DNA of 64,000 nt from a bacterium (GTDB taxonomy: Bacteria > Bacillota > Clostridia > Lachnospirales > Lachnospiraceae), in assembly GCA_030535455.1 (NCBI GenBank), contig JAUNJY010000002.1:146818-210817 (forward strand). The letters are read 5' to 3'. Positions 1 through 64,000 of the stretch are shown here, in pieces. The notes under the pieces were generated by a model. The model saw only the letters and a list, made by a program, of their open reading frames with translations. It was not told the DNA's origin and did not search any database. Every line of letters begins with the position of its first letter. The first letter of the stretch is position 1. The position numbers and the translations under genes are program-made.

Positions 1-723
1 TTTCATATAGTCATTAGAATGAGCCATAATATAACTGTTATCCGTTAGTGTAAGCATGGAGATATCATTTTCATGATCACCAAAAATCATCACTTCTTCT
101 GGCGTGATGCCTAGATGCTCTAATAAATAACTTACCGCTGTTCCTTTGGAAGAACCTTTTGGTACAAAGTCCAGCCAGCCATTTCCGGAGTCTGTTGGCA
201 ACAGTACGTTTTCATATTTTTCACGAAATCTTTGATTGATTTCCTGTGGCACACGTTCATAGCCTGCCATATACATGCTGATCTTGATAAAGTCCTCTTC
301 TACCGTATGAATATCCTCTACCAGTGTAATATCATTTTTCACAATATTGGCCATACGATTATAGAAACTTTCTGTCTTCGGCATTAAATAAGAAGTTCTT
401 GCTCCCGAAATCAGTGCTTCCGCACCATCAACTGCCAAAATATCCTGTATTAACTCTAGGCTTACTTGTTTTGGCATGGTCTTTTTGCAGTACTCCTGTT
501 CATTATGTATGATAATGCTTCCATTTTCACAAATGTAATACATATCTTCTCCCACGTAGTCAAATAACCTTCTCATATTGGGATACTGTCTTCCACTCGC
601 TGCTGCAAATAAAATTCCTTGTCGTTTTAGCTGCTCAACTTTCTCCAATGTGGATGCATCCAACGACTGATTTCCTCTCTTCAATAGAGTACCGTCTAAA
701 TCGGTAATAATTAATTTGATCAT
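1..723 (-). CDS. Cof-type HAD-superfamily phosphatase, 3' end outside the window
   Basis: A reverse-strand frame opens at an ATG at 723 behind an AGAGGGAAATAAACT leader and stays open for 241 codons to the window edge. The start carries the HAD motif I DLDGTLL, and near the end lies the motif IV segment GDHENDISML, which binds Mg2+. Between them is a large cap region, as in the Cof/YbjI/YidA group of sugar-phosphate or flavin-phosphate phosphatases, which are cytoplasmic proteins of about 270 residues. Roughly 30 C-terminal residues are therefore missing beyond base 1. The substrate cannot be told from sequence. It stands alone behind a hairpin that separates it from the lipoprotein gene. Confidence 0.88.
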   Translation of the reverse strand, partial: MIKLIITDLDGTLLKRGNQSLDASTLEKVEQLKRQGILFAAASGRQYPNMRRLFDYVGEDMYYICENGSIIIHNEQEYCKKTMPKQVSLELIQDILAVDGAEALISGARTSYLMPKTESFYNRMANIVKNDITLVEDIHTVEEDFIKISMYMAGYERVPQEINQRFREKYENVLLPTDSGNGWLDFVPKGSSKGTAVSYLLEHLGITPEEVMIFGDHENDISMLTLTDNSYIMAHSNDYMK

Positions 724-1123
724 AGTTTATTTCCCTCTTTTGTCATATTTTATCGTACTTCAAAATTATATGAAACTTTCTAAGTTCTTGCAATGGAAAA
801 GGGAACACGCACCCTGCTCCTCATCTCACTTTTCTAGTATTTTACATTTAATCCTTAAATATTATAAAAAAGTTTCCTATTTATAGCAATCAGTTCCTAT
901 TTAGGGTAGAGCTTTTTTCCCACATCAACCTGAATTTATCCACCATTTAGCCGGAATCCGGACGGGTCCCCCCTTCGTAGTTGTTCACTTTATTTACTTT
1001 TTTCACCGTTTTTATACTGTTTTATCCACATTATCCCCCAAGTGCTTGTGACATTTTTCTTATGCATGTAAATAATGCCAGACCAATATGGTCTGGCATT
1101 ACTTTTTGCTATTTTACCATTTT
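724..1123. other. 400-bp intergenic stretch without a recognised gene
   Basis: Apart from the hairpin at 1073-1101 and the ribosome binding site of the HAD gene, I see nothing recognisable. There is a small GC-rich patch near 950-975 containing the short palindrome CCGGAATCCGG in AT-rich surroundings. No tRNA, known riboswitch or plausible small gene was found. Confidence 0.5.
1073..1101 (-). terminator. Hairpin after the heptad-repeat lipoprotein gene
   Basis: An 11-bp perfect stem (AATGCCAGACC with GGTCTGGCATT, loop of five) lies 23 bp beyond the stop codon of the lipoprotein gene. The T-run on the reverse strand is weak (ATTATTTAC), so termination is probable but not certain. Confidence 0.6.
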
Positions 1124-4027
1124 TTATTCATCATCGCCACCAATTGCTGCTGTCTCAATAATGAATTTTACAGTTCCATCCATGTCATTAGTGATTCCAG
1201 AAAAACTATTATATTGCTGTCCGGCTTTTACCGTTGCAATTAATTTATCTTTGATTGTATCGAAGTTTTCGTCTACTGCATCAGAAATCTTATTAATTGC
1301 CTTGTCTTGGAACTCTTTCGTTCCATCAAAAAGATCAGAACTGCCATCTTTCAGTTTTCCTACACCATCTGTCAGATCACTTGTTCCATTCTTAAGCGTT
1401 GAGGTACCAGAGTATAATGCACTGCTTCCGTCTTTTAATGTTGTAGTTCCTGAATATAAGGTGGATGCTCCATCCTCTAATTTGTTGGTACCGGCATTTA
1501 ACGTATCGATAGCAATTGCCAAAGCACTAGCCCCTCCTGCAACAGATGCTACTCCATCCGTGTAACTGATTAGTCCTGTCTTTAATGTACTGCCGCCTGC
1601 TGATAACTTGGATAATCCACTATATAACTTATCACTTCCTGTCTTTGCTGAGCTGGCACCATCTTTTAGATTTTTTGTTCCATCTTTTAAGTCATTTGCA
1701 CCTTGTTCAAGTTTTGTTAATCCACTGTTCAAAGTAGAGGTACCACTGCTAAGCTGGCTAATTCCATCTTGCACGCTTTTTGCTCCGGTTAATAGCTTAT
1801 CTGTGCCATTATATAGTGTTCCCGTTCCGTCATATAATGTCTTTGTTCCTTCATAAAGGGATTGTGCTCCCGTAGACAGATCTGCCGTTCCTTTAGAAAG
1901 TGCATCGACTCCTTTGGAAAGTGTTTGTGTTCCTTTATACAGTGCCTCAGTTCCTTCATAGAGGGTTTCAGTTCCTTTCGAAAGCGCTTCTGTCCCTTTG
2001 GATTTCAATGCTGCTAATTCCTGCTCCAAGGTTAATCCATTTTCATCTTTTTTATCAAAGTTATCTAATATTTCTTGTAATGTGCTGATTGCACCATCGA
2101 TCTGGCCTTCAATATTACCTTTTGCATACCCTTCAATCTGACCTTTGGCATATGTTAGCTCTGCTTTTTTCTCAAGCAGTCCCTCATATTCTTTGACAGC
2201 TTTCTCCTCTGCTAAAGTGGAAGTATCAAAACTCTTAATTTTTTCTTCAACTGCAGCTAAATTAGAAATGACCGTCTGATATTTGCTGTTATCTGCAAGT
2301 GCTGATGCTACTGTTTTCTCCATTGTTTGATCGTCAGATAATGCTTCTTTCTTTTCTGTCAATGTTTTCTTTGATGCATTCAGGCTGTCCTTTAAGCCAG
2401 ATACCTTTTTTATCAAGGTATCCATGCTGTCATCCAGCTTTTTAGCGCCGTCATTTACAGCCTTAGCTCCATCATTTACTTCTTTTGCTCCATCCTCCAC
2501 TGACTTTGTGCCATCTTTCACTGACTTAGTTCCCTCATTTACTGAGTTAGCCCCATCGCTTACTTCCTTTGCTCCATCTTTCGCAGACTCTGCTCCAGAC
2601 TTAGCAGTCTCAACTCCGTCAACAAGAGACTTAGAACCAGCAACTGCTCCTGGATTTTTTTCCGTTCCATCCCCCTTATATCCTGCGATTAACTTGTCAG
2701 CTCCGTCTTTTGCCTCTGATAGGCCTGACTTTAAAGAGGCAGCTCCTTTATCTAATGTTTTAGCTCCGTCTGAAAGCTGATTTAATCCATTCTTTAACGT
2801 ACTGCTTCCATCTTTGGCTGTCTTTAGACTCTTAATCAAGGTATCTGCTCCACTCTTTAGCTCATTTGATTTTGAATTTAAAGTCGTTGCACCGCTATTT
2901 AAAGTATCAGAACCTTTATTTAACTCTGCGGCTCCTTTATTTAGGTTCTTTGTTCCATCTAGTAATGTCTTTGCACCATTATTTAATGTACCTGATCCAT
3001 CCTTTATTTTCCCCACTGCTTCCAACAAGTCCTCTACACCATTATCTAGTTTAGAACTAGCACTAAATAAAGTATCTACTCCATCATTTAAATCACCGGA
3101 ACCATCCACGATCTTTTGGAAATTGTCTTTCATCTCCGTTACCTTGTCTTTGATATCATCAAAATCATTCAAATCATCTGTATTAATGTCATTTAATAGG
3201 TCATTTAGGACTACGGATAATGTCATATCGATCGAACAGTCTGTAACGTCTGCCTCGACCTCCACCGAATCTGGAATATCAATATCCTTTGTATAGTCTT
3301 CATTAATACCATCAAGCAAGCTTTCCTGAAGGCCTGGCATTGCCAGACCTGCCACGATCATCTTATCACCATCACTAAGTACCTGCCCATTATCCACCTT
3401 AACATTGATAAACTTCTCTGAGTCTAAAATCATGCCTGTCATTACTGCAAATGGAACACTTACCTCTTGCTGTTTTCCATTTACATCAACCGTCTGCTTT
3501 TGTGTATTCTCATAATCAAAATGGATCTTTAAATGGCCACTCTTGCCTGCCAAATCTTCTGGTGCTATCTGGTTGCCATCCAGTGTATATGTAATTTTCA
3601 CATTGACAGGAAGTTCCTTGGTGGTCGTTCCTTGATAATAAATATCGCTTCCGTCCGCAGACCAGTTTAAATTTGTTCCATCACTGCTAAATTCCTCTTC
3701 TCCTTTGATATTCTTAATGTTTGAAAGGTCACTGACATCTGCAATAGATGCTGCTCCGGTTCCATTTAACAACCAATTGCTTACTGTCACATCATTTACT
3801 TTGCCAGATGCATCTGCCTTTGCATATACTGTCTCTGTCTTCTCCTCTTTTCCATCTGAACTTCTTACAGTTTTTGTTGTTTCATCCGTTTTATTTGTAT
3901 CATCAGAGACAGCCGTCTTAGAGTCTGTAGTCTCTGATTTTGATGAATTCTGACAAGATGTCAGGCTTCCCACTGCAACTGTGGTCGCCGTACAAAGTGC
4001 AACTACTTTTTTATATTTTCTCCTCAT
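1124..4027 (-). CDS. Large lipoprotein with X-X-X-Leu-X-X-Gly heptad repeats, partner of an MMPL exporter
   Basis: The 967-residue product has a lysine-rich N-terminus and a lipobox LTSC with the acylated cysteine at residue 25, so it should be a membrane-anchored lipoprotein. Residues about 30-290 form a globular beta-rich region. From about 310 to 920 the chain is an almost unbroken array of heptads of the type L-x-x-G-x-x-x (LSDGAKTLDKGA, LYEGTKTLYDGT), interrupted near 540-680 by a predicted coiled coil. Such heptads are known from YhgE/Pip-type proteins that sit beside MMPL/RND pumps. The start is fixed by AGGAGG eight bases upstream. It follows the MMPL gene by 12 bp in one operon under the nearby TetR regulator. 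No C-terminal membrane segment is visible. A role as an extracellular adaptor or spacer for the pump is inferred. Confidence 0.85.
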   Translation of the reverse strand: MRRKYKKVVALCTATTVAVGSLTSCQNSSKSETTDSKTAVSDDTNKTDETTKTVRSSDGKEEKTETVYAKADASGKVNDVTVSNWLLNGTGAASIADVSDLSNIKNIKGEEEFSSDGTNLNWSADGSDIYYQGTTTKELPVNVKITYTLDGNQIAPEDLAGKSGHLKIHFDYENTQKQTVDVNGKQQEVSVPFAVMTGMILDSEKFINVKVDNGQVLSDGDKMIVAGLAMPGLQESLLDGINEDYTKDIDIPDSVEVEADVTDCSIDMTLSVVLNDLLNDINTDDLNDFDDIKDKVTEMKDNFQKIVDGSGDLNDGVDTLFSASSKLDNGVEDLLEAVGKIKDGSGTLNNGAKTLLDGTKNLNKGAAELNKGSDTLNSGATTLNSKSNELKSGADTLIKSLKTAKDGSSTLKNGLNQLSDGAKTLDKGAASLKSGLSEAKDGADKLIAGYKGDGTEKNPGAVAGSKSLVDGVETAKSGAESAKDGAKEVSDGANSVNEGTKSVKDGTKSVEDGAKEVNDGAKAVNDGAKKLDDSMDTLIKKVSGLKDSLNASKKTLTEKKEALSDDQTMEKTVASALADNSKYQTVISNLAAVEEKIKSFDTSTLAEEKAVKEYEGLLEKKAELTYAKGQIEGYAKGNIEGQIDGAISTLQEILDNFDKKDENGLTLEQELAALKSKGTEALSKGTETLYEGTEALYKGTQTLSKGVDALSKGTADLSTGAQSLYEGTKTLYDGTGTLYNGTDKLLTGAKSVQDGISQLSSGTSTLNSGLTKLEQGANDLKDGTKNLKDGASSAKTGSDKLYSGLSKLSAGGSTLKTGLISYTDGVASVAGGASALAIAIDTLNAGTNKLEDGASTLYSGTTTLKDGSSALYSGTSTLKNGTSDLTDGVGKLKDGSSDLFDGTKEFQDKAINKISDAVDENFDTIKDKLIATVKAGQQYNSFSGITNDMDGTVKFIIETAAIGGDDE

Positions 4028-4039
4028 AATTAATTCCTC

Positions 4040-6148
4040 CTAACTAACTACTTTTGGATTTACTGTATTATTGTTACGATCTTTTTTGCACTTAAACCCA
4101 AGACTCGTATTAATAATGACTTTATCAAGTAACAGGAACATGGATGGCAAGATCAAAAGTACGACAACCATACTGATCAAAGCACCTCTTGACATCAACG
4201 TACATAACGAACTGATCATATCTACATTGGAATAAAGACCTACGCCAAATGTTGCTGCAAAGAAACTTAAAGCACTGATTACAATTGATTTAATAGAAGC
4301 ACTGTGGGCAATCAGGACTGCATCATGCTTGCTATTTCCATTATTACGTTCTTTCTTATACCTTGTTGTCATTAAGATTGCATAATCAACTGTTGCACCA
4401 AGCTGGATCGTACCAATTACAACAGATGCGATAAATGGTATCTCCGTATTGGTGTAATAAGGAATTCCCATGTTGATAAAGATGGCAAATTCAATTACTG
4501 CTACTAAGATGATTGGAAGGCTGATTGACTTGAAGATTATCAGGATGATTAAAAAGATTACGCCAATACTTACTGCACTTACGACCTTAAAATCGTTATC
4601 CGTAATCTTGATCAAATCCACCGTACAAGGTGCTTCTCCTACTAGCATTGCACCACTGTCATATTTCTTAATGATTGTTCCAATCTCATCACACTGAGCC
4701 GTCATTTCATCTGTGGCAGTCTTATATTGTGAGTTTACCATCAACATTTCCCAGTTCTCATTTTTCAGGATATCTTTAATTGAATTTGGAATCATAGTTT
4801 CTGGAACTGCCGGACCAATGATTGATTCTAGTCCTAATGCCCATTTGACACCTTTCACATTATCTAGCTCATCAATTAGTTCACCAATCTTATTGGTCTC
4901 CAGCTTGCTGCTTACAAGAACCATATGGGTGGCGTTCATGTTGTAATCTTCCTTCAGTTTGTCATTTGCAATAACGCTTGGAAGGTCTTTGGGCAAGGTC
5001 TCATCCAAGTTATAATACACGTCCGTATTCCTTTCACCATAAATAGCTGGGAAAAGTAATACGGCAAATATAATCAAGAATATGTAGTAACGCTTGATTA
5101 CGAACTTGGAAATACCTCCAAGCTCAGGAAGTAATGGCTTGTGGCTGGTCTTAACCAATACCTTGTCAAAGATCAGGATAAAGCTTGGTAAAATGGTTAC
5201 ACAGGAAATCACACCAAAGATAACCCCCTTTGCCATTACCACACCTAAATCCATGCCTAGCGTAAAGCTCATAAAACAAAGAGCGATAAAGCCGGCTACT
5301 GTCGTAATGGAGCTACCAACAACACTGACTAACGTATTGCTGATTGCATGAGACATTGCTCGTTCTTTATCGCCCTGGTATTTTTGTTTTTCCTCTTCGT
5401 AACTGTGCCATAAGAAAATGGAATAATCCATTGTGACACCTAACTGAAGTACTGCGCTTAATGCTTTTGTTATGTAAGAAACTTCTCCTAAAAAGTAGTT
5501 GCTGCCTAAGTTATACAGGATTGCCATTCCAATGCTCAATAAGAAAAAGATTGGTGCAAGAAATGAGTCCATGGTCAGGGACAGCACAATTGTAGAAAGT
5601 AATACTGCAATGAATATGTAAATTGGCTCCTCATTATTGGTCAAATTCTTCGTGTCAGTAACGATGGCTGACATACCACTTAAGAAACACTGCTTTCCTC
5701 CAATATCCCTTATCTTTGCAATGGCATCCATTGTCTCATCTGCTGATGTGGTCGTATCAAAAATAATTGCCATCAATGTGGAATCCTCTGTGTTGAATTC
5801 TTTATAAATTTTATCTGGAAGTATACTCTTTGGAATTGATAGATCTGCAATGGTGTTATACCATACGACTTTCTCTACATGGTCGACACCTTCAATCTTT
5901 GTCTTTAGTTTGGCAACATCCTTATCTTCCATTCCCTCTACTACAAACATGGAGAATGCTCCTGTACCAAATTGATCCACCAGTATGTCCTGGCCTACCA
6001 TGGTCTCAATGTCTTTGGGTAAATACGATAGGATATCATAATTGACTCTTGTAGATACCATGCCGATTACTGATGGGATCAGTAACAGGATGCTGACGAT
6101 AAAAATAATCCATCTACTTTTAACGATTGCTTTCCCAAACTTAATCAT
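4040..6148 (-). CDS. MMPL/RND-family exporter
   Basis: The protein is about 702 residues from the ATG at 6148; that start is chosen because GGGAGGAGAG lies just upstream, while the in-frame ATG ten codons earlier has none. The architecture is the RND duplicate: a TM helix, an extracytoplasmic domain, five to six TM helices, then the same again. Each TM block carries the family's acidic signature (TMDYSIFLWHSYEEE near 250 and TVDYAILMTTRYKKE near 610, ORF numbering), expected to relay protons. MMPL proteins export lipids, surfactants or hydrophobic drugs; the substrate here is unknown. It is the first gene of a two-gene operon with the heptad lipoprotein and is divergent from a TetR gene whose operators overlap its promoter. 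Confidence 0.9.
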   Translation of the reverse strand: MIKFGKAIVKSRWIIFIVSILLLIPSVIGMVSTRVNYDILSYLPKDIETMVGQDILVDQFGTGAFSMFVVEGMEDKDVAKLKTKIEGVDHVEKVVWYNTIADLSIPKSILPDKIYKEFNTEDSTLMAIIFDTTTSADETMDAIAKIRDIGGKQCFLSGMSAIVTDTKNLTNNEEPIYIFIAVLLSTIVLSLTMDSFLAPIFFLLSIGMAILYNLGSNYFLGEVSYITKALSAVLQLGVTMDYSIFLWHSYEEEKQKYQGDKERAMSHAISNTLVSVVGSSITTVAGFIALCFMSFTLGMDLGVVMAKGVIFGVISCVTILPSFILIFDKVLVKTSHKPLLPELGGISKFVIKRYYIFLIIFAVLLFPAIYGERNTDVYYNLDETLPKDLPSVIANDKLKEDYNMNATHMVLVSSKLETNKIGELIDELDNVKGVKWALGLESIIGPAVPETMIPNSIKDILKNENWEMLMVNSQYKTATDEMTAQCDEIGTIIKKYDSGAMLVGEAPCTVDLIKITDNDFKVVSAVSIGVIFLIILIIFKSISLPIILVAVIEFAIFINMGIPYYTNTEIPFIASVVIGTIQLGATVDYAILMTTRYKKERNNGNSKHDAVLIAHSASIKSIVISALSFFAATFGVGLYSNVDMISSLCTLMSRGALISMVVVLLILPSMFLLLDKVIINTSLGFKCKKDRNNNTVNPKVVS

Positions 6149-6181
6149 TTTCTCTCCTCCCTTAAATGTACAATTCATAAT

Positions 6182-6194
6182 TGACCAACAGTCA
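6182..6194. promoter_or_regulatory. TetR operator-like palindrome, downstream copy
   Basis: TGAC-CAACA-GTCA is a 13-bp palindrome with a 5-bp spacer. It lies about 20 bp downstream of the exporter's proposed -10 box and matches the second copy at 6227-6239. Binding by the divergent TetR protein is inferred. Confidence 0.6.
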
Positions 6195-6211
6195 TTTTAT
6201 ATGATATGATT

Positions 6212-6240
6212 GTTATAACATAAAAGTGACTAGTGGTCAA
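6212..6240 (-). promoter_or_regulatory. Promoter of the MMPL exporter operon
   Basis: On the reverse strand TTGACC (6240-6235) and TATAAC (6217-6212) are separated by exactly 17 bp, with a TG extension before the -10 box. The -35 box overlaps one operator-like palindrome. Confidence 0.6.
6227..6239. promoter_or_regulatory. TetR operator-like palindrome, upstream copy
   Basis: TGAC-TAGTG-GTCA repeats the palindrome of 6182-6194 with the same half-sites and spacing, centres 45 bp apart. Its right half overlaps the -35 box of the exporter promoter, a placement that would block RNA polymerase. Confidence 0.65.
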
Positions 6241-6360
6241 TTAATTTAAAAAAATTTAAGATTTTCGTAAATTATTCCATCTATTTACATTCATAAAAAC
6301 TACTTCGAAATTATATTTTTGTCAAGTGCAAGATAAGTTTCGAAAAAAGGGGGAACATCT

Positions 6361-6963
6361 ATGGGAAAATTGGACACCAACAAAAAACTGAAACATGACT
6401 CTTTGCTAAACACCGCGTTTGACCTATTTATCACAAAGGGAATTAACAAGACATCGATTTCTGAGATTGTTGACTCCGCGGGAGTTGGAAAAGGAACCTT
6501 TTACCTATATTTCAAGGATAAATACGACCTTCGTAACAAGCTTGTCTCACACAAGTCCAGCGAACTTTTCCACGCTGCCAATCAAGCCCTTATTAAATCT
6601 GGCGTCACAGACTTTGAGGAATCCATTATCTTTATCATCAACCATATTATCGATGATCTGGATAAGGACCAGTCGCTCTTAACCTTTATTTCAAAAAACT
6701 TAAGCTGGGGAATTTTCAAAAATGCATTGATTACACCAAGCGAAAATGATATTGATTTTTATACGGTCTATCTCCAAATGCTAAAAGATTCTCCACATAC
6801 CTTTAAAAATCCTGAAATTATGATCTTTATGATTGTGGAACTGGTAAGCTCTACCGTATACAGTGCAATCCTTTATAGCGAGCCCGTCTCCCTGGAGGAA
6901 CTAAAGCCATATTTATACGAAACCATTAGACAGTTAATACGACAACAAATGACAGATGATTAA
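6361..6963 (+). CDS. TetR/AcrR-family transcriptional regulator
   Basis: Two hundred residues, the usual TetR length. The N-terminal 50 residues contain the family helix-turn-helix (TAFDLFITKGINKTSISEI followed by the recognition segment GVGKGTFYLYFKDK). The remaining helical part is a poorly conserved ligand-binding and dimerisation domain. The start has GGGGGA eight bases upstream. The gene is divergent from the MMPL operon and faces two identical half-site palindromes, so it is most likely the local repressor, released by a substrate of the pump. The ligand is not known. Confidence 0.9.
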   Translation: MGKLDTNKKLKHDSLLNTAFDLFITKGINKTSISEIVDSAGVGKGTFYLYFKDKYDLRNKLVSHKSSELFHAANQALIKSGVTDFEESIIFIINHIIDDLDKDQSLLTFISKNLSWGIFKNALITPSENDIDFYTVYLQMLKDSPHTFKNPEIMIFMIVELVSSTVYSAILYSEPVSLEELKPYLYETIRQLIRQQMTDD

Positions 6964-6990
6964 TTTATATTTACTTAGAAAGGATTATAA

Positions 6991-7584
6991 ATGGAACATA
7001 TATTGAATATACAGACCGAAGAAATACAAAAAGATGGGAAAGATACGTACTATAATCACCGATATGAACCAACTCCATATGAGCTTCTGGATCAGTTCTT
7101 CGATGAATATCCGTTGAAGAAAGAAGATTATTTTGTCGACTATGGATGCGGTCCTGGTCGATTACTGTTCTATATCCACCACCGTTTTCACTGTGAGGTA
7201 ACTGGAGTCGAATATAATGAAGATTATTATAAAAAATGCTTAGATAATATAGTTTCTTATAAAGGAACCCATAAAGAAAAGATCCATGTCTTTCACTGTG
7301 GAGCACAAGATTACGTAGTGGATGACAGACAGACCATATTCTATTTCTTTAATCCTTTTTCCATAGAGATCTTTATGCATACACTTTCTCAAATACAGGA
7401 CTCCTTGTTCCGTGCTCCAAGGAAAATAAAACTAATTATGTACTATCCTGATAGCGAATATATTTATTATTTAGAAAATTATACAGAATTTACTCTTAGT
7501 CAATCGATTTCTGTCGGGACTGCTTCAAAAAAAGACAGTCGCGAAAGTTTTCTTATCTGGGATGGCGGGGCTGCCGCACTATAG
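6991..7584 (+). CDS. Class I SAM-dependent methyltransferase
   Basis: The 197-residue product shows the Rossmann methyltransferase motif I VDYGCGPGRLLFYIHHR (near residues 47-63), followed by the acidic end of strand 2 (GVEYNEDYYKKC) and a motif IV-like FYFFNPF that replaces the usual D/N-PP-Y. It starts 28 bp after tetR behind AGAAAGGA and may be cotranscribed with it. The substrate is unknown. The last codons run into a GC-rich inverted repeat (7569-7625), so the natural C-terminus may have been altered. Confidence 0.8.
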   Translation: MEHILNIQTEEIQKDGKDTYYNHRYEPTPYELLDQFFDEYPLKKEDYFVDYGCGPGRLLFYIHHRFHCEVTGVEYNEDYYKKCLDNIVSYKGTHKEKIHVFHCGAQDYVVDDRQTIFYFFNPFSIEIFMHTLSQIQDSLFRAPRKIKLIMYYPDSEYIYYLENYTEFTLSQSISVGTASKKDSRESFLIWDGGAAAL

Positions 7585-7625
7585 TGTTGATGAAAAACCT
7601 TGATTTAGGTCGCATAACGGCAGCC
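7569..7625. repeat. Short inverted repeat, possible remnant of the palindromic element family
   Basis: GGCTGCCG at 7569-7576 pairs with CGGCAGCC at 7618-7625. Inside is GATGAAAAACCTT, which matches the terminal arm of element C (37629-37639 region). The repeat overlaps the end of the methyltransferase gene and lies between two convergent genes. It may also be just a terminator-like hairpin. Confidence 0.35.
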
Positions 7626-7656
7626 GCATTATCCAGTAGTAAATTGTAAAAATGAA

Positions 7657-8277
7657 TTATGATTTTTTTAGTCGTGAACGGACTTTTTTGAGGAATTGAG
7701 AGATGGTGCGTTTTTCCTCTTCTGGGTTGGCATTGGTACGACCCATTCGGTCGCACCAGCCAAGCAATGCAACATCTTCAAGCTCTGCTTCTTTTAGCAT
7801 TTGCTCCACTTTTGCAAAAGGTAAATCTTTTGTTACATATAAAATATGCATATGATAATGGACAAGGGCGCAAATCATATCTATTTTCTTTCGATCAGAC
7901 ATAAATACGGTCAGAAATTCTCTGGCAGTTTTCTCTCCCACATCATCATGGCCATACGAAGTAATCCTTCCATGACGGATTGCCGTTGTCTCAGGCTTTC
8001 CGATATCATGAAGAAAGCTTGCCCACATAAAGCAGTATGGATCTGAACTCTTTTCCTTCACCTTTGCAGCCTCGTCTACCACCATCAGCGTATGCACCCA
8101 AGCATTCCCTTCGGGATGATATTTGGGCGACTGCTCCGTCTTTGATAGCAAATAAAGGGGGCGAAACGGCTCCATTTGAAATATTTCATTTTGCAGCAAT
8201 GTATCCAAAAACTCACTAGGCTTGTGATCTCTTAACAAATGTTCCTCAATCTGTGTAAAGATTTCCTGTTTCGTCAT
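7657..8277 (-). CDS. HD-domain phosphohydrolase
   Basis: The 206-residue protein carries an HD metal-dependent hydrolase domain: an N-terminal His (WVHTLMVVDEA), the central FLHDIGKP motif and a downstream TSYGHDDVGE segment, all expected metal ligands. The layout resembles the HD domain at the C-terminus of some CCA-adding enzymes, but no nucleotidyltransferase part is present. The substrate is unknown. It begins 15 bp after the GH2 gene with AGGAGAAACG upstream, so the two are probably cotranscribed. Confidence 0.82.
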   Translation of the reverse strand: MTKQEIFTQIEEHLLRDHKPSEFLDTLLQNEIFQMEPFRPLYLLSKTEQSPKYHPEGNAWVHTLMVVDEAAKVKEKSSDPYCFMWASFLHDIGKPETTAIRHGRITSYGHDDVGEKTAREFLTVFMSDRKKIDMICALVHYHMHILYVTKDLPFAKVEQMLKEAELEDVALLGWCDRMGRTNANPEEEKRTISQFLKKVRSRLKKS

Positions 8278-8292
8278 TTTACTTCGTTTCTC

Positions 8293-10134
8293 CTACTTCT
8301 CTAGTTTCTTAAGCTTCTTATACTTTCGATCATAGGTTAATAAACCATTTACTTCCTCTTCCACATCGCTGAGCTGAGTGTATACAGTCGCACAAAGTCC
8401 CTTTTTCTTTAATGGTTCTACTTTCTTTTCGTATAATTTATGATAAGCCTTTGTGAATTCAATCCTGCTTGCAAACATCCTATATCCAAATGTATTCTCC
8501 GAATAGCTATGACCACAGATATGGCAGACAAATCCGCCAAACTCAGATAAAATAAATGGCCTTCTATCATGTTTAACCTTTAATCGACGGAAATAATTAT
8601 GCTCACTTTTCACATCTCCTGTTTTTTGATCAAACCACCCACTGGCATGGTCCACTATCCTTGTCTTATCAATCTTTTTAATGATCTTATATAACTCCGC
8701 ACTGTCAAACTGCCCCCATCCTTCATTAAATAATACCCACATTACAATACTTGGCACATTTTGAAGATGTTTTACTGTTTGAATACACTCATTTTTCCAT
8801 TCTTTTCGCCCTGCTTTTGCTTTTCGACTAAAATACCAATAGCGATTATCTTTCACCTTTGTTCCAAGGTGAGGAGCCAATCCTGCCAAATAACATACCC
8901 GCATCAGACTGTAACTGTCACCGCCATTGACCATATCCTGCCATACAAGCATTCCCAGCCTGTCACAATGATAATACCAGCGCAATGGCTCAATCTTGAT
9001 ATGTTTTCGTATCATATTGTAGCCTAATTCCTTCATAGACACGATATCATATAAAAATGCAGCATCACTTGGAGGAGTGTACAGGCCCTCCGGCCAATAG
9101 CCTTGGTCTAAAATACCTTTCTGATAATAAGGACGATTGTTTAATAAGATCGTTGGATGTCCTTTTCTGTCCTTTCCAATACTAATCTTTCGCATGGCAA
9201 AATAACTTTCCACTGTATCATCACCAATGGTCACCTCTAATTCATATAGGATTGGATGCTCCGGACTCCAGCTTTCCATATTTCCTTTGGCTGACTTCAC
9301 AGATAACACTACGCCTTTGGCCTTTCCTTTATAGACAAGAATATCCTTACCTCTCTTTGATATGACAATCTTCATATCTGGCAATTCATCCAAGGTTGCT
9401 TTTTCACCAATCCCTTTTAAAACTGGCTTAATTGCTACTGCTTGCTTATCATATTTTGGAGTTATCCTTAACTCCTCCATATACACCTCTGGTACCCATT
9501 CATACCAAACTGTCTGCCAAATTCCGCTTTGTGGTGTATAGAACATACCACCATGGATCAATTTCTGCTTGCCTCTTGCATGATAACAGGTGTCCGTATC
9601 ATCCGTTACTCGGACCATCAGCTCATTTTTGCCTACCTCCACCATATCGGTGATATCAAAGGTAAATGGCAAATAACCGCCTGTATGTTTTCCAGCCTTA
9701 TAACCATTTACATAAACCGTTGCCCGCTGATCTACTGCTCCAAAATGAAGTAGTAATCGCTTTTCTTTTGGCTTCTCAAATATGGTGATAAACCTTCGAT
9801 ACCATAAATTTTCCCTTGGAAGGAGCAGTCTTTTCACAGTGGACAATTCACACTCTGGAGAAAATGGCACCAGAATTTTACCTTCGAATTTCTCTGGAAT
9901 TCCCTTTTCTTTCTGAATGGCATAATCCCAAAATCCATTTAATATTTCATATTGGCTACGCTTTAGCTGTGGCCTTGGATATTCATCCAAAGGACAAAGT
10001 TCATCATAATTTGAGGTACGAACTGCTTCTTCAATCTGTGCCTTTAATTCCTCACCCCAGACTGTATACAAACTATTCTTTTCTTCCTGGTTTTTACGCC
10101 TCTGCAACGAATGCACCGCGCGAATTATATTCAT
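8293..10134 (-). CDS. Glycoside hydrolase family 2 enzyme (beta-galactosidase/glucuronidase type)
   Basis: The 613-residue protein shows the GH2 order: a sugar-binding jelly roll (about 60-200, including VYVNGYKAGKHTGGY), an Ig-like domain (about 215-315), then a TIM barrel. The proton donor lies in FNEGWGQ (Glu471) and the nucleophile is probably Glu531 in LSEFGG. There is no signal peptide, so it acts in the cytoplasm on imported glycosides. It lacks the C-terminal domains of LacZ and is closer to the shorter glucuronidase-like GH2 forms; sugar specificity cannot be read from sequence. AAGAAGGTGAT precedes the ATG. Confidence 0.88.
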   Translation of the reverse strand: MNIIRAVHSLQRRKNQEEKNSLYTVWGEELKAQIEEAVRTSNYDELCPLDEYPRPQLKRSQYEILNGFWDYAIQKEKGIPEKFEGKILVPFSPECELSTVKRLLLPRENLWYRRFITIFEKPKEKRLLLHFGAVDQRATVYVNGYKAGKHTGGYLPFTFDITDMVEVGKNELMVRVTDDTDTCYHARGKQKLIHGGMFYTPQSGIWQTVWYEWVPEVYMEELRITPKYDKQAVAIKPVLKGIGEKATLDELPDMKIVISKRGKDILVYKGKAKGVVLSVKSAKGNMESWSPEHPILYELEVTIGDDTVESYFAMRKISIGKDRKGHPTILLNNRPYYQKGILDQGYWPEGLYTPPSDAAFLYDIVSMKELGYNMIRKHIKIEPLRWYYHCDRLGMLVWQDMVNGGDSYSLMRVCYLAGLAPHLGTKVKDNRYWYFSRKAKAGRKEWKNECIQTVKHLQNVPSIVMWVLFNEGWGQFDSAELYKIIKKIDKTRIVDHASGWFDQKTGDVKSEHNYFRRLKVKHDRRPFILSEFGGFVCHICGHSYSENTFGYRMFASRIEFTKAYHKLYEKKVEPLKKKGLCATVYTQLSDVEEEVNGLLTYDRKYKKLKKLEK

Positions 10135-10282
10135 CGGATCACCTTCTTTATCTCAAAATAACATTTATTCCATATTATATGATTCTGTTTGACATATTAT
10201 TATTGCTAATCCATATTTCTATTCTTATGTACAATTAAACGTGTCTTTCAAGACGCTCGTCTTTCAGGAAACTAGTCTTTTG

Positions 10283-10310
10283 GTCCTGTACAATCTTCAC
10301 CGTACAGGAC
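10283..10310. repeat. Companion hairpin of palindromic element A
   Basis: GTCCTGTAC and GTACAGGAC form a 9-bp stem with a 10-base loop. Read from the serS side it is followed by CCAAAAGA. Elements B and C carry a different stem (GTCAGGTA/TACCTGAC) in the same place, followed by ACAAAAAGA. Confidence 0.7.
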
Positions 10311-10315
10311 ATAAC

Positions 10316-10531
10316 GGCTTGTGCATCACAGTATAAAGCAAGGCTTACCATTAAAATATCACAACCTACATAAAGAAAAAGGAGTTCCTAACAATCCTAA
10401 CTTGTACTTCCTCTGCAGCTGTAGAGGCAGCGGAAGTACAATAGGACTGTTACGGAAGCTCCTTTTTCTTTTTCGTAAATCTACAATATTTTAATGCTAA
10501 GCCTTTTCAGCACCCAAAAAGTGCGCCAGCC
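10316..10531 (-). repeat. Palindromic element A, downstream of serS
   Basis: A 216-bp long-range inverted repeat. Outer ends are GGCTGGCGC (reverse strand, 10531-10523) and a degenerate partner at 10316-10324. Inside are AAGGCTT/AAGCCTT, ATTAAAATAT/ATATTTTAAT, AAAGAAAAAGGAG/CTCCTTTTTCTTT and TTGTACTTCC/GGAAGTACAA. Conserved blocks shared with B and C include ATTGTTAGG (plus strand CCTAACAAT at 10387) and GTAGGTTG. It begins 6 bp after the serS stop codon. Part of it could also serve as the serS terminator. Confidence 0.8.
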
Positions 10532-10537
10532 CAACAA

Positions 10538-11821
10538 TTATTTTTTAGTAATGAACTCTTTTCCACCCATGTATGGACGTAAAGCTTCTGGAATTCTTAC
10601 AGAACCATCTGCTTGTAAGTTATTTTCAAGGAATGCGATTAACATTCTAGGTGGTGCAGCAACTGTGTTGTTTAATGTATGAGCGAAGTATTTTCCATCT
10701 TCACCAGCAACACGGATCTTAAGACGACGAGCTTGAGCGTCACCTAAGTTAGAACAGCTACCAACTTCGAAGTATTTCTTTTGTCTTGGAGACCAAGCTT
10801 CAACGTCAACAGATTTTACTTTAAGATCTGCAAGGTCACCAGAACAGCATTCAAGTGTTCTTACTGGGATATCTAAGCTACGGAATAAATCAACTGTGTT
10901 TCTCCATAATTTATCATACCATTCCATGCTTTCTTCTGGTTTACATACAACGATCATTTCTTGTTTTTCGAATTGGTGGATACGGTAAACACCACGTTCT
11001 TCAATACCGTGAGCACCTTTTTCTTTTCTGAAGCATGGAGAGTAAGATGTTAATGTATGAGGAAGAGTATCTTCTTTTACGATTGTATCGATGTATTTAC
11101 CGATCATGGAGTGTTCACTTGTACCGATTAAGTATAAGTCTTCTCCTTCGATTTTGTACATCATGGAATCCATTTCTGCAAAACTCATAACGCCTGTAAC
11201 AACGTCGGAACGGATCATGAAAGGTGGTACACAGTAAGTGAAGCCTCTGTCGATCATGAAATCTCTAGCATAAGAAATTACAGCAGAGTGAAGTCTTGCA
11301 ATGTCTCCCATTAAGTAGTAGAAACCATTACCTGCTACTTTACGAGCAGAGTCAAGGTCTAAGCCGTCAAAGCTTTCCATGATTTCTGCATGGTAAGGGA
11401 TATCGAAGTCAGGAACCACTGGTTCACCGAATTTTTCAACTTCAACATTTTCAGAATCATCTTTACCGATTGGTACAGATGGATCGATGATGTTAGGAAT
11501 GATCATCATTCTGTTTTTAACTTCTTCTTGTAATTCTCTTTCTTTTGCTTCTAATTCAGCAAGACGATCAGCTTGTGCATTTACTTTTGCTTTGATTTCT
11601 TCTGCTTCTTCTTTTTTACCTTGTCCCATTAATGCACCGATTTGTTTACTTAAGGATTTACGGTCAGCTCTTAATTGATCTGCTTCTCCTTTTACTTTAC
11701 GGCTTTCAGCATCTAATTCAATTACTTCGTCTACTAAAGGAAGTTTTTTATCTTGGAATTTGTTGCGGATATTTTGTTTTACGATTTCAGGATTTTCTCT
11801 GACAAATTTTAAATCTAACAT
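10538..11821 (-). CDS. serS: Seryl-tRNA synthetase
   Basis: From the ATG at 11821 the protein has 427 residues, the normal length. The first 110 residues are the tRNA-binding coiled-coil arm (QLRADRKSLSKQIGAL). The class II catalytic core follows, with motif 2 FRKEKGAHGIEERGVYRIHQF and motif 3 SGDLADLKVKSVDVEAWSPRQKKYFEVGSCS through NNTVAAPPRMLIAFLEN, abridged here. It charges tRNA-Ser with serine. The upstream in-frame ATG overlaps the GGAGG sequence and cannot be the start. Transcription is controlled by a T-box leader. Codons look optimised compared with neighbours, as expected of a highly expressed gene. Confidence 0.97.
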   Translation of the reverse strand: MLDLKFVRENPEIVKQNIRNKFQDKKLPLVDEVIELDAESRKVKGEADQLRADRKSLSKQIGALMGQGKKEEAEEIKAKVNAQADRLAELEAKERELQEEVKNRMMIIPNIIDPSVPIGKDDSENVEVEKFGEPVVPDFDIPYHAEIMESFDGLDLDSARKVAGNGFYYLMGDIARLHSAVISYARDFMIDRGFTYCVPPFMIRSDVVTGVMSFAEMDSMMYKIEGEDLYLIGTSEHSMIGKYIDTIVKEDTLPHTLTSYSPCFRKEKGAHGIEERGVYRIHQFEKQEMIVVCKPEESMEWYDKLWRNTVDLFRSLDIPVRTLECCSGDLADLKVKSVDVEAWSPRQKKYFEVGSCSNLGDAQARRLKIRVAGEDGKYFAHTLNNTVAAPPRMLIAFLENNLQADGSVRIPEALRPYMGGKEFITKK

Positions 11822-11940
11822 AGTTGTTTCCTCCAATTACAATACAATCTATTTATGAGTTCAAAAAAGCAATAATACTCCAAAATATCTTATGAATCTT
11901 GGCACACTTTATTTTTCCCAACAAGATACTTTGTTAGGAC

Positions 11941-12190
11941 AAAAAAAGTGGCAACGTGGAAATTCGTTTTTCCACGCACTAAAAACTAGTGCATGGGACG
12001 AATGTTTCCGCGTTGCCACCCAAATTGTCTGCTAAAAGCAAACCTCTTTAAAAGTACGTTAAAGGGTACTAACCTTCTGATTTATCACCAGCAGCTAAAA
12101 AAGTGGAACGATTTTAATAAGTACCGATTTACACCAACCATCGGCTCTCTGAGACTCTTTCAAATCATAGCTTTTCTCATTGCTTATTTC
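11941..12190 (-). promoter_or_regulatory. T-box riboswitch leader of serS
   Basis: On the reverse strand the conserved T-box GGGTGGCAACGCGGA (12020-12006 region) precedes a strong terminator. In that terminator GTGGCAACGCGGAAA pairs with TTTCCACGTTGCCAC, followed by seven T residues at 11947-11941. Upstream, stem I contains AGAGAG and a GGTTGGTG apical loop. A likely specifier codon is UCC (12107-12105) followed by A, fitting serine. Uncharged tRNA-Ser would favour the antiterminator and allow serS expression. The 5' limit is approximate. Confidence 0.9.
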
Positions 12191-12223
12191 TCATATTTAC
12201 ATTTTCACTCATTATATAACCTT

Positions 12224-13549
12224 TTATTTCATTTTGCAAGCAGAAAGTTTAAATAACATCACGTCGTATGGTTCCATCGTGATTTCATCCTCTAATACTG
12301 CCACCTCTTTGGTTAAAAGATTGGTTGCTTCACCCTTAATTTCTCCAAGACTTACGTTTTTTTGCTTATTTTCTGCATTAAGCAATACCAGGATACTTTC
12401 TCCCTTATATTCCCTCTTAAAGACTAACTGCTTATTGGAAATCATGATTGTGTCATAATCTCCGTACTGAAGGGCTTTCTCTTGCTTATAAATGCTGATC
12501 AAAAGCTGATGAAAGATAAAATACTGATTTTTCACAGGTGCCTTAAACTTAGGACGCAGCTTATTGTCTCCATCTTTCTTATCCCCTTTTTCACCCCATT
12601 CACTGCCATAATAAATACATGGAACACCTGGCATGGTAAACAGGAGAGTATACGCTAATGGCAATTCTTCCTTATCATTCAATATGCTTGCAATTCTGGA
12701 TACATCATGATTATCGACAAAATTAAGCAAGCTTAAACGCTGATAAATTCCATTTTGTCGTCTGCTGAACTGTCTGTTTAGTGAGTAGTTGATTTCGAAT
12801 AAGTTCAGATCGTTCAAGCTGGAATGTATTCCCTTATAACATTCATAGTTGGTACAGGAATGAAGCATCTGGTCATTTACAAAGATATTATAATCTCCAA
12901 ATAGGACTTCGCCAGTCAAGATAAAGTCTTCCTTCAGCGATGCTGTAAATGTACGAAGCCTTTTAAGAAAATGCTTATTGATACAATAGGCAACATCGAT
13001 GCGAAGTCCATCCAGATTAAACTCCTGAACCCATTGTCTGATTGCTGAAAATAAATATTCCACTACCTCTTCATTTTCAAGGTTAAGTTTTACCAGATCA
13101 TAATGACCTTCCCATCCCACATAACCAAGTCCATCCCGATAAGGGCTGTCCTCTTCAAAACGAATGTAAAACCAATCTTTATATCTTGAATCCTCACGAT
13201 TTTTCAACACATCCTGAAATGCAAAAAAGCCTCTTCCAACATGGTTGAATACACCATCGAGCATCACTCGTATTCCGTTTTTATGTAATTCTTCAGAAAC
13301 ATACTTGAAATCCTCATTATTCCCCAATCGAACATCCACTTTCCGATATTCCTTTGTATCATATCCATGGATTTCTGACTCAAAAATAGGATTAAACAAG
13401 ATTACATCTATTCCTAATTCTTTGTAATATGGGATCCAATCCACTACTTTCCGAATTCGTGGAACCAGTTTTCCATTATTCTTCTTGGGAGCTCCACAAA
13501 ACCCCAAAGGGTAAATCTGATAGATTACGCTTTCCTCATACCAACTCAT
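12224..13549 (-). CDS. GH13 alpha-amylase-family enzyme, intracellular
   Basis: The 441-residue protein holds all four GH13 regions: DGVFNHVG (I, about 98-105), GLRIDVAY with nucleophile Asp185 (II), GEV with acid/base Glu214 (III) and NFVDNHD with Asp282 (IV). A short domain B lies after region I and a small beta domain C closes the chain. No signal peptide or carbohydrate-binding module is present, so it works on internal maltodextrins or related glucans. Shortness and lack of an N-terminal domain argue against cyclomaltodextrinase; exact specificity is open. AGGAGGGATGAT precedes the ATG. Confidence 0.87.
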   Translation of the reverse strand: MSWYEESVIYQIYPLGFCGAPKKNNGKLVPRIRKVVDWIPYYKELGIDVILFNPIFESEIHGYDTKEYRKVDVRLGNNEDFKYVSEELHKNGIRVMLDGVFNHVGRGFFAFQDVLKNREDSRYKDWFYIRFEEDSPYRDGLGYVGWEGHYDLVKLNLENEEVVEYLFSAIRQWVQEFNLDGLRIDVAYCINKHFLKRLRTFTASLKEDFILTGEVLFGDYNIFVNDQMLHSCTNYECYKGIHSSLNDLNLFEINYSLNRQFSRRQNGIYQRLSLLNFVDNHDVSRIASILNDKEELPLAYTLLFTMPGVPCIYYGSEWGEKGDKKDGDNKLRPKFKAPVKNQYFIFHQLLISIYKQEKALQYGDYDTIMISNKQLVFKREYKGESILVLLNAENKQKNVSLGEIKGEATNLLTKEVAVLEDEITMEPYDVMLFKLSACKMK

Positions 13550-13645
13550 ATCATCCCTCCTACATACCTTTTATTATACACCCTAAAACAAAGGCTTTCA
13601 AACAAATATTGGCAATTTGGAGGCTATTCTAGCTAAAATCGTTCA

Positions 13646-15478
13646 CTATAAAATCTCTGACTTTTTCAATTCATCCATAATGTATTCTACGCACTCTTCA
13701 ATCGTCTTTTCAGAGGTATCCACTGTAATATAAGGTGCACTTGGTTCCTCATAAGGACTAGAAACACCTGTAAAATGAGGAATTTCTCCATTGCATGCTT
13801 TTTTATACAAACCTTTTACATCCCTTTTCTCACACTCTTTTAAAGGAGTGCTTACATGGACTTCCAAATAGTTTTCTTCTCCAATGATCTCTTTGGCATT
13901 TTGGCGATCACGTTCATATGGAGAGATAAAGGACGTGGTCACAATAAGGCCGGCATCATTCATAAGCTTAGAAACTTCTGCAATACGACGAATATTTTCA
14001 ATGCGGTCCTGCTCCTTAAATCCCAAGTTACGGTTTAGACCAAAACGAATGTTGTCTCCATCTAACGACATGGTATGTTTTCCCATGACTACCAGACGTT
14101 TCTCGATTTCATTGGCAAGTGTTGACTTTCCAGAGCCTGATAATCCGGTAAACCAAAGGGTAAATGGCTTTTGATTTTTTTGTTTTGCACGGATTTCCCT
14201 TGTTATATCCATCTGCTGCCATTTAATATTTCCATCTCTCTTAAGAGGCTGCTCGATGACGCCACAGGCTGCCGTCATATTAGAAACACGGTCAATCAAG
14301 ATAAAGGAACCAAGTTCTCGATTATTCTTAAATAAATCATAGGCAATTTTATTTCCAACTGAAATTTCACATTCTGCGATTTCATTTTTATACAGATATT
14401 CCGCCTGCTTATGGGTTCCCTCATTAACGTCTACACGATACTTTATATTCATGACGATTGCAGGCACACGCATAGTTCCAAGCTTCAGCAAATAATTTTT
14501 TCCAGGGACTAGCCTTACATCATCCATCCATAATAAAGATGCAGAAAACATGGTACCCACATGAAGCTCGTTCTTTGTCTGCAATACGCATCCTCTTGAA
14601 ACATCCACTTCCTTGTCTAACTGGATTGTGACTGCCTGGCCGCAAAATGCCTGATTTTCCTCACGATCCGTTACTAGGATGCTTTTGACATTTGCTTTTT
14701 CCTGACTTGGCAGAACTGTTACTTCTTGTCCTACTTCTACTGATCCGGATGCAATCTGTCCCTGGAAGCCACGGAATGTATAATCTGGTCGACTTACACG
14801 CTGTACCGGCATAACAAATCCTTCTCCATCTTCTTTCTCATGAACGTCCACTGTCTCTAAATAATTTAATAAGGAGATACCTTTATACCATGGCATGCGG
14901 TCGGAATAGCTGGTAATATTATCACCTTCCGTTGCAGATACAGGAATGGTGTAGATACTGTCGAATTCAAACTCTGCACAAAGAAGTCTAAGTTCCTTCT
15001 CAATATGAGCGAATTCATTTGGATTATAATCAATTAAATCCATTTTATTAATGGCAAATACAATATGTTTGATGCCCATTAATGCGCAAATTCTTGTGTG
15101 ACGTTTTGTCTGAAGGAGAACGCCTTGAGACGCATCTACTAGAATTACTGCCAAGTCTGCAAAAGAAGCCCCTACTGCCATATTTCTTGTATACTCTTCA
15201 TGGCCCGGAGTATCGGCAACAATAAAGCTTCGTTTCTCTGTAGTAAAATAACGATATGCAACGTCAATGGTAATGCCCTGTTCCCGTTCTGCCATTAAAC
15301 CATCTAATAAAAGAGAATAGTCGATATCTCCATTTCGGCTTCCTACCTTGCTATCAAGCTCTAATGCCTTTTCCTGATCCGCAAAGATTAATTTTGCATC
15401 ATAAAGCATATGGCCAATCAACGTAGATTTTCCATCGTCCACACTGCCGCATGTAATAAACTTAAGTAAACTCAACAT
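13646..15478 (-). CDS. cysNC: Bifunctional sulfate adenylyltransferase large subunit / APS kinase (CysN-CysC fusion)
   Basis: About 610 residues from the ATG at 15478, which sits one base after the cysD stop behind AGAGGGG. The N-terminal part is an EF-Tu-like GTPase (GSVDDGKST P-loop, DTPGHEEY, NKMD) that drives ATP sulfurylase with CysD. The C-terminal ~190 residues are APS kinase (GLSGSGKST P-loop, then the SLDGDNIRFGLN segment), which makes PAPS from APS. Fusion of the two is known from many bacteria. No APS or PAPS reductase lies nearby; the upstream gene is an arylsulfotransferase-like gene instead. Confidence 0.94.
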   Translation of the reverse strand: MLSLLKFITCGSVDDGKSTLIGHMLYDAKLIFADQEKALELDSKVGSRNGDIDYSLLLDGLMAEREQGITIDVAYRYFTTEKRSFIVADTPGHEEYTRNMAVGASFADLAVILVDASQGVLLQTKRHTRICALMGIKHIVFAINKMDLIDYNPNEFAHIEKELRLLCAEFEFDSIYTIPVSATEGDNITSYSDRMPWYKGISLLNYLETVDVHEKEDGEGFVMPVQRVSRPDYTFRGFQGQIASGSVEVGQEVTVLPSQEKANVKSILVTDREENQAFCGQAVTIQLDKEVDVSRGCVLQTKNELHVGTMFSASLLWMDDVRLVPGKNYLLKLGTMRVPAIVMNIKYRVDVNEGTHKQAEYLYKNEIAECEISVGNKIAYDLFKNNRELGSFILIDRVSNMTAACGVIEQPLKRDGNIKWQQMDITREIRAKQKNQKPFTLWFTGLSGSGKSTLANEIEKRLVVMGKHTMSLDGDNIRFGLNRNLGFKEQDRIENIRRIAEVSKLMNDAGLIVTTSFISPYERDRQNAKEIIGEENYLEVHVSTPLKECEKRDVKGLYKKACNGEIPHFTGVSSPYEEPSAPYITVDTSEKTIEECVEYIMDELKKSEIL

Positions 15479-15479
15479 C

Positions 15480-16379
15480 CTAGAAATACCCCTCTCTCTT
15501 TCTTCGTTCCATACTTCCTGCTGCTTCATGGTCAATGACTCTTGACGTACGTTCTGAGGAAACTGCGCTTAATGTCTCTTCGATAATTGCATCCAATGTA
15601 TCTGCATCTGATTCCATACCGCCTGTCAACGGATAACATCCTAGGGTACGGAAACGGATTTTTTTATATTCAATCTTTTCTCCAGGTTCTAGGCGCATAC
15701 GGTCATCATCCACCATGATGATATTATCATCATGACATACCACAGGACGTTCCTTTGCATAATACAATGGGACGATTTCAATATTTTCTCTCTGGATATA
15801 TTGCCAGATATCCTTTTCTGTCCAGTTAGACAATGGGAATACTCGCATGCTTTCTCCACTAAAGATCTGAGTATTGTAAAGCTTCCACATTTCCGGTCTT
15901 TGATTTTTTGGTTCCCATGCCTGGGCCTTATTACGGAAGGAGAAAATTCTCTCCTTTGCACGAGATTTTTCTTCATCCCTGCGTCCGCCACCAAATGCTG
16001 CTGTGAACTGATATTTATCTAAGGCCTCTTTTAGGGCTTGTGTCTTCATAATGTCGGTATAAGCTGAACCATGGTCAAATGGATTAATGCCATCCTCCAC
16101 ACCCTTTTGATTGGTGTAGACAAGCATGTCCAGTCCGTATTTCTCAGCTACCATGTCACGGAACTCAATCATCTCTTTGAACTTCCATGTGGTATCAATA
16201 TGTAAAAATGGGAATGGTGGTTTCTCTGGATAAAATGCTTTTAGTGCAAGATGCAGCATAACAGAACTATCTTTTCCTATGGAATATAACATAACCGGTT
16301 TTTCACATTCTGCTGCTACTTCACGCATGATATAGATTGCTTCTGCCTCAAGGGCATCTAAATGCGATAATTTATTCAT
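15480..16379 (-). CDS. cysD: Sulfate adenylyltransferase small subunit
   Basis: A 299-residue PP-loop ATP pyrophosphatase-fold protein ([17 protein letters not shown] near 32-48; [16 protein letters not shown] near 130-145). With the CysN part of the next gene it converts sulfate and ATP to adenosine 5'-phosphosulfate. Its start overlaps the stop codon of the upstream arylsulfotransferase-like gene by 8 bp, and it is separated from cysNC by one base, so translation of the three is probably coupled. The N-terminal [20 protein letters not shown] is typical of CysD. Confidence 0.95.
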
Positions 16380-18351
16380 GGTCTTCTCCTTTATTCACTT
16401 TAATTTGGTAGTCCGTACTGTAATTACTTCCCTTAGATTGAATTACAAGATCATATTGGTCCGGCACCAAGTCTTTTATAGGAATCATTACATAATACTT
16501 ACGATCTTTATGGAACTTATTTGTCTGATGAGTATCAGTATAATCTTTTTCATAACAATGGCTGTTGCCTATAAAGATTACTTTTTCAATGCTATGGTCC
16601 ACCGCCTTGATGTATAGGTATTCTTCACGAATCTCTATATTTAAGATAATTTTATCTTCTGGTTTCAATCCAACTGTGGAGACTTTGCTTTTCATCTCCT
16701 TTAACTGGCTAAGTTGTCCAATCATATAATCCTTTTTATACTCCAATGGCTTCATTAGCGGTTCATAGACTGGAATAAATGGATGCGCGCTGAAGAAATC
16801 TTTTTTTATGGCACACGAGTTAATGACTTCTTTCGTCTTATAGTCGATTTCTAAAACACGCCCTCTCACCTCAGTAAATGTTCGTTTGAGACATCCCTCC
16901 ATGGCAAATACGTGATTGCTCTTTGAGTCATAATATGCATTGGAGCGGATAAGGGACAGAGGTATTTCAAATTGTCTAAACAAAGAAACTGTCTTATCCT
17001 GTTCATTTACTTCAAAAATATTAATATAAGAAAATCCGGTAGGATTAAACTGCTCACTTTTACGACGGTTTACTTGATGGTTGTCGAATACCATGTAATA
17101 GCGCATTCCTTCTCTTGCATCCTGTAAATCCTTAACTTCATGGGCTGCATGAGCCTGATAGTTCCACTTTATATCACCAACCGGCTTCAATACCTTGTCC
17201 TCAAGCTTCTTCCCTTTCCAAAATTCTGGAATGGATAATACCCAGAGAACTTCCAGTGTAGACCATCGGATCTTCATTACAGAATGCACGTTACGCATGC
17301 AGATCAGCAAGGAGTCCTCTTTCTCATTATACTGAAGGGCATTTGGATGAACCCAGTCTACCATGTCTCGATATTCATCCCCTACCAGCATCCTCATGTC
17401 GATCTCTCTTATCACTTTTCCTGTACTACGGTCAATTTCAATCAGTTTATCTTCTGTACATCCATCTAATGTATTACTGATACAGATCAGGTTTCCATTT
17501 GGAAGTTCCACTGCAAAATGATGAACGCCTTTTTCCACAAGCAATGTCCTATGAATTCGACCTAATATATCAATCTCATGAAGCTGGCAAGTATGGGCAT
17601 TTGCAAATGTTGGTACGCCAATTTCCCTTTCGCCCCATAAATATCTGCCGTTTTTTAGTGGAAAGACTCCATAACTGGAGGTACTGGTTTTAAAATAATG
17701 TCGGATTTGCAGTTCATTATCAAATACAAATGGATACATTTCTCCTCCAGTAATCTGAATAAGAGGTACGCCTGATGGACTATTATATTGTTTCTCCTGA
17801 ATGATGCCCTGTAAGCTTTCTGGTAGTCTTTCTGTCTGGATATACAATGTCTTTTGTACGACAGATGTTTTTCCTTCTTCAATCACTTCAAGGACCACCT
17901 TATTGTTCTTATTTGGATATAGACCATAAATTGGAACCTTATGATTTTTCGTATACCCGGTCTCATCCGATATATCGTATTTCTCTTGGGTTCCCTTTAC
18001 TGTAAAACGAACCTTGCATGGATTTTCAGTATGAAAGATTACGATTGCTGTGAGTGGTGCATTTCCATATGGATTTACAATCACCCTTGGGCATTTCAAT
18101 ATGTATGTTGCTGATTTTGAGATCTGGTCAATCCAGGCATCTCTTGCGTAGGACAGCACTGCTTTTTGATCTTTGATATGTATATTTGTTTCATAGTTTA
18201 TCGGCAACTTTCGCATAACTGCATCTTTGTGTTTCCGATCCAATGCTCTCATTTCCCTTGGTGTAAGTACTAAATACTGCCCTTTGGACTTTATAAGGCG
18301 TGCTGCTTTTCCTGTATAATAGGATAATTGACTTATTGGTTTTTTTATCAT
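16372..18351 (-). CDS. Arylsulfate sulfotransferase (ASST)-family protein
   Basis: About 659 residues from the ATG at 18351, chosen for AAGGATG eight bases upstream; the longer frame has no ribosome site. After an N-terminal Ig-like domain (about 90-180, [15 protein letters not shown]) comes a beta-propeller with histidine-bearing motifs typical of [28 protein letters not shown] and [12 protein letters not shown]. Family enzymes move sulfate between phenolic compounds through a sulfo-histidine. No signal peptide is seen, whereas the enterobacterial enzyme is periplasmic. It is the first gene of an operon with cysD and cysNC, suggesting a link to PAPS or sulfate activation. That link is inference; ASST is not known to use PAPS. 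Confidence 0.78.
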
Positions 18352-18596
18352 CTTTATTTCATCCTTAAATTCTATATTAAGATAAATTATAGCTATAAGA
18401 CGCATATTAATCGTGTCAAAATTGTGTTTATTTTCGTATTTTTTGTTCACAAATTGCCCCTATAGGAATAATTATATCTATATTTCTCTCCTTGTTATTC
18501 TTTATTGTACAAACTAATTTCTTTTGTGTTATCATATTTTTTAGACATAAACCAAATTAAAAGGATATATTTCTCCACTAGAAAGGACATTATGCC

Positions 18597-19823
18597 ATGC
18601 AATGTAAGACATTTGATTTAGAAGAATTAAGACAATACGGCTATAAATATGTTGTAATCTTATCCGAATATAAAGGGAAATTACTGCTTAGCAGACATAA
18701 AGAGCGTTCTACCTGGGAACCCCAGGGAGGAAAGATTGAGCCAAATGAAACTCCGCTTCAGGCTGCCAAACGTGAGCTTTATGAAGAGTCCGGGGCTATC
18801 AATTTTTCCATCCAGCCCCTTTGTGACTATTGGGCCGGAACCGGAATGGTCGGTGACCACCATACTGGTGCATGCGGCGTAGTATTTACAGCTCAGATTG
18901 AATCAATTGGAAACATGCCTGACACTGAGATGGCCGAAGTTGCCTCCTTTGACCTGCTTCCAAAGAACCTTACTTACCCAGCAATCACACCCGTACTTCT
19001 TGCTAGACAGACCCTTTATGTATCAGACTTGGATGGCACCCTGCTAAGGAGCAGTCAGACCACTTCCGACTATACCAATGCAGTCATTAATCAGCTGGTG
19101 GAACGAGGCATGCATTTCTCCTATGCCACTGCTCGCTCCTCGGCTACTTCCACAATCGTGGCAGGAGGCATCCGTGCGGAAATTCCAATTATCGTTTACA
19201 ATGGCTCCTTCATTATAGATAACGTTACCGGAGAACATTTGCTAGAACAATATTTTGAACCAGAAGATACCCTATCTATCCTTAACCTCCTTAATGATCA
19301 TAAAATCCATCCGCTTGTCTATTCCTTCTTAGATGGCAAAGAACGATACTGTTATGAAGAAAGTAAAATCAATGACTGTACCAAAGACTTTATTGGAACA
19401 AGGGATGATCATCGAAAGACACCGGTGGCCTCCTTTATGGAACTTTTCAATGGAAAACACTTTCATTTTTCCTGCATTGATGAAGAACAAGTATTACGTC
19501 CTGCCTATGAAAAGCTAAAAGAGTCCTTTTACTGCACCATTGGAAATGATATCTACAGTGGTGACTGCTGGCTGGAAATCATGCCAAAAGAGGCTACCAA
19601 GGCCAATGCCATCCATAAATTGAAAAAGATGCTTGGATGCCGACGTGTGGTTGTCTTTGGCGATGGAATCAATGATGTTCCTATGTTTGAACAGGCAGAT
19701 GAATGCTATGCGGTTGCCAATGCAGAAGAAGTATTAAAAGAAATTGCAACCGAGGTCATTCTTTCAAATAATGAAGACGGTGTGGCGAAATGGCTAGAGG
19801 AGAATGTTCCGCTTAAGCTATAA
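18597..19823 (+). CDS. Nudix hydrolase - HAD phosphatase fusion
   Basis: The 408-residue protein joins two hydrolases. Residues 1-135 hold a Nudix box (GGKIEPNETPLQAAKRELYE..., Arg59, Glu63 and Glu64 in the REUXEE core). Residues 140-408 are a Cof-type HAD phosphatase (SDLDGTLLRSS near 143, FGDGINDVPMF near 360). Nudix enzymes cleave nucleoside-diphosphate-X compounds; HAD enzymes remove phosphate. Together they could carry out two successive steps on one substrate, which is inference. AAAGGAC stands ten bases before the ATG. Single gene, ending in a terminator shared with the convergent SEC-C gene. Confidence 0.88.
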   Translation: MQCKTFDLEELRQYGYKYVVILSEYKGKLLLSRHKERSTWEPQGGKIEPNETPLQAAKRELYEESGAINFSIQPLCDYWAGTGMVGDHHTGACGVVFTAQIESIGNMPDTEMAEVASFDLLPKNLTYPAITPVLLARQTLYVSDLDGTLLRSSQTTSDYTNAVINQLVERGMHFSYATARSSATSTIVAGGIRAEIPIIVYNGSFIIDNVTGEHLLEQYFEPEDTLSILNLLNDHKIHPLVYSFLDGKERYCYEESKINDCTKDFIGTRDDHRKTPVASFMELFNGKHFHFSCIDEEQVLRPAYEKLKESFYCTIGNDIYSGDCWLEIMPKEATKANAIHKLKKMLGCRRVVVFGDGINDVPMFEQADECYAVANAEEVLKEIATEVILSNNEDGVAKWLEENVPLKL

Positions 19824-19872
19824 CTTATAGGGGATGAGTCAGTATTTTGACTCCCCCCCTTTCTTTGCTACT

Positions 19873-19930
19873 AAAAAAGGCAGCTAGCAAGTAACGGCAC
19901 ATTTTACCGTCACTTACTAACTGCCTTTTT
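19873..19930. terminator. Bidirectional terminator between convergent genes
   Basis: AAAAAAGGCAG at the left pairs with CTGCCTTTTT at the right, with an inner AAGTAACGG/CCGTCACTT stem. It lies between the Nudix-HAD gene and the convergent SEC-C gene, with T-runs on both strands. Confidence 0.8.
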
Positions 19931-19953
19931 ATTATAACTGTCTTGATGGGTAA

Positions 19954-21036
19954 CTATTTACCACAACAGAATTTATATTTCTTTCCGCTTCCACAAGGAC
20001 ATTTATCATTTCTACCAACTTTTTTTGCTTTTTCAATGGTATTGTTTGCACTGATACCAACTGCAGCATCTACGTTTTCAATTGCATTCATTTCTACTGG
20101 GGAGAAACCTCTGTTTTCCCAGAAACGAGAGTTATTGTAAACGTTTACTAATAAGTCAATTACGATCTTTAACTGATCTTCTTCCATCTCGATACCGTAA
20201 TCTTCTAATACAGTGATTCCTTGTTGTAATTCTTCACCGAAGCAATATAAGTATTGGATTTCAGTACAGATTTTTTCTGTTAAGATATCATCTTCGATTA
20301 CGTTGTGTTCAAGGAACGCAACTAAAGCTTCGAATGCCATACTTCTTTCAAAGTATTCTTCTCTTGCATAGTTGATTAAGATTTCTTTAGATGGCACATA
20401 GTAAGGTTTGTTTCCTTGCTTGCCAGCTAAGATTGACATTCCGTTTTCTTCTAATACAGCTTCATGAACAAATTGACCATCTACTAATTTGTAGAAGATT
20501 TGTTTTACGCCGCTGATTAAGTTGTAAACTTTAAGAACTTCTTCTCCGTTTGTTTGCGTTTTATTTTGTTCATTAAACGTTTTCACTACTTGTTCTACTG
20601 GAACCATACCGTACATATTTGCATTTGCTACGATGTAGTCAGCTACAAGTTGGAAACGATCTCTTTTTGATTTAAATTCTTTTGTGAATACTTTTTCGTA
20701 TAAAGCTTTGATATCATCTGGAATTAAGAATTCATTTTCATCTGGATTCTCTTCATTCATGAAGTAGAATAAGCTTTTATACATATATAGATAACTGATG
20801 ATGTCATCTTCCACAAAAGGAACGTTCTCAGTAAGCTTTCTTTCAAATAAGGCAAGCTCTCTATTATTTGCAAAAAATACAACTTTTTGTACATATTCTT
20901 CATTAATAATTGCCTCTTCGATTAAGCTAGTAAGATCGTCTTTTTTTAATTTACTGTACCCTTTTAAGCCACTTGCTTTTGCGATTTCTCTTAGGTCAGT
21001 TACTTTCTTTTTCGCTAATAATTCACGTATTAACAT
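19954..21036 (-). CDS. SEC-C metal-binding-motif protein with SAP/Rho-N-like start
   Basis: A 360-residue protein. Residues 1-45 resemble a SAP/Rho-N helix-extended-loop-helix (IRELLAKKKVTDLREIAKASG) that can bind nucleic acid. The extreme C-terminus is a SEC-C zinc motif (DKCPCGSGKKYKFCC), as at the end of SecA. The middle 290 residues are helical, rich in F, Y and E, and match no domain I can name. Codon use is of the highly expressed type. A role in RNA or protein handling is possible but unproven. AAGGAGTAAGA precedes the ATG. Confidence 0.78.
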   Translation of the reverse strand: MLIRELLAKKKVTDLREIAKASGLKGYSKLKKDDLTSLIEEAIINEEYVQKVVFFANNRELALFERKLTENVPFVEDDIISYLYMYKSLFYFMNEENPDENEFLIPDDIKALYEKVFTKEFKSKRDRFQLVADYIVANANMYGMVPVEQVVKTFNEQNKTQTNGEEVLKVYNLISGVKQIFYKLVDGQFVHEAVLEENGMSILAGKQGNKPYYVPSKEILINYAREEYFERSMAFEALVAFLEHNVIEDDILTEKICTEIQYLYCFGEELQQGITVLEDYGIEMEEDQLKIVIDLLVNVYNNSRFWENRGFSPVEMNAIENVDAAVGISANNTIEKAKKVGRNDKCPCGSGKKYKFCCGK

Positions 21037-21211
21037 CTCTTACTCCTTTAGACAAAAAAATTCATTAGTTACAATTATACCTTAATTTAAGTGATTATAC
21101 AACTGGAAATGAGTTAGCAATCTCCATCTTGTCTATCAGATTGTCCATTGAGTAGGATTCCAATGACAAGTTATGATACATTTATCACATTTATTTAAAG
21201 GAGACGATCGG

Positions 21212-24046
21212 ATGAGCAACTATAAAAATACACCTTTATGGGACAATACAAGACCTATAGAAGAGCGGGTGGATTATGTTATAAATGAATTGACCTTAGA
21301 GGAAAAGATGAGATGTATGACACCTGGAAATATTGCCATCAAACGGCTTGGCATACGACCTTTTAACTTTGGCGGAGAAGCTGCCCATGGCATTGAAGCA
21401 AGGCATGATATGGCCTATAGTCCTGGCACTCCTATTCCTACTACAAGCTTTACCCAACCAATTGGGCTAAGTTGCACATGGGACACCGAACTACTTGAAC
21501 AGGTAGGCCAGGTGGTTGGAACTGAAGGACGGATTGTATTTCAAAAAGAACAAAATGGAGGGCTTAGCCGCTGGGCCCCTACTATCGATATGGCCAGAGA
21601 TCCTCGTTGGGGACGTACAGAAGAATGTTATGGCGAGGATCCTTATCTTGCCGGAACCCTTGCTTCCTCTTATATTACTGGCTTGCAAGGCCGTGATCCA
21701 TTCTATCTTAGAGTTGGCGCCACATTAAAACATTTCTATGCTAATAATAAGGAACAGGACCGTATCTTTACAAGCTCATCTATCGATCCACGAAACAAAC
21801 ATGAATACTATCTGGAGCCATTTCGTCTGGCCGTCACAAAAGGTCATGCCGAATCTCTTATGACTGCCTATAACGAAATTAATGGCATTCCTGCCATGCT
21901 AAATAAAGAAGTCCAGTCTATCGTTAAAGATACCTGGGGACTTCGCGGCCATGTGGTGACAGATGGCCTGGATGTAAACCAGACTGTAAACGACCATCAT
22001 TATTTCACTTCACATGCGGATACCATTAAATCAGGTTTAGAGGCCGGCATTGACTGTTTCACCGACGAAGCAGACTATATATACGACTCCGTAAAGTCTG
22101 CCTTTGACCAAGGGCTTATTACTGAGAAAGACTTAGACCGTGCCTTAACAAGACAATTTACCACCCGCATCCGCTTTGGCTTATATGACAAAGATCCATC
22201 CAAAAATCCATATTCTTATATTGATGAAAGCCTGCTCTTATCAGACAAACATAAAGCGGTTGCATTACAGGCTGCAGAAAGCTCCTTAGTCCTATTAAAA
22301 AATGAAGATGGACTTCTTCCTTTCACCAAAGAAGCATGTTTAAAAAAGATTGCTGTAATTGGGCCATTGTCAGACGTTTGGAACCAAGACTGGTACGGTG
22401 GGCTTCCTTTAGAGAAAGTGACCATCCTAGACGGTTTAAAAGAACAGATTAGCGAAGAAAACATTAGACATGAAAATGCGCTGAACCATGTTCGTCTGAA
22501 AGTAAACACCAAGTATGTCGGCATTACATCCGATGGAACTGCTATCCTTACCGACCGTGCTCATTCCGAAGTCTTTCTCCATAATGACTGGGGAAACAAT
22601 GCCCATACATTTGTCTCACTAACAACCGGTAATTATCTTAAAGCCCCTGTTCATCAAGGTGAGCTTACTGCTCTTAAAGATCAGGCATTTGGCTGGTATA
22701 TTACAGAAACCTTTCATTTGGAAACTAAGGATGCTTCAACCCTGCTTACTTCGTGGAACTCACTTCCTGTCATTATAGGCCAGGATAATATACTGCAGAC
22801 TGGCGAGACAGCTGATGCACCGATTGCTGTTTCCTTGGAATTAGAGAAAGATGGGGTAACTGCTGCCGTTCAGCTTGCAAAAGCTTCTGACCTGGTAATC
22901 CTCTGCCTTGGATGCCATCCAATGATCAATGGCAAAGAAGAGGTAGACCGTCCGGACATTTGCCTTCCTAAAATGCAGCAAACCTTATTACAGAACGTTT
23001 ACGAGGCAAACGCAAACGTAGTCTTGGTACTGACTTCTAATTATCCTTACAGCATTAACTGGGCAAATGAACACATCCCTGCCATCCTACTGACCGCTAC
23101 CGGCTCCCAATGCTTAGGACGTGCCATTGCAAATGCAATTACAGGTAAGTGCTGTCCTGCTGGCCGCCTGAGCATGACTTGGTATAAGGACGGCGACTTG
23201 CTTCCTTCTATGGATGAATACGACATAATCAACGCCAAACGAACCTACCAATACTATGATCAGGAAGTACTCTATCCTTTTGGATATGGCAGCTCCTATG
23301 GCGCATTTGCATATGACCAGTTTTCAGTAAGCCAGACAGATGATCAAATCCAGATACAATTTACCGTTACAAGGATTGACACACTATCGCTAGACCTGGC
23401 CTGCGATGAAGTCGTACAGCTTTATATAAGACAGCAAAACTCAAGAGTTAAACGTCCTATCAAGCAGCTAAAAGGCTTTAAAAGGATTTCCTTATTGCCT
23501 CATCAGTCACAAACAGTAACGTTTACTCTCTCCATAAATGAGCTTCGTTACTATAGCACCATATTAGAACGAATGTATCTGGAAACTGGAAATTACTCCA
23601 TCATGGTAGGAAGTTCAAGTGAAGACATTCATCTAAAGAAGACTATTTTTATTGATGGTGAACAGCCTTGCTGGCGTAATCCTTATTCCTATACACTTGC
23701 TACTCATTATGACCAGTATAAAAACTGCATCCTGACTCGAGGATATGACGACTTTGAAGCTGTCAGTCCAAAAGACAGTACCAGACACTGTGAGCTAGTT
23801 TACGAGGACTATTCCTATACGACACCGCCCGATATGCTTGTCATGGAGGCCCATATTAAGACAACCTCTTTTATTACCATTACGCTTGCCGATCAAATTG
23901 TTGCCACCCAGATCCTTCCGCCGACGATAGGTTTTGAATGCTGTCCAATTCGCTTTACCCATTCTGGCCTGCAGATAAATCAAAAAGGAAACTTAAAGCT
24001 TTCTATCAATGGGGATTTCTCCTGTATACGATTTAAATTCAAATAG
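21212..24046 (+). CDS. Glycoside hydrolase family 3 enzyme (beta-glucosidase/beta-xylosidase type)
   Basis: About 944 residues from the ATG at 21212, which has AAGGAG ten bases upstream. The N-terminal TIM barrel shows WAPTIDMARDPRWGRTEE, ATLKHFYANN and the nucleophile segment VTDGLDVNQ (Asp251). The alpha/beta sandwich follows and is interrupted by an insert (about 425-560) rich in beta strands that looks like a fascin-like or beta-trefoil carbohydrate-binding insert. A fibronectin-III-like domain (about 690-800) and an extra beta domain end the chain. No signal peptide is present, so it acts inside the cell on imported oligosaccharides. The AraC regulator 100 bp downstream may control it. 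Confidence 0.88.
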   Translation: MSNYKNTPLWDNTRPIEERVDYVINELTLEEKMRCMTPGNIAIKRLGIRPFNFGGEAAHGIEARHDMAYSPGTPIPTTSFTQPIGLSCTWDTELLEQVGQVVGTEGRIVFQKEQNGGLSRWAPTIDMARDPRWGRTEECYGEDPYLAGTLASSYITGLQGRDPFYLRVGATLKHFYANNKEQDRIFTSSSIDPRNKHEYYLEPFRLAVTKGHAESLMTAYNEINGIPAMLNKEVQSIVKDTWGLRGHVVTDGLDVNQTVNDHHYFTSHADTIKSGLEAGIDCFTDEADYIYDSVKSAFDQGLITEKDLDRALTRQFTTRIRFGLYDKDPSKNPYSYIDESLLLSDKHKAVALQAAESSLVLLKNEDGLLPFTKEACLKKIAVIGPLSDVWNQDWYGGLPLEKVTILDGLKEQISEENIRHENALNHVRLKVNTKYVGITSDGTAILTDRAHSEVFLHNDWGNNAHTFVSLTTGNYLKAPVHQGELTALKDQAFGWYITETFHLETKDASTLLTSWNSLPVIIGQDNILQTGETADAPIAVSLELEKDGVTAAVQLAKASDLVILCLGCHPMINGKEEVDRPDICLPKMQQTLLQNVYEANANVVLVLTSNYPYSINWANEHIPAILLTATGSQCLGRAIANAITGKCCPAGRLSMTWYKDGDLLPSMDEYDIINAKRTYQYYDQEVLYPFGYGSSYGAFAYDQFSVSQTDDQIQIQFTVTRIDTLSLDLACDEVVQLYIRQQNSRVKRPIKQLKGFKRISLLPHQSQTVTFTLSINELRYYSTILERMYLETGNYSIMVGSSSEDIHLKKTIFIDGEQPCWRNPYSYTLATHYDQYKNCILTRGYDDFEAVSPKDSTRHCELVYEDYSYTTPPDMLVMEAHIKTTSFITITLADQIVATQILPPTIGFECCPIRFTHSGLQINQKGNLKLSINGDFSCIRFKFK

Positions 24047-24149
24047 ATAAGGAGTTTACAAATTCCATCATTTTCCTATACAAAACCATAAGAGATATGG
24101 TTATAATTAGGAATATCTATATTTTTACAGGCATTTAGGAGATCACCAT

Positions 24150-24947
24150 ATGAAGCACCAAAATTCTACACCGCATGATTTTGCAATGTTTTATCATAAT
24201 TATACAAAACTAAATCATAAACATTCTGCTTACTTATTTACGGATTTAGAGGCTCCTGCTATTTCTCCACAGTCCTTTAACAAAGCTGAATTTTATTCTG
24301 CAATTGGAAAAGGAAACATTGATGATGTAAATCGTATCTTATCAGAAAATTTCATATACATAATTTACAATCTGGACCAAAGTTCCTTACGAACACATAA
24401 GAAAAGGATTTATAATTCCATTGAGATGATGATTTTATTTCAAATTCAAAATGGTATGCCTGACGAAGTTGCCAACTACATTCGCACTCACTATATGGAA
24501 ACCCTACGTGAAACGACGACAGAACAAGATGCAAACTTACTTCATTATGTGGCAATTTATGAAATGACCTCTCTTTCCCCATATATCAAGAAGTTACTTT
24601 CCTTATCCGAGCCGCTCAGACTTTGCATTACCTATATGTATCATTTAGATATGGAAAAAATCAAACTGACAACGCTTGCTGAGAAGTTCCGTATCAACGA
24701 GCGAATTTTATCCCAATGCTTTTACAATGAGTTCGGCATGTCATTTTCCATGTTCTTTCATAAGCAGCGCATTCAAGTGAGTAAATACTTACTTGTGTTC
24801 ACTCGATTTAGTCCGGTAACAATTGCAGAAATTCTGCATTACACTTCGGACACCTACTATTGCAAGCTGTTTAAGGACATAACAGGAGTATCGCCTACCG
24901 ACTTTCGAAAACAGTTCCAGGGGGAAAAATATATCCTGTCCGTATAA
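24150..24947 (+). CDS. AraC-family transcriptional regulator
   Basis: 265 residues. The C-terminal 100 residues form the double helix-turn-helix of AraC proteins (TLAEKFRINERILSQCFYNEFG, then ITGVSPTDFRKQF). The N-terminal 150 residues are divergent, mostly helical, and lack a recognisable cupin. Such Lachnospiraceae regulators often lie next to glycosidase genes, here the GH3 gene just upstream. Ligand and target are unknown. It ends in a strong terminator. Confidence 0.85.
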   Translation: MKHQNSTPHDFAMFYHNYTKLNHKHSAYLFTDLEAPAISPQSFNKAEFYSAIGKGNIDDVNRILSENFIYIIYNLDQSSLRTHKKRIYNSIEMMILFQIQNGMPDEVANYIRTHYMETLRETTTEQDANLLHYVAIYEMTSLSPYIKKLLSLSEPLRLCITYMYHLDMEKIKLTTLAEKFRINERILSQCFYNEFGMSFSMFFHKQRIQVSKYLLVFTRFSPVTIAEILHYTSDTYYCKLFKDITGVSPTDFRKQFQGEKYILSV

Positions 24948-24952
24948 ATAAT

Positions 24953-24986
24953 AAAAGGGAAGTACTCTTTCGGGTACTTCCCTTTT
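24953..24986 (+). terminator. Terminator of the araC-type gene
   Basis: AAAAGGGAAGTAC and GTACTTCCCTTTT form a 13-bp stem with a 7-8-base loop right after the regulator stop codon. Confidence 0.85.
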
Positions 24987-24991
24987 AAACA

Positions 24992-25025
24992 AACAAGAGA
25001 CTGTAAAAAACAACAGTCTCTTGTT
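24992..25025 (-). terminator. Terminator of the alcohol dehydrogenase gene
   Basis: AACAAGAGACTG and CAGTCTCTTGTT form a perfect 12-bp stem. It follows the stop codon of the reverse-strand dehydrogenase by 33 bp and can work on both strands. Confidence 0.75.
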
Positions 25026-25058
25026 TAACTTTAAGCATCTTAGCGCTCAAAGCATAAA

Positions 25059-26207
25059 TTATATTAAACTTTCATATAAAGCTGTAATATCTGCTACACT
25101 GGTTTCCTTTGGATTGCCAGGTCTACATGCATCATCAAATGCAGATTGAGCTAAGAATGGAATATCTTCCTTCTTAACGATATCCTTTAAGTCTGCTGGA
25201 ATTCCAACTTCCTGTCCTAATGTTCTTACTGCTTCTACTGCAGCTTTTCTGTATTCTTCCTGAGTCATGGAGTCAGTACCTTCTACACCCATTGCTTTTG
25301 CAATTTCTCTGTATTTTTCACCTGTAGCATCTGCATTATAAGCCATTACTGTAGGCAAGATAATTGCATTAGCAACGCCATGAGGAGTATCATAAAGTGC
25401 TCCTAAAGGATGTGCCATAGAGTGAACGATGCCAAGACCTACGTTTGAAAATCCCATTCCAGCTATGTATTGGCCTAATGCCATACCTTCTCTGCCTTCT
25501 TTTGTATTTTCAACAGCACCTCTTAAATTCTTGCTGATAATTTCAATTGCTTTTAAATGGAACATGTCAGATAATTCCCAAGCTCCTGCTGTAATATAAC
25601 CTTCAATTGCATGAGTAAGAGCATCCATACCAGTTGCAGCTGTTAAGCCTTTTGGCATAGAAGACATCATGTCTGGGTCTACAAATGCAACTACTGGAAT
25701 ATCATGTGGATCTACACAAACCATTTTACGATCCTTTTCTGCATCTGTAATAACATAATTGATTGTTACTTCTGCTGCTGTACCTGCAGTTGTTGGAACA
25801 GCAAAGATTGGTACACATTTATTTTTAGTGTCTGCCACACCTTCTAAACTTCTAACATCTTCAAACTCTGGATTATTAATGATGATACCGATTGCTTTTG
25901 CAGTATCCATAGAAGAGCCACCGCCGATTGCAATTAAATAATCTACACCAGCTTCTTTAAATGCGTTAACACCGTGTTGAACATTTTCAATTGTTGGATT
26001 TGGCTTAATATCGGAATATAACTCATATGCTAATCCACTCTTTTCTAAAACATCTAATACTTTCTTTGTAACACCAAATTTCACTAAATCTGGATCTGAA
26101 CATACAAATGCTTTTTTAAATCCTCTTCCTTTTGCTTCATCTGCAATACTTTCAATTGCTCCTGCTCCGTGATAAGAAGTTTCATTTAAGATAAATCTGT
26201 TTGCCAT
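25059..26207 (-). CDS. Iron-containing alcohol dehydrogenase (group III)
   Basis: 382 residues from the ATG at 26207, chosen for AAAGGAG eight bases upstream. The N-terminal NAD(P)-binding part has the GGGSSMDTAKAIG motif (near residues 94-106). The metal-binding half shows GMDALTHAIEGY and HSMAHPLGALYDTPHG, which carry the Asp/His iron ligands. Enzymes of this type interconvert alcohols and aldehydes; substrates range from ethanol and butanol to propanediol and cannot be assigned here. A MarR-family gene stands directly upstream and may control it through the palindrome at 26252-26263. Confidence 0.92.
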   Translation of the reverse strand: MANRFILNETSYHGAGAIESIADEAKGRGFKKAFVCSDPDLVKFGVTKKVLDVLEKSGLAYELYSDIKPNPTIENVQHGVNAFKEAGVDYLIAIGGGSSMDTAKAIGIIINNPEFEDVRSLEGVADTKNKCVPIFAVPTTAGTAAEVTINYVITDAEKDRKMVCVDPHDIPVVAFVDPDMMSSMPKGLTAATGMDALTHAIEGYITAGAWELSDMFHLKAIEIISKNLRGAVENTKEGREGMALGQYIAGMGFSNVGLGIVHSMAHPLGALYDTPHGVANAIILPTVMAYNADATGEKYREIAKAMGVEGTDSMTQEEYRKAAVEAVRTLGQEVGIPADLKDIVKKEDIPFLAQSAFDDACRPGNPKETSVADITALYESLI

Positions 26208-26251
26208 GATACGTTCTCCTTTCAAATTCCTATGTAAAGTTTATTTAGTAA

Positions 26252-26263
26252 ACTATATATAGT
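26252..26263. promoter_or_regulatory. Palindrome in the alcohol dehydrogenase promoter region
   Basis: ACTATATATAGT is a perfect 12-bp palindrome within a longer imperfect one (TTTAGTAAAC / GTATAAAT). It lies between the MarR gene and the dehydrogenase start. MarR proteins commonly bind such AT-rich palindromes; the link is inferred. Confidence 0.4.
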
Positions 26264-26338
26264 ATAAATAAGATTGAAAGAGAATAATACCCTTAAAAAT
26301 GTATCAGAAAACAGTATTTTTTACATATCTAGATAAAA

Positions 26339-26776
26339 CTACTTGCTCTTTGTCTTAATTCGCTGTGCCAACTGTTGAATTGTCGTTTGAATAACCGATA
26401 ATTCTTCTTCATTTCTTACAATTGATTTTATATCCAAAGATAAATTATTATAAAGATCACGATCACCTTTCATTAATTGTTTTCCTTTTTCCGTAAGCTC
26501 AACATAAATTACGCGTCGGTCTTCTTCACTTTTCTCTTTTTCCACCAAGCCCATTGACAATAACTTTCGTATCATAACTGATACGGCAGGCTTGCTGATC
26601 TGCAATGCATCTGCAATCATAGTAAAATTAGGCCTTCCCAATTCTTGTATGGTGGATAAATAAAAATAATCATTGCTGCAGAATTTGATTAATTCCTGTT
26701 CGGAAAGGATTGTATTTAAATTCTTCATGGTTTCTTTCCACAAATAATTTACCAATATTGAAAAGTCTTCTTCCAT
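26339..26776 (-). CDS. MarR-family transcriptional regulator
   Basis: 145 residues, the typical MarR length. The winged helix shows PNFTMIADALQISKPAVSVMIRKLLSMGLVEK followed by the wing SEEDRRVIYVELTEKG, shown here in parts. Dimerisation helices form both ends. GGAGGAATA is ten bases before the ATG. It lies upstream of, and in the same direction as, the iron alcohol dehydrogenase gene, which is its most likely target. The effector is unknown. Confidence 0.9.
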   Translation of the reverse strand: MEEDFSILVNYLWKETMKNLNTILSEQELIKFCSNDYFYLSTIQELGRPNFTMIADALQISKPAVSVMIRKLLSMGLVEKEKSEEDRRVIYVELTEKGKQLMKGDRDLYNNLSLDIKSIVRNEEELSVIQTTIQQLAQRIKTKSK

Positions 26777-27097
26777 TTATGATATTCCTCCAAAATAAGT
26801 CGTTTTATAAGTTATATTAATATTTAATGTAATACAAGTCTGACCAAATAACAATATGAAACCATCTAAATTTATATTATATTATTGATATATTTTTAAG
26901 ATTTTTGATATATCCCATCTAGTCGTGAAATGCTATTATAATATTTGTAAAGGAAAAACGCCTACTAGATGCGTTCCTTTCATAAATCAAGTTAATCTCC
27001 CTCTAAGCTACTTTTTCTCCCTGGATTAAGTAGTGGTATATTGTTAGTGAATTTATTTATCTCACCTTTAAGGTATTGTGGCATCCATCCCTGTATG
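26777..27097. other. 321-bp intergenic stretch upstream of the marR-type gene
   Basis: Very AT-rich near 26790-26900, as expected of the marR promoter. A hairpin at about 26951-26980 (AAAGGAA-x-ACGC with GCGT-x-CCTTT) may end the upstream GNAT transcript. Nothing else recognisable was seen. Confidence 0.45.
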
Positions 27098-27469
27098 CTA
27101 CAGTACCTTTTTCCCGTATTTATGGAGCAAAAGCTCATATGTTATGTTCTGCCTGGAATCCTTACACTCTCTGATTTGCTGGAATTCCATTTTCTCATAC
27201 AATGCCTTTGCAATATCATTCTGGCTCTCCACAGCCAGTGTCACTTCTAATATTCCTTGCCTTTGATACCATTCCAATACAAATGCCAGAAGCTCGCTTC
27301 CATATCCTCTTCGTCGAAAAGACTTGTGTACAGAAAAATTCTGAATATAGACACGTTCTCCCTTTACAACACGATTTCGATTGGCTCCATCTTCTATGAC
27401 TCGAAGCGAACCAACCGTCTCACCATTTACAACCGCCACAAACAGCCCCTGATTAACCAGTACATCCAC
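27098..27469 (-). CDS. GNAT-family N-acetyltransferase, possibly shortened at its start
   Basis: 123 residues with the GNAT acetyl-CoA loop (NFSVHKSFRRRGYGSELLAF, near 45-64) and the following helix and strand (LYEKMEFQQIRE). Family members usually have 20-30 more residues before the first visible strand (LFVAVVNGETVGSLR). The only usable start is GTG at 27469, with AGGG eight bases upstream; in-frame stops lie about 60 bp further up. A hairpin-rich region directly upstream could have cut off the original 5' end. Substrate unknown. Confidence 0.72.
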   Translation of the reverse strand: MDVLVNQGLFVAVVNGETVGSLRVIEDGANRNRVVKGERVYIQNFSVHKSFRRRGYGSELLAFVLEWYQRQGILEVTLAVESQNDIAKALYEKMEFQQIRECKDSRQNITYELLLHKYGKKVL

Positions 27470-27589
27470 TCTAATTTCCCTACACTTTCTCCATTTTTAT
27501 TTATTGATTATACCACACCATGCTCCTTTTATCCCAATCACCACATATTTTCCTATTTATAAACAAAGTGTATGTTCCACACACTTTCA

Positions 27590-27862
27590 GACTGTGATAA
27601 ATGAAATCTTGCATTCACTCCAGCGCACTGCTTAGAGGAAAGTTTGAAAACCATAGGTTTTCATTGGAATCGATATCCGGAAACCGCGCTTTTCGGATAT
27701 CGGATTAGTGCGAATAGGTCCTGTTTTAGAAGGACTTGCACGAGTGAGCACTAATCATTTCCCTCGGCACTGGATGAAATCCTGATTTCATCCAAAGCTT
27801 GTCGACTTTGTCGACAAGCTGAAAGTGAGTGCGCATCCTACGCCCTGTCTTCTAAGGGCGTT
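27590..27862. repeat. Cluster of adjacent hairpins downstream of element D
   Basis: The stretch folds into at least five neighbouring stem-loops: CGATATCCGGAAA.../CGGATATCG, GATTAGTGC/GCACTAATC, GGATGAAATC/GATTTCATCC, AGCTTGTCGAC/GTCGACAAGCT and CGCCC/GGGCG. No coding frame is credible. GC content is above that of the neighbouring intergenic DNA. The region has the same position relative to element D as the cluster at 37145-37450 has to element C. Confidence 0.6.
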
Positions 27863-27865
27863 TTT

Positions 27866-27984
27866 TGAATTAAGGGGTGGCTGCTCAAAGAGCAAACTCC
27901 CCTTAATTCAAAAAAGGTGTTCCCTAACAATCTTATTGTTATAGGAACACCTTTTATTATATTCATGGCAGGCTAGTTAGCCAC
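27866..27984 (-). repeat. Element D, short relative of the palindromic family, with terminator
   Basis: Read from the symporter stop, it has GTGGCTAACT near the outer end and a stem GGTGTTCC/GGAACACC whose inner part contains the family block ATTGTTAGG (plus CCTAACAAT at 27923). A second stem TTGAATTAAGGGG/CCCCTTAATTCAA follows, its loop containing CAGCCAC as in B and C. It begins 11 bp after the symporter stop codon and lacks the ATTAAAATAT arms. The AAGGTGTTCC hairpin followed by T residues is probably a working terminator. Confidence 0.6.
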
Positions 27985-27995
27985 TCTAAATCCTC

Positions 27996-29387
27996 TTACC
28001 AGCATTCTGCATTGTCAATGCCAATATTAGCTGCTTTAAATATAGGATCCTTGCCTTCTTTTTTCTGTTTCTTATAATCATCTAATGCCTTCACAGCAAT
28101 TGGATATAATAAGAGAATTGCAATGATATTCACGATTGCCATAAAGCCCATTAATACATCTGCTAAGTTCCATACCGTATCAAAGTTTGCAATAGAACCT
28201 AATACGATTGCACCTAGACAGAATAATCTAAACACAAGTAATACTACTTTATTGTCTTTGATAAATCTTAAATTGGACTCTGCATAGCAGTAGTTACCAA
28301 CCATGGAACTAAATGCAAAGAAGATAATGGAAACGATGATGAAATGAATACCAATTTCGCCAACTTGGGATTTTACCGCTTGTTGAACTAAAGGAATTCC
28401 CTTTTCTCCATTTCCTACCCCATATACTAAGATCATCATTGCTGTTGTCGTACAGATAACCAATGTATCAATATATACAGAGATCATTTGAACAAGACCT
28501 TGTTTTACCGGATGGCTAACATCTGCTGTAGCTGCCGCATTTGGAGCAGACCCCATACCTGCTTCATTACTGAATAAGCCTCGTTTGATACCATACATAA
28601 CACAGGATCCCATAAAACCACCGGAAATAGCTTTGATATCAAATGCTTGTTTAAATACTTCTGAAAAAATAGCTGGAAGCGCTGTAATATTTGTTAGTGT
28701 AATAAATAAACCAAGGCAGATATATAAAATCGCCATGATTGGTACTATTACAGATGTAATGATACCGATTCGGTGTACACCACCAAAAATCGTATAAGCC
28801 GTAGCAATCATTAAGATAAATCCAATTACCAGGCCAAGAATTTTCTTAGCTTCTGCTCCAGATACATAATACTCTACTGCTGAACTTACGTTATATGCCT
28901 GAAGAGCATTAAATCCAAATGCAAAACAAAGAATAAGTAAGATGGCAAAAATAATGCCTAACCAACGTTTTCCTAATGCTTTTTGAATATAGTAAGCAGG
29001 ACCCCCACGAAATGCTTTTCCGTCCTTTTCTTTATAAATCTGTGCCAATGTACTTTCTACAAATGCAGAAGCACTACCGATAACCCCAAGAAGCCACATC
29101 CAAAAGATTGCACCCGGTCCGCCTGAAGCCAATGCTGATGCAACACCTGCGATATTACCAGTTCCTACTCTTGATGCAGTCGATATCATTAATGCTTGAA
29201 AGGAAGATACCCCTTTCTCGTTTGATTTCTTTTCTGTCAGTGTGCGAAATGCCTCCGGAATCATTGTTATTTGCACAAATTTTGTCTTGATCGTAAAATA
29301 AATTCCCGCAAGAACAAGCAAGGCAATTAAAATATATCCATAGAGGAAGTCATTTGCGTTGTTAAGTAATTCGTTAATAAATGTCAT
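27996..29387 (-). CDS. Sodium/alanine (AGCS) symporter
   Basis: About 463 residues from the ATG at 29387, preceded by AGGAGG; the earlier in-frame ATG lacks such a site. The chain has about ten to eleven membrane segments and the AGCS signatures TASRVGTGNIAGVASAL (near 70) and GLFSNEAGMGSAPNAAA (near 285). It imports alanine or glycine with Na+ at the cytoplasmic membrane. Single gene with its own downstream hairpins. Confidence 0.94.
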   Translation of the reverse strand: MTFINELLNNANDFLYGYILIALLVLAGIYFTIKTKFVQITMIPEAFRTLTEKKSNEKGVSSFQALMISTASRVGTGNIAGVASALASGGPGAIFWMWLLGVIGSASAFVESTLAQIYKEKDGKAFRGGPAYYIQKALGKRWLGIIFAILLILCFAFGFNALQAYNVSSAVEYYVSGAEAKKILGLVIGFILMIATAYTIFGGVHRIGIITSVIVPIMAILYICLGLFITLTNITALPAIFSEVFKQAFDIKAISGGFMGSCVMYGIKRGLFSNEAGMGSAPNAAATADVSHPVKQGLVQMISVYIDTLVICTTTAMMILVYGVGNGEKGIPLVQQAVKSQVGEIGIHFIIVSIIFFAFSSMVGNYCYAESNLRFIKDNKVVLLVFRLFCLGAIVLGSIANFDTVWNLADVLMGFMAIVNIIAILLLYPIAVKALDDYKKQKKEGKDPIFKAANIGIDNAECW

Positions 29388-29646
29388 CCTTTGAACTCCT
29401 CCTGTTTTTAGTATCAATAGATTACTATATTATTTCACACAATTCAAGTTAATGTAGGCCTTACCGTATATAATTAAGGAGATTTAACAAATCACTTAAT
29501 TTTATTAGGAATTTTCCTGGTATTTTGTGGTTTATTAGTAAATTATTGTATTTCTTCTACATTTTAAACAATTGCGTTTTGTCGGGTTTCTTAGTAAGAT
29601 AGAAGCAAAATAAAAGCAACAAATAGATAAAAATGAGGATAACTAT

Positions 29647-29994
29647 ATGGATACTATATTAGATATGGATGTACTTCAGTTAAAACTTGAAGTGTCACGT
29701 AATAACTTCAAAAAATTGGTTCAAAAGATTTATGACAAGGAAATGCAAGAGGAATCGAAAGAAGCAGTCCTTTCCCTTCTTCTAAATGGAAAAGAAGAAT
29801 TCACTTCCCTTATGGAGGAAGCGCATTCCTTTCCAACTGTTACGGATGAATTAAAAGATGTGCAGTTTGCTATCTTTGATCATCTTTTACTTGCTAACGA
29901 TCTGTATACCTTCTATAAAGAAGATTTATTTGACCGTTTCCGATTACGTTTCGAAAACTATAATCAGCGTCAGCGTGTAAACAGCCTTTTGTAG
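29647..29994 (+). CDS. Small helical protein of unknown function
   Basis: 115 residues, no signal peptide, no cysteine, predicted all-helical and acidic, with no motif I recognise. The reading frame is supported by GAGGATA seven bases before the ATG, codon use like its neighbours and an AT-rich promoter-like region upstream. The stop codon is followed after one base by palindromic element B. A terminator beyond the element (30336-30374) suggests that gene and element share one transcript. Confidence 0.7.
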   Translation: MDTILDMDVLQLKLEVSRNNFKKLVQKIYDKEMQEESKEAVLSLLLNGKEEFTSLMEEAHSFPTVTDELKDVQFAIFDHLLLANDLYTFYKEDLFDRFRLRFENYNQRQRVNSLL

Positions 29995-29995
29995 G

Positions 29996-30284
29996 GGCTG
30001 GCGCTCGATATCCTTACTAAAAGATTTTTCATTAAAATATCGAAGTTTTACGAAAAAGAGATAGGCGTTACAGTAACAGTGCTATTGTCTTTCCGCTGCC
30101 TCTACAGTAATCTCCAAATATCCACTGCTGTCAGACACCTTTGGTGTTTGCCCTCAGTGGATATTTTGTCATTACTGTAACGGTAGAGGAAAGACAATTT
30201 AGCATTGTTAGGAACGCATATCTCTTTGTTGTAGGTTGAGATATTTTAATGAAAAATCTTACTTCAGTCTATGGTGCGCCAGCC
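29996..30284 (+). repeat. Palindromic element B, the largest copy
   Basis: A 289-bp near-complete inverted repeat. Outer ends are GGCTGGCGC (29996) and GCGCCAGCC (30276). A perfect 21-bp arm (30021-30041 with 30240-30260) contains CATTAAAATAT. Further stems are AAAGAGAT/ATCTCTTT, GTCTTTCC/GGAAAGAC and CTCTAC/GTAGAG, and an inner hairpin at about 30115-30168 with AAATATCCACTG/CAGTGGATATTT. It shares the blocks TTTACGAAAAAG, ATTGTTAGG and GTAGGTTG with A and C. It begins one base after a stop codon. Confidence 0.85.
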
Positions 30285-30289
30285 ACTAG

Positions 30290-30313
30290 GTCAGGTATGA
30301 GAAACTACCTGAC
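30290..30313 (+). repeat. Companion hairpin of element B
   Basis: GTCAGGTA and TACCTGAC form an 8-bp stem followed by AAAAAGATGAGTTTC. The same stem and following bases occur beside element C at 37470-37493 in the matching orientation. Confidence 0.75.
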
Positions 30314-30335
30314 AAAAAGATGAGTTTCATAAAAG

Positions 30336-30378
30336 AGGAGACACACTAACGTTTCTATCGTTAATGTGCCTCCTTTTT
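30336..30378. terminator. Bidirectional terminator between the small gene/element B and the purine permease
   Basis: GGAGACACACTAACG pairs with CGTTAATGTGCCTCC (a few mismatches), followed on the plus strand by six T residues. On the reverse strand it lies 45 bp after the permease stop codon. Confidence 0.75.
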
Positions 30379-30423
30379 TCTATATTATATATATTTAACT
30401 TTTTCGCTTTCGTTAAATGTTTA

Positions 30424-31725
30424 TTAGATGACAAAATAGAGAAGGAAGAGGGCTCCTAGGCCGTAGATTACGGGATGGAGGTCTTTTACTCTGCCTTTGG
30501 CGATCATTAGGATGATGTAGATTAGGAAACCGCCTGCAATTCCTTCTCCAATGCTGTATGTCAGTGGCATTAAGATAATTGTTAAGAAGGCAGAAATCGC
30601 GATTACAGGATCATCCCAATCGATTTCACGTAAGGATACGCATAATAAGGATCCTACGATAATTAATGCTGGTGCAGAGATGCTGCTTGTTACTACAGTT
30701 AATAATGGTGAGAAGAATAAACTTACAAGGAACATACCGCTTACTACTACACTTGAGAAACCTGTTCTTGCGCCACTGGCAATACCAGATAAGGATTCCA
30801 TGCAGCTTGTTGTATTTGTAGTACCACATACAGCACCTACGCAAGTTGCTACAGAGTCTGCTAGTAATGCTTTCGAACCATTAGTTACACTTCCATCTTC
30901 TTTGATTAAGCCAACTTTAGAGCCGATTGCCACTAGTGTTCCTGCTGTATCAAAGAAATCCATAAACAATAACGTGAAGACAACAAGTAACATGTCTACA
31001 TTAAATACATCTTTTAAGTGAGTGATTGCTGCACCAAATGTTGGAGCCATGCTTGGTGGCATGCTTACTATTGCAGTTGGTAATGGAACTACGTTTGTTG
31101 CCATACCTGCAATTACAGTAACAACTAAGCCAATAAAGATGGCAGATGTTACGCCACGAACCATTAAGATGGCCATTACAAGAAGGCCGAAAATTGTTAC
31201 AAGGACAGGTAGTGATTTTACATCGCCAAGCGCTACATAAGTAGAAGCACTTCCTACAATGATACCTGCATTTTTTAATCCGATAAATGCAATAAATAAA
31301 CCGATGCCGGCACTTACTGCAAATTTAATGTCATTTGGAATTACTTTAATGATCAATTCACGAAGACCTGTTGCTGAAATTACAACAAAAATCGCACCTG
31401 ATACAAATACGCCTGCAAATGCTGTCTGCCATGGAATTCCCATCCCATCTACAACACTGTATGCAAAAAATGCGTTAAGCCCCATGCCTGGTGCCAATGC
31501 CATTGGGAATTTTGCGAATGCACCCATAATAAAGGTTCCGATTGCTGCTGAAATTGCAGTTGCAACAAATACGCTTTCTTTTGGCACTCCTACGGATCCT
31601 AAGATATCTGGAATGACAAATAATAAATATGCAATTGTTAAAAATGTGGTCAATCCCCCGAGGATTTCTTTTTTGAATGTGGTATTATTTTTTTCGAATT
31701 CAAAATAATTAGAAATAAATTTCAT
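30424..31725 (-). CDS. NCS2-family purine permease (guanine/hypoxanthine type)
   Basis: 433 residues with about twelve to thirteen membrane segments. AzgA/PbuG-type signatures are LTTFLTIAYLLFVIP (near 27), APGMGLNAFFAY (near 78) and SVATCVGAVCGTTNTTSCMES (near 291, given here for location only in part). It imports hypoxanthine, guanine or adenine by proton symport. A purine riboswitch-like aptamer lies 130-190 bp upstream on the same strand, with C at the specificity position, supporting guanine or hypoxanthine as cargo. AAGGGAGAAAGT precedes the ATG. Confidence 0.93.
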   Translation of the reverse strand: MKFISNYFEFEKNNTTFKKEILGGLTTFLTIAYLLFVIPDILGSVGVPKESVFVATAISAAIGTFIMGAFAKFPMALAPGMGLNAFFAYSVVDGMGIPWQTAFAGVFVSGAIFVVISATGLRELIIKVIPNDIKFAVSAGIGLFIAFIGLKNAGIIVGSASTYVALGDVKSLPVLVTIFGLLVMAILMVRGVTSAIFIGLVVTVIAGMATNVVPLPTAIVSMPPSMAPTFGAAITHLKDVFNVDMLLVVFTLLFMDFFDTAGTLVAIGSKVGLIKEDGSVTNGSKALLADSVATCVGAVCGTTNTTSCMESLSGIASGARTGFSSVVVSGMFLVSLFFSPLLTVVTSSISAPALIIVGSLLCVSLREIDWDDPVIAISAFLTIILMPLTYSIGEGIAGGFLIYIILMIAKGRVKDLHPVIYGLGALFLLYFVI

Positions 31726-31853
31726 GACTTTCTCCCTTTAGTTCTTCACTATCATAAAGGTGGAATCAGAAATGTTTTGACTGCGCAAAAACGCTACATA
31801 GATATGGCAAAGCAAATTAGAAAAATTACTTTACTAACATATTAGCACTGCAC

Positions 31854-31917
31854 ATCGTAGTCAAATCATAGGTGATTTGGTAGAAACTATTGATCCATTA
31901 TATCAACTTTATACGAT
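31854..31917 (-). promoter_or_regulatory. Purine riboswitch, divergent aptamer
   Basis: Read on the reverse strand: P1 ATCGTA/TACGAT, P2 TTGAT/ATCAA with loop ATAATGG, the nearly invariant J2/3 AGTTTCTACC, P3 with loop ACCTATG, and J3/1 GAC before P1 closes. The GG of loop 2 and CC of loop 3 can form the family's kissing pair. C in J3/1 matches guanine-type aptamers. Unusual are J1/2 TAAAG (usual TAATC) and the L3 sequence. It precedes the purine permease gene. Confidence 0.8.
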
Positions 31918-32060
31918 AGCTTTGTTTGGTTATTTATATTAGGTCATATGGTATCACAGCTATATTTCACATTTCTACATGTAAATTATGGATATGAGTA
32001 TTTCCGACTAATTTAACCATACTAAGCATTGTATATTATTGATAAAGGAGTCTGAATATT

Positions 32061-33395
32061 ATGAGCAAAATAGTCGTTGTCGGTGTCAATCATGCCGGAA
32101 CAGCTTGTATTAATACCATTTTAGATAACTATTCCAATGAAAGTGTTGTTGCATTTGACGGAAACTCAAATATCAGTTTTTTAGGGTGCGGCATGGCACT
32201 TTGGATTGGGCGTCAAATCAAAGGTCCCGAGGGACTCTTTTATTCTTCCAAAGAAAAATTGGAGGAAAAAGGTGCCACGATCCATATGGAATGTGCTGTC
32301 AGCCATATTGATTTTGAACAGAAGAAAGTATTTGCAAAAGATGCTCAGGGAAAGGAATATGAAGAATGTTATGATAAATTAATTCTTGCTTCCGGCTCTC
32401 TTCCTATCATTCCTGACCTTCCGGGAAAAGACTTAGAAAACGTTCAGCAAGTAAAATTATTTCAAAATGCAAAAGAAGTAATTGAGAAGCTGGAGCATGA
32501 GGCAATTCAAGATATCGTCGTAGTTGGCGCCGGATATATTGGGGTGGAGCTGGCAGAAGCATTTAAGCGAGTAGACAAAAATGTAACTCTGATTGACATT
32601 GCAGACACAACCCTTTCTGGATATTACGATCCTGATTTCACCTGTCTAATGGATAAGACAATCGAGGAACATGGTATTAAACTGGCACTTAATCAAAAAG
32701 TGGTAGAGATCAAGGGCACTACAAAGTGCGAAGCAGTCGTTACCGATCAGGCTACCTATAAGGCAGACATGGTGATTTTGGCCATTGGATTTAGACCAAA
32801 TACCAGTCTTGGAGCAGACCATCTGAACTTATTTAGAAATGGTGCTTATGAAGTGGATGAACATCAACAGACAAGCATCCCGGATGTCTATGCCATTGGC
32901 GATTGTGCTACTGTCTATGATAATGCTTCTGACTCAAAAAGCTACATTGCCCTAGCCACAAATGCCGTACGTTCGGGTATTGTTGCTGCACATAATGCCT
33001 GTGGCACACCGCTTGCATCCATCGGGGTACAGGGCTCCAATGCCATCAGCGTATTTGGTCTCAACCTGGTTTCCACCGGAATGAGTTTAAAGAAAGCTCT
33101 GGCACTTGGATTTGATGCTACGTTTACAGAATATGAAGATTATCAAAAAGCTTCCTTTATTGAGTCTGACAATGAAAAAGTTCGAATTAAAATCGTGTAT
33201 GATAACAAATCAAGGGTCATCCTTGGTGCACAGCTTGCCTCACGTTATGATATCAGCCTGGGCATCCATATGTTTAGCTTGGCTATCCAGGAAAAGGTCA
33301 CGATTGACAAGCTGAAACTTCTTGACACTTTCTTCCTGCCTCACTTTAACCAGCCTTATAACTATATTACAATGGCCGCACTTAATGCCAAATAA
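32061..33395 (+). CDS. nox: NADH oxidase of the CoA-disulfide reductase/Nox family
   Basis: 444 residues with the FAD-binding start [13 protein letters not shown], the redox-active cysteine Cys43 in [12 protein letters not shown], a second dinucleotide fold [16 protein letters not shown] (near 155) and the FAD-contact [10 protein letters not shown] (near 276), followed by the dimerisation domain. Enzymes with this NHAGT/single-Cys pattern mostly reduce O2 to water with NADH, giving anaerobes O2 tolerance. CoA-disulfide or polysulfide reductase cannot be excluded. AAAGGAG is eleven bases before the ATG. The stop codon abuts that of the convergent small gene. Confidence 0.88.
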
Positions 33396-33701
33396 TTATT
33401 TTCCTTTTACGGCATGATAAAATGTATCATTAGCCATAGCCTTGTCCCAATCAGCCTTACGAGCCTCGTAGCGTTCATTGAGCCAGTCTATGGCTTTATC
33501 TCTGCCCTCTGTGGTTAATGGGAATTCCTTGCTTTCCTTTTGCTCCTCTGGGGTCTTCTCAAAACAAAATGGTTCTGGCCAGATTGTCGTTTTAAATTGA
33601 GCCTCTCCTTGCTTTTGCATTATGTACCGCATACCATGATATCCCCCGGTGAGATCTTCTTTTTTTATAAAATTAATGGATTTATTATCTGTCGTAATCA
33701 T
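33396..33701 (-). CDS. Small protein of unknown function
   Basis: 101 residues, acidic and basic residues mixed, no signal peptide or membrane segment. Notable parts are MRYIMQKQGEAQFKTTIWPEPFCFEKTP and a helical C-terminus EGRDKAIDWLNERYEARKADWDKA, given here in pieces. AGGAGGAATAC precedes the ATG, so translation is likely. It overlaps no other gene and ends back to back with nox. I do not recognise its family. Confidence 0.7.
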   Translation of the reverse strand: MITTDNKSINFIKKEDLTGGYHGMRYIMQKQGEAQFKTTIWPEPFCFEKTPEEQKESKEFPLTTEGRDKAIDWLNERYEARKADWDKAMANDTFYHAVKGK

Positions 33702-33898
33702 GCTGTATTCCTCCTTTATTTTACCAATTCACAAGATATGTACTTAATTTTTGGAACATTCTTATTATACATTGTTTTTCAAAAAAATCATGTAATATTT
33801 ACCATTGTTTTTATGTGGATTATTTCTTGCATTCCTTGTCCATATCGAATACTATGAGTAGACGTAAAAAAATCAAATCTAGTTTAAGGAGACCGTAC

Positions 33899-34321
33899 AT
33901 GAATTATTTCTTATCATTACTAACTGGTGCGCTCATCAGCTTCATGGTATTTCTAAATGGCACGCTCAGTTCGGCTACTGGAAATTACGCTTCCACTGTA
34001 ATTATCCATTTCGTTGGACTGCTTGGCATCATCGTTGTCATGTTCTTTACAAAATCTAAGTTAACCAATTTAAAAGGAGTTCCTTTTTATCTTTATTTCG
34101 GCGGCTTCGTCGGCATCCTTACTGTCCTGTTCAACAACGTTGGATACACTCACCTTGGTGCTTCATTAACACTTGCACTCAGTCTGTTTGGCCAGTCTGT
34201 TTCTTCTATCATAATCGATCATTTTGGCCTGTTTGGTCTTCCTGTTATTCGATTCAACCATAAGAAAACTGTTGGACTTTTAATTATCTCTATCGGCATT
34301 TTCTTAATGACTTTATCCTAA
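33899..34321 (+). CDS. DMT-superfamily small transporter, YdcZ/DUF606 type (first of a pair)
   Basis: About 140 residues from the ATG at 33899, chosen for AAGGAG seven bases upstream; the longer frame has no such site. Four to five membrane helices, with the DUF606 start LSLLTGALISFMVFLNGTLSSATGNYAS and the motif NNVGYTHLGASLTLALSLFGQ, given in part. Half-size EamA-like proteins of this kind usually act as a heterodimer with an adjacent partner, here the next gene 10 bp downstream. Cargo unknown. Confidence 0.85.
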   Translation: MNYFLSLLTGALISFMVFLNGTLSSATGNYASTVIIHFVGLLGIIVVMFFTKSKLTNLKGVPFYLYFGGFVGILTVLFNNVGYTHLGASLTLALSLFGQSVSSIIIDHFGLFGLPVIRFNHKKTVGLLIISIGIFLMTLS

Positions 34322-34331
34322 GGAGGCATCT

Positions 34332-34769
34332 ATGTTATTTATCATTTTATCCATTCTATCTGGTGTTACTTGTGTTTTATCTCGTGTAATCAATTTTGCA
34401 CTATCAGAAAAAACAGGTTCCTACCAAAGTACATTTTTCAACTTTTTAACGGGACTTCTTGGTTCCATCGTTTTATTTATCTTTGCCAATGAGACATTTC
34501 ATTTCTTTGATGTAAGTGCTTATAGCGGTGCGTGGTGGATTTATACTGGGGGACTAGTTGGTGTAATCGCAGTTACGCTTCAAATTGTTTTATCCGGAAA
34601 GATTTCATCCTTCTACCTTACTTTATTTTTATTTATCGGACAGTTATTTGCCGGTATGATCATTGACTATATCGTGGCACATAGCATCTCTATTTATCAA
34701 TTAGTCGGTGGAGTACTTGTGTTAGCAGGACTTGGATACAACCTTTGGATTGACCAAATGGAAGCATAG
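34332..34769 (+). CDS. DMT-superfamily small transporter, YdcZ/DUF606 type (second of a pair)
   Basis: 145 residues, about five membrane helices, homologous to the preceding protein (compare GSYQSTFFNFLTGLLGS with GNYASTVIIHFVGLLGI, and LFIGQLFAGMIIDY with LFGQSVSSIIIDH). AAGGAGG precedes the ATG. Tight spacing and equal size indicate a two-subunit exporter or importer. The substrate is not evident. Confidence 0.85.
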   Translation: MLFIILSILSGVTCVLSRVINFALSEKTGSYQSTFFNFLTGLLGSIVLFIFANETFHFFDVSAYSGAWWIYTGGLVGVIAVTLQIVLSGKISSFYLTLFLFIGQLFAGMIIDYIVAHSISIYQLVGGVLVLAGLGYNLWIDQMEA

Positions 34770-34936
34770 GCTTTTACGCTTTATATTGGCTTTTAAGAAA
34801 ATCACTAGGAGGACAAACCTCCTACTGCTGATCTTCCTTATATAAAATCGCTTTTTTAGGCGATTAGCCAACCATACATATGTAATATTTTTTATTTGTA
34901 ATGCGACATCTTTCGCTTTCTGTTTTTTAGAAATCC

Positions 34937-34988
34937 TTTTTACACTATAGGAAAGGGCTCGTAAAAGAACTTTCCTATAGTGTAAAAA
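34937..34988. repeat. Perfect 19-bp inverted repeat between two genes
   Basis: TTTTTACACTATAGGAAAG (34937-34955) pairs perfectly with 34970-34988 around a 14-base loop. It lies about 80 bp upstream of the next start codon. It could be a terminator for the transporter pair, but it is 170 bp away from it. The rest of the 298-bp gap holds a weak AGGAGG/CCTCCT hairpin near 34805-34830 and an AATCGCT/GGCGATT hairpin near 34848-34866. Confidence 0.65.
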
Positions 34989-35067
34989 AGCCGTGTTGAA
35001 AGTATATTGGGCCTATTGTATAATTATGACTATAGTTTGGTCTGGCAAACAGACAGATAGGAGTCGT

Positions 35068-36366
35068 ATGATTAATTTACTGATTTCTTTGGCACTTATT
35101 TATGTAATCTTTGTTGCTGCCTATCGCATGCTTGTATTAGCTGGCGCTCCATTGCATTCAAAAAATGCCAAAGTAAATTTATTTTTTGGAAATACGAAGG
35201 AACTTAGTGAAACACCTACCACAAGAGAATATATTCTGGTTGCGGTAGAGGCGTTTGCATTTCGTATTATTGTATATTTCGCTTCTGCATTTGCACTTGC
35301 CTTATTTGCTGCAAATGGGGAGTCGTTAACCATATCAGGCTTTGTAGATAGCTGGCATCAATGGGATGCTTCCAATTATATTCGAATTGCCACTGGTGGA
35401 TACAACTTCTGGCTTGAAAACGGAGAGCCTACCACTTTGGTGTTCTTTCCTCTTTATGCCTGGGTGATTAAGATCTTCTATTTCTTTATCCGCGATTATG
35501 ATATTAGTGCATTATTCGTGTCTACCATCTGCTATGTGGGGGGCATCGTGTATATGTATGGATTTGTTTCCTTAGACTACGGAAAGAGTGTTGCAAAGAA
35601 AGCTGTCATCTACCTGTCCATCTTTCCATTTGGATTTTTCTTTGGTGCAATGATGCCGGAGAGTATCTTCTTATTCACGGCTTCTGCCTTTTTCTATTAT
35701 CTGAAAAAGCATAACTGGACCATGGTTGCACTGTTTGGCATGGCCAGCTCCTTATCGAGAATGCAGGGAATCCTTTTAATCATTCCTGCGGGAATTGAAT
35801 GGTTAGAAGTGTACAAGCCAGTTAAAAATCTGATGGAACGAAAAATAAAGGACTTTTTTTGTTCCATGCTAGTACTTATTCCAGTATTATTTACGGCAGC
35901 TGGTACCCTTATTTATCTGTTGATTAATTACCTTGTTGCGGGCAACTGCTTTAAGTTCCTAGAACTACAGGAAAGTGTCTGGGGACACCATTATGAGTAT
36001 ATCGGCAAAGCTGTTACTACTATTTTTAATTATTTATTGGGCGATCATTATTCGGCCAATATGAAGGCCGCTCTTTGGTTTCCACAGGCAGGGATTATCA
36101 TTCTTACCATTGGATTACTAATTTATGCCGCAAATAAGCATAAACCTCAATATATTCTTTATCTGACAGCATATACGATCATCAGTTTTTCCGCTTCCTT
36201 TATCTTAAGCGGAGGCAGATATATGTCGGTGGCACTTCCACTGTTTATCATTCTTGCCAAACTGCTTGATTGCCATGAAAGAGGCCATCGTGCCTTTGTT
36301 GCAATCAGCCTGCTTCTTATGGCGCTCTATACTGCGGGATATGTCTTTGGCAAACAAATTATGTAA
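35068..36366 (+). CDS. Membrane glycosyltransferase, mannosyltransferase PIG-V-like
   Basis: About 432 residues from the ATG at 35068, preceded by TAGGAGTCGT; the longer frame lacks a ribosome site. There are about ten membrane helices. The first large loop has SWHQWDASNYIRIATGGY, where the WD pair matches the catalytic loop of polyprenol-phosphate-mannose-dependent PIG-V/GPI mannosyltransferase 2-like proteins; FFPLYAW and SLSRMQGILLI further support this. It would transfer a sugar from a lipid carrier to an extracellular acceptor. Acceptor and sugar are unknown. The AIM24 gene follows after 30 bp. Confidence 0.8.
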   Translation: MINLLISLALIYVIFVAAYRMLVLAGAPLHSKNAKVNLFFGNTKELSETPTTREYILVAVEAFAFRIIVYFASAFALALFAANGESLTISGFVDSWHQWDASNYIRIATGGYNFWLENGEPTTLVFFPLYAWVIKIFYFFIRDYDISALFVSTICYVGGIVYMYGFVSLDYGKSVAKKAVIYLSIFPFGFFFGAMMPESIFLFTASAFFYYLKKHNWTMVALFGMASSLSRMQGILLIIPAGIEWLEVYKPVKNLMERKIKDFFCSMLVLIPVLFTAAGTLIYLLINYLVAGNCFKFLELQESVWGHHYEYIGKAVTTIFNYLLGDHYSANMKAALWFPQAGIIILTIGLLIYAANKHKPQYILYLTAYTIISFSASFILSGGRYMSVALPLFIILAKLLDCHERGHRAFVAISLLLMALYTAGYVFGKQIM

Positions 36367-36395
36367 TACTAACGATCTAAGGGAGGATACAATTA

Positions 36396-37145
36396 ATGTT
36401 TCAAGTGAACTTAGCGGATACAAAAAACCGTAAATTAATCGATCAGGTTGGACCTTATGCAATCTTTGAATATGACAGGGATTTAAGCGTAGACCCAACA
36501 AGCGCAATTCAAGCATACTATGCTGCAGAAATGAATGTACGAAAGAGACAAGTATTTGTTTCTTTAAATGGTACCGGATGTATCATCCAGGCTGGAGCTA
36601 TGCAATGGATGGCCGGAAATATTCAGGCACAGACCAATGTTCGCGGTGCTGGAGATTTCTTAAAGAAATTTGCAGGAGCAAGAGCTACCGGAGAATCCAC
36701 AGTAAAACCTTTATACCAAGGATATGGACAGCTTGTTTTAGAACCAACTTACAAGCATCTTTTAGTAGAAAAGGTAGAGGACTGGAATGGCTTAGTAATC
36801 GAAGACGGTCTTTTCCTTGCTTGTGATGCTTCCGTCAATATGCAAGTAGTTGCAAGAAGTACATTCTCTTCTGCACTTGCAGGTGGCGAAGGATTATTCA
36901 ACACTTGCCTAAGCGGACAAGGGCTTGTTGTCTTAGAATCCACTTATCCTAGAGAGGAATTAATTGAAATCGTTCTTGATAACGATGAATTAAAGATCGA
37001 TGGAAGTTATGCCATTGCCTGGAGTCAAAGCCTTAACTTTACAGTAGAACGTTCTACTAAGAGCTTGATCGGTTCTGCCGCTTCTGGCGAAGGTCTTGTA
37101 AATGTATATCGTGGATCAGGACGCGTTCTTATGGCGCCACTTTAG
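36396..37145 (+). CDS. AIM24-family protein
   Basis: 249 residues of the AIM24/TIGR00266 family: a beta-sandwich fold with LNGTGCIIQAGAMQWMAGNIQ, the glycine-rich loop GEGLFNTCLSGQGLVVLES and a repeat-like C-terminus GEGLVNVYRGSGRVLM. No signal or membrane segment. The yeast member affects mitochondrial cristae; the bacterial function is unknown. GGGAGGATAC precedes the ATG. A GC-rich palindrome starts at the last base of its stop codon. Confidence 0.88.
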   Translation: MFQVNLADTKNRKLIDQVGPYAIFEYDRDLSVDPTSAIQAYYAAEMNVRKRQVFVSLNGTGCIIQAGAMQWMAGNIQAQTNVRGAGDFLKKFAGARATGESTVKPLYQGYGQLVLEPTYKHLLVEKVEDWNGLVIEDGLFLACDASVNMQVVARSTFSSALAGGEGLFNTCLSGQGLVVLESTYPREELIEIVLDNDELKIDGSYAIAWSQSLNFTVERSTKSLIGSAASGEGLVNVYRGSGRVLMAPL

Positions 37146-37450
37146 GCACCGAGGACGGTGCCTTCCGATGAAATCAGGCTTTCATCGGGTGCTGGAAGTA
37201 ATGAAAGAGGTAGTAATGCATTCTGCATTACTACCTCTTTCCGTTTTTGCGGGAGTAAATCCCGCGAAAACGATTCTAATCGGACACGATGTTTCCGATG
37301 CCCTTCCCCTAGTAAGACGTTGTAAGCGATAGTAGTCCACCCTGGGTCGTCTTAAAGATCGGGTTGCACCCGGACCTGCTAACTGGCTGTCTACGGAACG
37401 CAGTGCGCCAGACAAAGGATGAACCTTTTCTGGCATCTAAGTCCTTTTGT
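37145..37450. repeat. Dense hairpin cluster between the AIM24 gene and element C
   Basis: At least five adjoining stem-loops: GGCACCG/CGGTGCC (37145-37162), CCGATGAAA/TTTCATCGG (37165-37188), a perfect 18-bp stem at 37203-37241 with a 3-base loop, CGTTTTTGCGGGA/TCCCGCGAAAACG (37242-37272) and ATCGGA/TCCGAT (37279-37299). A GC-richer part (37300-37430) contains CGGGT/ACCCG and GTGCGCCAG, also seen at the ends of elements A and B. No protein is supported. The first hairpin may terminate the AIM24 transcript. Confidence 0.7.
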
Positions 37451-37469
37451 CCTTGTGAAGCTCTTTTTT

Positions 37470-37493
37470 GTCAGGTAATCCTTCCTACCTGAC
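37470..37493 (-). repeat. Companion hairpin of element C
   Basis: GTCAGGTA/TACCTGAC stem with an 8-base loop, followed on the reverse strand by AAAAAAGAGCTTCAC. Stem sequence and following A-run match the hairpin beside element B. Confidence 0.75.
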
Positions 37494-37498
37494 ACAGT

Positions 37499-37663
37499 GG
37501 CTGTCGCCTACTTAACCTACATAAGGTCTTTCATTAAAATATGACAACCTCAATCAAAGAAACTAGGTGGCCTAACAATACTAACTTGTGCCACCTAGTT
37601 CCTTTATCGAAAACCTATAATATTTTAATGAAAAACCTTTTCATACACTAAATAGCCACAGCC
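37499..37663 (-). repeat. Palindromic element C, downstream of the DUF3784 gene
   Basis: A 165-bp inverted repeat. Arms AAGGT-x-TTTCATTAAAATAT at 37523-37542 and its complement at 37620-37639 enclose the stem AACTAGGTGG/CCACCTAGTT, whose loop holds the family block CCTAACAAT (37571-37579). The outer ends GGCTGTCGCC (37499) and GCCACAGCC (37655) correspond to GGCTGGCGC of element B. It begins 7 bp after the stop codon of the reverse-strand DUF3784 gene and runs in the same direction. Confidence 0.8.
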
Positions 37664-37670
37664 TATCTCC

Positions 37671-38009
37671 CTATTTTTTACATTTTGTATTGGAGTAATA
37701 CATTTCAACTGCAATATCAATTACGATTAACACTGTAAATACCATTGCAATGGGCCCCATTGTATCTTCCTTAATGGTTCCTGCTTCCACAAATCCAGTC
37801 AGGACTGTCAAAATAATCATCAGCAAAGTTACAATTCCCATACATACACCCATAGATTTACAAAGTTTGACCTTATCATACTTCTCTTGTTCTTCCTTGG
37901 ATGACGTATTATATCCGGCAATCAGCATACTTCCCTTTCCCTGCAATAGCACGATTGTAATTACTAGTAAAATCAAATCCATTACTAGTAATAAAATAAT
38001 TCCTCCCAT
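37671..38009 (-). CDS. DUF3784-type small membrane protein
   Basis: 112 residues with three membrane helices (about 5-23, 53-73, 85-103). The segment GKGSMLIAGYNTSSKEEQEKYD after helix 1 (shown in part) is the DUF3784 hallmark. Function unknown. It closes the operon that starts with the ferredoxin-like gene, 15 bp after the ABC-permease-like gene. Confidence 0.82.
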   Translation of the reverse strand: MGGIILLLVMDLILLVITIVLLQGKGSMLIAGYNTSSKEEQEKYDKVKLCKSMGVCMGIVTLLMIILTVLTGFVEAGTIKEDTMGPIAMVFTVLIVIDIAVEMYYSNTKCKK

Positions 38010-38024
38010 TTTTCTTTCCTCCTC

Positions 38025-38909
38025 TTATCTCTCCTGGCTTCTTCTTAAACTAATAAGTATGCCTCCCAATACCAGGAGCACCTCAACCAGAAGAAGCGCA
38101 TATTGTTCTTGTCTCATTATCATCCTTTTTGAAGTTAGATCTTTCAGGTAAATTCCAAAGGATGTTTTAAAACTCTCTAATTGTCTGATACTTAATTTCG
38201 GCCTAATTCCAGCCAATGTATCGGTTAAAAATAACTGCCTGATAATACTGGTCGTCTGGGTTGACGGAAGTAAAAACAACAGCTTCTTAAGCCATTTCGC
38301 ATAAAAGAAATAAGGAAGATAGGCCCCTGTAAGAAATCCAAAAATGATTCCATATAGGCTGGCAAAGCTAAAAAATTCTGCTCTCGTCCTAATCCGTGCA
38401 GTAAGGACATAAAGAGTCACTGCATTTATAAAAGAAGCAAACAGTATTGTCAAAAGAACAATAACCGCTGTTTCACTGGTAAGTTCACTGCCATATCTAT
38501 AATAAAAATAGAATTCATAAGTAATAAAGGTAAGCATGGTATAACTTGCACTAATTGCAGTGACAGAAAACAGATTACCGAGTGTGATGGTTTCTATGGA
38601 TATAGGAAGTGTTAGATTTTCACTTGCTTCGGATACTTCCTTTTCCTTAATCTGCAAATGAATTCCTCCAAAACAGGTTACGGTGCTCACAACCATTAGC
38701 AGGCCACTAACCATAAGGCGATCACTTATAAGACCACGCATGGTTCGGCTTATTCCCTTGTCTTCTACCATTTGGAACATGAAATCTCGTAAAAAGATAA
38801 AATACATGCTCATAATGGTGATAATTGCAAGACATGAAAACGCCAGATATATTTTATTTTCCAGATATAAAGTAAGATTACGCCCCACCACAAACCTAAA
38901 ATTTTTCAT
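38025..38909 (-). CDS. ABC-2-type permease-like membrane protein
   Basis: 294 residues with about six to seven membrane segments and a cytoplasmic loop after the second, the ABC-2 exporter subunit pattern (TLPISIETITLGNLFSVTAI in the middle, GIIFGFLTGAYLPYFF later). No ATPase gene is next to it, so it is either an orphan subunit or partners with an ATPase encoded elsewhere. It follows hypB by 47 bp. Cargo unknown. Confidence 0.7.
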   Translation of the reverse strand: MKNFRFVVGRNLTLYLENKIYLAFSCLAIITIMSMYFIFLRDFMFQMVEDKGISRTMRGLISDRLMVSGLLMVVSTVTCFGGIHLQIKEKEVSEASENLTLPISIETITLGNLFSVTAISASYTMLTFITYEFYFYYRYGSELTSETAVIVLLTILFASFINAVTLYVLTARIRTRAEFFSFASLYGIIFGFLTGAYLPYFFYAKWLKKLLFLLPSTQTTSIIRQLFLTDTLAGIRPKLSIRQLESFKTSFGIYLKDLTSKRMIMRQEQYALLLVEVLLVLGGILISLRRSQER

Positions 38910-38956
38910 GACTCGCCTTTTATTCTTGTTTCCTTATACTTTATGAAAAATAGCCT

Positions 38957-39595
38957 TTATTTATCACTCATTGCTTGGATAAGTTGGTCCACGCCTTCTC
39001 CTTTTACAGCTGTACACTCAATGATCGTACAATTTGGATTAAGCTTATGTACATCTTCACTGAATTTTTCCTTATCAAAGTTGGTAAAAGGTGCAAGATC
39101 CATCTTATTTAGTACAAGCAGATCCGTGGTCTGGAACATCAGTGGATATTTTAGTGGCTTATCATTTCCCTCTGTCACGCTGGATACAGTAATTCGTATA
39201 TCCTCACCAATCTTGAATTCCGCGGTGCATACAAGATTACCGATATTATCAATGATAATCGTCTCAACTCCGATCAAATCAAGCTCTTGTACCGCTTCTT
39301 CGATCATTTGTGCTTCTAAATGACATGCTCCTTTTGTATTTAACTGTACCGTACGCACTCCAAGGCTTTCTATTCGCTTGGCATCCTGGTCTGTATATAG
39401 GTCACCTTCGATTACGGCAATTTTTGTCTTATCCATCTTTGCAATCAGTTGTTCTAGAAGCGTTGTCTTCCCTGAGCCCGGTGTTCCAAGTAGATTAAAT
39501 ACTTTTATTTTCTTACTATGTAGATAGTCATTTACTTGCTGCGCTTTTTCATCGTTTCTCTTATAAATTCCTGTTTTTACATCGATTGTCTTCAT
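38957..39595 (-). CDS. hypB: Hydrogenase/urease nickel incorporation GTPase HypB
   Basis: 212 residues of the SIMIBI GTPase class: P-loop [14 protein letters not shown] (near 37-50), [10 protein letters not shown] (switch region), [11 protein letters not shown] with the metal-site cysteine (near 113-123) and NKMDL as G4. The N-terminal CXXCGC nickel motif of E. coli HypB is absent. It drives GTP-dependent nickel delivery with HypA. The start is one base after the hypA stop, indicating translational coupling. No hypCDEF and no nickel enzyme gene lies in the window. Confidence 0.93.
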
Positions 39596-39596
39596 G

Positions 39597-39938
39597 CTAA
39601 TCTCCTTCTATCTCTTTTACATTGGCCTCTGTCCCTGTTAAGAAATCAGTGCTGACCTGTCCACAGCCAGGACAGACTTTATCCGTAAAGGTAATCGGAA
39701 ATATTGTGCCACATTTTTCACATCTGGCCGTTGCCTTTACCATCTCATACTCTAATATAGCCTTCTCCATTATGCTTCCTTCAGCAATCATTTGAAATGC
39801 AAAAGTAAGCATTTGCTGCTGAATGCAAGAGAATTCTCCCACCTCAATTACAACCTTGTCTACTCTGACCAGTGCATTGTCTATTGCCACTTGATTTACA
39901 ATATCAAAGATTTCCTTTGCTACACTTGACTCATGCAT
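39597..39938 (-). CDS. hypA: Hydrogenase maturation nickel metallochaperone HypA
   Basis: 113 residues starting [14 protein letters not shown]; the His2-Glu3 pair binds nickel in the family. The zinc domain has CEKCG and CPGCG (near 74 and 91). It hands nickel to HypB for insertion into [NiFe] hydrogenase or related enzymes. It lies between a ferredoxin-like gene and hypB with no gaps. Confidence 0.93.
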
Positions 39939-41132
39939 TTATTTCAACCCCGCATAATTCTTTACGCGAATTTCTTTCTTGGACAAACTCTTTATATAGA
40001 CGCTTCGTTCTCCATATTCCATAACTCGCACGCCTTTTTTACATTTGCTTACGCACTGGCCACATCCAACACAAGAGTCGACGTTCATATATAACTTTCC
40101 AGTCTTTTTGTCAAACCCGGTCGCATTGGTTGGACAGAAATGGTTACAAATATTACATCCGTTACACTTATCTTCCTCAACAACCACTGCTTTTGCATGA
40201 GCCTTTACATAAATATTGGAAATACCGCCAGCATTATAGCTTCCAAATAAACAACAGCAATCCCAGCAACAATTACATATACATATTTCCGGTCTGCTAG
40301 AATCAGTTCCATAGTGGAATACCGTATGTATGCCTCCCTTTTTCTGACACTCTTCAACTACCTTCAACGCCTCTTCAAAAGAAATGTATTTTCCTACGTG
40401 ATAATTTACCATCTGTTCTGCAAAGTTTCCAACTGCAAGACAAGCCTCTAATGGCATATGAAACTGGCAGTCATGGCCCTTTATCTTACTGATCTTGCGG
40501 CAGAAACAGTCAACTAAGGCAATCTTATTCTGCTTTCCGTACTTTTCGAGTAAGGAGTAAACCTCACCCGTTGGAAGTATTTGATTAGTTCCACTTTCAA
40601 GTTTTTTAGCTACGGCAATCTTTTTTGATGACGCTTTTGTATTTGTCACTACAGACATATTTGGTGGACAATTTGCTTCGATTTTCTTTTGCTTATGGCG
40701 ATTCCAGTACATACGCACCGGACCAATATTCACTTTTTCTTCAAGCTCCAATAATTCACACATCTTGTTAACAAGCTGCATTTTCTGTGGTGTAAGGTCT
40801 TTTGAAAATAAGTTTACCTCCAGCCAGCCTGGAAAGATTGGTGCCAATTCGACGATATCCGCTGTTTCATCTTCTGTAATCCATAATAGTCCCTTATGAA
40901 ATATGGTATGTATAAATGTCTCGTATTCCTTGTCAGAGCATTTGGCATATTGCCGTAATTCTTCTTTTTTTAATTTCTTATCGCCTATAGCAAGGAGAAA
41001 GTTGGTTTCTTCTTCTGTAATCATTATCTCAAAACAGTCTAAGACTTTCGCAATGATTGGTACATGCAGCAAGGATTTTTCATTCATCATCGTCGCCAGC
41101 TTAGTATATTTTTCTTTCATTATCTTATCCAT
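39939..41132 (-). CDS. Cysteine-rich 4Fe-4S ferredoxin-domain protein in the hyp operon
   Basis: 397 residues. The N-terminal 110 residues are helical and regulator-like. The middle carries conserved cysteines (DCFCRKI, the cluster CICNCCWDCCCLF near 295). Near the C-terminus are two typical 4Fe-4S motifs, CNGCNICNHFCP and CVGCGQCVSKCKKG. Such proteins act as electron carriers or as small oxidoreductases; this combination resembles uncharacterised ferredoxin-type proteins of anaerobes. First gene of the operon with hypA and hypB, AGGAATCGG before the ATG. A link with nickel-enzyme maturation is inferred from position only. Confidence 0.78.
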   Translation of the reverse strand: MDKIMKEKYTKLATMMNEKSLLHVPIIAKVLDCFEIMITEEETNFLLAIGDKKLKKEELRQYAKCSDKEYETFIHTIFHKGLLWITEDETADIVELAPIFPGWLEVNLFSKDLTPQKMQLVNKMCELLELEEKVNIGPVRMYWNRHKQKKIEANCPPNMSVVTNTKASSKKIAVAKKLESGTNQILPTGEVYSLLEKYGKQNKIALVDCFCRKISKIKGHDCQFHMPLEACLAVGNFAEQMVNYHVGKYISFEEALKVVEECQKKGGIHTVFHYGTDSSRPEICICNCCWDCCCLFGSYNAGGISNIYVKAHAKAVVVEEDKCNGCNICNHFCPTNATGFDKKTGKLYMNVDSCVGCGQCVSKCKKGVRVMEYGERSVYIKSLSKKEIRVKNYAGLK

Positions 41133-41245
41133 TATCCGATTCCTATCCTTATTTTCTTCTAATCACTAATTATAGCGTAGAATTTTCTACAGAACAAGTA
41201 AAGAAGTATTTTATATTATTTTAAGAAATAAGATAGATATTCGTC

Positions 41246-41274
41246 TTGTAGTTTTTAATACTACATGATATAAT
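41246..41274 (+). promoter_or_regulatory. Promoter of the degV-type gene
   Basis: TTGTAG and TATAAT are separated by exactly 17 bp and lie about 40 bp before the start codon. This is a good sigma-A match. Confidence 0.65.
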
Positions 41275-41313
41275 ATCAGCATCAAAAATTATGAAAATTA
41301 AGGTGTGTTGACA

Positions 41314-42195
41314 ATGTATAAGATAATTAGTGACAGTGCGTGTGACTTATTCGAAGAATATACAGACGCCCATGATGTACATATTGTTCCCCTATACGTG
41401 TCATTTGACGGAGAACATTTTTTAAAAGAACGAGAAGACGTTGATCATAATGAATTTTACAGACAGATGGTTGAAGAAGGAGCTTATCCAAAATCCTCCC
41501 TACCAAGTATCCAGGACTATATTGATACCTTTACTCCTTATGCCAAGGAAGGACTTCCAATCATCTGTATTTGCATTTCCACGTTGTTCAGTGGCTCCTT
41601 TAACTCAGCTACCACTGCTAAAAGTGAAGTATTAGAGGAATACCCGGATGCAAAGATTACCGTAATTAACTCCATGCAGAACACTGTATCTCAGGCATTG
41701 ATGGTAAATGAAGCGGTTCGTATGAGGGATGCTAACATTCCTTATGAGGACGCTGTTAAAAAGCTAGAGGAACTAAAGGAAACAGGACGTATCTTTTTTA
41801 CCATTGATTCAATGGATTATCTAAAGCGTGGCGGACGTGTGGGAAAAATGACTGCCGTTATTGGTAACACGCTTAATATCAAGCCTTTAATCATCCTAAA
41901 GAATGGGGAGCTCAATGTAGGTGGTATCTCCAGAACTAGAAGCAAGGCAAAAAAGTCCATGCTTACTGCATGCAAAAAACATTTTGAAGAAAATAATTTA
42001 GATTGTAACGACTATTATTTCTCCATTGGTACAGGCTATGACTTTGATGAAGCAAGGGAATACAAAAAAGAAGTAGAGGAACTGATGGGCGTCAAATGTC
42101 TCCCTTACCTTAAAACCAGAATTGGTGCAGCCACTGCCTGCCATACCGGTCCTCATGCACTAGGAATCGGCATTATCAAGCGTTACGATGCTTAA
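41314..42195 (+). CDS. DegV-family fatty-acid-binding protein
   Basis: 293 residues from the ATG at 41314; upstream GTG and TTG codons are in frame but AAGGTG is best placed for this ATG. The DegV start YKIISDSACDL, the middle SGSFNSATTAK and IDSMDYLKRGGRVGKM, and the C-terminal ACHTGPHALGIG are all family landmarks. DegV/FakB proteins bind a fatty acid and present it to the kinase FakA. No fakA is nearby, so it is one of the several stand-alone copies typical of Firmicutes. Confidence 0.92.
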   Translation: MYKIISDSACDLFEEYTDAHDVHIVPLYVSFDGEHFLKEREDVDHNEFYRQMVEEGAYPKSSLPSIQDYIDTFTPYAKEGLPIICICISTLFSGSFNSATTAKSEVLEEYPDAKITVINSMQNTVSQALMVNEAVRMRDANIPYEDAVKKLEELKETGRIFFTIDSMDYLKRGGRVGKMTAVIGNTLNIKPLIILKNGELNVGGISRTRSKAKKSMLTACKKHFEENNLDCNDYYFSIGTGYDFDEAREYKKEVEELMGVKCLPYLKTRIGAATACHTGPHALGIGIIKRYDA

Positions 42196-42237
42196 CGAAA
42201 CGTAATCAGCTGAGTGTATATTTTGGCTTTCTAATTC

Positions 42238-42281
42238 AAAAAAGAACTAGGTGTTCCCGTAAAAACAACTAGTTCTTTTTT
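42238..42281. terminator. Bidirectional terminator between degV-type and double-Nudix genes
   Basis: AAAAAAGAACTAG and CTAGTTCTTTTTT form a perfect 13-bp stem with an 18-base loop between two convergent genes. Confidence 0.85.
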
Positions 42282-42284
42282 GTA

Positions 42285-43295
42285 CTATCGCTTTAGGTAG
42301 GGCTCTAGCATTTTTAGTTCATCTAGAACAAGACAATGATTAATGTCATTATTCTGTACTTCCTTTAGAAGGGTTGTATATGGGAACCAGCGGACAGCTT
42401 CTACCTCTTCTTTTTGTAAGGTAAATTGCTGGTCTGAATTTGTTACTTTATATAGGTAAATAGCGCTTAATTCATGATTACGAAATGGCTTGTGATAAAA
42501 TTCTTCCTCCATATAGACATCATGCATCCCAACAAACTCTAAATCCTGCTCGTCCACCAAAAGTCCCAGTTCTTCCCTTGCCTCGCGAATAGCTGCCTCA
42601 AGGTAGGTTTCACCAATATCCAAATGGCCTGCGCTAGATACATCATAACAGCCTGGATAGGCATCTTTTGTAGCACTTCTTTTCTGTAAAAGCAGCTCAT
42701 AACCGTTATTATTACACTCTCTTGCAACCCAGATATGGCTGGTGCCATGAAGGTCTCCATCCTGATGAGCCAGAACACGCGCCTTTCTCTTTCCTGTTGG
42801 ATTTCCTTCCTGATCACGAAGATCAAAAAATTCCAATGGAGTACCATTTAAGACTGCATCTACTAAATTGTCCTTTTGATATTGTAATTTTAGTGAGAAA
42901 AATGGTTCATCAGTTGCTAATAAGTCTAAAAAGATACGATCACCTTCCCAAAGATTTAAGGATGGTATTCTTTCCTTTTTCACCCACAAAAGCTCCCCTT
43001 CGTCACAGTCACTAATTTCTCCTTGCCATTGATCTGCCGTATACAGGCACATATATTCATCTTCCCATTCATCAGAAACAAATGTAACAATTCCTCGGAA
43101 ACGGTAACTAGTTAATGTTATGCCTGCTTCCTCTTTAATCTCTCTAAGAAGACAGTCTTCGGGAGATTCTCCTGGCTCAAACTTACCGCCAAGTCCAATC
43201 CACTTATCCTTATTTGCATCATTTTCCTTAACTGTACGATGAAGCATAAGAAATTTGTCATCTTTTTCTATATAACATAATGTTGTAAATTTCAA
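42285..43295 (-). CDS. Protein with two Nudix hydrolase domains
   Basis: 336 residues. Residues 1-150 are a MutT/8-oxo-dGTPase-like Nudix domain (GGKFEPGESPEDCLLREIKEE near 37-57, shown in part as GGKFEPGES...REIKEE). Residues 165-336 are a second one like isopentenyl-diphosphate-isomerase-type Nudix proteins (TSHIWVAREC, GHLDIGETYLEAAIREAREE near 217). The two boxes are both intact, so both halves may be active. Fusion of the two is uncommon but known in this group. Substrates not assignable. GGAGGAGAAAATT precedes the ATG. Confidence 0.87.
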   Translation of the reverse strand: MKFTTLCYIEKDDKFLMLHRTVKENDANKDKWIGLGGKFEPGESPEDCLLREIKEEAGITLTSYRFRGIVTFVSDEWEDEYMCLYTADQWQGEISDCDEGELLWVKKERIPSLNLWEGDRIFLDLLATDEPFFSLKLQYQKDNLVDAVLNGTPLEFFDLRDQEGNPTGKRKARVLAHQDGDLHGTSHIWVARECNNNGYELLLQKRSATKDAYPGCYDVSSAGHLDIGETYLEAAIREAREELGLLVDEQDLEFVGMHDVYMEEEFYHKPFRNHELSAIYLYKVTNSDQQFTLQKEEVEAVRWFPYTTLLKEVQNNDINHCLVLDELKMLEPYLKR

Positions 43296-43401
43296 TTTTC
43301 TCCTCCAGTCTTAACTCTTATCCTTTTGTTCTCTTCAATAGTATAACACTCCTGCTCTATGTAAGTACTTTGTTTTTATTTTCTTTCACGTAAATAAAAA
43401 A

Positions 43402-43441
43402 CAGGCAAGGAACCTAGGGAATGGTTGCTCGCCTGTTTTTT
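43402..43441. terminator. Hairpin with T-runs on both strands upstream of the double-Nudix gene
   Basis: AAAACAGGC pairs with GCCTGTTTT with a partly paired interior. T-runs flank both sides. It lies about 110 bp upstream of the Nudix start and would end a reverse-strand transcript coming from 43450-43800. Confidence 0.65.
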
Positions 43442-43445
43442 CGGT

Positions 43446-43600
43446 TTTTTCTTAAAGATGATAGGGAGTTCATCTATTAAGTATAACATATATTAAGGGA
43501 GTTATATGTTATAATAAATTAAAGGTTTTTTTATATAGAAAGCTATATAATAGGGACTATAATAAATATTAAGGGACTATTTATTATAAAAAAGGATTTA
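43446..43600. other. AT-rich stretch with repeated GGGA(G/C)T hairpin loops
   Basis: Two hairpins share one design: TATAACATAT/ATATGTTATA with loop ATTAAGGGAGTT (43482-43513), and TATAATAAAT/ATTTATTATA with loop ATTAAGGGACT (43558-43588). A third hairpin TTATATAG/CTATATAA lies between them (43531-43550). GGGAGTT or GGGACTA also occur unpaired at 43464 and 43553. The 513-bp gap holds no supported gene. Confidence 0.55.
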
Positions 43601-43767
43601 AACGAAACGTTTATATGTTTATAGTGTAACTATTACATAAAAAGCGTCGCTGACTATATTCACGTTCATATTATCGCCGCAACTTTTCTTTTTATGGGTG
43701 AAGTAGTTATTCACTATGGTCATAGTATACACTACTTCTACATAAAAAGACAATATAAATATGTAAT

Positions 43768-43796
43768 CATCATCATAAGTTTTTCTTATGATGATG
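43768..43796 (-). terminator. Hairpin after the lysR-type gene
   Basis: CATCATCATAAG and CTTATGATGATG form a 12-bp stem 13 bp beyond the stop codon. The following reverse-strand bases are AT-rich but lack a clean T-run. Confidence 0.6.
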
Positions 43797-43808
43797 GTGA
43801 GGCCTATT

Positions 43809-44699
43809 TTATCCTTTTCTGCATTCCCTAATACTAATGTCGATAAAGTCGGCAACCTCTTTGTTCGTATTCTTTTTCGTTTTTACAAGACAATACTCTC
43901 CCTGATGAGCAGAATCGACCAAACGCACGGTACGTAACATATTATCGTCCAACCTGATTTCCTCAGAAGATATTGCAATTCCTTTTCCTAAGCTTACCAT
44001 GATGGCAATATCATAAGGTGAGTCCACCTTTTGTGCAATGTTTGGAGTATATCCATCTCTTTTACATGCATTGATAAAGGAATTGTATACATTTGGACTA
44101 ACTTTTGGTGAGAACACAATGAACTGTTCATCCTTTAGATCACTGCCCTTTACTTCCTTACGGTCGGCAAGTCTATGTTCTATAGGAGTAATGATACAAA
44201 TTCTCTTAATGAATAATTGATGAATTTCTAGATTTGACTGATTTTTCATATCTTCTATCAATACGAATAATACATCTACGTCCCCTTCTTTCAACAATTT
44301 CACATTCTCATTAATATCATGTTCTATTAGATTAATCGTAATCTCTGGATGAACCTTAACATACTCTCGAAGCAACGGTGTCAGCATGATACGTTCATAG
44401 GATCCCGTCACTCCAATATTAAGACTCTTCTTATTCACTCTGTCCAGTGCTTTTACCTCTTTAATTGCCTGATCTAGCTGTTCAAACAATTGTTTACAGG
44501 ACTCATAAAATTTACTACCTGCAGGGGTAAGTTTTGGGCGATAATTACTGCGATCAAACAAAGTTACTTCAAGTTCTTTTTCCAAGCCGGCTATCTGTTG
44601 ACTGATAGCTGTCTGAGATATATAGCATCTATTTGCTGCCTTCGTGAATGTCCCTTCTTCTGCTGCAGCCATAAAATACTCCATTTTCTTTAAATCCAT
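43809..44699 (-). CDS. LysR-family transcriptional regulator
   Basis: 296 residues. The N-terminal winged helix-turn-helix is clear (MEYFMAAAEEGTFTKAANRCYISQTAISQQIAGLEKEL, quoted only to residue 20 at a time in the family pattern: AAEEGTFTKAANRCYISQ). The rest is the periplasmic-binding-protein-like effector domain. It is a single gene with an AT-rich promoter region upstream. The divergent partner usually regulated by LysR proteins is missing: the upstream neighbour runs in the same direction. Target and ligand are unknown. Confidence 0.9.
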   Translation of the reverse strand: MDLKKMEYFMAAAEEGTFTKAANRCYISQTAISQQIAGLEKELEVTLFDRSNYRPKLTPAGSKFYESCKQLFEQLDQAIKEVKALDRVNKKSLNIGVTGSYERIMLTPLLREYVKVHPEITINLIEHDINENVKLLKEGDVDVLFVLIEDMKNQSNLEIHQLFIKRICIITPIEHRLADRKEVKGSDLKDEQFIVFSPKVSPNVYNSFINACKRDGYTPNIAQKVDSPYDIAIMVSLGKGIAISSEEIRLDDNMLRTVRLVDSAHQGEYCLVKTKKNTNKEVADFIDISIRECRKG

Positions 44700-44770
44700 A
44701 TCATCCTCCCCTAAAAAGTAACTATAATTATACTATTTCAAAATATCTTTATGAATAGGTAATATATGGT

Positions 44771-45223
44771 TTAAATTGCTTTTATTTCTTCGATATTCGT
44801 ACAGATTTCACCATCAAACTCAAATTTTACAATGGCAGGGGCGTTGGCTTTTAAACGTTGTGTGTCTGCTTCCGTAAATGTTTCATCAAAGAACTTAATT
44901 GCACTGCTTAATGCAATTGGATGGGTGCATACTGCAATTGTCTTTCCTTCTTCATTTGTGGCAAGCATGGAAAGTCCATCAATCATACGTTCCTGCACTT
45001 CTTCGAAAGTTTCTTTTGGTTCATTGTTTACTTCCATTTCACCAAATTCAGTTACTGCATACATAGGGATTTCATTTTCTACGCCAAACTCTTTGATTGC
45101 TTCAATAGCACTTCGAAATGGACTGGAGAAGATTACTTCAATTCCCTTATCTTTTAAAAATTCAGTAATAATAGTTACTTGTTCTTTTTCTTTTGGTGGT
45201 GTCACAAAATATACTGTTGTCAT
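44771..45223 (-). CDS. Histidine phosphatase-like protein lacking the catalytic RHG motif
   Basis: 150 residues with the phosphoglycerate mutase-like fold pattern: VYFVTPPKEKEQ where active members have V-x-x-V-R-H-G-E, then IFSSPFRSAIEAIKEF and a late AVCTHPIALSSAI where active members have a second histidine motif. Both the phosphorylated His and its Arg-Gly neighbours are replaced, so phosphatase activity is doubtful. AGGAGAATAATT precedes the ATG. It lies 30 bp after the ABC permease gene and may belong to that operon. Confidence 0.75.
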   Translation of the reverse strand: MTTVYFVTPPKEKEQVTIITEFLKDKGIEVIFSSPFRSAIEAIKEFGVENEIPMYAVTEFGEMEVNNEPKETFEEVQERMIDGLSMLATNEEGKTIAVCTHPIALSSAIKFFDETFTEADTQRLKANAPAIVKFEFDGEICTNIEEIKAI

Positions 45224-45253
45224 TTTAATTATTCTCCTAATAAGTCATAAATA

Positions 45254-46897
45254 TTATTTTAGTTTAAAGCGGCGTGGCGCTAATTTATAGATTAAAGCAA
45301 AGGATACTGCTGCCCATATTACGGTAACTACTGCAACTACAATGGTAAATACGATGGAAACCACCTTTAACTGTAACGTGCCGTAACAGAGCAGATACAT
45401 TAACGTAGAGCAGATGACATAACCGATGCTTTTTGTCTCATAGTTTTCCAAATAGGGCTGAAATACATAATATAAAAATAGTTGATAGATGTCAAAAAAT
45501 GCGGTAACGATTAAGAGGGTCAAAAACATGGGAAGCATGCTTATAATCATCATTGGCTGTCTTGCTGCTAGTAAATTAAGGCTGATCCCTGTACATAAAA
45601 GCAACATTGGCTGAATATCCAGCTTGATTAAGTAATGTAATCGTATTTTAAAATTGCTTAATATGGTTTGTGGCTCATGATAATACCCGTATTTTAGTAA
45701 GGAGACATCGCAGTGATAAAATAATGCCTTGCATATCTTCTCCCCGCTACACATGCAATATGCCAGGAACAATAGCGCAGGCATAAACGTTTCCATCTTA
45801 TCCACTAGCTCTTTTATCTCCTGAGTATGTCCAAAAAATAGCATTGCAATCGCTCCAATGACACTTACTGCACTGATTATGATCATTTTTAAACGCCATT
45901 TCTTTCTAACCAATCGCTTGTGTCGGTCAAAAAAGATGGCATGAAGGTACTCATATCCCTTCAAATGATCATATTTTTTAGTATGGATATCCTCATGTTT
46001 GATATCCTCGTTATGAATACCGATTTCTGCATCTTTAATTTCTTCCTTAATCATATCCTGCTCTACGATACTACTGTATTTTACATTATAGGCTGCCAGT
46101 TTCTTGTAGCCATTGTATTTCATCATATAGAACACGGAGCATATTCCAAGAATAAGGACTATCAAAAAGGTAATTGGCGATCCCACATACTGCACGATTT
46201 CAGGAGCTTGCTTAAGGTAATAACAGGAGCAATAAGTAGCAGGCAGAATTATTACCATAATAGCAATATAGATTTTTTTATACTTCATAAACCAAATATA
46301 GCTCTTACGTTCAAATATCCACAATGTGACTGCTTCTCCCACAAATCGCATCATTGCCAGCATAATTACCAGTTGTGCTATAAATAAAAGACCTATTGCA
46401 TGTTCACTAAAACCAATAAAGGGCAGCAGAACTAAAAATACAATGGACTCTCCTACAATTTTTACCAGCATATTAACCAGATAATAGCCTTTGGGCTCCA
46501 CATGCATCTGACGTAACATGATAAAATCTTTCTGCTCTGCATTTGCAATGGTTGGACGTAAAAATGCACCATATAGCAAATTTAAAATAGTAAAGATATA
46601 TACGATGCAGGCAAGCCACTGCTGGCCACTAAACTCACCTCCATCGGTAGTGATATTCTCAATTGCAATAACCGGAACCATGATCATTATAAGTAGATAT
46701 ATTCCTTTTGAAACAAACTGAAGCACAATTTTTCGAATAATGGCATACACGCTAAAAACGCTTTTTAATGCAGTATTTTTATACCATCTATTTTTAATCT
46801 TTTTTCCGATCAAAGGAATATGCTGCAGTCGGTAAATAAAAACATTTGTGGCAATGGCAAGCATGATAAACTGCATGGTCATAAAGGTATGCAACAT
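45254..46897 (-). CDS. Large ABC transporter membrane protein
   Basis: 547 residues with about twelve membrane helices in two sets, separated by a long charged cytoplasmic loop (about 270-330, with SIVEQDMIKEEIKDAEIG). This is the layout of fused ABC permeases of the kind that pair with a single small ATPase in Firmicutes. The start is one base after the ATPase stop, so the genes are coupled. Substrate unknown; similar systems include bacteriocin-immunity and multidrug exporters. Confidence 0.75.
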   Translation of the reverse strand: MLHTFMTMQFIMLAIATNVFIYRLQHIPLIGKKIKNRWYKNTALKSVFSVYAIIRKIVLQFVSKGIYLLIMIMVPVIAIENITTDGGEFSGQQWLACIVYIFTILNLLYGAFLRPTIANAEQKDFIMLRQMHVEPKGYYLVNMLVKIVGESIVFLVLLPFIGFSEHAIGLLFIAQLVIMLAMMRFVGEAVTLWIFERKSYIWFMKYKKIYIAIMVIILPATYCSCYYLKQAPEIVQYVGSPITFLIVLILGICSVFYMMKYNGYKKLAAYNVKYSSIVEQDMIKEEIKDAEIGIHNEDIKHEDIHTKKYDHLKGYEYLHAIFFDRHKRLVRKKWRLKMIIISAVSVIGAIAMLFFGHTQEIKELVDKMETFMPALLFLAYCMCSGEKICKALFYHCDVSLLKYGYYHEPQTILSNFKIRLHYLIKLDIQPMLLLCTGISLNLLAARQPMMIISMLPMFLTLLIVTAFFDIYQLFLYYVFQPYLENYETKSIGYVICSTLMYLLCYGTLQLKVVSIVFTIVVAVVTVIWAAVSFALIYKLAPRRFKLK

Positions 46898-46898
46898 T

Positions 46899-47621
46899 TT
46901 ATACTACCTCCTGTGTATTTACAGGCTCGTTCTCATCTAGCATTCTAAAAATCCTATCTTCAAAATCATTTTGCTTGATTTCCTCTTCATTTAATCCACT
47001 TAACGTACCTTTGTTTAAGATGACGATTTCATCACAGATATCTGTCGCAAGCTGTAGAATATGAGTAGAGAAAATAATGATATGATCTTTCTTCATTGCT
47101 TTTAACAATTCTTTCATTTCATGGCTTACTACCACGTCGAAGCTGGTAAGTGGCTCGTCCAACAATAAGATTAGCGGCTTTGTGATAAATACGCATAACA
47201 GCTGCATTTTATTTTTCATACCATGGGAATAGTCTTTCATCAATCGATGCCAGTCTTCTTCCTCTAATCGTACCAGTCGTAAATATTCTTCTACGGTCTT
47301 ACGGTCTTTAATCTTTTCATAATTAATATCAATAAAGAACTTGATGTATTCATAACCTGTTAAAAATTCAGGAAGTACAGGGTTGGCATATACAAATCCA
47401 ACTTGGTCTGCCGCCCTCTTTTGTCCATACTCATCTATGACATACTTTATGCCGGAGTCCACTGGAATTTCTTCATCAATACAGTTAAACAGGGTGGTCT
47501 TTCCTGCCCCGTTTCGTCCAAGCAATCCGTAGATTTTTCCCTTTTCAAAACTATAGGATGCACCTCTAAGAACTTTTTTGTCTTCAAAACTTTTCGTTAT
47601 ATTATCTAAAATTAATTTCAT
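46899..47621 (-). CDS. ABC transporter ATP-binding protein
   Basis: 240 residues: Walker A GLLGRNGAGKTTLF (near 33-46), Walker B LILLLDEPLTSFD (near 150-162), H-loop STHILQ. The signature motif is YSHGMKNKMQLL in place of the usual LSGGQ, a variant common among ABC-2 exporters. AGGAGGGGAAAGA precedes the ATG. First gene of an operon with the large permease and probably the phosphatase-like gene. Confidence 0.92.
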   Translation of the reverse strand: MKLILDNITKSFEDKKVLRGASYSFEKGKIYGLLGRNGAGKTTLFNCIDEEIPVDSGIKYVIDEYGQKRAADQVGFVYANPVLPEFLTGYEYIKFFIDINYEKIKDRKTVEEYLRLVRLEEEDWHRLMKDYSHGMKNKMQLLCVFITKPLILLLDEPLTSFDVVVSHEMKELLKAMKKDHIIIFSTHILQLATDICDEIVILNKGTLSGLNEEEIKQNDFEDRIFRMLDENEPVNTQEVV

Positions 47622-47697
47622 TCTTTCCCCTCCTATATGTAGTTAATCCCTACCATTTTACGGGGTTTTACATAAAAAATCAAGTTTGTTTGAAATA

Positions 47698-47834
47698 TAA
47701 AAAGAGCAGCTAGTTAGTATCGATAGCACTGTCAAGATACTGGTTCCCAATCTACACTTCGAGATGGGACTACGTAACGCCTGCAATATGCAGGACTATA
47801 ATTGCTATGATTATACTAATTTGCTACTCTTTTT
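47698..47834 (-). ncRNA. Candidate structured RNA with weak 5S-like core
   Basis: Both ends can pair over about 30 bp: AAAAAGAG-x-AGC-x-A-x-TTAGTAT at the left and its complement at the right, ending in T-runs on both strands. Read on the reverse strand, the core contains TAGTCCCATCTCGAAGTG, which recalls the 5S rRNA segment CCCAT-x-CCGAAC, and TGCAGG/CCTGCA forms a hairpin (CCTGCAATATGCAGG). The rest does not fit 5S rRNA, so I regard it as an unknown RNA or a degenerate 5S copy. Confidence 0.35.
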
Positions 47835-48193
47835 ATTTTGTTAGATTATGTAAAATAATATTTGTCGAAATGTATTTCTGTAATTGGTATTTGGTAATTA
47901 TGTTTTTCTTATCGGCACACCCCATTTACCTTCATTTCACTATATATTCTATGAAGTTGCCCGCATGGTGTGACAGTTGACAAGCATATTTTTTAAATTT
48001 TTTTGAAAAGATTTTGGGGGTGTCAAAATTACTTAATAACTTTTACTTTGACTTTTTTTGCGCTGAACCAGGACGCGCAAACGGCATATTCCTTTCCAGT
48101 GAATACGGATTCTGCGCCTTGTCTTGTTGGGCGTAGAATCCGCATATCTTTCTTAGCATGATGTCTTTTTATTTTCTATATTGATCAAATTTA
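47835..48193. other. Intergenic stretch downstream of the hydrogenase-like gene
   Basis: It contains one good hairpin, GGATTCTGCGCC with GGGCGTAGAATCC (about 48104-48146), which lies after the stop codon of the hydrogenase-like gene and may end its transcript although the T-run is poor. Nothing else was recognised. Confidence 0.45.
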
Positions 48194-49543
48194 TTATTCA
48201 AATTTTCGTTCAAACATACTATGATCATTTCTCAAATCCTCTAAACTATTTATTCCAAGCTTATTAAGGACTTCTTCAATAATCTCACTATGCATTGGCA
48301 TCTTAACCGCAGAATCATGTGCAAACTGATTGACGAATTCTTTTCCTTCCTCTGCCGCAATTAATGCCTTTGGTCCACCGACACAACCGCCAGAGCAGCC
48401 CATTCCTTCAATAAAGCTTGCCCTTACATGACCGGCTTCTAAGTCATTAAGCATTTTCTTACAATCTTTAATGCCATCCACATGTAGGGATGTGAATAGT
48501 TTTCTCTTCTCTGGAAACATTTGATCGATGACATCAAAGACAGCCTCACTTACGCCGCCTGCGCGTGCATAGAGACGGCCGCCGGTGGATGCATAATCAG
48601 GAGATGGTACGCCTTTTAATTTTCCTGGATCAATATCAAATGCTTCAAATAAGAGTTGTACTTCCTGGAACGTCAATACATAATCGGTGGAGTCACTGAT
48701 ATCCGGCTCTTTGGCCTCTGCTTTCTTTGCAACGCAAGGTCCCACAAAGACGCATTTTACATCGTTATTAAGTGCCTTGATAATTCGGCCCATAGCGACC
48801 ATTGGAGATACCGATGGACTGACTTCTGGTACCAGGTCATTATATAATTTCTTTAACATGGCAACCCACATAGGGCAGCAACAGGACGTAATCATAAAAT
48901 CGCCCTCTTCATTTACCAGCTCATTATACTCTAAGGCTTCTTTCATGCTAAGCACATCTGCTCCCATGGCTACTTCAAACATATCCGTAAATCCTATTTT
49001 GATAAATGCTTCCCTTAATTGGTCTAGTGTGACATCTGGACCAAACTGTCCTGCAATGGCTGGAGCAACCATGGCAATTACCTTTTCATGATTTTTAAGT
49101 AACTCTAATAATGGCATTGATTGTGGGACATCCATATAATGACCCATATCACATACTTTGACACATCTGCCACATGACATACATAAGTCTTCCTGGATCC
49201 ATTTGTCGCCGGTCTTATCATCCCTCTTAATTGCTTCGAATGGGCATACATTCATACATTTGCTCTTGCCATCTGAAGTCTCACAGTCTTCACTACATGC
49301 ACTGACTTTTGCAACGATCTTGTCACGTACCTGATTTTTTGTAATGGCATTAATTAGATGGTAAACAAATTCATGATCATCCTTTGTCTTTATTTCTTCA
49401 ACTCCACATAATGTTGCAAGAACTGACTTTGCTTCTTCTTGGTTCTCAAACCCCTCTAAGAATTTCGCAAACTCATCTTCAAAATGACTGTCATAATACG
49501 CTTTTACAAGCCCTTTATACAAATCATGATATTTTTCATTCAT
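48194..49543 (-). CDS. [FeFe]-hydrogenase-like protein (group B type)
   Basis: 449 residues. Near 80-135 are ferredoxin-type cysteines (CSEDC, CMNVCPFEA, CMSCGRCVKVC) for two Fe-S clusters. The C-terminal H-cluster domain has the three motifs: L1 ITSCCCPMW (near 214), L2 FVGPCVAKKAE (near 265) and L3 EGMGCSGGCVGGP (near 390). All four cluster cysteines appear present; L1 has an extra cysteine compared with the TSCCP form of M1 enzymes. Such monomeric forms are thought to make or sense H2. No HydE, HydF or HydG maturase lies in the window. AAGGAGACAAAAAGC precedes the ATG. Confidence 0.85.
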   Translation of the reverse strand: MNEKYHDLYKGLVKAYYDSHFEDEFAKFLEGFENQEEAKSVLATLCGVEEIKTKDDHEFVYHLINAITKNQVRDKIVAKVSACSEDCETSDGKSKCMNVCPFEAIKRDDKTGDKWIQEDLCMSCGRCVKVCDMGHYMDVPQSMPLLELLKNHEKVIAMVAPAIAGQFGPDVTLDQLREAFIKIGFTDMFEVAMGADVLSMKEALEYNELVNEEGDFMITSCCCPMWVAMLKKLYNDLVPEVSPSVSPMVAMGRIIKALNNDVKCVFVGPCVAKKAEAKEPDISDSTDYVLTFQEVQLLFEAFDIDPGKLKGVPSPDYASTGGRLYARAGGVSEAVFDVIDQMFPEKRKLFTSLHVDGIKDCKKMLNDLEAGHVRASFIEGMGCSGGCVGGPKALIAAEEGKEFVNQFAHDSAVKMPMHSEIIEEVLNKLGINSLEDLRNDHSMFERKFE

Positions 49544-49615
49544 GCTTTTTGTCTCCTTTGAAATAAAAGTTATCTATTTGTTCATGATTTGTATAAAGAT
49601 ATATTTTTATGCATG

Positions 49616-50506
49616 CTATCCTATGGATTTTGGATTCGGCAGCTGGGCAAGAATGATTGCGGCAAAGACAAGGACACATCCGGTTATTTCTGTACTGCTC
49701 AAACGCTGATTTAACAATAGCCACCCTGCAATAGAGGCATTTACACTCTCCAGGCTTAAAATCAATGAGGCCACTGTTGGGTTCATGCCCTTTTGACCAA
49801 CAATCTGAAGCGTATAACCTATGCCACAGGACAATGCTCCTGAGTATAAAATCGGCTTCCATGCAGCTAAGATATCAGCAGCTCTTGGCGTCTCCATTAA
49901 GAACATGGCTGTAATGCCCAAAAGTCCACATACAAAGAACTGGATACAACTCATCTTCACTCCATCCACATGATTAGTATAGTGATCGATTACTAGGATA
50001 TGAATAGAGAAAATGAACGCGCAGATCAACAATAGAATATCTCCTTTTTGTATCGAAAGGCTTTCTTTCATACAGAGCAGGTAAAGTCCTGCCAGTGATA
50101 ATCCCACGCTAAACCAAATCTTAATACCTGCCTTCTTCTTTAAAAACAGTCCTAGCACTGGAACAATTACGATATAAAGAGCGGTTATAAAACCTGATTT
50201 TCCGGCAGACGTGGTCATTAATCCGATTTGCTGGAAGGACGTTCCCAAAAATAAGATAATGCCACATAAGATGCCGCCTAAGACTAACTTTTTCTTATCT
50301 TCTGCTGCTTTCTCTGTTTGCTGCTTTCTTCTATTTGTCACTGCTATGTACGGTAATAAAACGATTCCTCCCAAGGTACAGCGGACCCCTGTAAAGGTAA
50401 ACGGTCCCACATGGTCCATACCTACGGTCTGTGCCACAAAAGAAATTCCCCATATGATTGATGTTAAAAACAATAAGCTTCCATTTCTTATCTTTTGTTT
50501 TTCCAT
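49616..50506 (-). CDS. EamA/DMT-family transporter
   Basis: 296 residues with ten membrane helices in two EamA halves (SLLFLTSIIWGISFVAQTVG at the start, SGALSCGIGYTLQIVGQKG in the second half). This group exports metabolites or drugs. It lies 72 bp upstream of the hydrogenase-like gene in the same direction but probably is a separate unit. AAAGGATGGCAAT precedes the ATG. Substrate unknown. Confidence 0.88.
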   Translation of the reverse strand: MEKQKIRNGSLLFLTSIIWGISFVAQTVGMDHVGPFTFTGVRCTLGGIVLLPYIAVTNRRKQQTEKAAEDKKKLVLGGILCGIILFLGTSFQQIGLMTTSAGKSGFITALYIVIVPVLGLFLKKKAGIKIWFSVGLSLAGLYLLCMKESLSIQKGDILLLICAFIFSIHILVIDHYTNHVDGVKMSCIQFFVCGLLGITAMFLMETPRAADILAAWKPILYSGALSCGIGYTLQIVGQKGMNPTVASLILSLESVNASIAGWLLLNQRLSSTEITGCVLVFAAIILAQLPNPKSIG

Positions 50507-50629
50507 ATTGCCATCCTTTCAATTTTTATTGTTAAGTCTATTTCACCAATGTTTTTTTGTCAAGTAATGGAATGCCCCCTTTATTTTTTATCCCATTGAT
50601 GATAATATGAACTATATTATGGAGACAGC

Positions 50630-51433
50630 ATGGAGGATTTTATGAATAATCAAGCGAATTTTATGGACACATTACGTTCGGTTGCAGAAATCGTTAGAGT
50701 TTCTGGTGAACCTGTAAAACGAGAAGATATAAAGAATTACTTTGGTGATATGAACCTTACGGATGAACAAGAGGAAATGGTATATCAATACTTATTACAC
50801 CCACCAGTAGATGAACCTACTCCTGAAGAGGAAGAGGAAGAAGAAACTACAACTGCAGACTACGAAGAAGAAGACCTTGTGAAAGAGGAAGAACCGGAAC
50901 AAGAACAAAAACTTTCCGACTCTCTTTTCTTCCAAATGTATATGGAAGACATCGAGGAACTTCCTAAGATTTCAGAAGAAGAGGAAATGGCTCTTTATGA
51001 AACGCTTCTTAGCGGTGACAACTATGTAATCTCAGCAATCGCAGATCACTGGTTACGCAAGGTAATCGAACATGCTAAGACATACCAAAACCGCAATGTT
51101 ATTATGGAAGATTTAATCCAAGAAGGAAACATTGGCCTTCTTTGTGGAATTCAAAGTCTTGTTGGTGCATCCATCACTGCAAAAGAAGTTCCTGCTGCAT
51201 TACTTGATTCCATCAATCAGGCAATGATTGAATTTATTGATGAATACAGTGAAGAAGAAGATTTAGAGACTACAGTGCTTGCAAAGACAAACCTTATCTA
51301 TGAGGCAAAGAAAGCATTGGCAGAAACACTTGGACGTGAAGCAAGCATGGAAGAGTTATGCAACTACACAAACATGCCTGTAGAAGAGATCAATGATATT
51401 ATCACACTTGCAGAAGCAAAGAAAGAGAAATAA
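50630..51433 (+). CDS. Sigma-70-like protein without region 4 and with degenerate region 2.4
   Basis: 267 residues. After an unusual N-terminal helical part (1-60) and an acidic linker (61-94, runs of Glu), residues about 100-172 follow sigma-70 regions 1.2-2.2 (MYMEDIEELPKISEEEEMAL, then DLIQEGNIGLLCGI, the core-RNA-polymerase contact). The promoter-melting and -10-reading segment 2.3-2.4 is replaced by ITAKEVPAALLDSINQAMIE. Region 3 is recognisable (KKALAETLGREASMEELCNY). Region 4, which reads the -35 box, is absent. It may bind core polymerase without promoter recognition. GGAGACAGC precedes the ATG. Confidence 0.8.
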   Translation: MEDFMNNQANFMDTLRSVAEIVRVSGEPVKREDIKNYFGDMNLTDEQEEMVYQYLLHPPVDEPTPEEEEEEETTTADYEEEDLVKEEEPEQEQKLSDSLFFQMYMEDIEELPKISEEEEMALYETLLSGDNYVISAIADHWLRKVIEHAKTYQNRNVIMEDLIQEGNIGLLCGIQSLVGASITAKEVPAALLDSINQAMIEFIDEYSEEEDLETTVLAKTNLIYEAKKALAETLGREASMEELCNYTNMPVEEINDIITLAEAKKEK

Positions 51434-51474
51434 TAGCTTCAGCTTATTGACAAGTTTGGATAAGTATGAATTTT

Positions 51475-51505
51475 GCACCCTGTTTTTAGGGTGCTTTTTT
51501 AATTT
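51475..51505 (+). terminator. Terminator of the sigma-like gene
   Basis: GCACCC and GGGTGC pair around TGTTTTTA, followed by six T residues. Confidence 0.9.
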
Positions 51506-51509
51506 GTGT

Positions 51510-51760
51510 CTTTTGGGGCATATGCAAAACTTATCAGTTATTTTATCCCAATTTGCGGACTTTTTTGACTGAATCGTGTCTTTTTGGCTATATATAAATT
51601 TTCTTTTTCTATATGCCCGAAGTTCGACTAATTCTGTGAACATTTTCAATGCTCAATTTTGTATCTGCCCAATTGAACGCAGTTTCTTCTATTTCAAGGC
51701 ATACTTTTGGCATATATGAAATTTTCTTCTGTATATGCCAAATCGGTCACACTTTCCTCG
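51510..51760. repeat. Degenerate GGCATATA hairpin repeats
   Basis: A motif of TTTTGG followed by a GGCATATA/TATATGCC-type hairpin occurs three times, at about 51510, 51581 and 51705. The last is nearly perfect (GGCATATAT...ATATGCC), the second has one mismatch, the first is only the short GGCATATGC form. The last two share AAATTTTCTT in the loop. No gene is supported in this 384-bp gap. Confidence 0.5.
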
Positions 51761-51770
51761 AAAGGAATAA

Positions 51771-51820
51771 GAGCTGTCACACCAACGATTGCATATCGCT
51801 TGTGTGACAGCTCTTTTTTA
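51771..51820. terminator. Bidirectional terminator before the Nudix gene end
   Basis: GAGCTGTCACAC and GTGTGACAGCTC form a 12-bp perfect stem followed by TTTTTTA on the plus strand. On the reverse strand it follows the Nudix stop codon within 5 bp. Confidence 0.85.
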
Positions 51821-52321
51821 TACTTCCATTTGTAATAACGTTTTCATTATCATGGTCTCACGCTTAAGCCATGGGATATGTTCCTCATCATCCACAGATT
51901 CATTCAGACGAATCAGCTCTTCTAAGGAAAGCCAGTCTATCTGATAGCCATACTCTTCTTCGTACTGATCCAGGTTACGTTCTCCTGGTTCTTTTTCGAT
52001 CTCACAGAAATAATAATAGGATTCCATATCCATTAAATCCTCTGGACTTCCCTTGCGCTTCTCATGCACTAAGAAGGCTTCTTCTATGCTATTTCGCACA
52101 ACATGGTATCCTGTCTCTTCCTGCATCTCCCTAGCCAGAGTATCCGTAAGGCTCTCACCGGCTTTTCTGCCGCCTCCAGGGAATTTATAATCCCCATACT
52201 TACTATGGATGATTAAATACTTTCCTTTATTTTGTACAATTCCTCGGACAGCGGTTCGTTTGAATACGGTTCCGCCCTCCTTATAATTTTTCAAATCAAT
52301 GGTTAATTCTTGAAATGCCAT
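51818..52321 (-). CDS. Nudix hydrolase
   Basis: 167 residues from the ATG at 52321, fixed by AAGGAGG six bases upstream. The Nudix box is complete (GGGRKAGESLTDTLAREMQE followed by ETG, with the catalytic Glu pair in REMQEE). It hydrolyses some nucleoside diphosphate derivative; the substrate cannot be predicted. It lies 50 bp after the gene for a one-helix membrane protein. Confidence 0.88.
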   Translation of the reverse strand: MAFQELTIDLKNYKEGGTVFKRTAVRGIVQNKGKYLIIHSKYGDYKFPGGGRKAGESLTDTLAREMQEETGYHVVRNSIEEAFLVHEKRKGSPEDLMDMESYYYFCEIEKEPGERNLDQYEEEYGYQIDWLSLEELIRLNESVDDEEHIPWLKRETMIMKTLLQMEV

Positions 52322-52371
52322 ACTAGACCTCCTTATTATCCGAAAACTACTACATCTAGTATAACATAGTT

Positions 52372-52854
52372 TTATTTCCCATTTACGCATGTATTAATAA
52401 TATGGTTGGATACCCTCTCTAGATTATCCTGCTCACCTTCAAATATGTAATAGCCATCGTCTTTTTCAATTACATAACCACCAAAAATGCCATCTTTCCT
52501 AATTCTTGCGATTGGCTGATCGTCATGGTTATAAAGGGTAAATGTACTTGTAACACTTTCGGCCTCGGTGCCTACTCGGTTGCTATGCTTGCTTTGGGTT
52601 CCCCAGTAATAAAAAACTTCCTCATCCGTCTCTTCAATAAAGTCTTCAATTAACTTTTTGTCTGTTACCCTCTTATTTCCGTCGTGTAACCTTGGATAGC
52701 AGCTTACTGTCATATAGGCTACTTCATTGGAATTCACATCAAATACCACTGTCTTTTTCTGTGCATTTAGATGATATGTAACACCCAGAACTGCAATTAC
52801 TGCCAAAATCACCAGCAAGATTTCAATACTTCTCTTTTTTGTAGTTTTCTCCAT
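52372..52854 (-). CDS. Single-pass membrane protein of unknown function
   Basis: 160 residues. A lysine-rich N-terminus and one hydrophobic helix (about 11-28) anchor an extracytoplasmic beta-rich domain of about 125 residues with YMTVSCYPRLHDGNKRVTD and GGYVIEKDDGYYIFEGE. The domain pattern recalls DUF5301-type proteins but I am not sure. GGGGGTAAATAT precedes the ATG. Followed by a Nudix gene. Confidence 0.68.
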   Translation of the reverse strand: MEKTTKKRSIEILLVILAVIAVLGVTYHLNAQKKTVVFDVNSNEVAYMTVSCYPRLHDGNKRVTDKKLIEDFIEETDEEVFYYWGTQSKHSNRVGTEAESVTSTFTLYNHDDQPIARIRKDGIFGGYVIEKDDGYYIFEGEQDNLERVSNHIINTCVNGK

Positions 52855-52931
52855 ATATTTACCCCCATTCGCCGCAAAAGGTTCTATATCCTAAGTATAT
52901 CTTCCTATAAGCTGAAATACAACCAAAAGAA

Positions 52932-52960
52932 AGGCGTATTGCTTAAAAAGTAATACGCCT
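52932..52960 (-). terminator. Terminator of the TPR gene
   Basis: AGGCGTATT and AATACGCCT form a 9-bp stem followed on the reverse strand by TTCTTTTGG, 17 bp after the stop codon. Confidence 0.75.
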
Positions 52961-52977
52961 AAAATCGTGTCATATTT

Positions 52978-54186
52978 TCATTTTCTAAATTCCATGTCCA
53001 TTTGTTTTACTGCATGCCTTGGGCACCCAATAAAGAAACAGAAATACTGTATGTCATAATGTATCTCTAATTCCGGCTTTTCCCCTTGATCAAATACTCG
53101 GGCATAGCCTTCTTTTATATTCTTTAACCGTTGTTTTTCTAACTCTATGTACTCTTCTCTCTCTGAGATTTCTTCAAATAATGACCTGTGATGCTTCACA
53201 TCTAAGAGGGAATTCCGAATTCCTTTTTTTATAGCTTTCATTTTCTTTACTGCTGTCTGTTTTAATCCCAGACAATTCAGTACATAAAAATATCTGCTGA
53301 TCCACTTCTCATTAATTAAATAGTGATTACATTGTTCATAAAGCTCTTTTGCAGCACCGTAATTCTCAATCAGATACATAAAATCAGCTAATTCCATCTC
53401 ATCAATTGCAAAGGCGCAAAATGAACTGGTGTATAACTGATTGGCATATTTCTTTGCCTCTGACATTTCTCCATGCCTTGCTAGTTCTTCTCCTAATACA
53501 CAGGTTATCTTGGCATCTAGCTTTGTCTTAAATGGATAGATTTGAATTTCATACAACAACTGAATTGCCAGTTCTGACTTTCCACTTTTAATCAGGCTGA
53601 TTGCTTCGTTAAATCGATATTTTTTCTCTTTCGTCAAGATGTAACACTTGTGAAACTGCTTGGACGCCAGCTCATAATCTCCAAGTTCATAAAGCGTCCT
53701 TCCATATGCATAATACGTCTGAGGAAATAAAATCTCCTGACTAACTGCCTTTTTAAGTAGTTCTTCTGCAGATTTTATGTGTTGTAAAGACCCTTCTTCC
53801 AAATAAAAATACGCCATATTTGTTGCCCATACAGCGTACTCTTCTTTCGAAAAAAGTTTTCCTATTCTCGTATAACAATTGGTTAGATAATTCACTGAGA
53901 CTTCGTTACTTAAGCGTAATTCATTTGCAATTACTGCAAGCAAGGAGTATGCCTCCACACTACAATTATCTTCTTGCACAATCATTTCTAGGATGTCCTT
54001 ATAACGCTTCAAGATTGGTTGCCGTACCTCGAATTCTTCTTCGTTTACGATTATGTTATGGATTTCTGCCCGAATCACATCCAACATCGATAACCTTTTT
54101 TGTACTGCATTTGCCTCAATAATTTTGATACAACTCCTTTTGTCAACATAATTTATACTGCCCGCATCTTTTGCAACCGTATTCAT
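52978..54186 (-). CDS. TPR-like helical repeat protein
   Basis: 402 residues, all helical. Repeated helix pairs of TPR type run from about 100 to 330, the clearest being QTYYAYGRTLYELGDYELAS and EAISLIKSGKSELAIQLLYE. No signal peptide or enzymatic motif. Such proteins mediate protein contacts; partner unknown. The annotated start lacks an obvious ribosome site, so the true start may be a few codons downstream. Confidence 0.75.
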   Translation of the reverse strand: MNTVAKDAGSINYVDKRSCIKIIEANAVQKRLSMLDVIRAEIHNIIVNEEEFEVRQPILKRYKDILEMIVQEDNCSVEAYSLLAVIANELRLSNEVSVNYLTNCYTRIGKLFSKEEYAVWATNMAYFYLEEGSLQHIKSAEELLKKAVSQEILFPQTYYAYGRTLYELGDYELASKQFHKCYILTKEKKYRFNEAISLIKSGKSELAIQLLYEIQIYPFKTKLDAKITCVLGEELARHGEMSEAKKYANQLYTSSFCAFAIDEMELADFMYLIENYGAAKELYEQCNHYLINEKWISRYFYVLNCLGLKQTAVKKMKAIKKGIRNSLLDVKHHRSLFEEISEREEYIELEKQRLKNIKEGYARVFDQGEKPELEIHYDIQYFCFFIGCPRHAVKQMDMEFRK

Positions 54187-54275
54187 TATAGTTGAGGTAA
54201 AAGGCTATGTCAATTATTTCCAGATGAATTTTCTGTGAAGTTTTCGTAAAAATTTTTCTTATAAAATCCCATCTG

Positions 54276-54896
54276 TTAGCGAATAAAGTTGGTCTTAATT
54301 GGAGCTTCTCTTTGAGGAAGTTCTACACCTGCATTCTTGCCTGCTTCAATACATTTTAACAGCCAAGCCATATTCATGGCAAGGGTTCTCATGGTCTGTA
54401 ATCCTTCCTTATCCTGGCGCACTTCCTCTGGTGTATTGCCATGTACCTGGTTCCAGTATTGGGACGATACGATTGGCATGTTGTTGATTGTAAAATATTT
54501 ATTGATCTGATCAAATGCTGCACTTGCTCCACCACGACGACAGCTTACCACGCTTGCTCCTAATTTCCCTGCAAATATATTTCCCTTTCCATAAAAAGCG
54601 CGGTCTAAGAAGCTTGTTAATGCTCCTGATGCTGCAGCATAGTGTACCGGTGAGCCAAATACAAAGCCATCTGCTCCTTTGGCCTTTTCTACAAATGTAT
54701 TGACAACATCGTCTCTAAAACATTTTCCGGACTTTAGACAGACACCGCATCCAATACAGCCTGCTACTGGATCTGCGCCTACCTGGAAGATTTCCGTTTC
54801 AATCCCGTTCTTTTCTAACTCCCATGCTACTTCATTAAGAGCCGTATATGTACATCCGTTTGCCTTTGAGCTACCATTAACTAATATTACTTTCAT
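54276..54896 (-). CDS. Flavodoxin-fold NAD(P)H-dependent FMN reductase family protein
   Basis: 206 residues with the FMN phosphate loop VNGSSKANGCTYTAL (near 5-19), the two-cysteine segment GCIGCGVCLKSGKC (near 46-59) and FGSPVHYAAASG (flavin contact). This iron-sulfur-flavoprotein-like form lacks the full cluster motif. Family members reduce quinones, azo compounds or act in redox defence. AAAGGAGTG precedes the ATG. Single gene. Confidence 0.87.
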   Translation of the reverse strand: MKVILVNGSSKANGCTYTALNEVAWELEKNGIETEIFQVGADPVAGCIGCGVCLKSGKCFRDDVVNTFVEKAKGADGFVFGSPVHYAAASGALTSFLDRAFYGKGNIFAGKLGASVVSCRRGGASAAFDQINKYFTINNMPIVSSQYWNQVHGNTPEEVRQDKEGLQTMRTLAMNMAWLLKCIEAGKNAGVELPQREAPIKTNFIR

Positions 54897-55011
54897 ACTT
54901 TTACACTCCTTTAATTTACTTTCTAATTAATTATAGTCTGAAGGGTATCAACTTACAACCAAGTATTTGTAATAAACAGGTGTGTGCATTTGGGCAACTC
55001 TTGCCACAAGC

Positions 55012-55042
55012 AAAGGGGACTTCTTAAAATGAAGCCCCCTTT
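55012..55042 (-). terminator. Hairpin after the chemoreceptor gene
   Basis: AAAGGGG-x-CTTC pairs with GAAG-x-CCCCTTT around a 7-base loop, 10 bp beyond the stop codon. Confidence 0.7.
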
Positions 55043-55052
55043 GTCTTAATAA

Positions 55053-56537
55053 CTAATTATATTTATTTAATTCTTCTGCTTGTTCTAACAATTCATTCAT
55101 AAGAAGTTTTGCCTGCTCAGCTTTTTCATTGTTTTCCTTACCGATTAATACGGCATTGTCTGTGCTTGCTGTTACTTCATTGCTGACTTGACTGATACTG
55201 TTAATACTGTCTACGATTTCATTGTTGGACGATAAAATATTATTTACCTGTTCATAAATAACTTCTACATTACCATTTAACATATTCATCTTTGTCTCGA
55301 TTGCAACAAAGTTATTTTCTGCTACTTCGATCAGATTTTTTTCTTCGTTTGTTGCTACGATAACGTTCTGAACTACATTTTGGGCATTATCTGCATTTTC
55401 TTGAAGGGAAGATACGATTGTCTTAATGCTTTCTGTCATTTCCCTTGTCTGATCAGCTAACACTCGAATTTCCTCTGCAACGACTGCAAAGCCTTTACCA
55501 GCTTCCCCAGCTCTTGCGCTTTCAATAGATGCATTTAATGCTAATAGATTTGTCTGACTTGAAATACTGAAGATATCTTTTGTAATCTGTTCTACTTCAC
55601 CTGCATTTGCAATTAGGGTACCCATAGACTTAATTACGCTTTGATTTGATTTTTCAATCTGAGTTGCTTTCTCTTTTAAGTTAACGATAGAAGATTTACC
55701 GCTATTAATTGCTTCCACGCTTTCTCTTGAAATACCAATCATCTCATCCGAACTTTCTTTTGTGTGATTGATCATATTCTGGATTTGAGTTGTCATTACC
55801 GACTGTCTATCAATACTCTCAGCATTTCTTGCATTCCCTTGTGCAATTGCTTCTAAAGCTTCTGTTACTGTATTGGTAGATAAGTCCCATTCTGTGATAA
55901 TTCGATCTGCATCATCAGAATTCTTTTTCACAATAGATGCTGCTGATAAGATTTCTTGTAATAACTTGCCTGTCTTATCTTGTTCTTCCTTAATTGCATC
56001 CATTCTGGATTTTGAAAGGCTGTTTGTAGTTTTCACAATATAGCTAAGTACAATTAATGTCATCGTAATAGAGCCTAATTGAAACATTGCCGGCGGAAAG
56101 CTGGCTGGTACTCCTGATGGAAACGTACCTCTTATAAAGTATACAATTACTGCCCCTGCATTAATGGAAATTACCCCAATGGACGACCTTACAAAAAGTC
56201 CGAAATCCCAGTATAGGATATATAATACTCCTACTGGAAATGCAATTGTAAATACCGCATCATTGGCTGCGTTAAACACACATAGTGTATAAACAATACC
56301 AAATCCAATCATCGATACGTGACGAAAGACCATGGATGCATTGTCTTTTACGTAAATAACCCAGTTGATAAGCAATGTCGCTAATACTGTAGCAAGAAAT
56401 ACAATAACAAATCTTCTTGATAACCCCTGGCTCTCAGCTCCCTTTAAATAACTAAATGCCATAATTAGATCAATACATGTAATGAATATTAGTACGGTCT
56501 TATTTCCAATCTTACTGTAGTTTATTCCCTGATCCAT
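55053..56537 (-). CDS. Methyl-accepting chemotaxis-type signalling protein
   Basis: 494 residues. The first 180 hold about six membrane helices and no large external sensor domain, so it may sense membrane state or a small molecule. A HAMP domain is not evident. The cytoplasmic part is a long coiled coil whose hairpin tip [20 protein letters not shown] (near 335-354) is the conserved CheA/CheW contact. GGAGTAGGGA precedes the ATG. No other chemotaxis genes are in the window. Confidence 0.9.
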
Positions 56538-56713
56538 TCCCTACTCCTTTATATCTCATTTGTACATTATAATATCGACATTTTGGTGTGCTAAAGCAAG
56601 GTAGTAACATATGGTACTTTTTGGCACTATAAAATGGCTATTTAAGGGGAATGGCATACTTTATCACTCTATTCATAAACTAGTTAGTGAACTACATAAT
56701 AAAGGAGTCTACT

Positions 56714-58180
56714 ATGGATCGAAAAAATGATAGTAAATGTCAAAGCTACCACACTGATAGTTTTGGAACTCCAGTCCCTAATGATAATAACTCCCTAACG
56801 GTTGGAAGCGATGGTCCTGTTCTTATTGAAGATGTTCATTTACATGAAAAACTGTCCCATTTTGATCGGGAACGAATTCCAGAGCGTGTGGTACATGCCA
56901 AAGGCGCAGGGGCATTCGGATATTTTGAATGTTGCCGCTGCATGGCCAACTACACTACAGCCAACTTTCTTCAGGCACCAGGGCAAAAGACTAAGGTTGC
57001 CGTGCGTTTCTCTACTGTAATTGGTTCCAAAGGTTCTGCAGATACTGCCAGGGATCCCCGTGGCTTTGCTGTGAAGTTTTACACCAACTGTGGAAACTAT
57101 GATATCGTTGGTAATAATCTACCTGTTTTCTTTATCCGGGATGCTATTCGTTTTCCTGATGTTATCCATTCCTTAAAACCATCACCAGATACCAACATTC
57201 GAGACCCTGAACGTTTTTGGGACTTTGTTTCACTAATGCCGGAAGCTATGCATATGATTACCTGGCTGTATTCCGATCGAGGAACTATAAAGGATTACCG
57301 TCATATGGACGGTTTTGGTGTAAATACTTTTGTCTGGGTAAATAAGCAAGGCAAGCGAGTATTTATTAAATACCATTTTAAGACCAGGCAAGGTCTTGAG
57401 ACAATCAACCGTTTGGAAGCGGAGCGATTAGCTGGTGAAAATCCGGATATTTCAACACAAAACCTGTATCATGCCATTGCCTGTGGTAACTATCCAAAAT
57501 GGGACCTTGCAGTTCAGATTTTAGACCCTTGTGAAGTAGAGTGTCTTGATTTTGATCCATTGGATGACACAAAGACATGGCCAGAAGACCAATTCCCATT
57601 AATTCAAATTGGAACAATGACATTGAATGAAAATCCAGATAACTTCTTTGCACAGGTGGAGCAAATTGCATTCTGTCCGGGCAATCTAATTCCTGGTGTG
57701 GAACTTTCTGCTGACAAGATGTTACAAGGTCGCTCTTTCTCGTATTTTGACACTCAGAGGTATCGTCTGGGAACTAACTTTACCGATCTTCCTGTCAACC
57801 GTCCTATCACTCCAGTGTGCAATAATCAGCGAGATGGCGAAGCCACATACAATTACAACCCACAGCCTATTAATTACTCCCCTAACAGCCTGAATAACAA
57901 TAATCCTGCCCCTTATCCAATTAACACTCCTGGACCAAAGAATGTGTGTGGTCCTGTTGTCCGTACGCCAATTAAAAATCCAAATGACTTTAAGCAGGCA
58001 GGCGAACATTACCTCTCTTTAACCAAGGAGGAACGTTGTGCATTATGTGACAATATTGCAGTAGAGCTTTATCGCTGCCGAGAGGACATAGTAAGCCGAG
58101 TACTTTGTTATTTTTCAAAAGCAAATGAAGAGTTTGGCTGTCAAGTCCGCGAACTGATCTGCCAGTATTGTAAGAAATAA
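56714..58180 (+). CDS. Haem catalase
   Basis: 488 residues from the ATG at 56714, chosen for AAAGGAG seven bases upstream. The distal His is in ERVVHAKGAGAFGYFE (near 56-71), the active-site Asn in GNNLPVFFIRDA, and the proximal haem Tyr in FSYFDTQRYRLG. This is a small-subunit (clade 3-like) monofunctional catalase that splits H2O2. The last 60 residues are unusually cysteine-rich for the family (CREDIV, CYFSKAN, CQYCKK). In an anaerobe it fits with nox as part of oxygen defence. Confidence 0.95.
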   Translation: MDRKNDSKCQSYHTDSFGTPVPNDNNSLTVGSDGPVLIEDVHLHEKLSHFDRERIPERVVHAKGAGAFGYFECCRCMANYTTANFLQAPGQKTKVAVRFSTVIGSKGSADTARDPRGFAVKFYTNCGNYDIVGNNLPVFFIRDAIRFPDVIHSLKPSPDTNIRDPERFWDFVSLMPEAMHMITWLYSDRGTIKDYRHMDGFGVNTFVWVNKQGKRVFIKYHFKTRQGLETINRLEAERLAGENPDISTQNLYHAIACGNYPKWDLAVQILDPCEVECLDFDPLDDTKTWPEDQFPLIQIGTMTLNENPDNFFAQVEQIAFCPGNLIPGVELSADKMLQGRSFSYFDTQRYRLGTNFTDLPVNRPITPVCNNQRDGEATYNYNPQPINYSPNSLNNNNPAPYPINTPGPKNVCGPVVRTPIKNPNDFKQAGEHYLSLTKEERCALCDNIAVELYRCREDIVSRVLCYFSKANEEFGCQVRELICQYCKK

Positions 58181-58222
58181 AAAAATGCCTTGGCTTATTT
58201 TTATAAAAGCCAAGGCATTTTT
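58181..58222. terminator. Bidirectional terminator between catalase and VanZ genes
   Basis: AAAAATGCCTTGGCTT and AAGCCAAGGCATTTTT form a 16-bp stem with a short loop between convergent genes. Confidence 0.9.
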
Positions 58223-58223
58223 C

Positions 58224-58841
58224 TTATTGATGATAATAACTATGGCCTTTGCGAACTACCGGTAAATCAAATGCTTTAATTGCTGGTATTGCTCGTTCAA
58301 TTGATGCAATAAAGCGATATCCAAGGTAGCCGCCAAAGGTGTTTGCAATCAGATCATCCATATCACATAAGCGATAAGAACCTTTATAAATTCCATAAAT
58401 TCCAGTAAGCTGTGTCAACTCGATTAAAAAACTAATTCCAAATGTAATTACGATGATTTTACGTTTGCTTGTACCATAATAGTAACGTAAGAACATGCCA
58501 ATAGGCATTGTCATAATCACATTGCAAAGTACTTGAAGGATTACTTGCTTTTTCATAGCAAAATGGGGTTCTCTAATAAAGTCTGCAATAAAGTGAAATG
58601 GAATTATCTGAATGTCGTGGGAGTTAAGCGCTGCTGCCTGTTCCGCCGTTGGCAATGGGAATAATACGACGGATATCAGGCAACACATATATAATACCAT
58701 TGCATAATTCATGCCAATTCGAACTAGATTAAGTCTTCTATATTTAATTAATGTAATTGCCAAAATAGGTAATGTGTAGATTACTGCGAAAAATGGGAAG
58801 TTTCCAATTCCAAGAATAATTGCATTTAAATGATTTGTCAT
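58224..58841 (-). CDS. VanZ-family membrane protein
   Basis: 205 residues with five membrane helices. VanZ landmarks are NVIMTMPIGMFLRYYY, FLIELTQL and the acidic CDMDDLIANTFGGYLGY near 155-171. VanZ proteins can give low-level teicoplanin resistance but most copies have no known role. AGGAGGAGATT precedes the ATG. Single gene. Confidence 0.88.
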   Translation of the reverse strand: MTNHLNAIILGIGNFPFFAVIYTLPILAITLIKYRRLNLVRIGMNYAMVLYMCCLISVVLFPLPTAEQAAALNSHDIQIIPFHFIADFIREPHFAMKKQVILQVLCNVIMTMPIGMFLRYYYGTSKRKIIVITFGISFLIELTQLTGIYGIYKGSYRLCDMDDLIANTFGGYLGYRFIASIERAIPAIKAFDLPVVRKGHSYYHQ

Positions 58842-59165
58842 AATAATCTCCTCCTAAACTTGTTCTCGTTTTTGTTGAGATAACTATAACATCAGCTAAT
58901 ATTACCTACCATTTGGCTTGATTACATCCAGCTTACATTTTTGTTAGATTGCTTGTTCTTACTTGAATAACATCTGCTCTGACGCTCTCTACTTTCCTGT
59001 TCAGAACAAAGTGCCCCTTACCACTTTTGTAAAAGAACTCCCCTACTCCTCAATCTTGAGGAAAAAAACACTTTGCCATGCCAAACCGGGTCGCACAAGC
59101 GACATCTTCTTTTCCGGTATGTGTGAATCATATACCCTGTTTCCTATAAATTAAAAAAAGAGGCA
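58842..59165. other. 324-bp intergenic stretch
   Basis: Only a short palindrome CCTCAATCTTGAGG (59048-59061) and the VanZ promoter region are apparent. A 63-codon frame at 58963-59154 on the plus strand has no ribosome site and is not believed. No known RNA was recognised. Confidence 0.45.
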
Positions 59166-59537
59166 CTAGGCCTCTTCCTTTTTAATTGTCTTTATTCGTG
59201 TTGCAAAATAATAATATTTGTATACGAAGACAATTCCGATAAAAATCCTTGCATAGATTACATCTACCATTAAAAATGCAATGATCAGCATAGTAGATGC
59301 AGTTCCTAGGATTTTCGCCTTTGTCTCAAAGGTCATTGCCCTTTCCTTTACAAAGGACTCTAAATGTTTCTTATAAATCTTTGTTCCAATAAACCAGTCA
59401 TGAAGTCGTTTGGAGCTTTTTCCAAAGCAAAAGGCTGCCAAAAGTAAAAATGGCGTGGTTGGCAATACGGGCAGTATAACACCAATCGCCCCCAAAGCAA
59501 AACTTAACAGACCGGCTGCCATATATAATAATCTCAT
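59166..59537 (-). CDS. YbaN/DUF454-family membrane protein
   Basis: 123 residues with three to four membrane helices. The family pattern is clear: LGVILPVLPTTPFLLLAAFCFGKSS-type sequence near 15-40 and HDWFIGTKIYKKHLESF (near 46-62). Function unknown; homologues often lie near haem or iron genes. Last gene of the haem-uptake operon, 9 bp after the YgbA_NO gene. Confidence 0.88.
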   Translation of the reverse strand: MRLLYMAAGLLSFALGAIGVILPVLPTTPFLLLAAFCFGKSSKRLHDWFIGTKIYKKHLESFVKERAMTFETKAKILGTASTMLIIAFLMVDVIYARIFIGIVFVYKYYYFATRIKTIKKEEA

Positions 59538-59546
59538 TGTACGTTC

Positions 59547-59888
59547 CTATTTTCTTTTCTTATTTTGAATTTTTGTCTTTAGAGAGTAGTAGCCATGAAG
59601 CACTACTAAATGGGGTTTTACAAACAGCATTCTGGGACCTGCATATTTCATTACTTCCTTTACTTTTGCTCTCATTTCCGGCTTGTAACAATGTACCCTG
59701 CAGTTATTGCAGAATGTCTTTTCTTCCATAAATGGACATTTGCTTGCACGTAACTTTGCATACTCAAGCAGCTCGTTACATTCACTGCAAAGCCCCTCCT
59801 TATGATCATGATTTCCTTTGCAGTAAATCTTAACCATTGTCTCAATAACATTTATTTCACGTTGTAATTTCTTTTCTACTTTTGTCAT
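59547..59888 (-). CDS. Nitrous oxide-stimulated promoter (YgbA_NO) family protein
   Basis: 113 residues with cysteines in the family arrangement: MVKIYCKGNHDHKEGLCSEC (near 18-37, split here by context), then FCNNCRVHCYKPEMR and VMKYAGPRMLFVKPHLVV. Homologues in enterobacteria are induced by nitric oxide; the biochemical role is unknown, and the cysteines suggest a metal or Fe-S site. It lies 14 bp after the iron ABC ATPase gene in the same operon. Confidence 0.88.
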   Translation of the reverse strand: MTKVEKKLQREINVIETMVKIYCKGNHDHKEGLCSECNELLEYAKLRASKCPFMEEKTFCNNCRVHCYKPEMRAKVKEVMKYAGPRMLFVKPHLVVLHGYYSLKTKIQNKKRK

Positions 59889-59902
59889 TTCCTTATCCTT
59901 AT

Positions 59903-60658
59903 CTAAACCGTCACTACATGTTTATGCTGGTTATTTTCAATAATCTCTAATTCGATTCCATAAACGTCTTTCATCATCTCTGTTGTAGTGAAACCGTCCG
60001 GTTCCCCACTATAGAGTACACTACCATCTTTCAAGGCAATAATTTCATCACTATAGTACACTGCCTGATTGATTTCATGTAAGATCATTACTACGGTAAG
60101 CTGATATGTCTCTTGTAACCGTTTGATCAATCTTAATAATTCTATCTGATGATGAACATCCAGATAGGTGGTTGGCTCATCTAAAAATAAAATCTTTGTA
60201 TTTTGTGCAATCGCCATGGCAATCCAGACACGCTGCATCTGTCCGCCTGAGAGATTGGAGACTAATTCATGTCTAATCTCTGTCAGCTTTGTTGCCTCAA
60301 TGGCACGATTGATATGCTCTTCATTATGATAGCACTCTTTTGTGTGAGCATAAGGCAGTCTTCCGTATGCAACCAATTCCTCTACCGTAAGTGCTTCCGG
60401 TACGATATTGTACTGGTGCACAGTTGCCAGAAGTCTTGAGAACTCACGAAGCTTGATCTTTGTCACATCATTTCCTTGAACGAAAATCTTACCGTTCTTA
60501 AGGGGTAAGTTTTTTGTCATCAGATTAAACAATGTGGATTTTCCACAACCATTTTGTCCTAAAATAGTTGTAATTTTTCCTTCTTTTATATTCAGTGAAA
60601 TATCTTTTAATACTTGTTTCTTTCCATAACTGAATGAAACGTTCTCTACTTTTATCAT
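59903..60658 (-). CDS. Iron/haem ABC transporter ATP-binding protein (FecE/HmuV type)
   Basis: 251 residues: Walker A LGQNGCGKSTLF (near 34), signature LSGGQMQRVWIA (near 138), Walker B ILFLDEPTTYLD (near 158) and H-loop ILHEINQA. This is the FepC/FecE class that powers uptake of iron chelates or haem. It lies 9 bp after the permease gene. Confidence 0.94.
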   Translation of the reverse strand: MIKVENVSFSYGKKQVLKDISLNIKEGKITTILGQNGCGKSTLFNLMTKNLPLKNGKIFVQGNDVTKIKLREFSRLLATVHQYNIVPEALTVEELVAYGRLPYAHTKECYHNEEHINRAIEATKLTEIRHELVSNLSGGQMQRVWIAMAIAQNTKILFLDEPTTYLDVHHQIELLRLIKRLQETYQLTVVMILHEINQAVYYSDEIIALKDGSVLYSGEPDGFTTTEMMKDVYGIELEIIENNQHKHVVTV

Positions 60659-60667
60659 AACTTTCCT

Positions 60668-61648
60668 CTATATCTGCTTGTTTTTTCTTAAAAGGACGAT
60701 AAATAATGGTCCCCCTAGTACTGACATGATGACTGCCGCACTAATTTCATAAGGTGCGCATATGGTTCTTCCAATGGTATCTGCAACCACAAGCAATAAT
60801 GCTCCCAGTGCTGCTGAGAATGGTAGTAACACTTTATGGTTGGCACCTATGATCAATCTTGCGATATGAGGTACGATTAATCCCACAAAGCTGATCACGC
60901 CCACAACTGCAGTTGAAATACTTGCTAATAATACTGCGATTAAAGAAACAACAATTCGAACCGCAGTTACATTTACTCCTAAGGAACGAGCTGTCTTGTC
61001 TTCTAATGCTAACAGATTACAGAAATACCAGCTGCAAAATGCTAATAGTAGACCTACAATTACATATCCAGACAATAATTTAACGTCGGACCATGTCTTC
61101 ATTGTAATATTGGCATCTACAATATTAGCTGCACTGGATGTAGTTCCTCCGATGGAACTTACTCCGCTAATCAATCCGTTAAATACGGCACTAATTGCCA
61201 CACCAACAAGAATAATACGGATTGGGCGTAAACCGCCTTTATAGGAAAGACTGAATACTAAGGCAAAGCTAATAAGTCCGCCAATAAATGCGTAGATTGG
61301 GACCATAAAGATCATTTGTGGCATAAGTGCTGTCATAATGACTGCTACAAAGCTAGCTCCGCTGGATACACCGATAATGGACGGGTCTGCTAAAGGATTG
61401 CGAAGTACTGCTTGAAACAGTACCCCTGAAACGGATAGTGCCGCCCCTGCAAGCATGGCTACAAAGATTCTAGGGAATCTCAAGTCGTAAATGGTATGCA
61501 CCGTCTCATCATATTCTATAAAAAGCCCACGAAATAACTCTACGGCACTTACTTTCAAACTACCCACGTTACATGCGATGACTATAAAACTTATTAAACC
61601 GATTAATACAACTGCAAATGCTGCAATTGTCTTGCTTTTCTTCTGCAA
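60668..61648 (-). CDS. Iron/haem ABC transporter permease (FecCD family)
   Basis: 326 residues with about ten membrane helices and FecCD landmarks LRFPRIFVAMLAGAALSVSG, NPLADPSIIGVSSGASF and SFVGLIVPHIARLIIG. With the lipoprotein and ATPase it forms an importer for haem or ferric chelates. It lies 35 bp after the binding-protein gene. Confidence 0.95.
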   Translation of the reverse strand: MQKKSKTIAAFAVVLIGLISFIVIACNVGSLKVSAVELFRGLFIEYDETVHTIYDLRFPRIFVAMLAGAALSVSGVLFQAVLRNPLADPSIIGVSSGASFVAVIMTALMPQMIFMVPIYAFIGGLISFALVFSLSYKGGLRPIRIILVGVAISAVFNGLISGVSSIGGTTSSAANIVDANITMKTWSDVKLLSGYVIVGLLLAFCSWYFCNLLALEDKTARSLGVNVTAVRIVVSLIAVLLASISTAVVGVISFVGLIVPHIARLIIGANHKVLLPFSAALGALLLVVADTIGRTICAPYEISAAVIMSVLGGPLFIVLLRKNKQI

Positions 61649-61683
61649 AATAAATCTCCTATCCTATTTCCTACCTTTATCTG

Positions 61684-62571
61684 TTATTTAGAATAAAGAT
61701 ATCCTTCTAGTTCTTCTACTGCACTGGCATAGTTTAAGTTTGCACTCATGCCGAAATCTGTGCTTGTCAGGTCATATACCTGATTATTTTTTACTGCTTC
61801 GAAATGTTTCCAGATATCATTTTCTGTAAACTCTTTTTTGAACATTTCCATTACCTGCTCTGGCAATGCATGAGAAGTACGAATGATGATGTCTGGTTTC
61901 TTTTCTAGCATATCTTCTGTATTTACGTTGATAAAGTCTTCTTCTGACTGGCCTTCGTAACAGTTTACTCCGCCTGCTAATGCTACTAAGTTACCGATGT
62001 AGCTGTTTTCTGTTGCTACCACATAAGATCCTGGAAGTCCCATAAGAATTAATACGTTCTTCTTTTCAAGACTTTCTTGTTTCTTTTGTTTTTCAGATAA
62101 CCAAGTTTCATATTCCGAAACTAACTTGTTTGCTTCTGTCTCTTTATTTAAAGTGATCCCTAATTCTTTGATGGAATCATACATTCCTTGAACACTGTTT
62201 AAGTTTACAAAATAAGAAGAAAGGTTTGCTGCTTCATATTTTGGACTTAAGTCATTCTTTAAAGAGATTGGAGAGAGCACTAAGGATGGATTTACTGTCT
62301 TTAATACTTCTAAATCCGGTGACATTGGTGCTCCGATCTCTGTTGCATCTTTATATTGTGTTGGAAGTTCATTTTCTGTCTTTGGAATACCTACTACATT
62401 CTCTACTCCCATTTGATCCAGAATCTGCAGAACAGCTACCGAAGTAGCTGCAATGCTTTGTTCTGTCTTAGGAGTTTCCTCTGCCGTCTTTTCTGGCTGT
62501 TTGTTCACTGCACATCCGGAAAGTAAAAATGAAACCATAAGGCATGCTGCCGTAATCTTTCGTCTAGTCAT
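61684..62571 (-). CDS. Iron/haem ABC transporter substrate-binding lipoprotein (IsdE-like)
   Basis: About 295 residues from the ATG at 62571, fixed by AAAGGAAG; the start codon overlaps the end of the preceding NEAT gene by 8 bp. The lipobox is LSGC (cysteine near residue 20). The TroA-like two-lobe fold shows TSVAVLQILDQMGVENVVGI at the start of lobe 1 and IIIRTSHALPEQVMEMF near the end. Context with NEAT proteins favours haem as substrate, as in IsdE. Confidence 0.88.
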   Translation of the reverse strand: MTRRKITAACLMVSFLLSGCAVNKQPEKTAEETPKTEQSIAATSVAVLQILDQMGVENVVGIPKTENELPTQYKDATEIGAPMSPDLEVLKTVNPSLVLSPISLKNDLSPKYEAANLSSYFVNLNSVQGMYDSIKELGITLNKETEANKLVSEYETWLSEKQKKQESLEKKNVLILMGLPGSYVVATENSYIGNLVALAGGVNCYEGQSEEDFINVNTEDMLEKKPDIIIRTSHALPEQVMEMFKKEFTENDIWKHFEAVKNNQVYDLTSTDFGMSANLNYASAVEELEGYLYSK

Positions 62572-63568
62572 TTTTTCTTCCTTTCTTATTAAGCACAAGA
62601 AGTACTCCACTTCCTACTATTGAAATTACAATCACTGCAATTGCAAAGATTGCAACTACGTTAGTGCCACCGTCTACATCTGCTTCTACAACAGCTGGCG
62701 TTTCTGTTGCTGCCTGCATCTCTGCTTCTTTCGTTGGCTCGATGCTTGCATCTGCAGTTGCTTCTGCCTCCGGAGCCATAGTCTCGCCTGACTCTAAAGA
62801 CTCGCTATCTTCTGGCACTTCTGTTGCCTGAGGCTTATTTGTTGTCTTTGCTTCAGCTGTTGGTGCTGTTGTCGAAGTTACTTGTTCTGTTGGTTTTGCC
62901 GAAGCTTGCTGTTCTGTCTTTGCTGATGCTGTTGGTGCTGTTGGTGCTGTTGCAGTTTCCGTCTGCTTTGGCGCTGTCGTTTTCGTTGGTGCAGCTGTCT
63001 TTTTTGCAGCCGGAGTCGCTGTAGCTTTTGCAGTTACTGCCATTTCACTTGTATAGATGCCAGTTCCGGATTTGGCTGTTCCCATATCTAACTTTATAAA
63101 GAACTGTACTTCTCTTCCCATTGGATCAATAAATACTTTAGGGCTGATATAGTATCCTGTATTAGACACTTGGAAACGGTAGTGATTTACTGTATCACCA
63201 TTATTGGTACTGCTTCCTGTCTTTGTGGAGGATACCGTTTTATAGGATCCTCCCTTTGAGCTTTGTGTCTGGATTTTAACGCTTGATACGTTGGACATTA
63301 AGCCAATACCAATTGTTACATACGTTTTTCCATTTACTTGTTCTACTAATGCTTGTTTTTCTAACATACTTGCAATCATGCTTTCGCCAAGTGCAATGTT
63401 GCTTCCGCCATCTTCTGTTTCATTTGTTTCTGGATTTTTATAGCTGTAGGATACGGATACGGTATATGCTCCATCACTCATTGCCATGACCGTTGTATTT
63501 CCTATGCTTAGAAACATGACTGCTACCAGGCATAAGCTGATTATATATTTTGAATAATGCTTCATCAT
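62564..63568 (-). CDS. NEAT-domain haem-binding surface protein with C-terminal membrane anchor
   Basis: 334 residues. A signal peptide (about 1-29, ending in TTVMAM) is followed by one NEAT domain (about 33-170; SMLEKQALVEQVNGKTYVTI-type start and VFIDPMGREVQFFIKLD end). Next come a Thr/Pro/Ala-rich wall-spanning linker (about 175-295) and one membrane helix with a KKGRKND tail, in place of an LPXTG sorting signal. NEAT domains take haem from host haemoproteins and pass it on. Two ATG codons in a row follow AGGTGAA. Part of the haem operon. Confidence 0.9.
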   Translation of the reverse strand: MMKHYSKYIISLCLVAVMFLSIGNTTVMAMSDGAYTVSVSYSYKNPETNETEDGGSNIALGESMIASMLEKQALVEQVNGKTYVTIGIGLMSNVSSVKIQTQSSKGGSYKTVSSTKTGSSTNNGDTVNHYRFQVSNTGYYISPKVFIDPMGREVQFFIKLDMGTAKSGTGIYTSEMAVTAKATATPAAKKTAAPTKTTAPKQTETATAPTAPTASAKTEQQASAKPTEQVTSTTAPTAEAKTTNKPQATEVPEDSESLESGETMAPEAEATADASIEPTKEAEMQAATETPAVVEADVDGGTNVVAIFAIAVIVISIVGSGVLLVLNKKGRKND

Positions 63569-63573
63569 TTCAC

Positions 63574-64000
63574 CTATTTTTCTTCGGTTTTACCCTTACT
63601 TGCTCTTCCTTTTACTGTTACTGCGGTTACCCCTGCAAATACGGCAGCACATGCTGCAGCTGCAATAAGTAATAACGTATTTGTGGAAGAGGCTTTTGTT
63701 GTCTTAGAAGGTGCTTGTGTTGCAGATTGTTGTTCTGTCTGTTCTGTCTGCTGTGGTTCCTCACTTTGTTGTGGTGCTTCGCTTGCTTCTAAATCAGCAG
63801 TTTCTTCTGTCTCTTCCACCTCTGTAGTTTCTTGTTCTGTATCTGTTTCTAAAGTTTCAGCTGTGTCCTCAGTTGTAACATCAGTTGTACTGTTAGTCGT
63901 AGTGTTTGTCGTGTCATTTGTTGTGCTATTTGTTGTTCCGGTATTTGTTCCTGAGTTCGTTGCTGGTTTTGTTGTTGCGCTTGGTTTTGCTGTTGCACTT
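63574..64000 (-). CDS. C-terminal part of a second membrane-anchored surface protein, probably NEAT-type
   Basis: The reverse-strand frame enters at the window end and runs to the stop at 63574, giving at least 142 residues. It shows a low-complexity Thr/Ser/Asn-rich linker, then a Glu/Gln/Thr-rich linker, one membrane helix (TNTLLLIAAAACAAVFAGVTA) and the basic tail KGRASKGKTEEK. This matches the architecture of the next NEAT protein, 5 bp downstream. The ligand-binding part lies beyond base 64000. An internal ATG at 63819 is not the real start. Confidence 0.8.
   Translation of the reverse strand, partial: SATAKPSATTKPATNSGTNTGTTNSTTNDTTNTTTNSTTDVTTEDTAETLETDTEQETTEVEETEETADLEASEAPQQSEEPQQTEQTEQQSATQAPSKTTKASSTNTLLLIAAAACAAVFAGVTAVTVKGRASKGKTEEK

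What the first reader, a model, noticed from the sequence alone, without database searches (positions are those of the whole stretch)
29996..30330. Palindromic element B: most complete copy, probably transcribed as a 3' UTR
Element B is almost entirely self-complementary over 289 bp with a perfect 21-bp arm and intact outer ends GGCTGGCGC/GCGCCAGCC. The upstream small gene stops one base before it, and a clear terminator lies only after it (30336-30378), so the element should be part of the mRNA. That speaks for an RNA role such as mRNA protection or a processed small RNA.
Basis: partly seen in the sequence, partly recalled or inferred. Interest (0 to 1): 0.8.

Follow-up and report, generated by a model that had tools for sequence, protein, structure and literature searches.

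The report
Mobile giant hairpins behind stop codons
The 289-base palindrome is one copy of a family of hairpin repeats, not found described in the papers searched, that sit directly behind the stop codons of ordinary genes in a few related bacteria and that probably spread as a mobile element and are now decaying.

Summary
In detail: window 29996-30284 is a near-complete palindrome (RNA MFE -147.7, z -18.8), one base behind a stop codon. It is one of 24 places in the window's genome G000 and about 33, remnants included, in the same-genus MAG G001. Counted, 38 of 48 listed copies start within 13 nt of a sense stop codon; random intergenic points give 5.6%. A second hairpin and tail follow (30290-30335). 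Stems differ between copies yet stay complementary (52 of 96 pairs changed on both sides), while short asymmetric motifs are kept; one recurs in another genus. Of 37 loci at matching gene ends in two further same-genus genomes, 36 show none.

Best reading: a non-autonomous MITE/BOX/ERIC-like mobile hairpin, presumably co-transcribed as an mRNA 3' end; some deleted copies survive as ordinary terminators. Present copies look near-neutral: orthologues evolve like fourfold sites (0.83 vs 0.81) and compensating changes are scarce in the least diverged pairs. RNA-level selection is weakly indicated (G·T 42 vs A·C 21). No transposase partner or target duplication was established; transcription is inferred.

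The parts
29647..29994 (+). upstream gene, 115 aa, no Pfam match at E<=0.001; stop TAG one base before the element
   Evidence: 90% identical orthologue in a MAG
29996..30284 (+). palindromic element B, long form
29996..30004 (+). motif A, 5' side of the outer stem (partner 30276-30284); GGCTGGCGC in some copies, GGCTGTCGC with matching partner in others
30021..30041 (+). perfect 21-bp arm with conserved CATTAAAAT (motif B); partner 30240-30260
30053..30069 (+). middle stem, 5' side (partner 30213-30227); the G001 orthologue keeps this stem as a plain terminator
30090..30108 (+). motif C, 5' side (CTCTACAGT); 3' side 30174-30193
   Evidence: a form of it recurs in G385
30109..30127 (+). spacer stem between motifs C and D, partly variable yet complementary; partner 30156-30173
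   Evidence: helix 8
30128..30155 (+). motif D, apical hairpin CTGTCAGACACC/GGTGTTTGCC
30290..30313 (+). second small hairpin, recurrent, sequence differs between copies
30314..30335 (+). tail of the AAAAGAC-AGTTTCC-TAAAAG type
30336..30379 (+). terminator-like hairpin with T-run, outside the element
   Evidence: (scan lists the minus strand only)
10261..10533 (-). second window copy, behind a serS-like gene (10538-11836); apex shortened
37450..37665 (-). third window copy, behind a 112-aa ORF (37671-38009); apex deleted
27910..27955 (-). plain terminator behind the Na:alanine symporter gene; at this gene end G001 carries a short element with the same kind of core

Best explanation
Element B is one copy of a non-autonomous mobile hairpin family (MITE/BOX/ERIC-like) that settled directly behind stop codons in the direction of the gene and is now inherited vertically and decaying. 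Shown by computation: many copies, mostly sense and stop-proximal placement, absence at nearly all matching gene ends examined in G002 and G003, kept asymmetric motifs joined by exchangeable complementary stems, and shortened copies that end as plain terminators. Inferred: most copies were gained in the common ancestor of G000 and G001 (some places have it in only one of the two); the copy is transcribed as the mRNA 3' end and its rod hinders 3' exonucleases or is cut by a double-strand RNase; in many copies the A-rich/T-rich middle stem can serve as the gene's intrinsic terminator, which would explain its survival. In the window copy that U-run is weak, so read-through to the terminator at 30336 is more likely. 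Also inferred: pairing was needed while the element was active, since covariation is plain between copies and weak between close orthologues.
For: 24 distinct places in G000. Counted, 38 of 48 copies lie directly behind a sense stop; four more read so by eye; control 1113 of 20000 random intergenic points of the window. Of 37 loci at G002/G003 gene ends, 36 have no R1 match at E<=0.1; the one match is guaB of G003. pheS-pheT distance 466 nt with the element, 18, 25 and 59 nt without. 52 of 96 pairs changed on both sides, shuffles 26.8, slid structures 14-20. Orthologues: element 1281/1550, fourfold sites 257/318; three least diverged pairs 0 double changes, 12 to G-T, 9 to A-C, 24 other. Plain terminators left: G001 behind the 115-aa gene and G000 behind the symporter, both with the middle-stem core; G000 thioredoxin with the apical stem (L221).
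Against: No autonomous parent: only one transposase family (PF05598) was sought, and G000 and G001 have none. No target-site duplication could be read, because the nearest empty sites are too diverged. A mobile repeat would be expected in both directions and also upstream of genes; near-exclusive sense placement needs a terminator-like target or selection. Motif C is kept across genera, which fits a functional RNA too. Three other orthologous pairs do show 43 double changes, partly in blocks at the apex.
Confidence: 0.6

Rival explanations
1. A cis-acting structured RNA kept by selection behind stop codons: the conserved internal-loop motifs bind a protein, and the rod protects, processes or insulates the message.
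For: Sense placement behind stops; motif C in a second genus with other stems; covariation between copies and 43 double changes in three orthologous pairs; G-T exceeds A-C in 37 of 51 copies, is lower in 9, equal in 5.
Against: Orthologues evolve like fourfold sites; parts are often deleted; 36 of 37 loci at G002/G003 gene ends lack it; the G-T excess is modest in majority-Watson-Crick columns and absent in G385 (10 vs 10) and G003 (2 vs 6). No Rfam family at gathering score.
Confidence: 0.2
2. A DNA-level hairpin element that acts as single-stranded DNA for a hairpin-recognising transposase (REP/RAYT or IS200/IS605 style), its arms kept alike by template switching rather than by selection on RNA.
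For: Stems are mostly Watson-Crick: 1372 of 1516 cells, G-T 60, A-C 21, other 63; spacer stems differ completely between copies at nearly constant length (by eye); no G-T excess in G385.
Against: Strong link to the direction of the upstream gene. Such a transposase was not sought.
Confidence: 0.13
3. Only oversized intrinsic terminators that arose independently at each gene.
For: Middle stem with A-rich and T-rich sides; two shortened copies are plain terminators with that core.
Against: Copies share motifs A-D, and most share the second hairpin and tail, so they are homologous; the window copy has a separate terminator behind it.
Confidence: 0.05

Closest known systems
BOX, RUP and SPRITE repeats of Streptococcus pneumoniae (PMC3049150, passages read)
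   Same: Dispersed; BOX is modular; predicted stem-loops if transcribed; over-represented between convergent genes; thought to have spread in the past.
   Different: Those repeats also lie upstream of genes (BOX: 70 upstream of at least one CDS, 16 between convergent CDSs, their Table 1); here placement is mostly sense and directly behind a stop. Sequences were not compared by a call.
ERIC of enterobacteria and NEMIS/Correia of Neisseria (PMC2229807, passages read)
   Same: Non-autonomous repeats co-transcribed with genes; RNA hairpins discussed as RNase E or RNase III targets; orientation matters for ERIC.
   Different: Units of about 100-200 bp against about 340 bp here; TIR and TSD listed for them, no TSD established here.
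REP/BIME/REPIN (PMC3116915 and PMC12306157, search listings only)
   Same: Palindromic and extragenic.
   Different: Unit size and RAYT partner are recalled, not tested here.
Ribosome termination structure, RTS (PMC7518266, abstract read)
   Same: Stable mRNA structure immediately downstream of the stop codon.
   Different: A folding feature of 18-65% of genes in 128 genomes, not a homologous repeat family.
A/T-flanked terminator-like stem-loops of low-GC Firmicutes (PMC1590033, passages read)
   Same: Close to stop codons, with an A-rich side complementary to the U-run, as in the middle stem here.
   Different: Described as a class of terminator-like stem-loops, not as one repeat family with shared motifs.

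Membership tests
MITE | many dispersed copies without coding capacity for transposition | tested here: met
   24 places in G000; no ORF of 50 aa or more overlaps 29996-30284
MITE | terminal inverted repeats | tested here: met
   GGCTGGCGC/GCGCCAGCC, as part of an overall palindrome; a second hairpin and tail lie outside it
MITE | target-site duplication | tested here: inconclusive
   nearest empty sites (G002, G003) too diverged to place the ends
MITE | ends shared with an autonomous transposon in the genome | tested here: inconclusive
   one family tried: PF05598 not found in G000 or G001; the 3 loci in G003/G385 contain no exact GGCTGTCGC, GGCTGGCGC or CAGTAAC
BOX (pneumococcal) | boxA-boxB-boxC module sequences | not tested
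   no call compared them; only the modular layout is alike
REP/REPIN | RAYT gene partner | not tested
   no search made
intrinsic terminator | G+C stem followed directly by a U-run | tested here: inconclusive
   middle stem has it in several copies, weakly in the window copy (UCUCUUUGUU); the scan lists none inside the element, but it allows loops of 3-8 only
Rfam RNA family | match at gathering score | tested here: not met
   none over the element at gathering score; only matches far below their gathering scores in the permissive scan
ribosome termination structure | stable mRNA structure directly behind the stop | tested here: met
   as a prediction; that it is in the mRNA is inferred
ribosome termination structure | effect on translation re-initiation | not testable with these tools
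   needs a reporter operon

The most novel reading that the evidence does not exclude
A bacterial counterpart of SINEs: an element that spreads through its own transcript, the rod RNA with motif C being the form recognised for copying and for insertion at mRNA 3' ends, which would explain the mostly sense placement behind stop codons.
Probability: 0.08. Interest if true: 0.9.

Novelty: new variant of a known kind. Interest (0 to 1): 0.5.

Why it matters
It would add a repeat family whose position and direction relative to the stop codon are almost fixed, and in which short asymmetric motifs are kept while the helices between them are freely exchanged. That makes two questions testable: how a repeat comes to lie at gene 3' ends in one direction, and whether terminators can be born from decaying mobile hairpins, since plain terminators with the element's core are found at orthologous genes.

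Tried and rejected
Native-terminator origin of the middle stem: by eye I compared middle stems with terminators of G002/G003 orthologues; apart from a short similarity at the 115-aa gene of G002 I saw none, so I dropped the idea that the element wraps the old terminator.

IS1182-type origin of motif A: GGNGCTGTCGCACTAA occurs in 8 of 21 genomes, but the six loci read in context are plain terminator-like hairpins; PF05598 was not found in G000 or G001. The name IS1182 is recalled.

A supposed general terminator core (TAACAAT..TTGTTA) gave only 5+5, 7+7, 0 and 3+1 matches (forward+reverse) in G000, G001, G002, G003, so it is no general terminator signature.

The raw excess of G-T over A-C pairs (191 vs 50 in 26 copies) looked decisive for RNA selection; it shrank to 42 vs 21 after leaving out columns whose commonest pair is not Watson-Crick, so I no longer treat it as decisive.

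Sought without result: three exact patterns in viral contigs, the window element in plasmids and phages by blastn. Paper searches listed no description of this family in the titles and abstract beginnings shown; passages of PMC2267715 did not either. Organism not named: G001 is taken to be the MAG 'bacterium isolate S3R_St_47', because JAUNRX010000026.1 has the length of G001 contig C173 and the same element sequence. G000 is unnamed. The weak fourth window hit 51688-51842 (E 0.0004) reads as an ordinary terminator.

Limits: R1 was built from 16 copies and its structure from the same alignment, so pair counts lean towards it. Searches over more than 40 genomes use strict filters and score few candidates (8 per genome). 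Some G002/G003 'orthologues' (L186, L206) are only 47-54% identical over the tail and may be paralogues; L185 and L233 each serve two genes. C99a/g1C170 may not be a true orthologous pair. The pair classes use pairs from minimum-energy folds of either copy, which favours G-T; its class 'other' was not split.

Full report
What is there. The stretch 29996-30284 is a palindrome with intact ends and a perfect 21-bp arm; as RNA it folds into one rod at -147.7 kcal/mol, 0 of 200 shuffles as good. It begins one base behind the TAG of a 115-aa ORF without Pfam match. A second hairpin (30290-30313) and a tail (30314-30335) follow and recur in most copies whose right side is held. A terminator-like stem lies at 30336-30379.

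Family size. A DNA search gave 24 matches in G000, mirror and partial hits included. A covariance model R1 of 346 positions built from 16 long copies and a model R2 of the apical part give 24 distinct places in G000: 21 and three more. In G001 R1 finds 27 distinct places, and reading of orthologous gene ends adds six, several of them remnants (R1 matches). R1 finds two places in G003, a single-contig genome of the same genus, none in G002, and none in the other 37 genomes. R2 hit only G000 among 40 family genomes (G001-G003 were not in that sample) and only G000 and G385 among 392 genomes of the order, under strict filters. An exact pattern for motif C matched 7 of 392 genomes; the loci tested of G000 and G385 are strongly self-complementary (scores 282 and 186), those of the other five genomes are not (34-60), and the reversed-pattern control also rings in many genomes.

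Where copies sit. Direction was set by similarity to the window copy, not by genes. In 38 of 48 listed copies the stop codon of an open frame of 67 or more codons ends between 13 nt before and 8 nt inside the hit start (my count: G000 15 of 18, G001 22 of 28, G003 1 of 2). Four more (C67, g1C204b, g1C67b, g1C55b) were missed by the script but read as directly behind a stop. The other six: C99a and g1C170 behind a non-coding hairpin, C47 and its apparent orthologue g1C171b, where C47 lies antisense between two genes, g1C206g with masked upstream sequence, and one copy in G003. Random intergenic points of the window with random strand satisfy the same rule in 1113 of 20000 cases. Two further G000 places, C57 and C99:87358, also follow stops; C73 lies behind a terminator downstream of an rpsP-like gene. 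Gene names such as serS, pheS, thioredoxin and rpsP are my reading of the translations; only the symporter and the permease were scanned with Pfam.

Structure. RNAalifold on 15 long copies predicts 96 pairs, 49 with changes on both sides. On 16 copies 94.5% of cells pair (shuffled 82.1), 52 pairs change on both sides (shuffled 26.8), no shuffle of 500 reaches the observed value on any of five measures, and slid structures give 14-20 such pairs. Four short motifs are kept: A (GGCTGTCGC/GCGACAGCC), B (CATTAAAAT/ATTTTAATG), C (CTACCTCTACAGT/ACAGTAACGGTAG, with unpaired or mismatched bases) and D (CTGTCAGACACC/GGTGTTTGCC). The stems between them vary. In G385, a different genus, four hairpins (self-complementary spans of 261-376 nt by a loose alignment) carry motif C with other helices and, by eye, an 8-10 nt stem that differs completely between the four copies, is complementary and keeps nearly constant length; in three the hit starts 37-52 nt behind a stop codon in sense, one lies between divergent genes.

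Gain and decay. Of 37 loci at matching gene ends in G002 and G003, 36 have no R1 match at E<=0.1; the match is guaB of G003 (L134). guaB of G001 (L231) also carries a C-D hairpin, guaB of G000 and G002 do not. pheS and pheT are 466 nt apart with the element in G000, and 18, 25 and 59 nt apart at the three places read in G002 and G003. Between G000 and G001 many places are shared, often one long and one shortened: window copy 2, C113, C99b, C110a. At a few places only one of the two shows it (for example window copy 3). Two shortened copies are plain terminators with the middle-stem core and one keeps the apical stem as a terminator (L221). Six orthologous pairs give element identity 1281/1550, fourfold sites (five genes) 257/318, downstream flank 569/859. 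In the three least diverged pairs I count 0 double Watson-Crick changes, 12 to G-T, 9 to A-C and 24 other; in the other three pairs 43 double changes, partly in blocks at the apex. So compensation is plain between copies and weak between close orthologues, which fits constraint during spread and relaxed drift afterwards. That last step is inference.

RNA or DNA. A strand-symmetric arm alignment gave G-T 191 and A-C 50 in 26 copies. In a set of 51 copies 37 have more G-T, 9 fewer, 5 equal; G003 2 vs 6, G385 10 vs 10. In columns with a Watson-Crick majority it is 42 vs 21 cells and 26 vs 18 columns. I read this as weak support for the sense strand being the folded form.

Known relatives. No Rfam family at gathering score over the element; the permissive scan gives only matches far below their gathering scores. 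No match in viral contigs by three exact patterns, nor in plasmids or phages by blastn. Paper searches listed no description of this family; the library lacks most subscription papers. The nearest kinds are BOX/RUP/SPRITE (PMC3049150, passages), ERIC and NEMIS (PMC2229807, passages) and the RTS (PMC7518266, abstract).

Verdict. A real repeat family, not found described, with unusual placement; most likely a decaying non-autonomous mobile hairpin carried at gene 3' ends.

Noticed in passing
window 27600-27850, minus strand: A second, more abundant dispersed structured repeat of about 220 nt (hairpin CCGAAAAGCGCGGTTTCCGG; MFE -92.3, z -6.5): 45 matches in G000, 46 in G001, 37 in G003 (mostly near 70% identity there), none in G002 or G385; no Rfam match near its gathering score. 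By eye the stems of the G003 copy in L215 covary.
   Followed up: partly
L243, L244, L245, L246, L247, L248: Terminator-like hairpin GGGGCTGTCGCACTAA..TTAGTGCGACAGCCCC in 8 of 21 genomes of two families, reversed control 0; resembles motif A. Several matches lie about 60 nt from contig ends, hinting at repeats there.
   Followed up: partly
window 11991-12189 and 31838-31936, minus strand: T-box leader upstream of the serS-like gene and purine riboswitch upstream of the permease gene.
   Followed up: no
L085 2190-2260 (minus) and L072: A non-coding hairpin directly before one pair of elements, without Rfam match at gathering score.
   Followed up: no
L131 1480-1770, L231, L235: A subfamily with other outer arms (CTTCCTCCCCACG type) that shares motif C.
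   Followed up: partly
L179 (G002, behind the orthologue of the 115-aa gene): By eye, a different insertion of about 100 nt, partly palindromic, inside the terminator loop.
   Followed up: no
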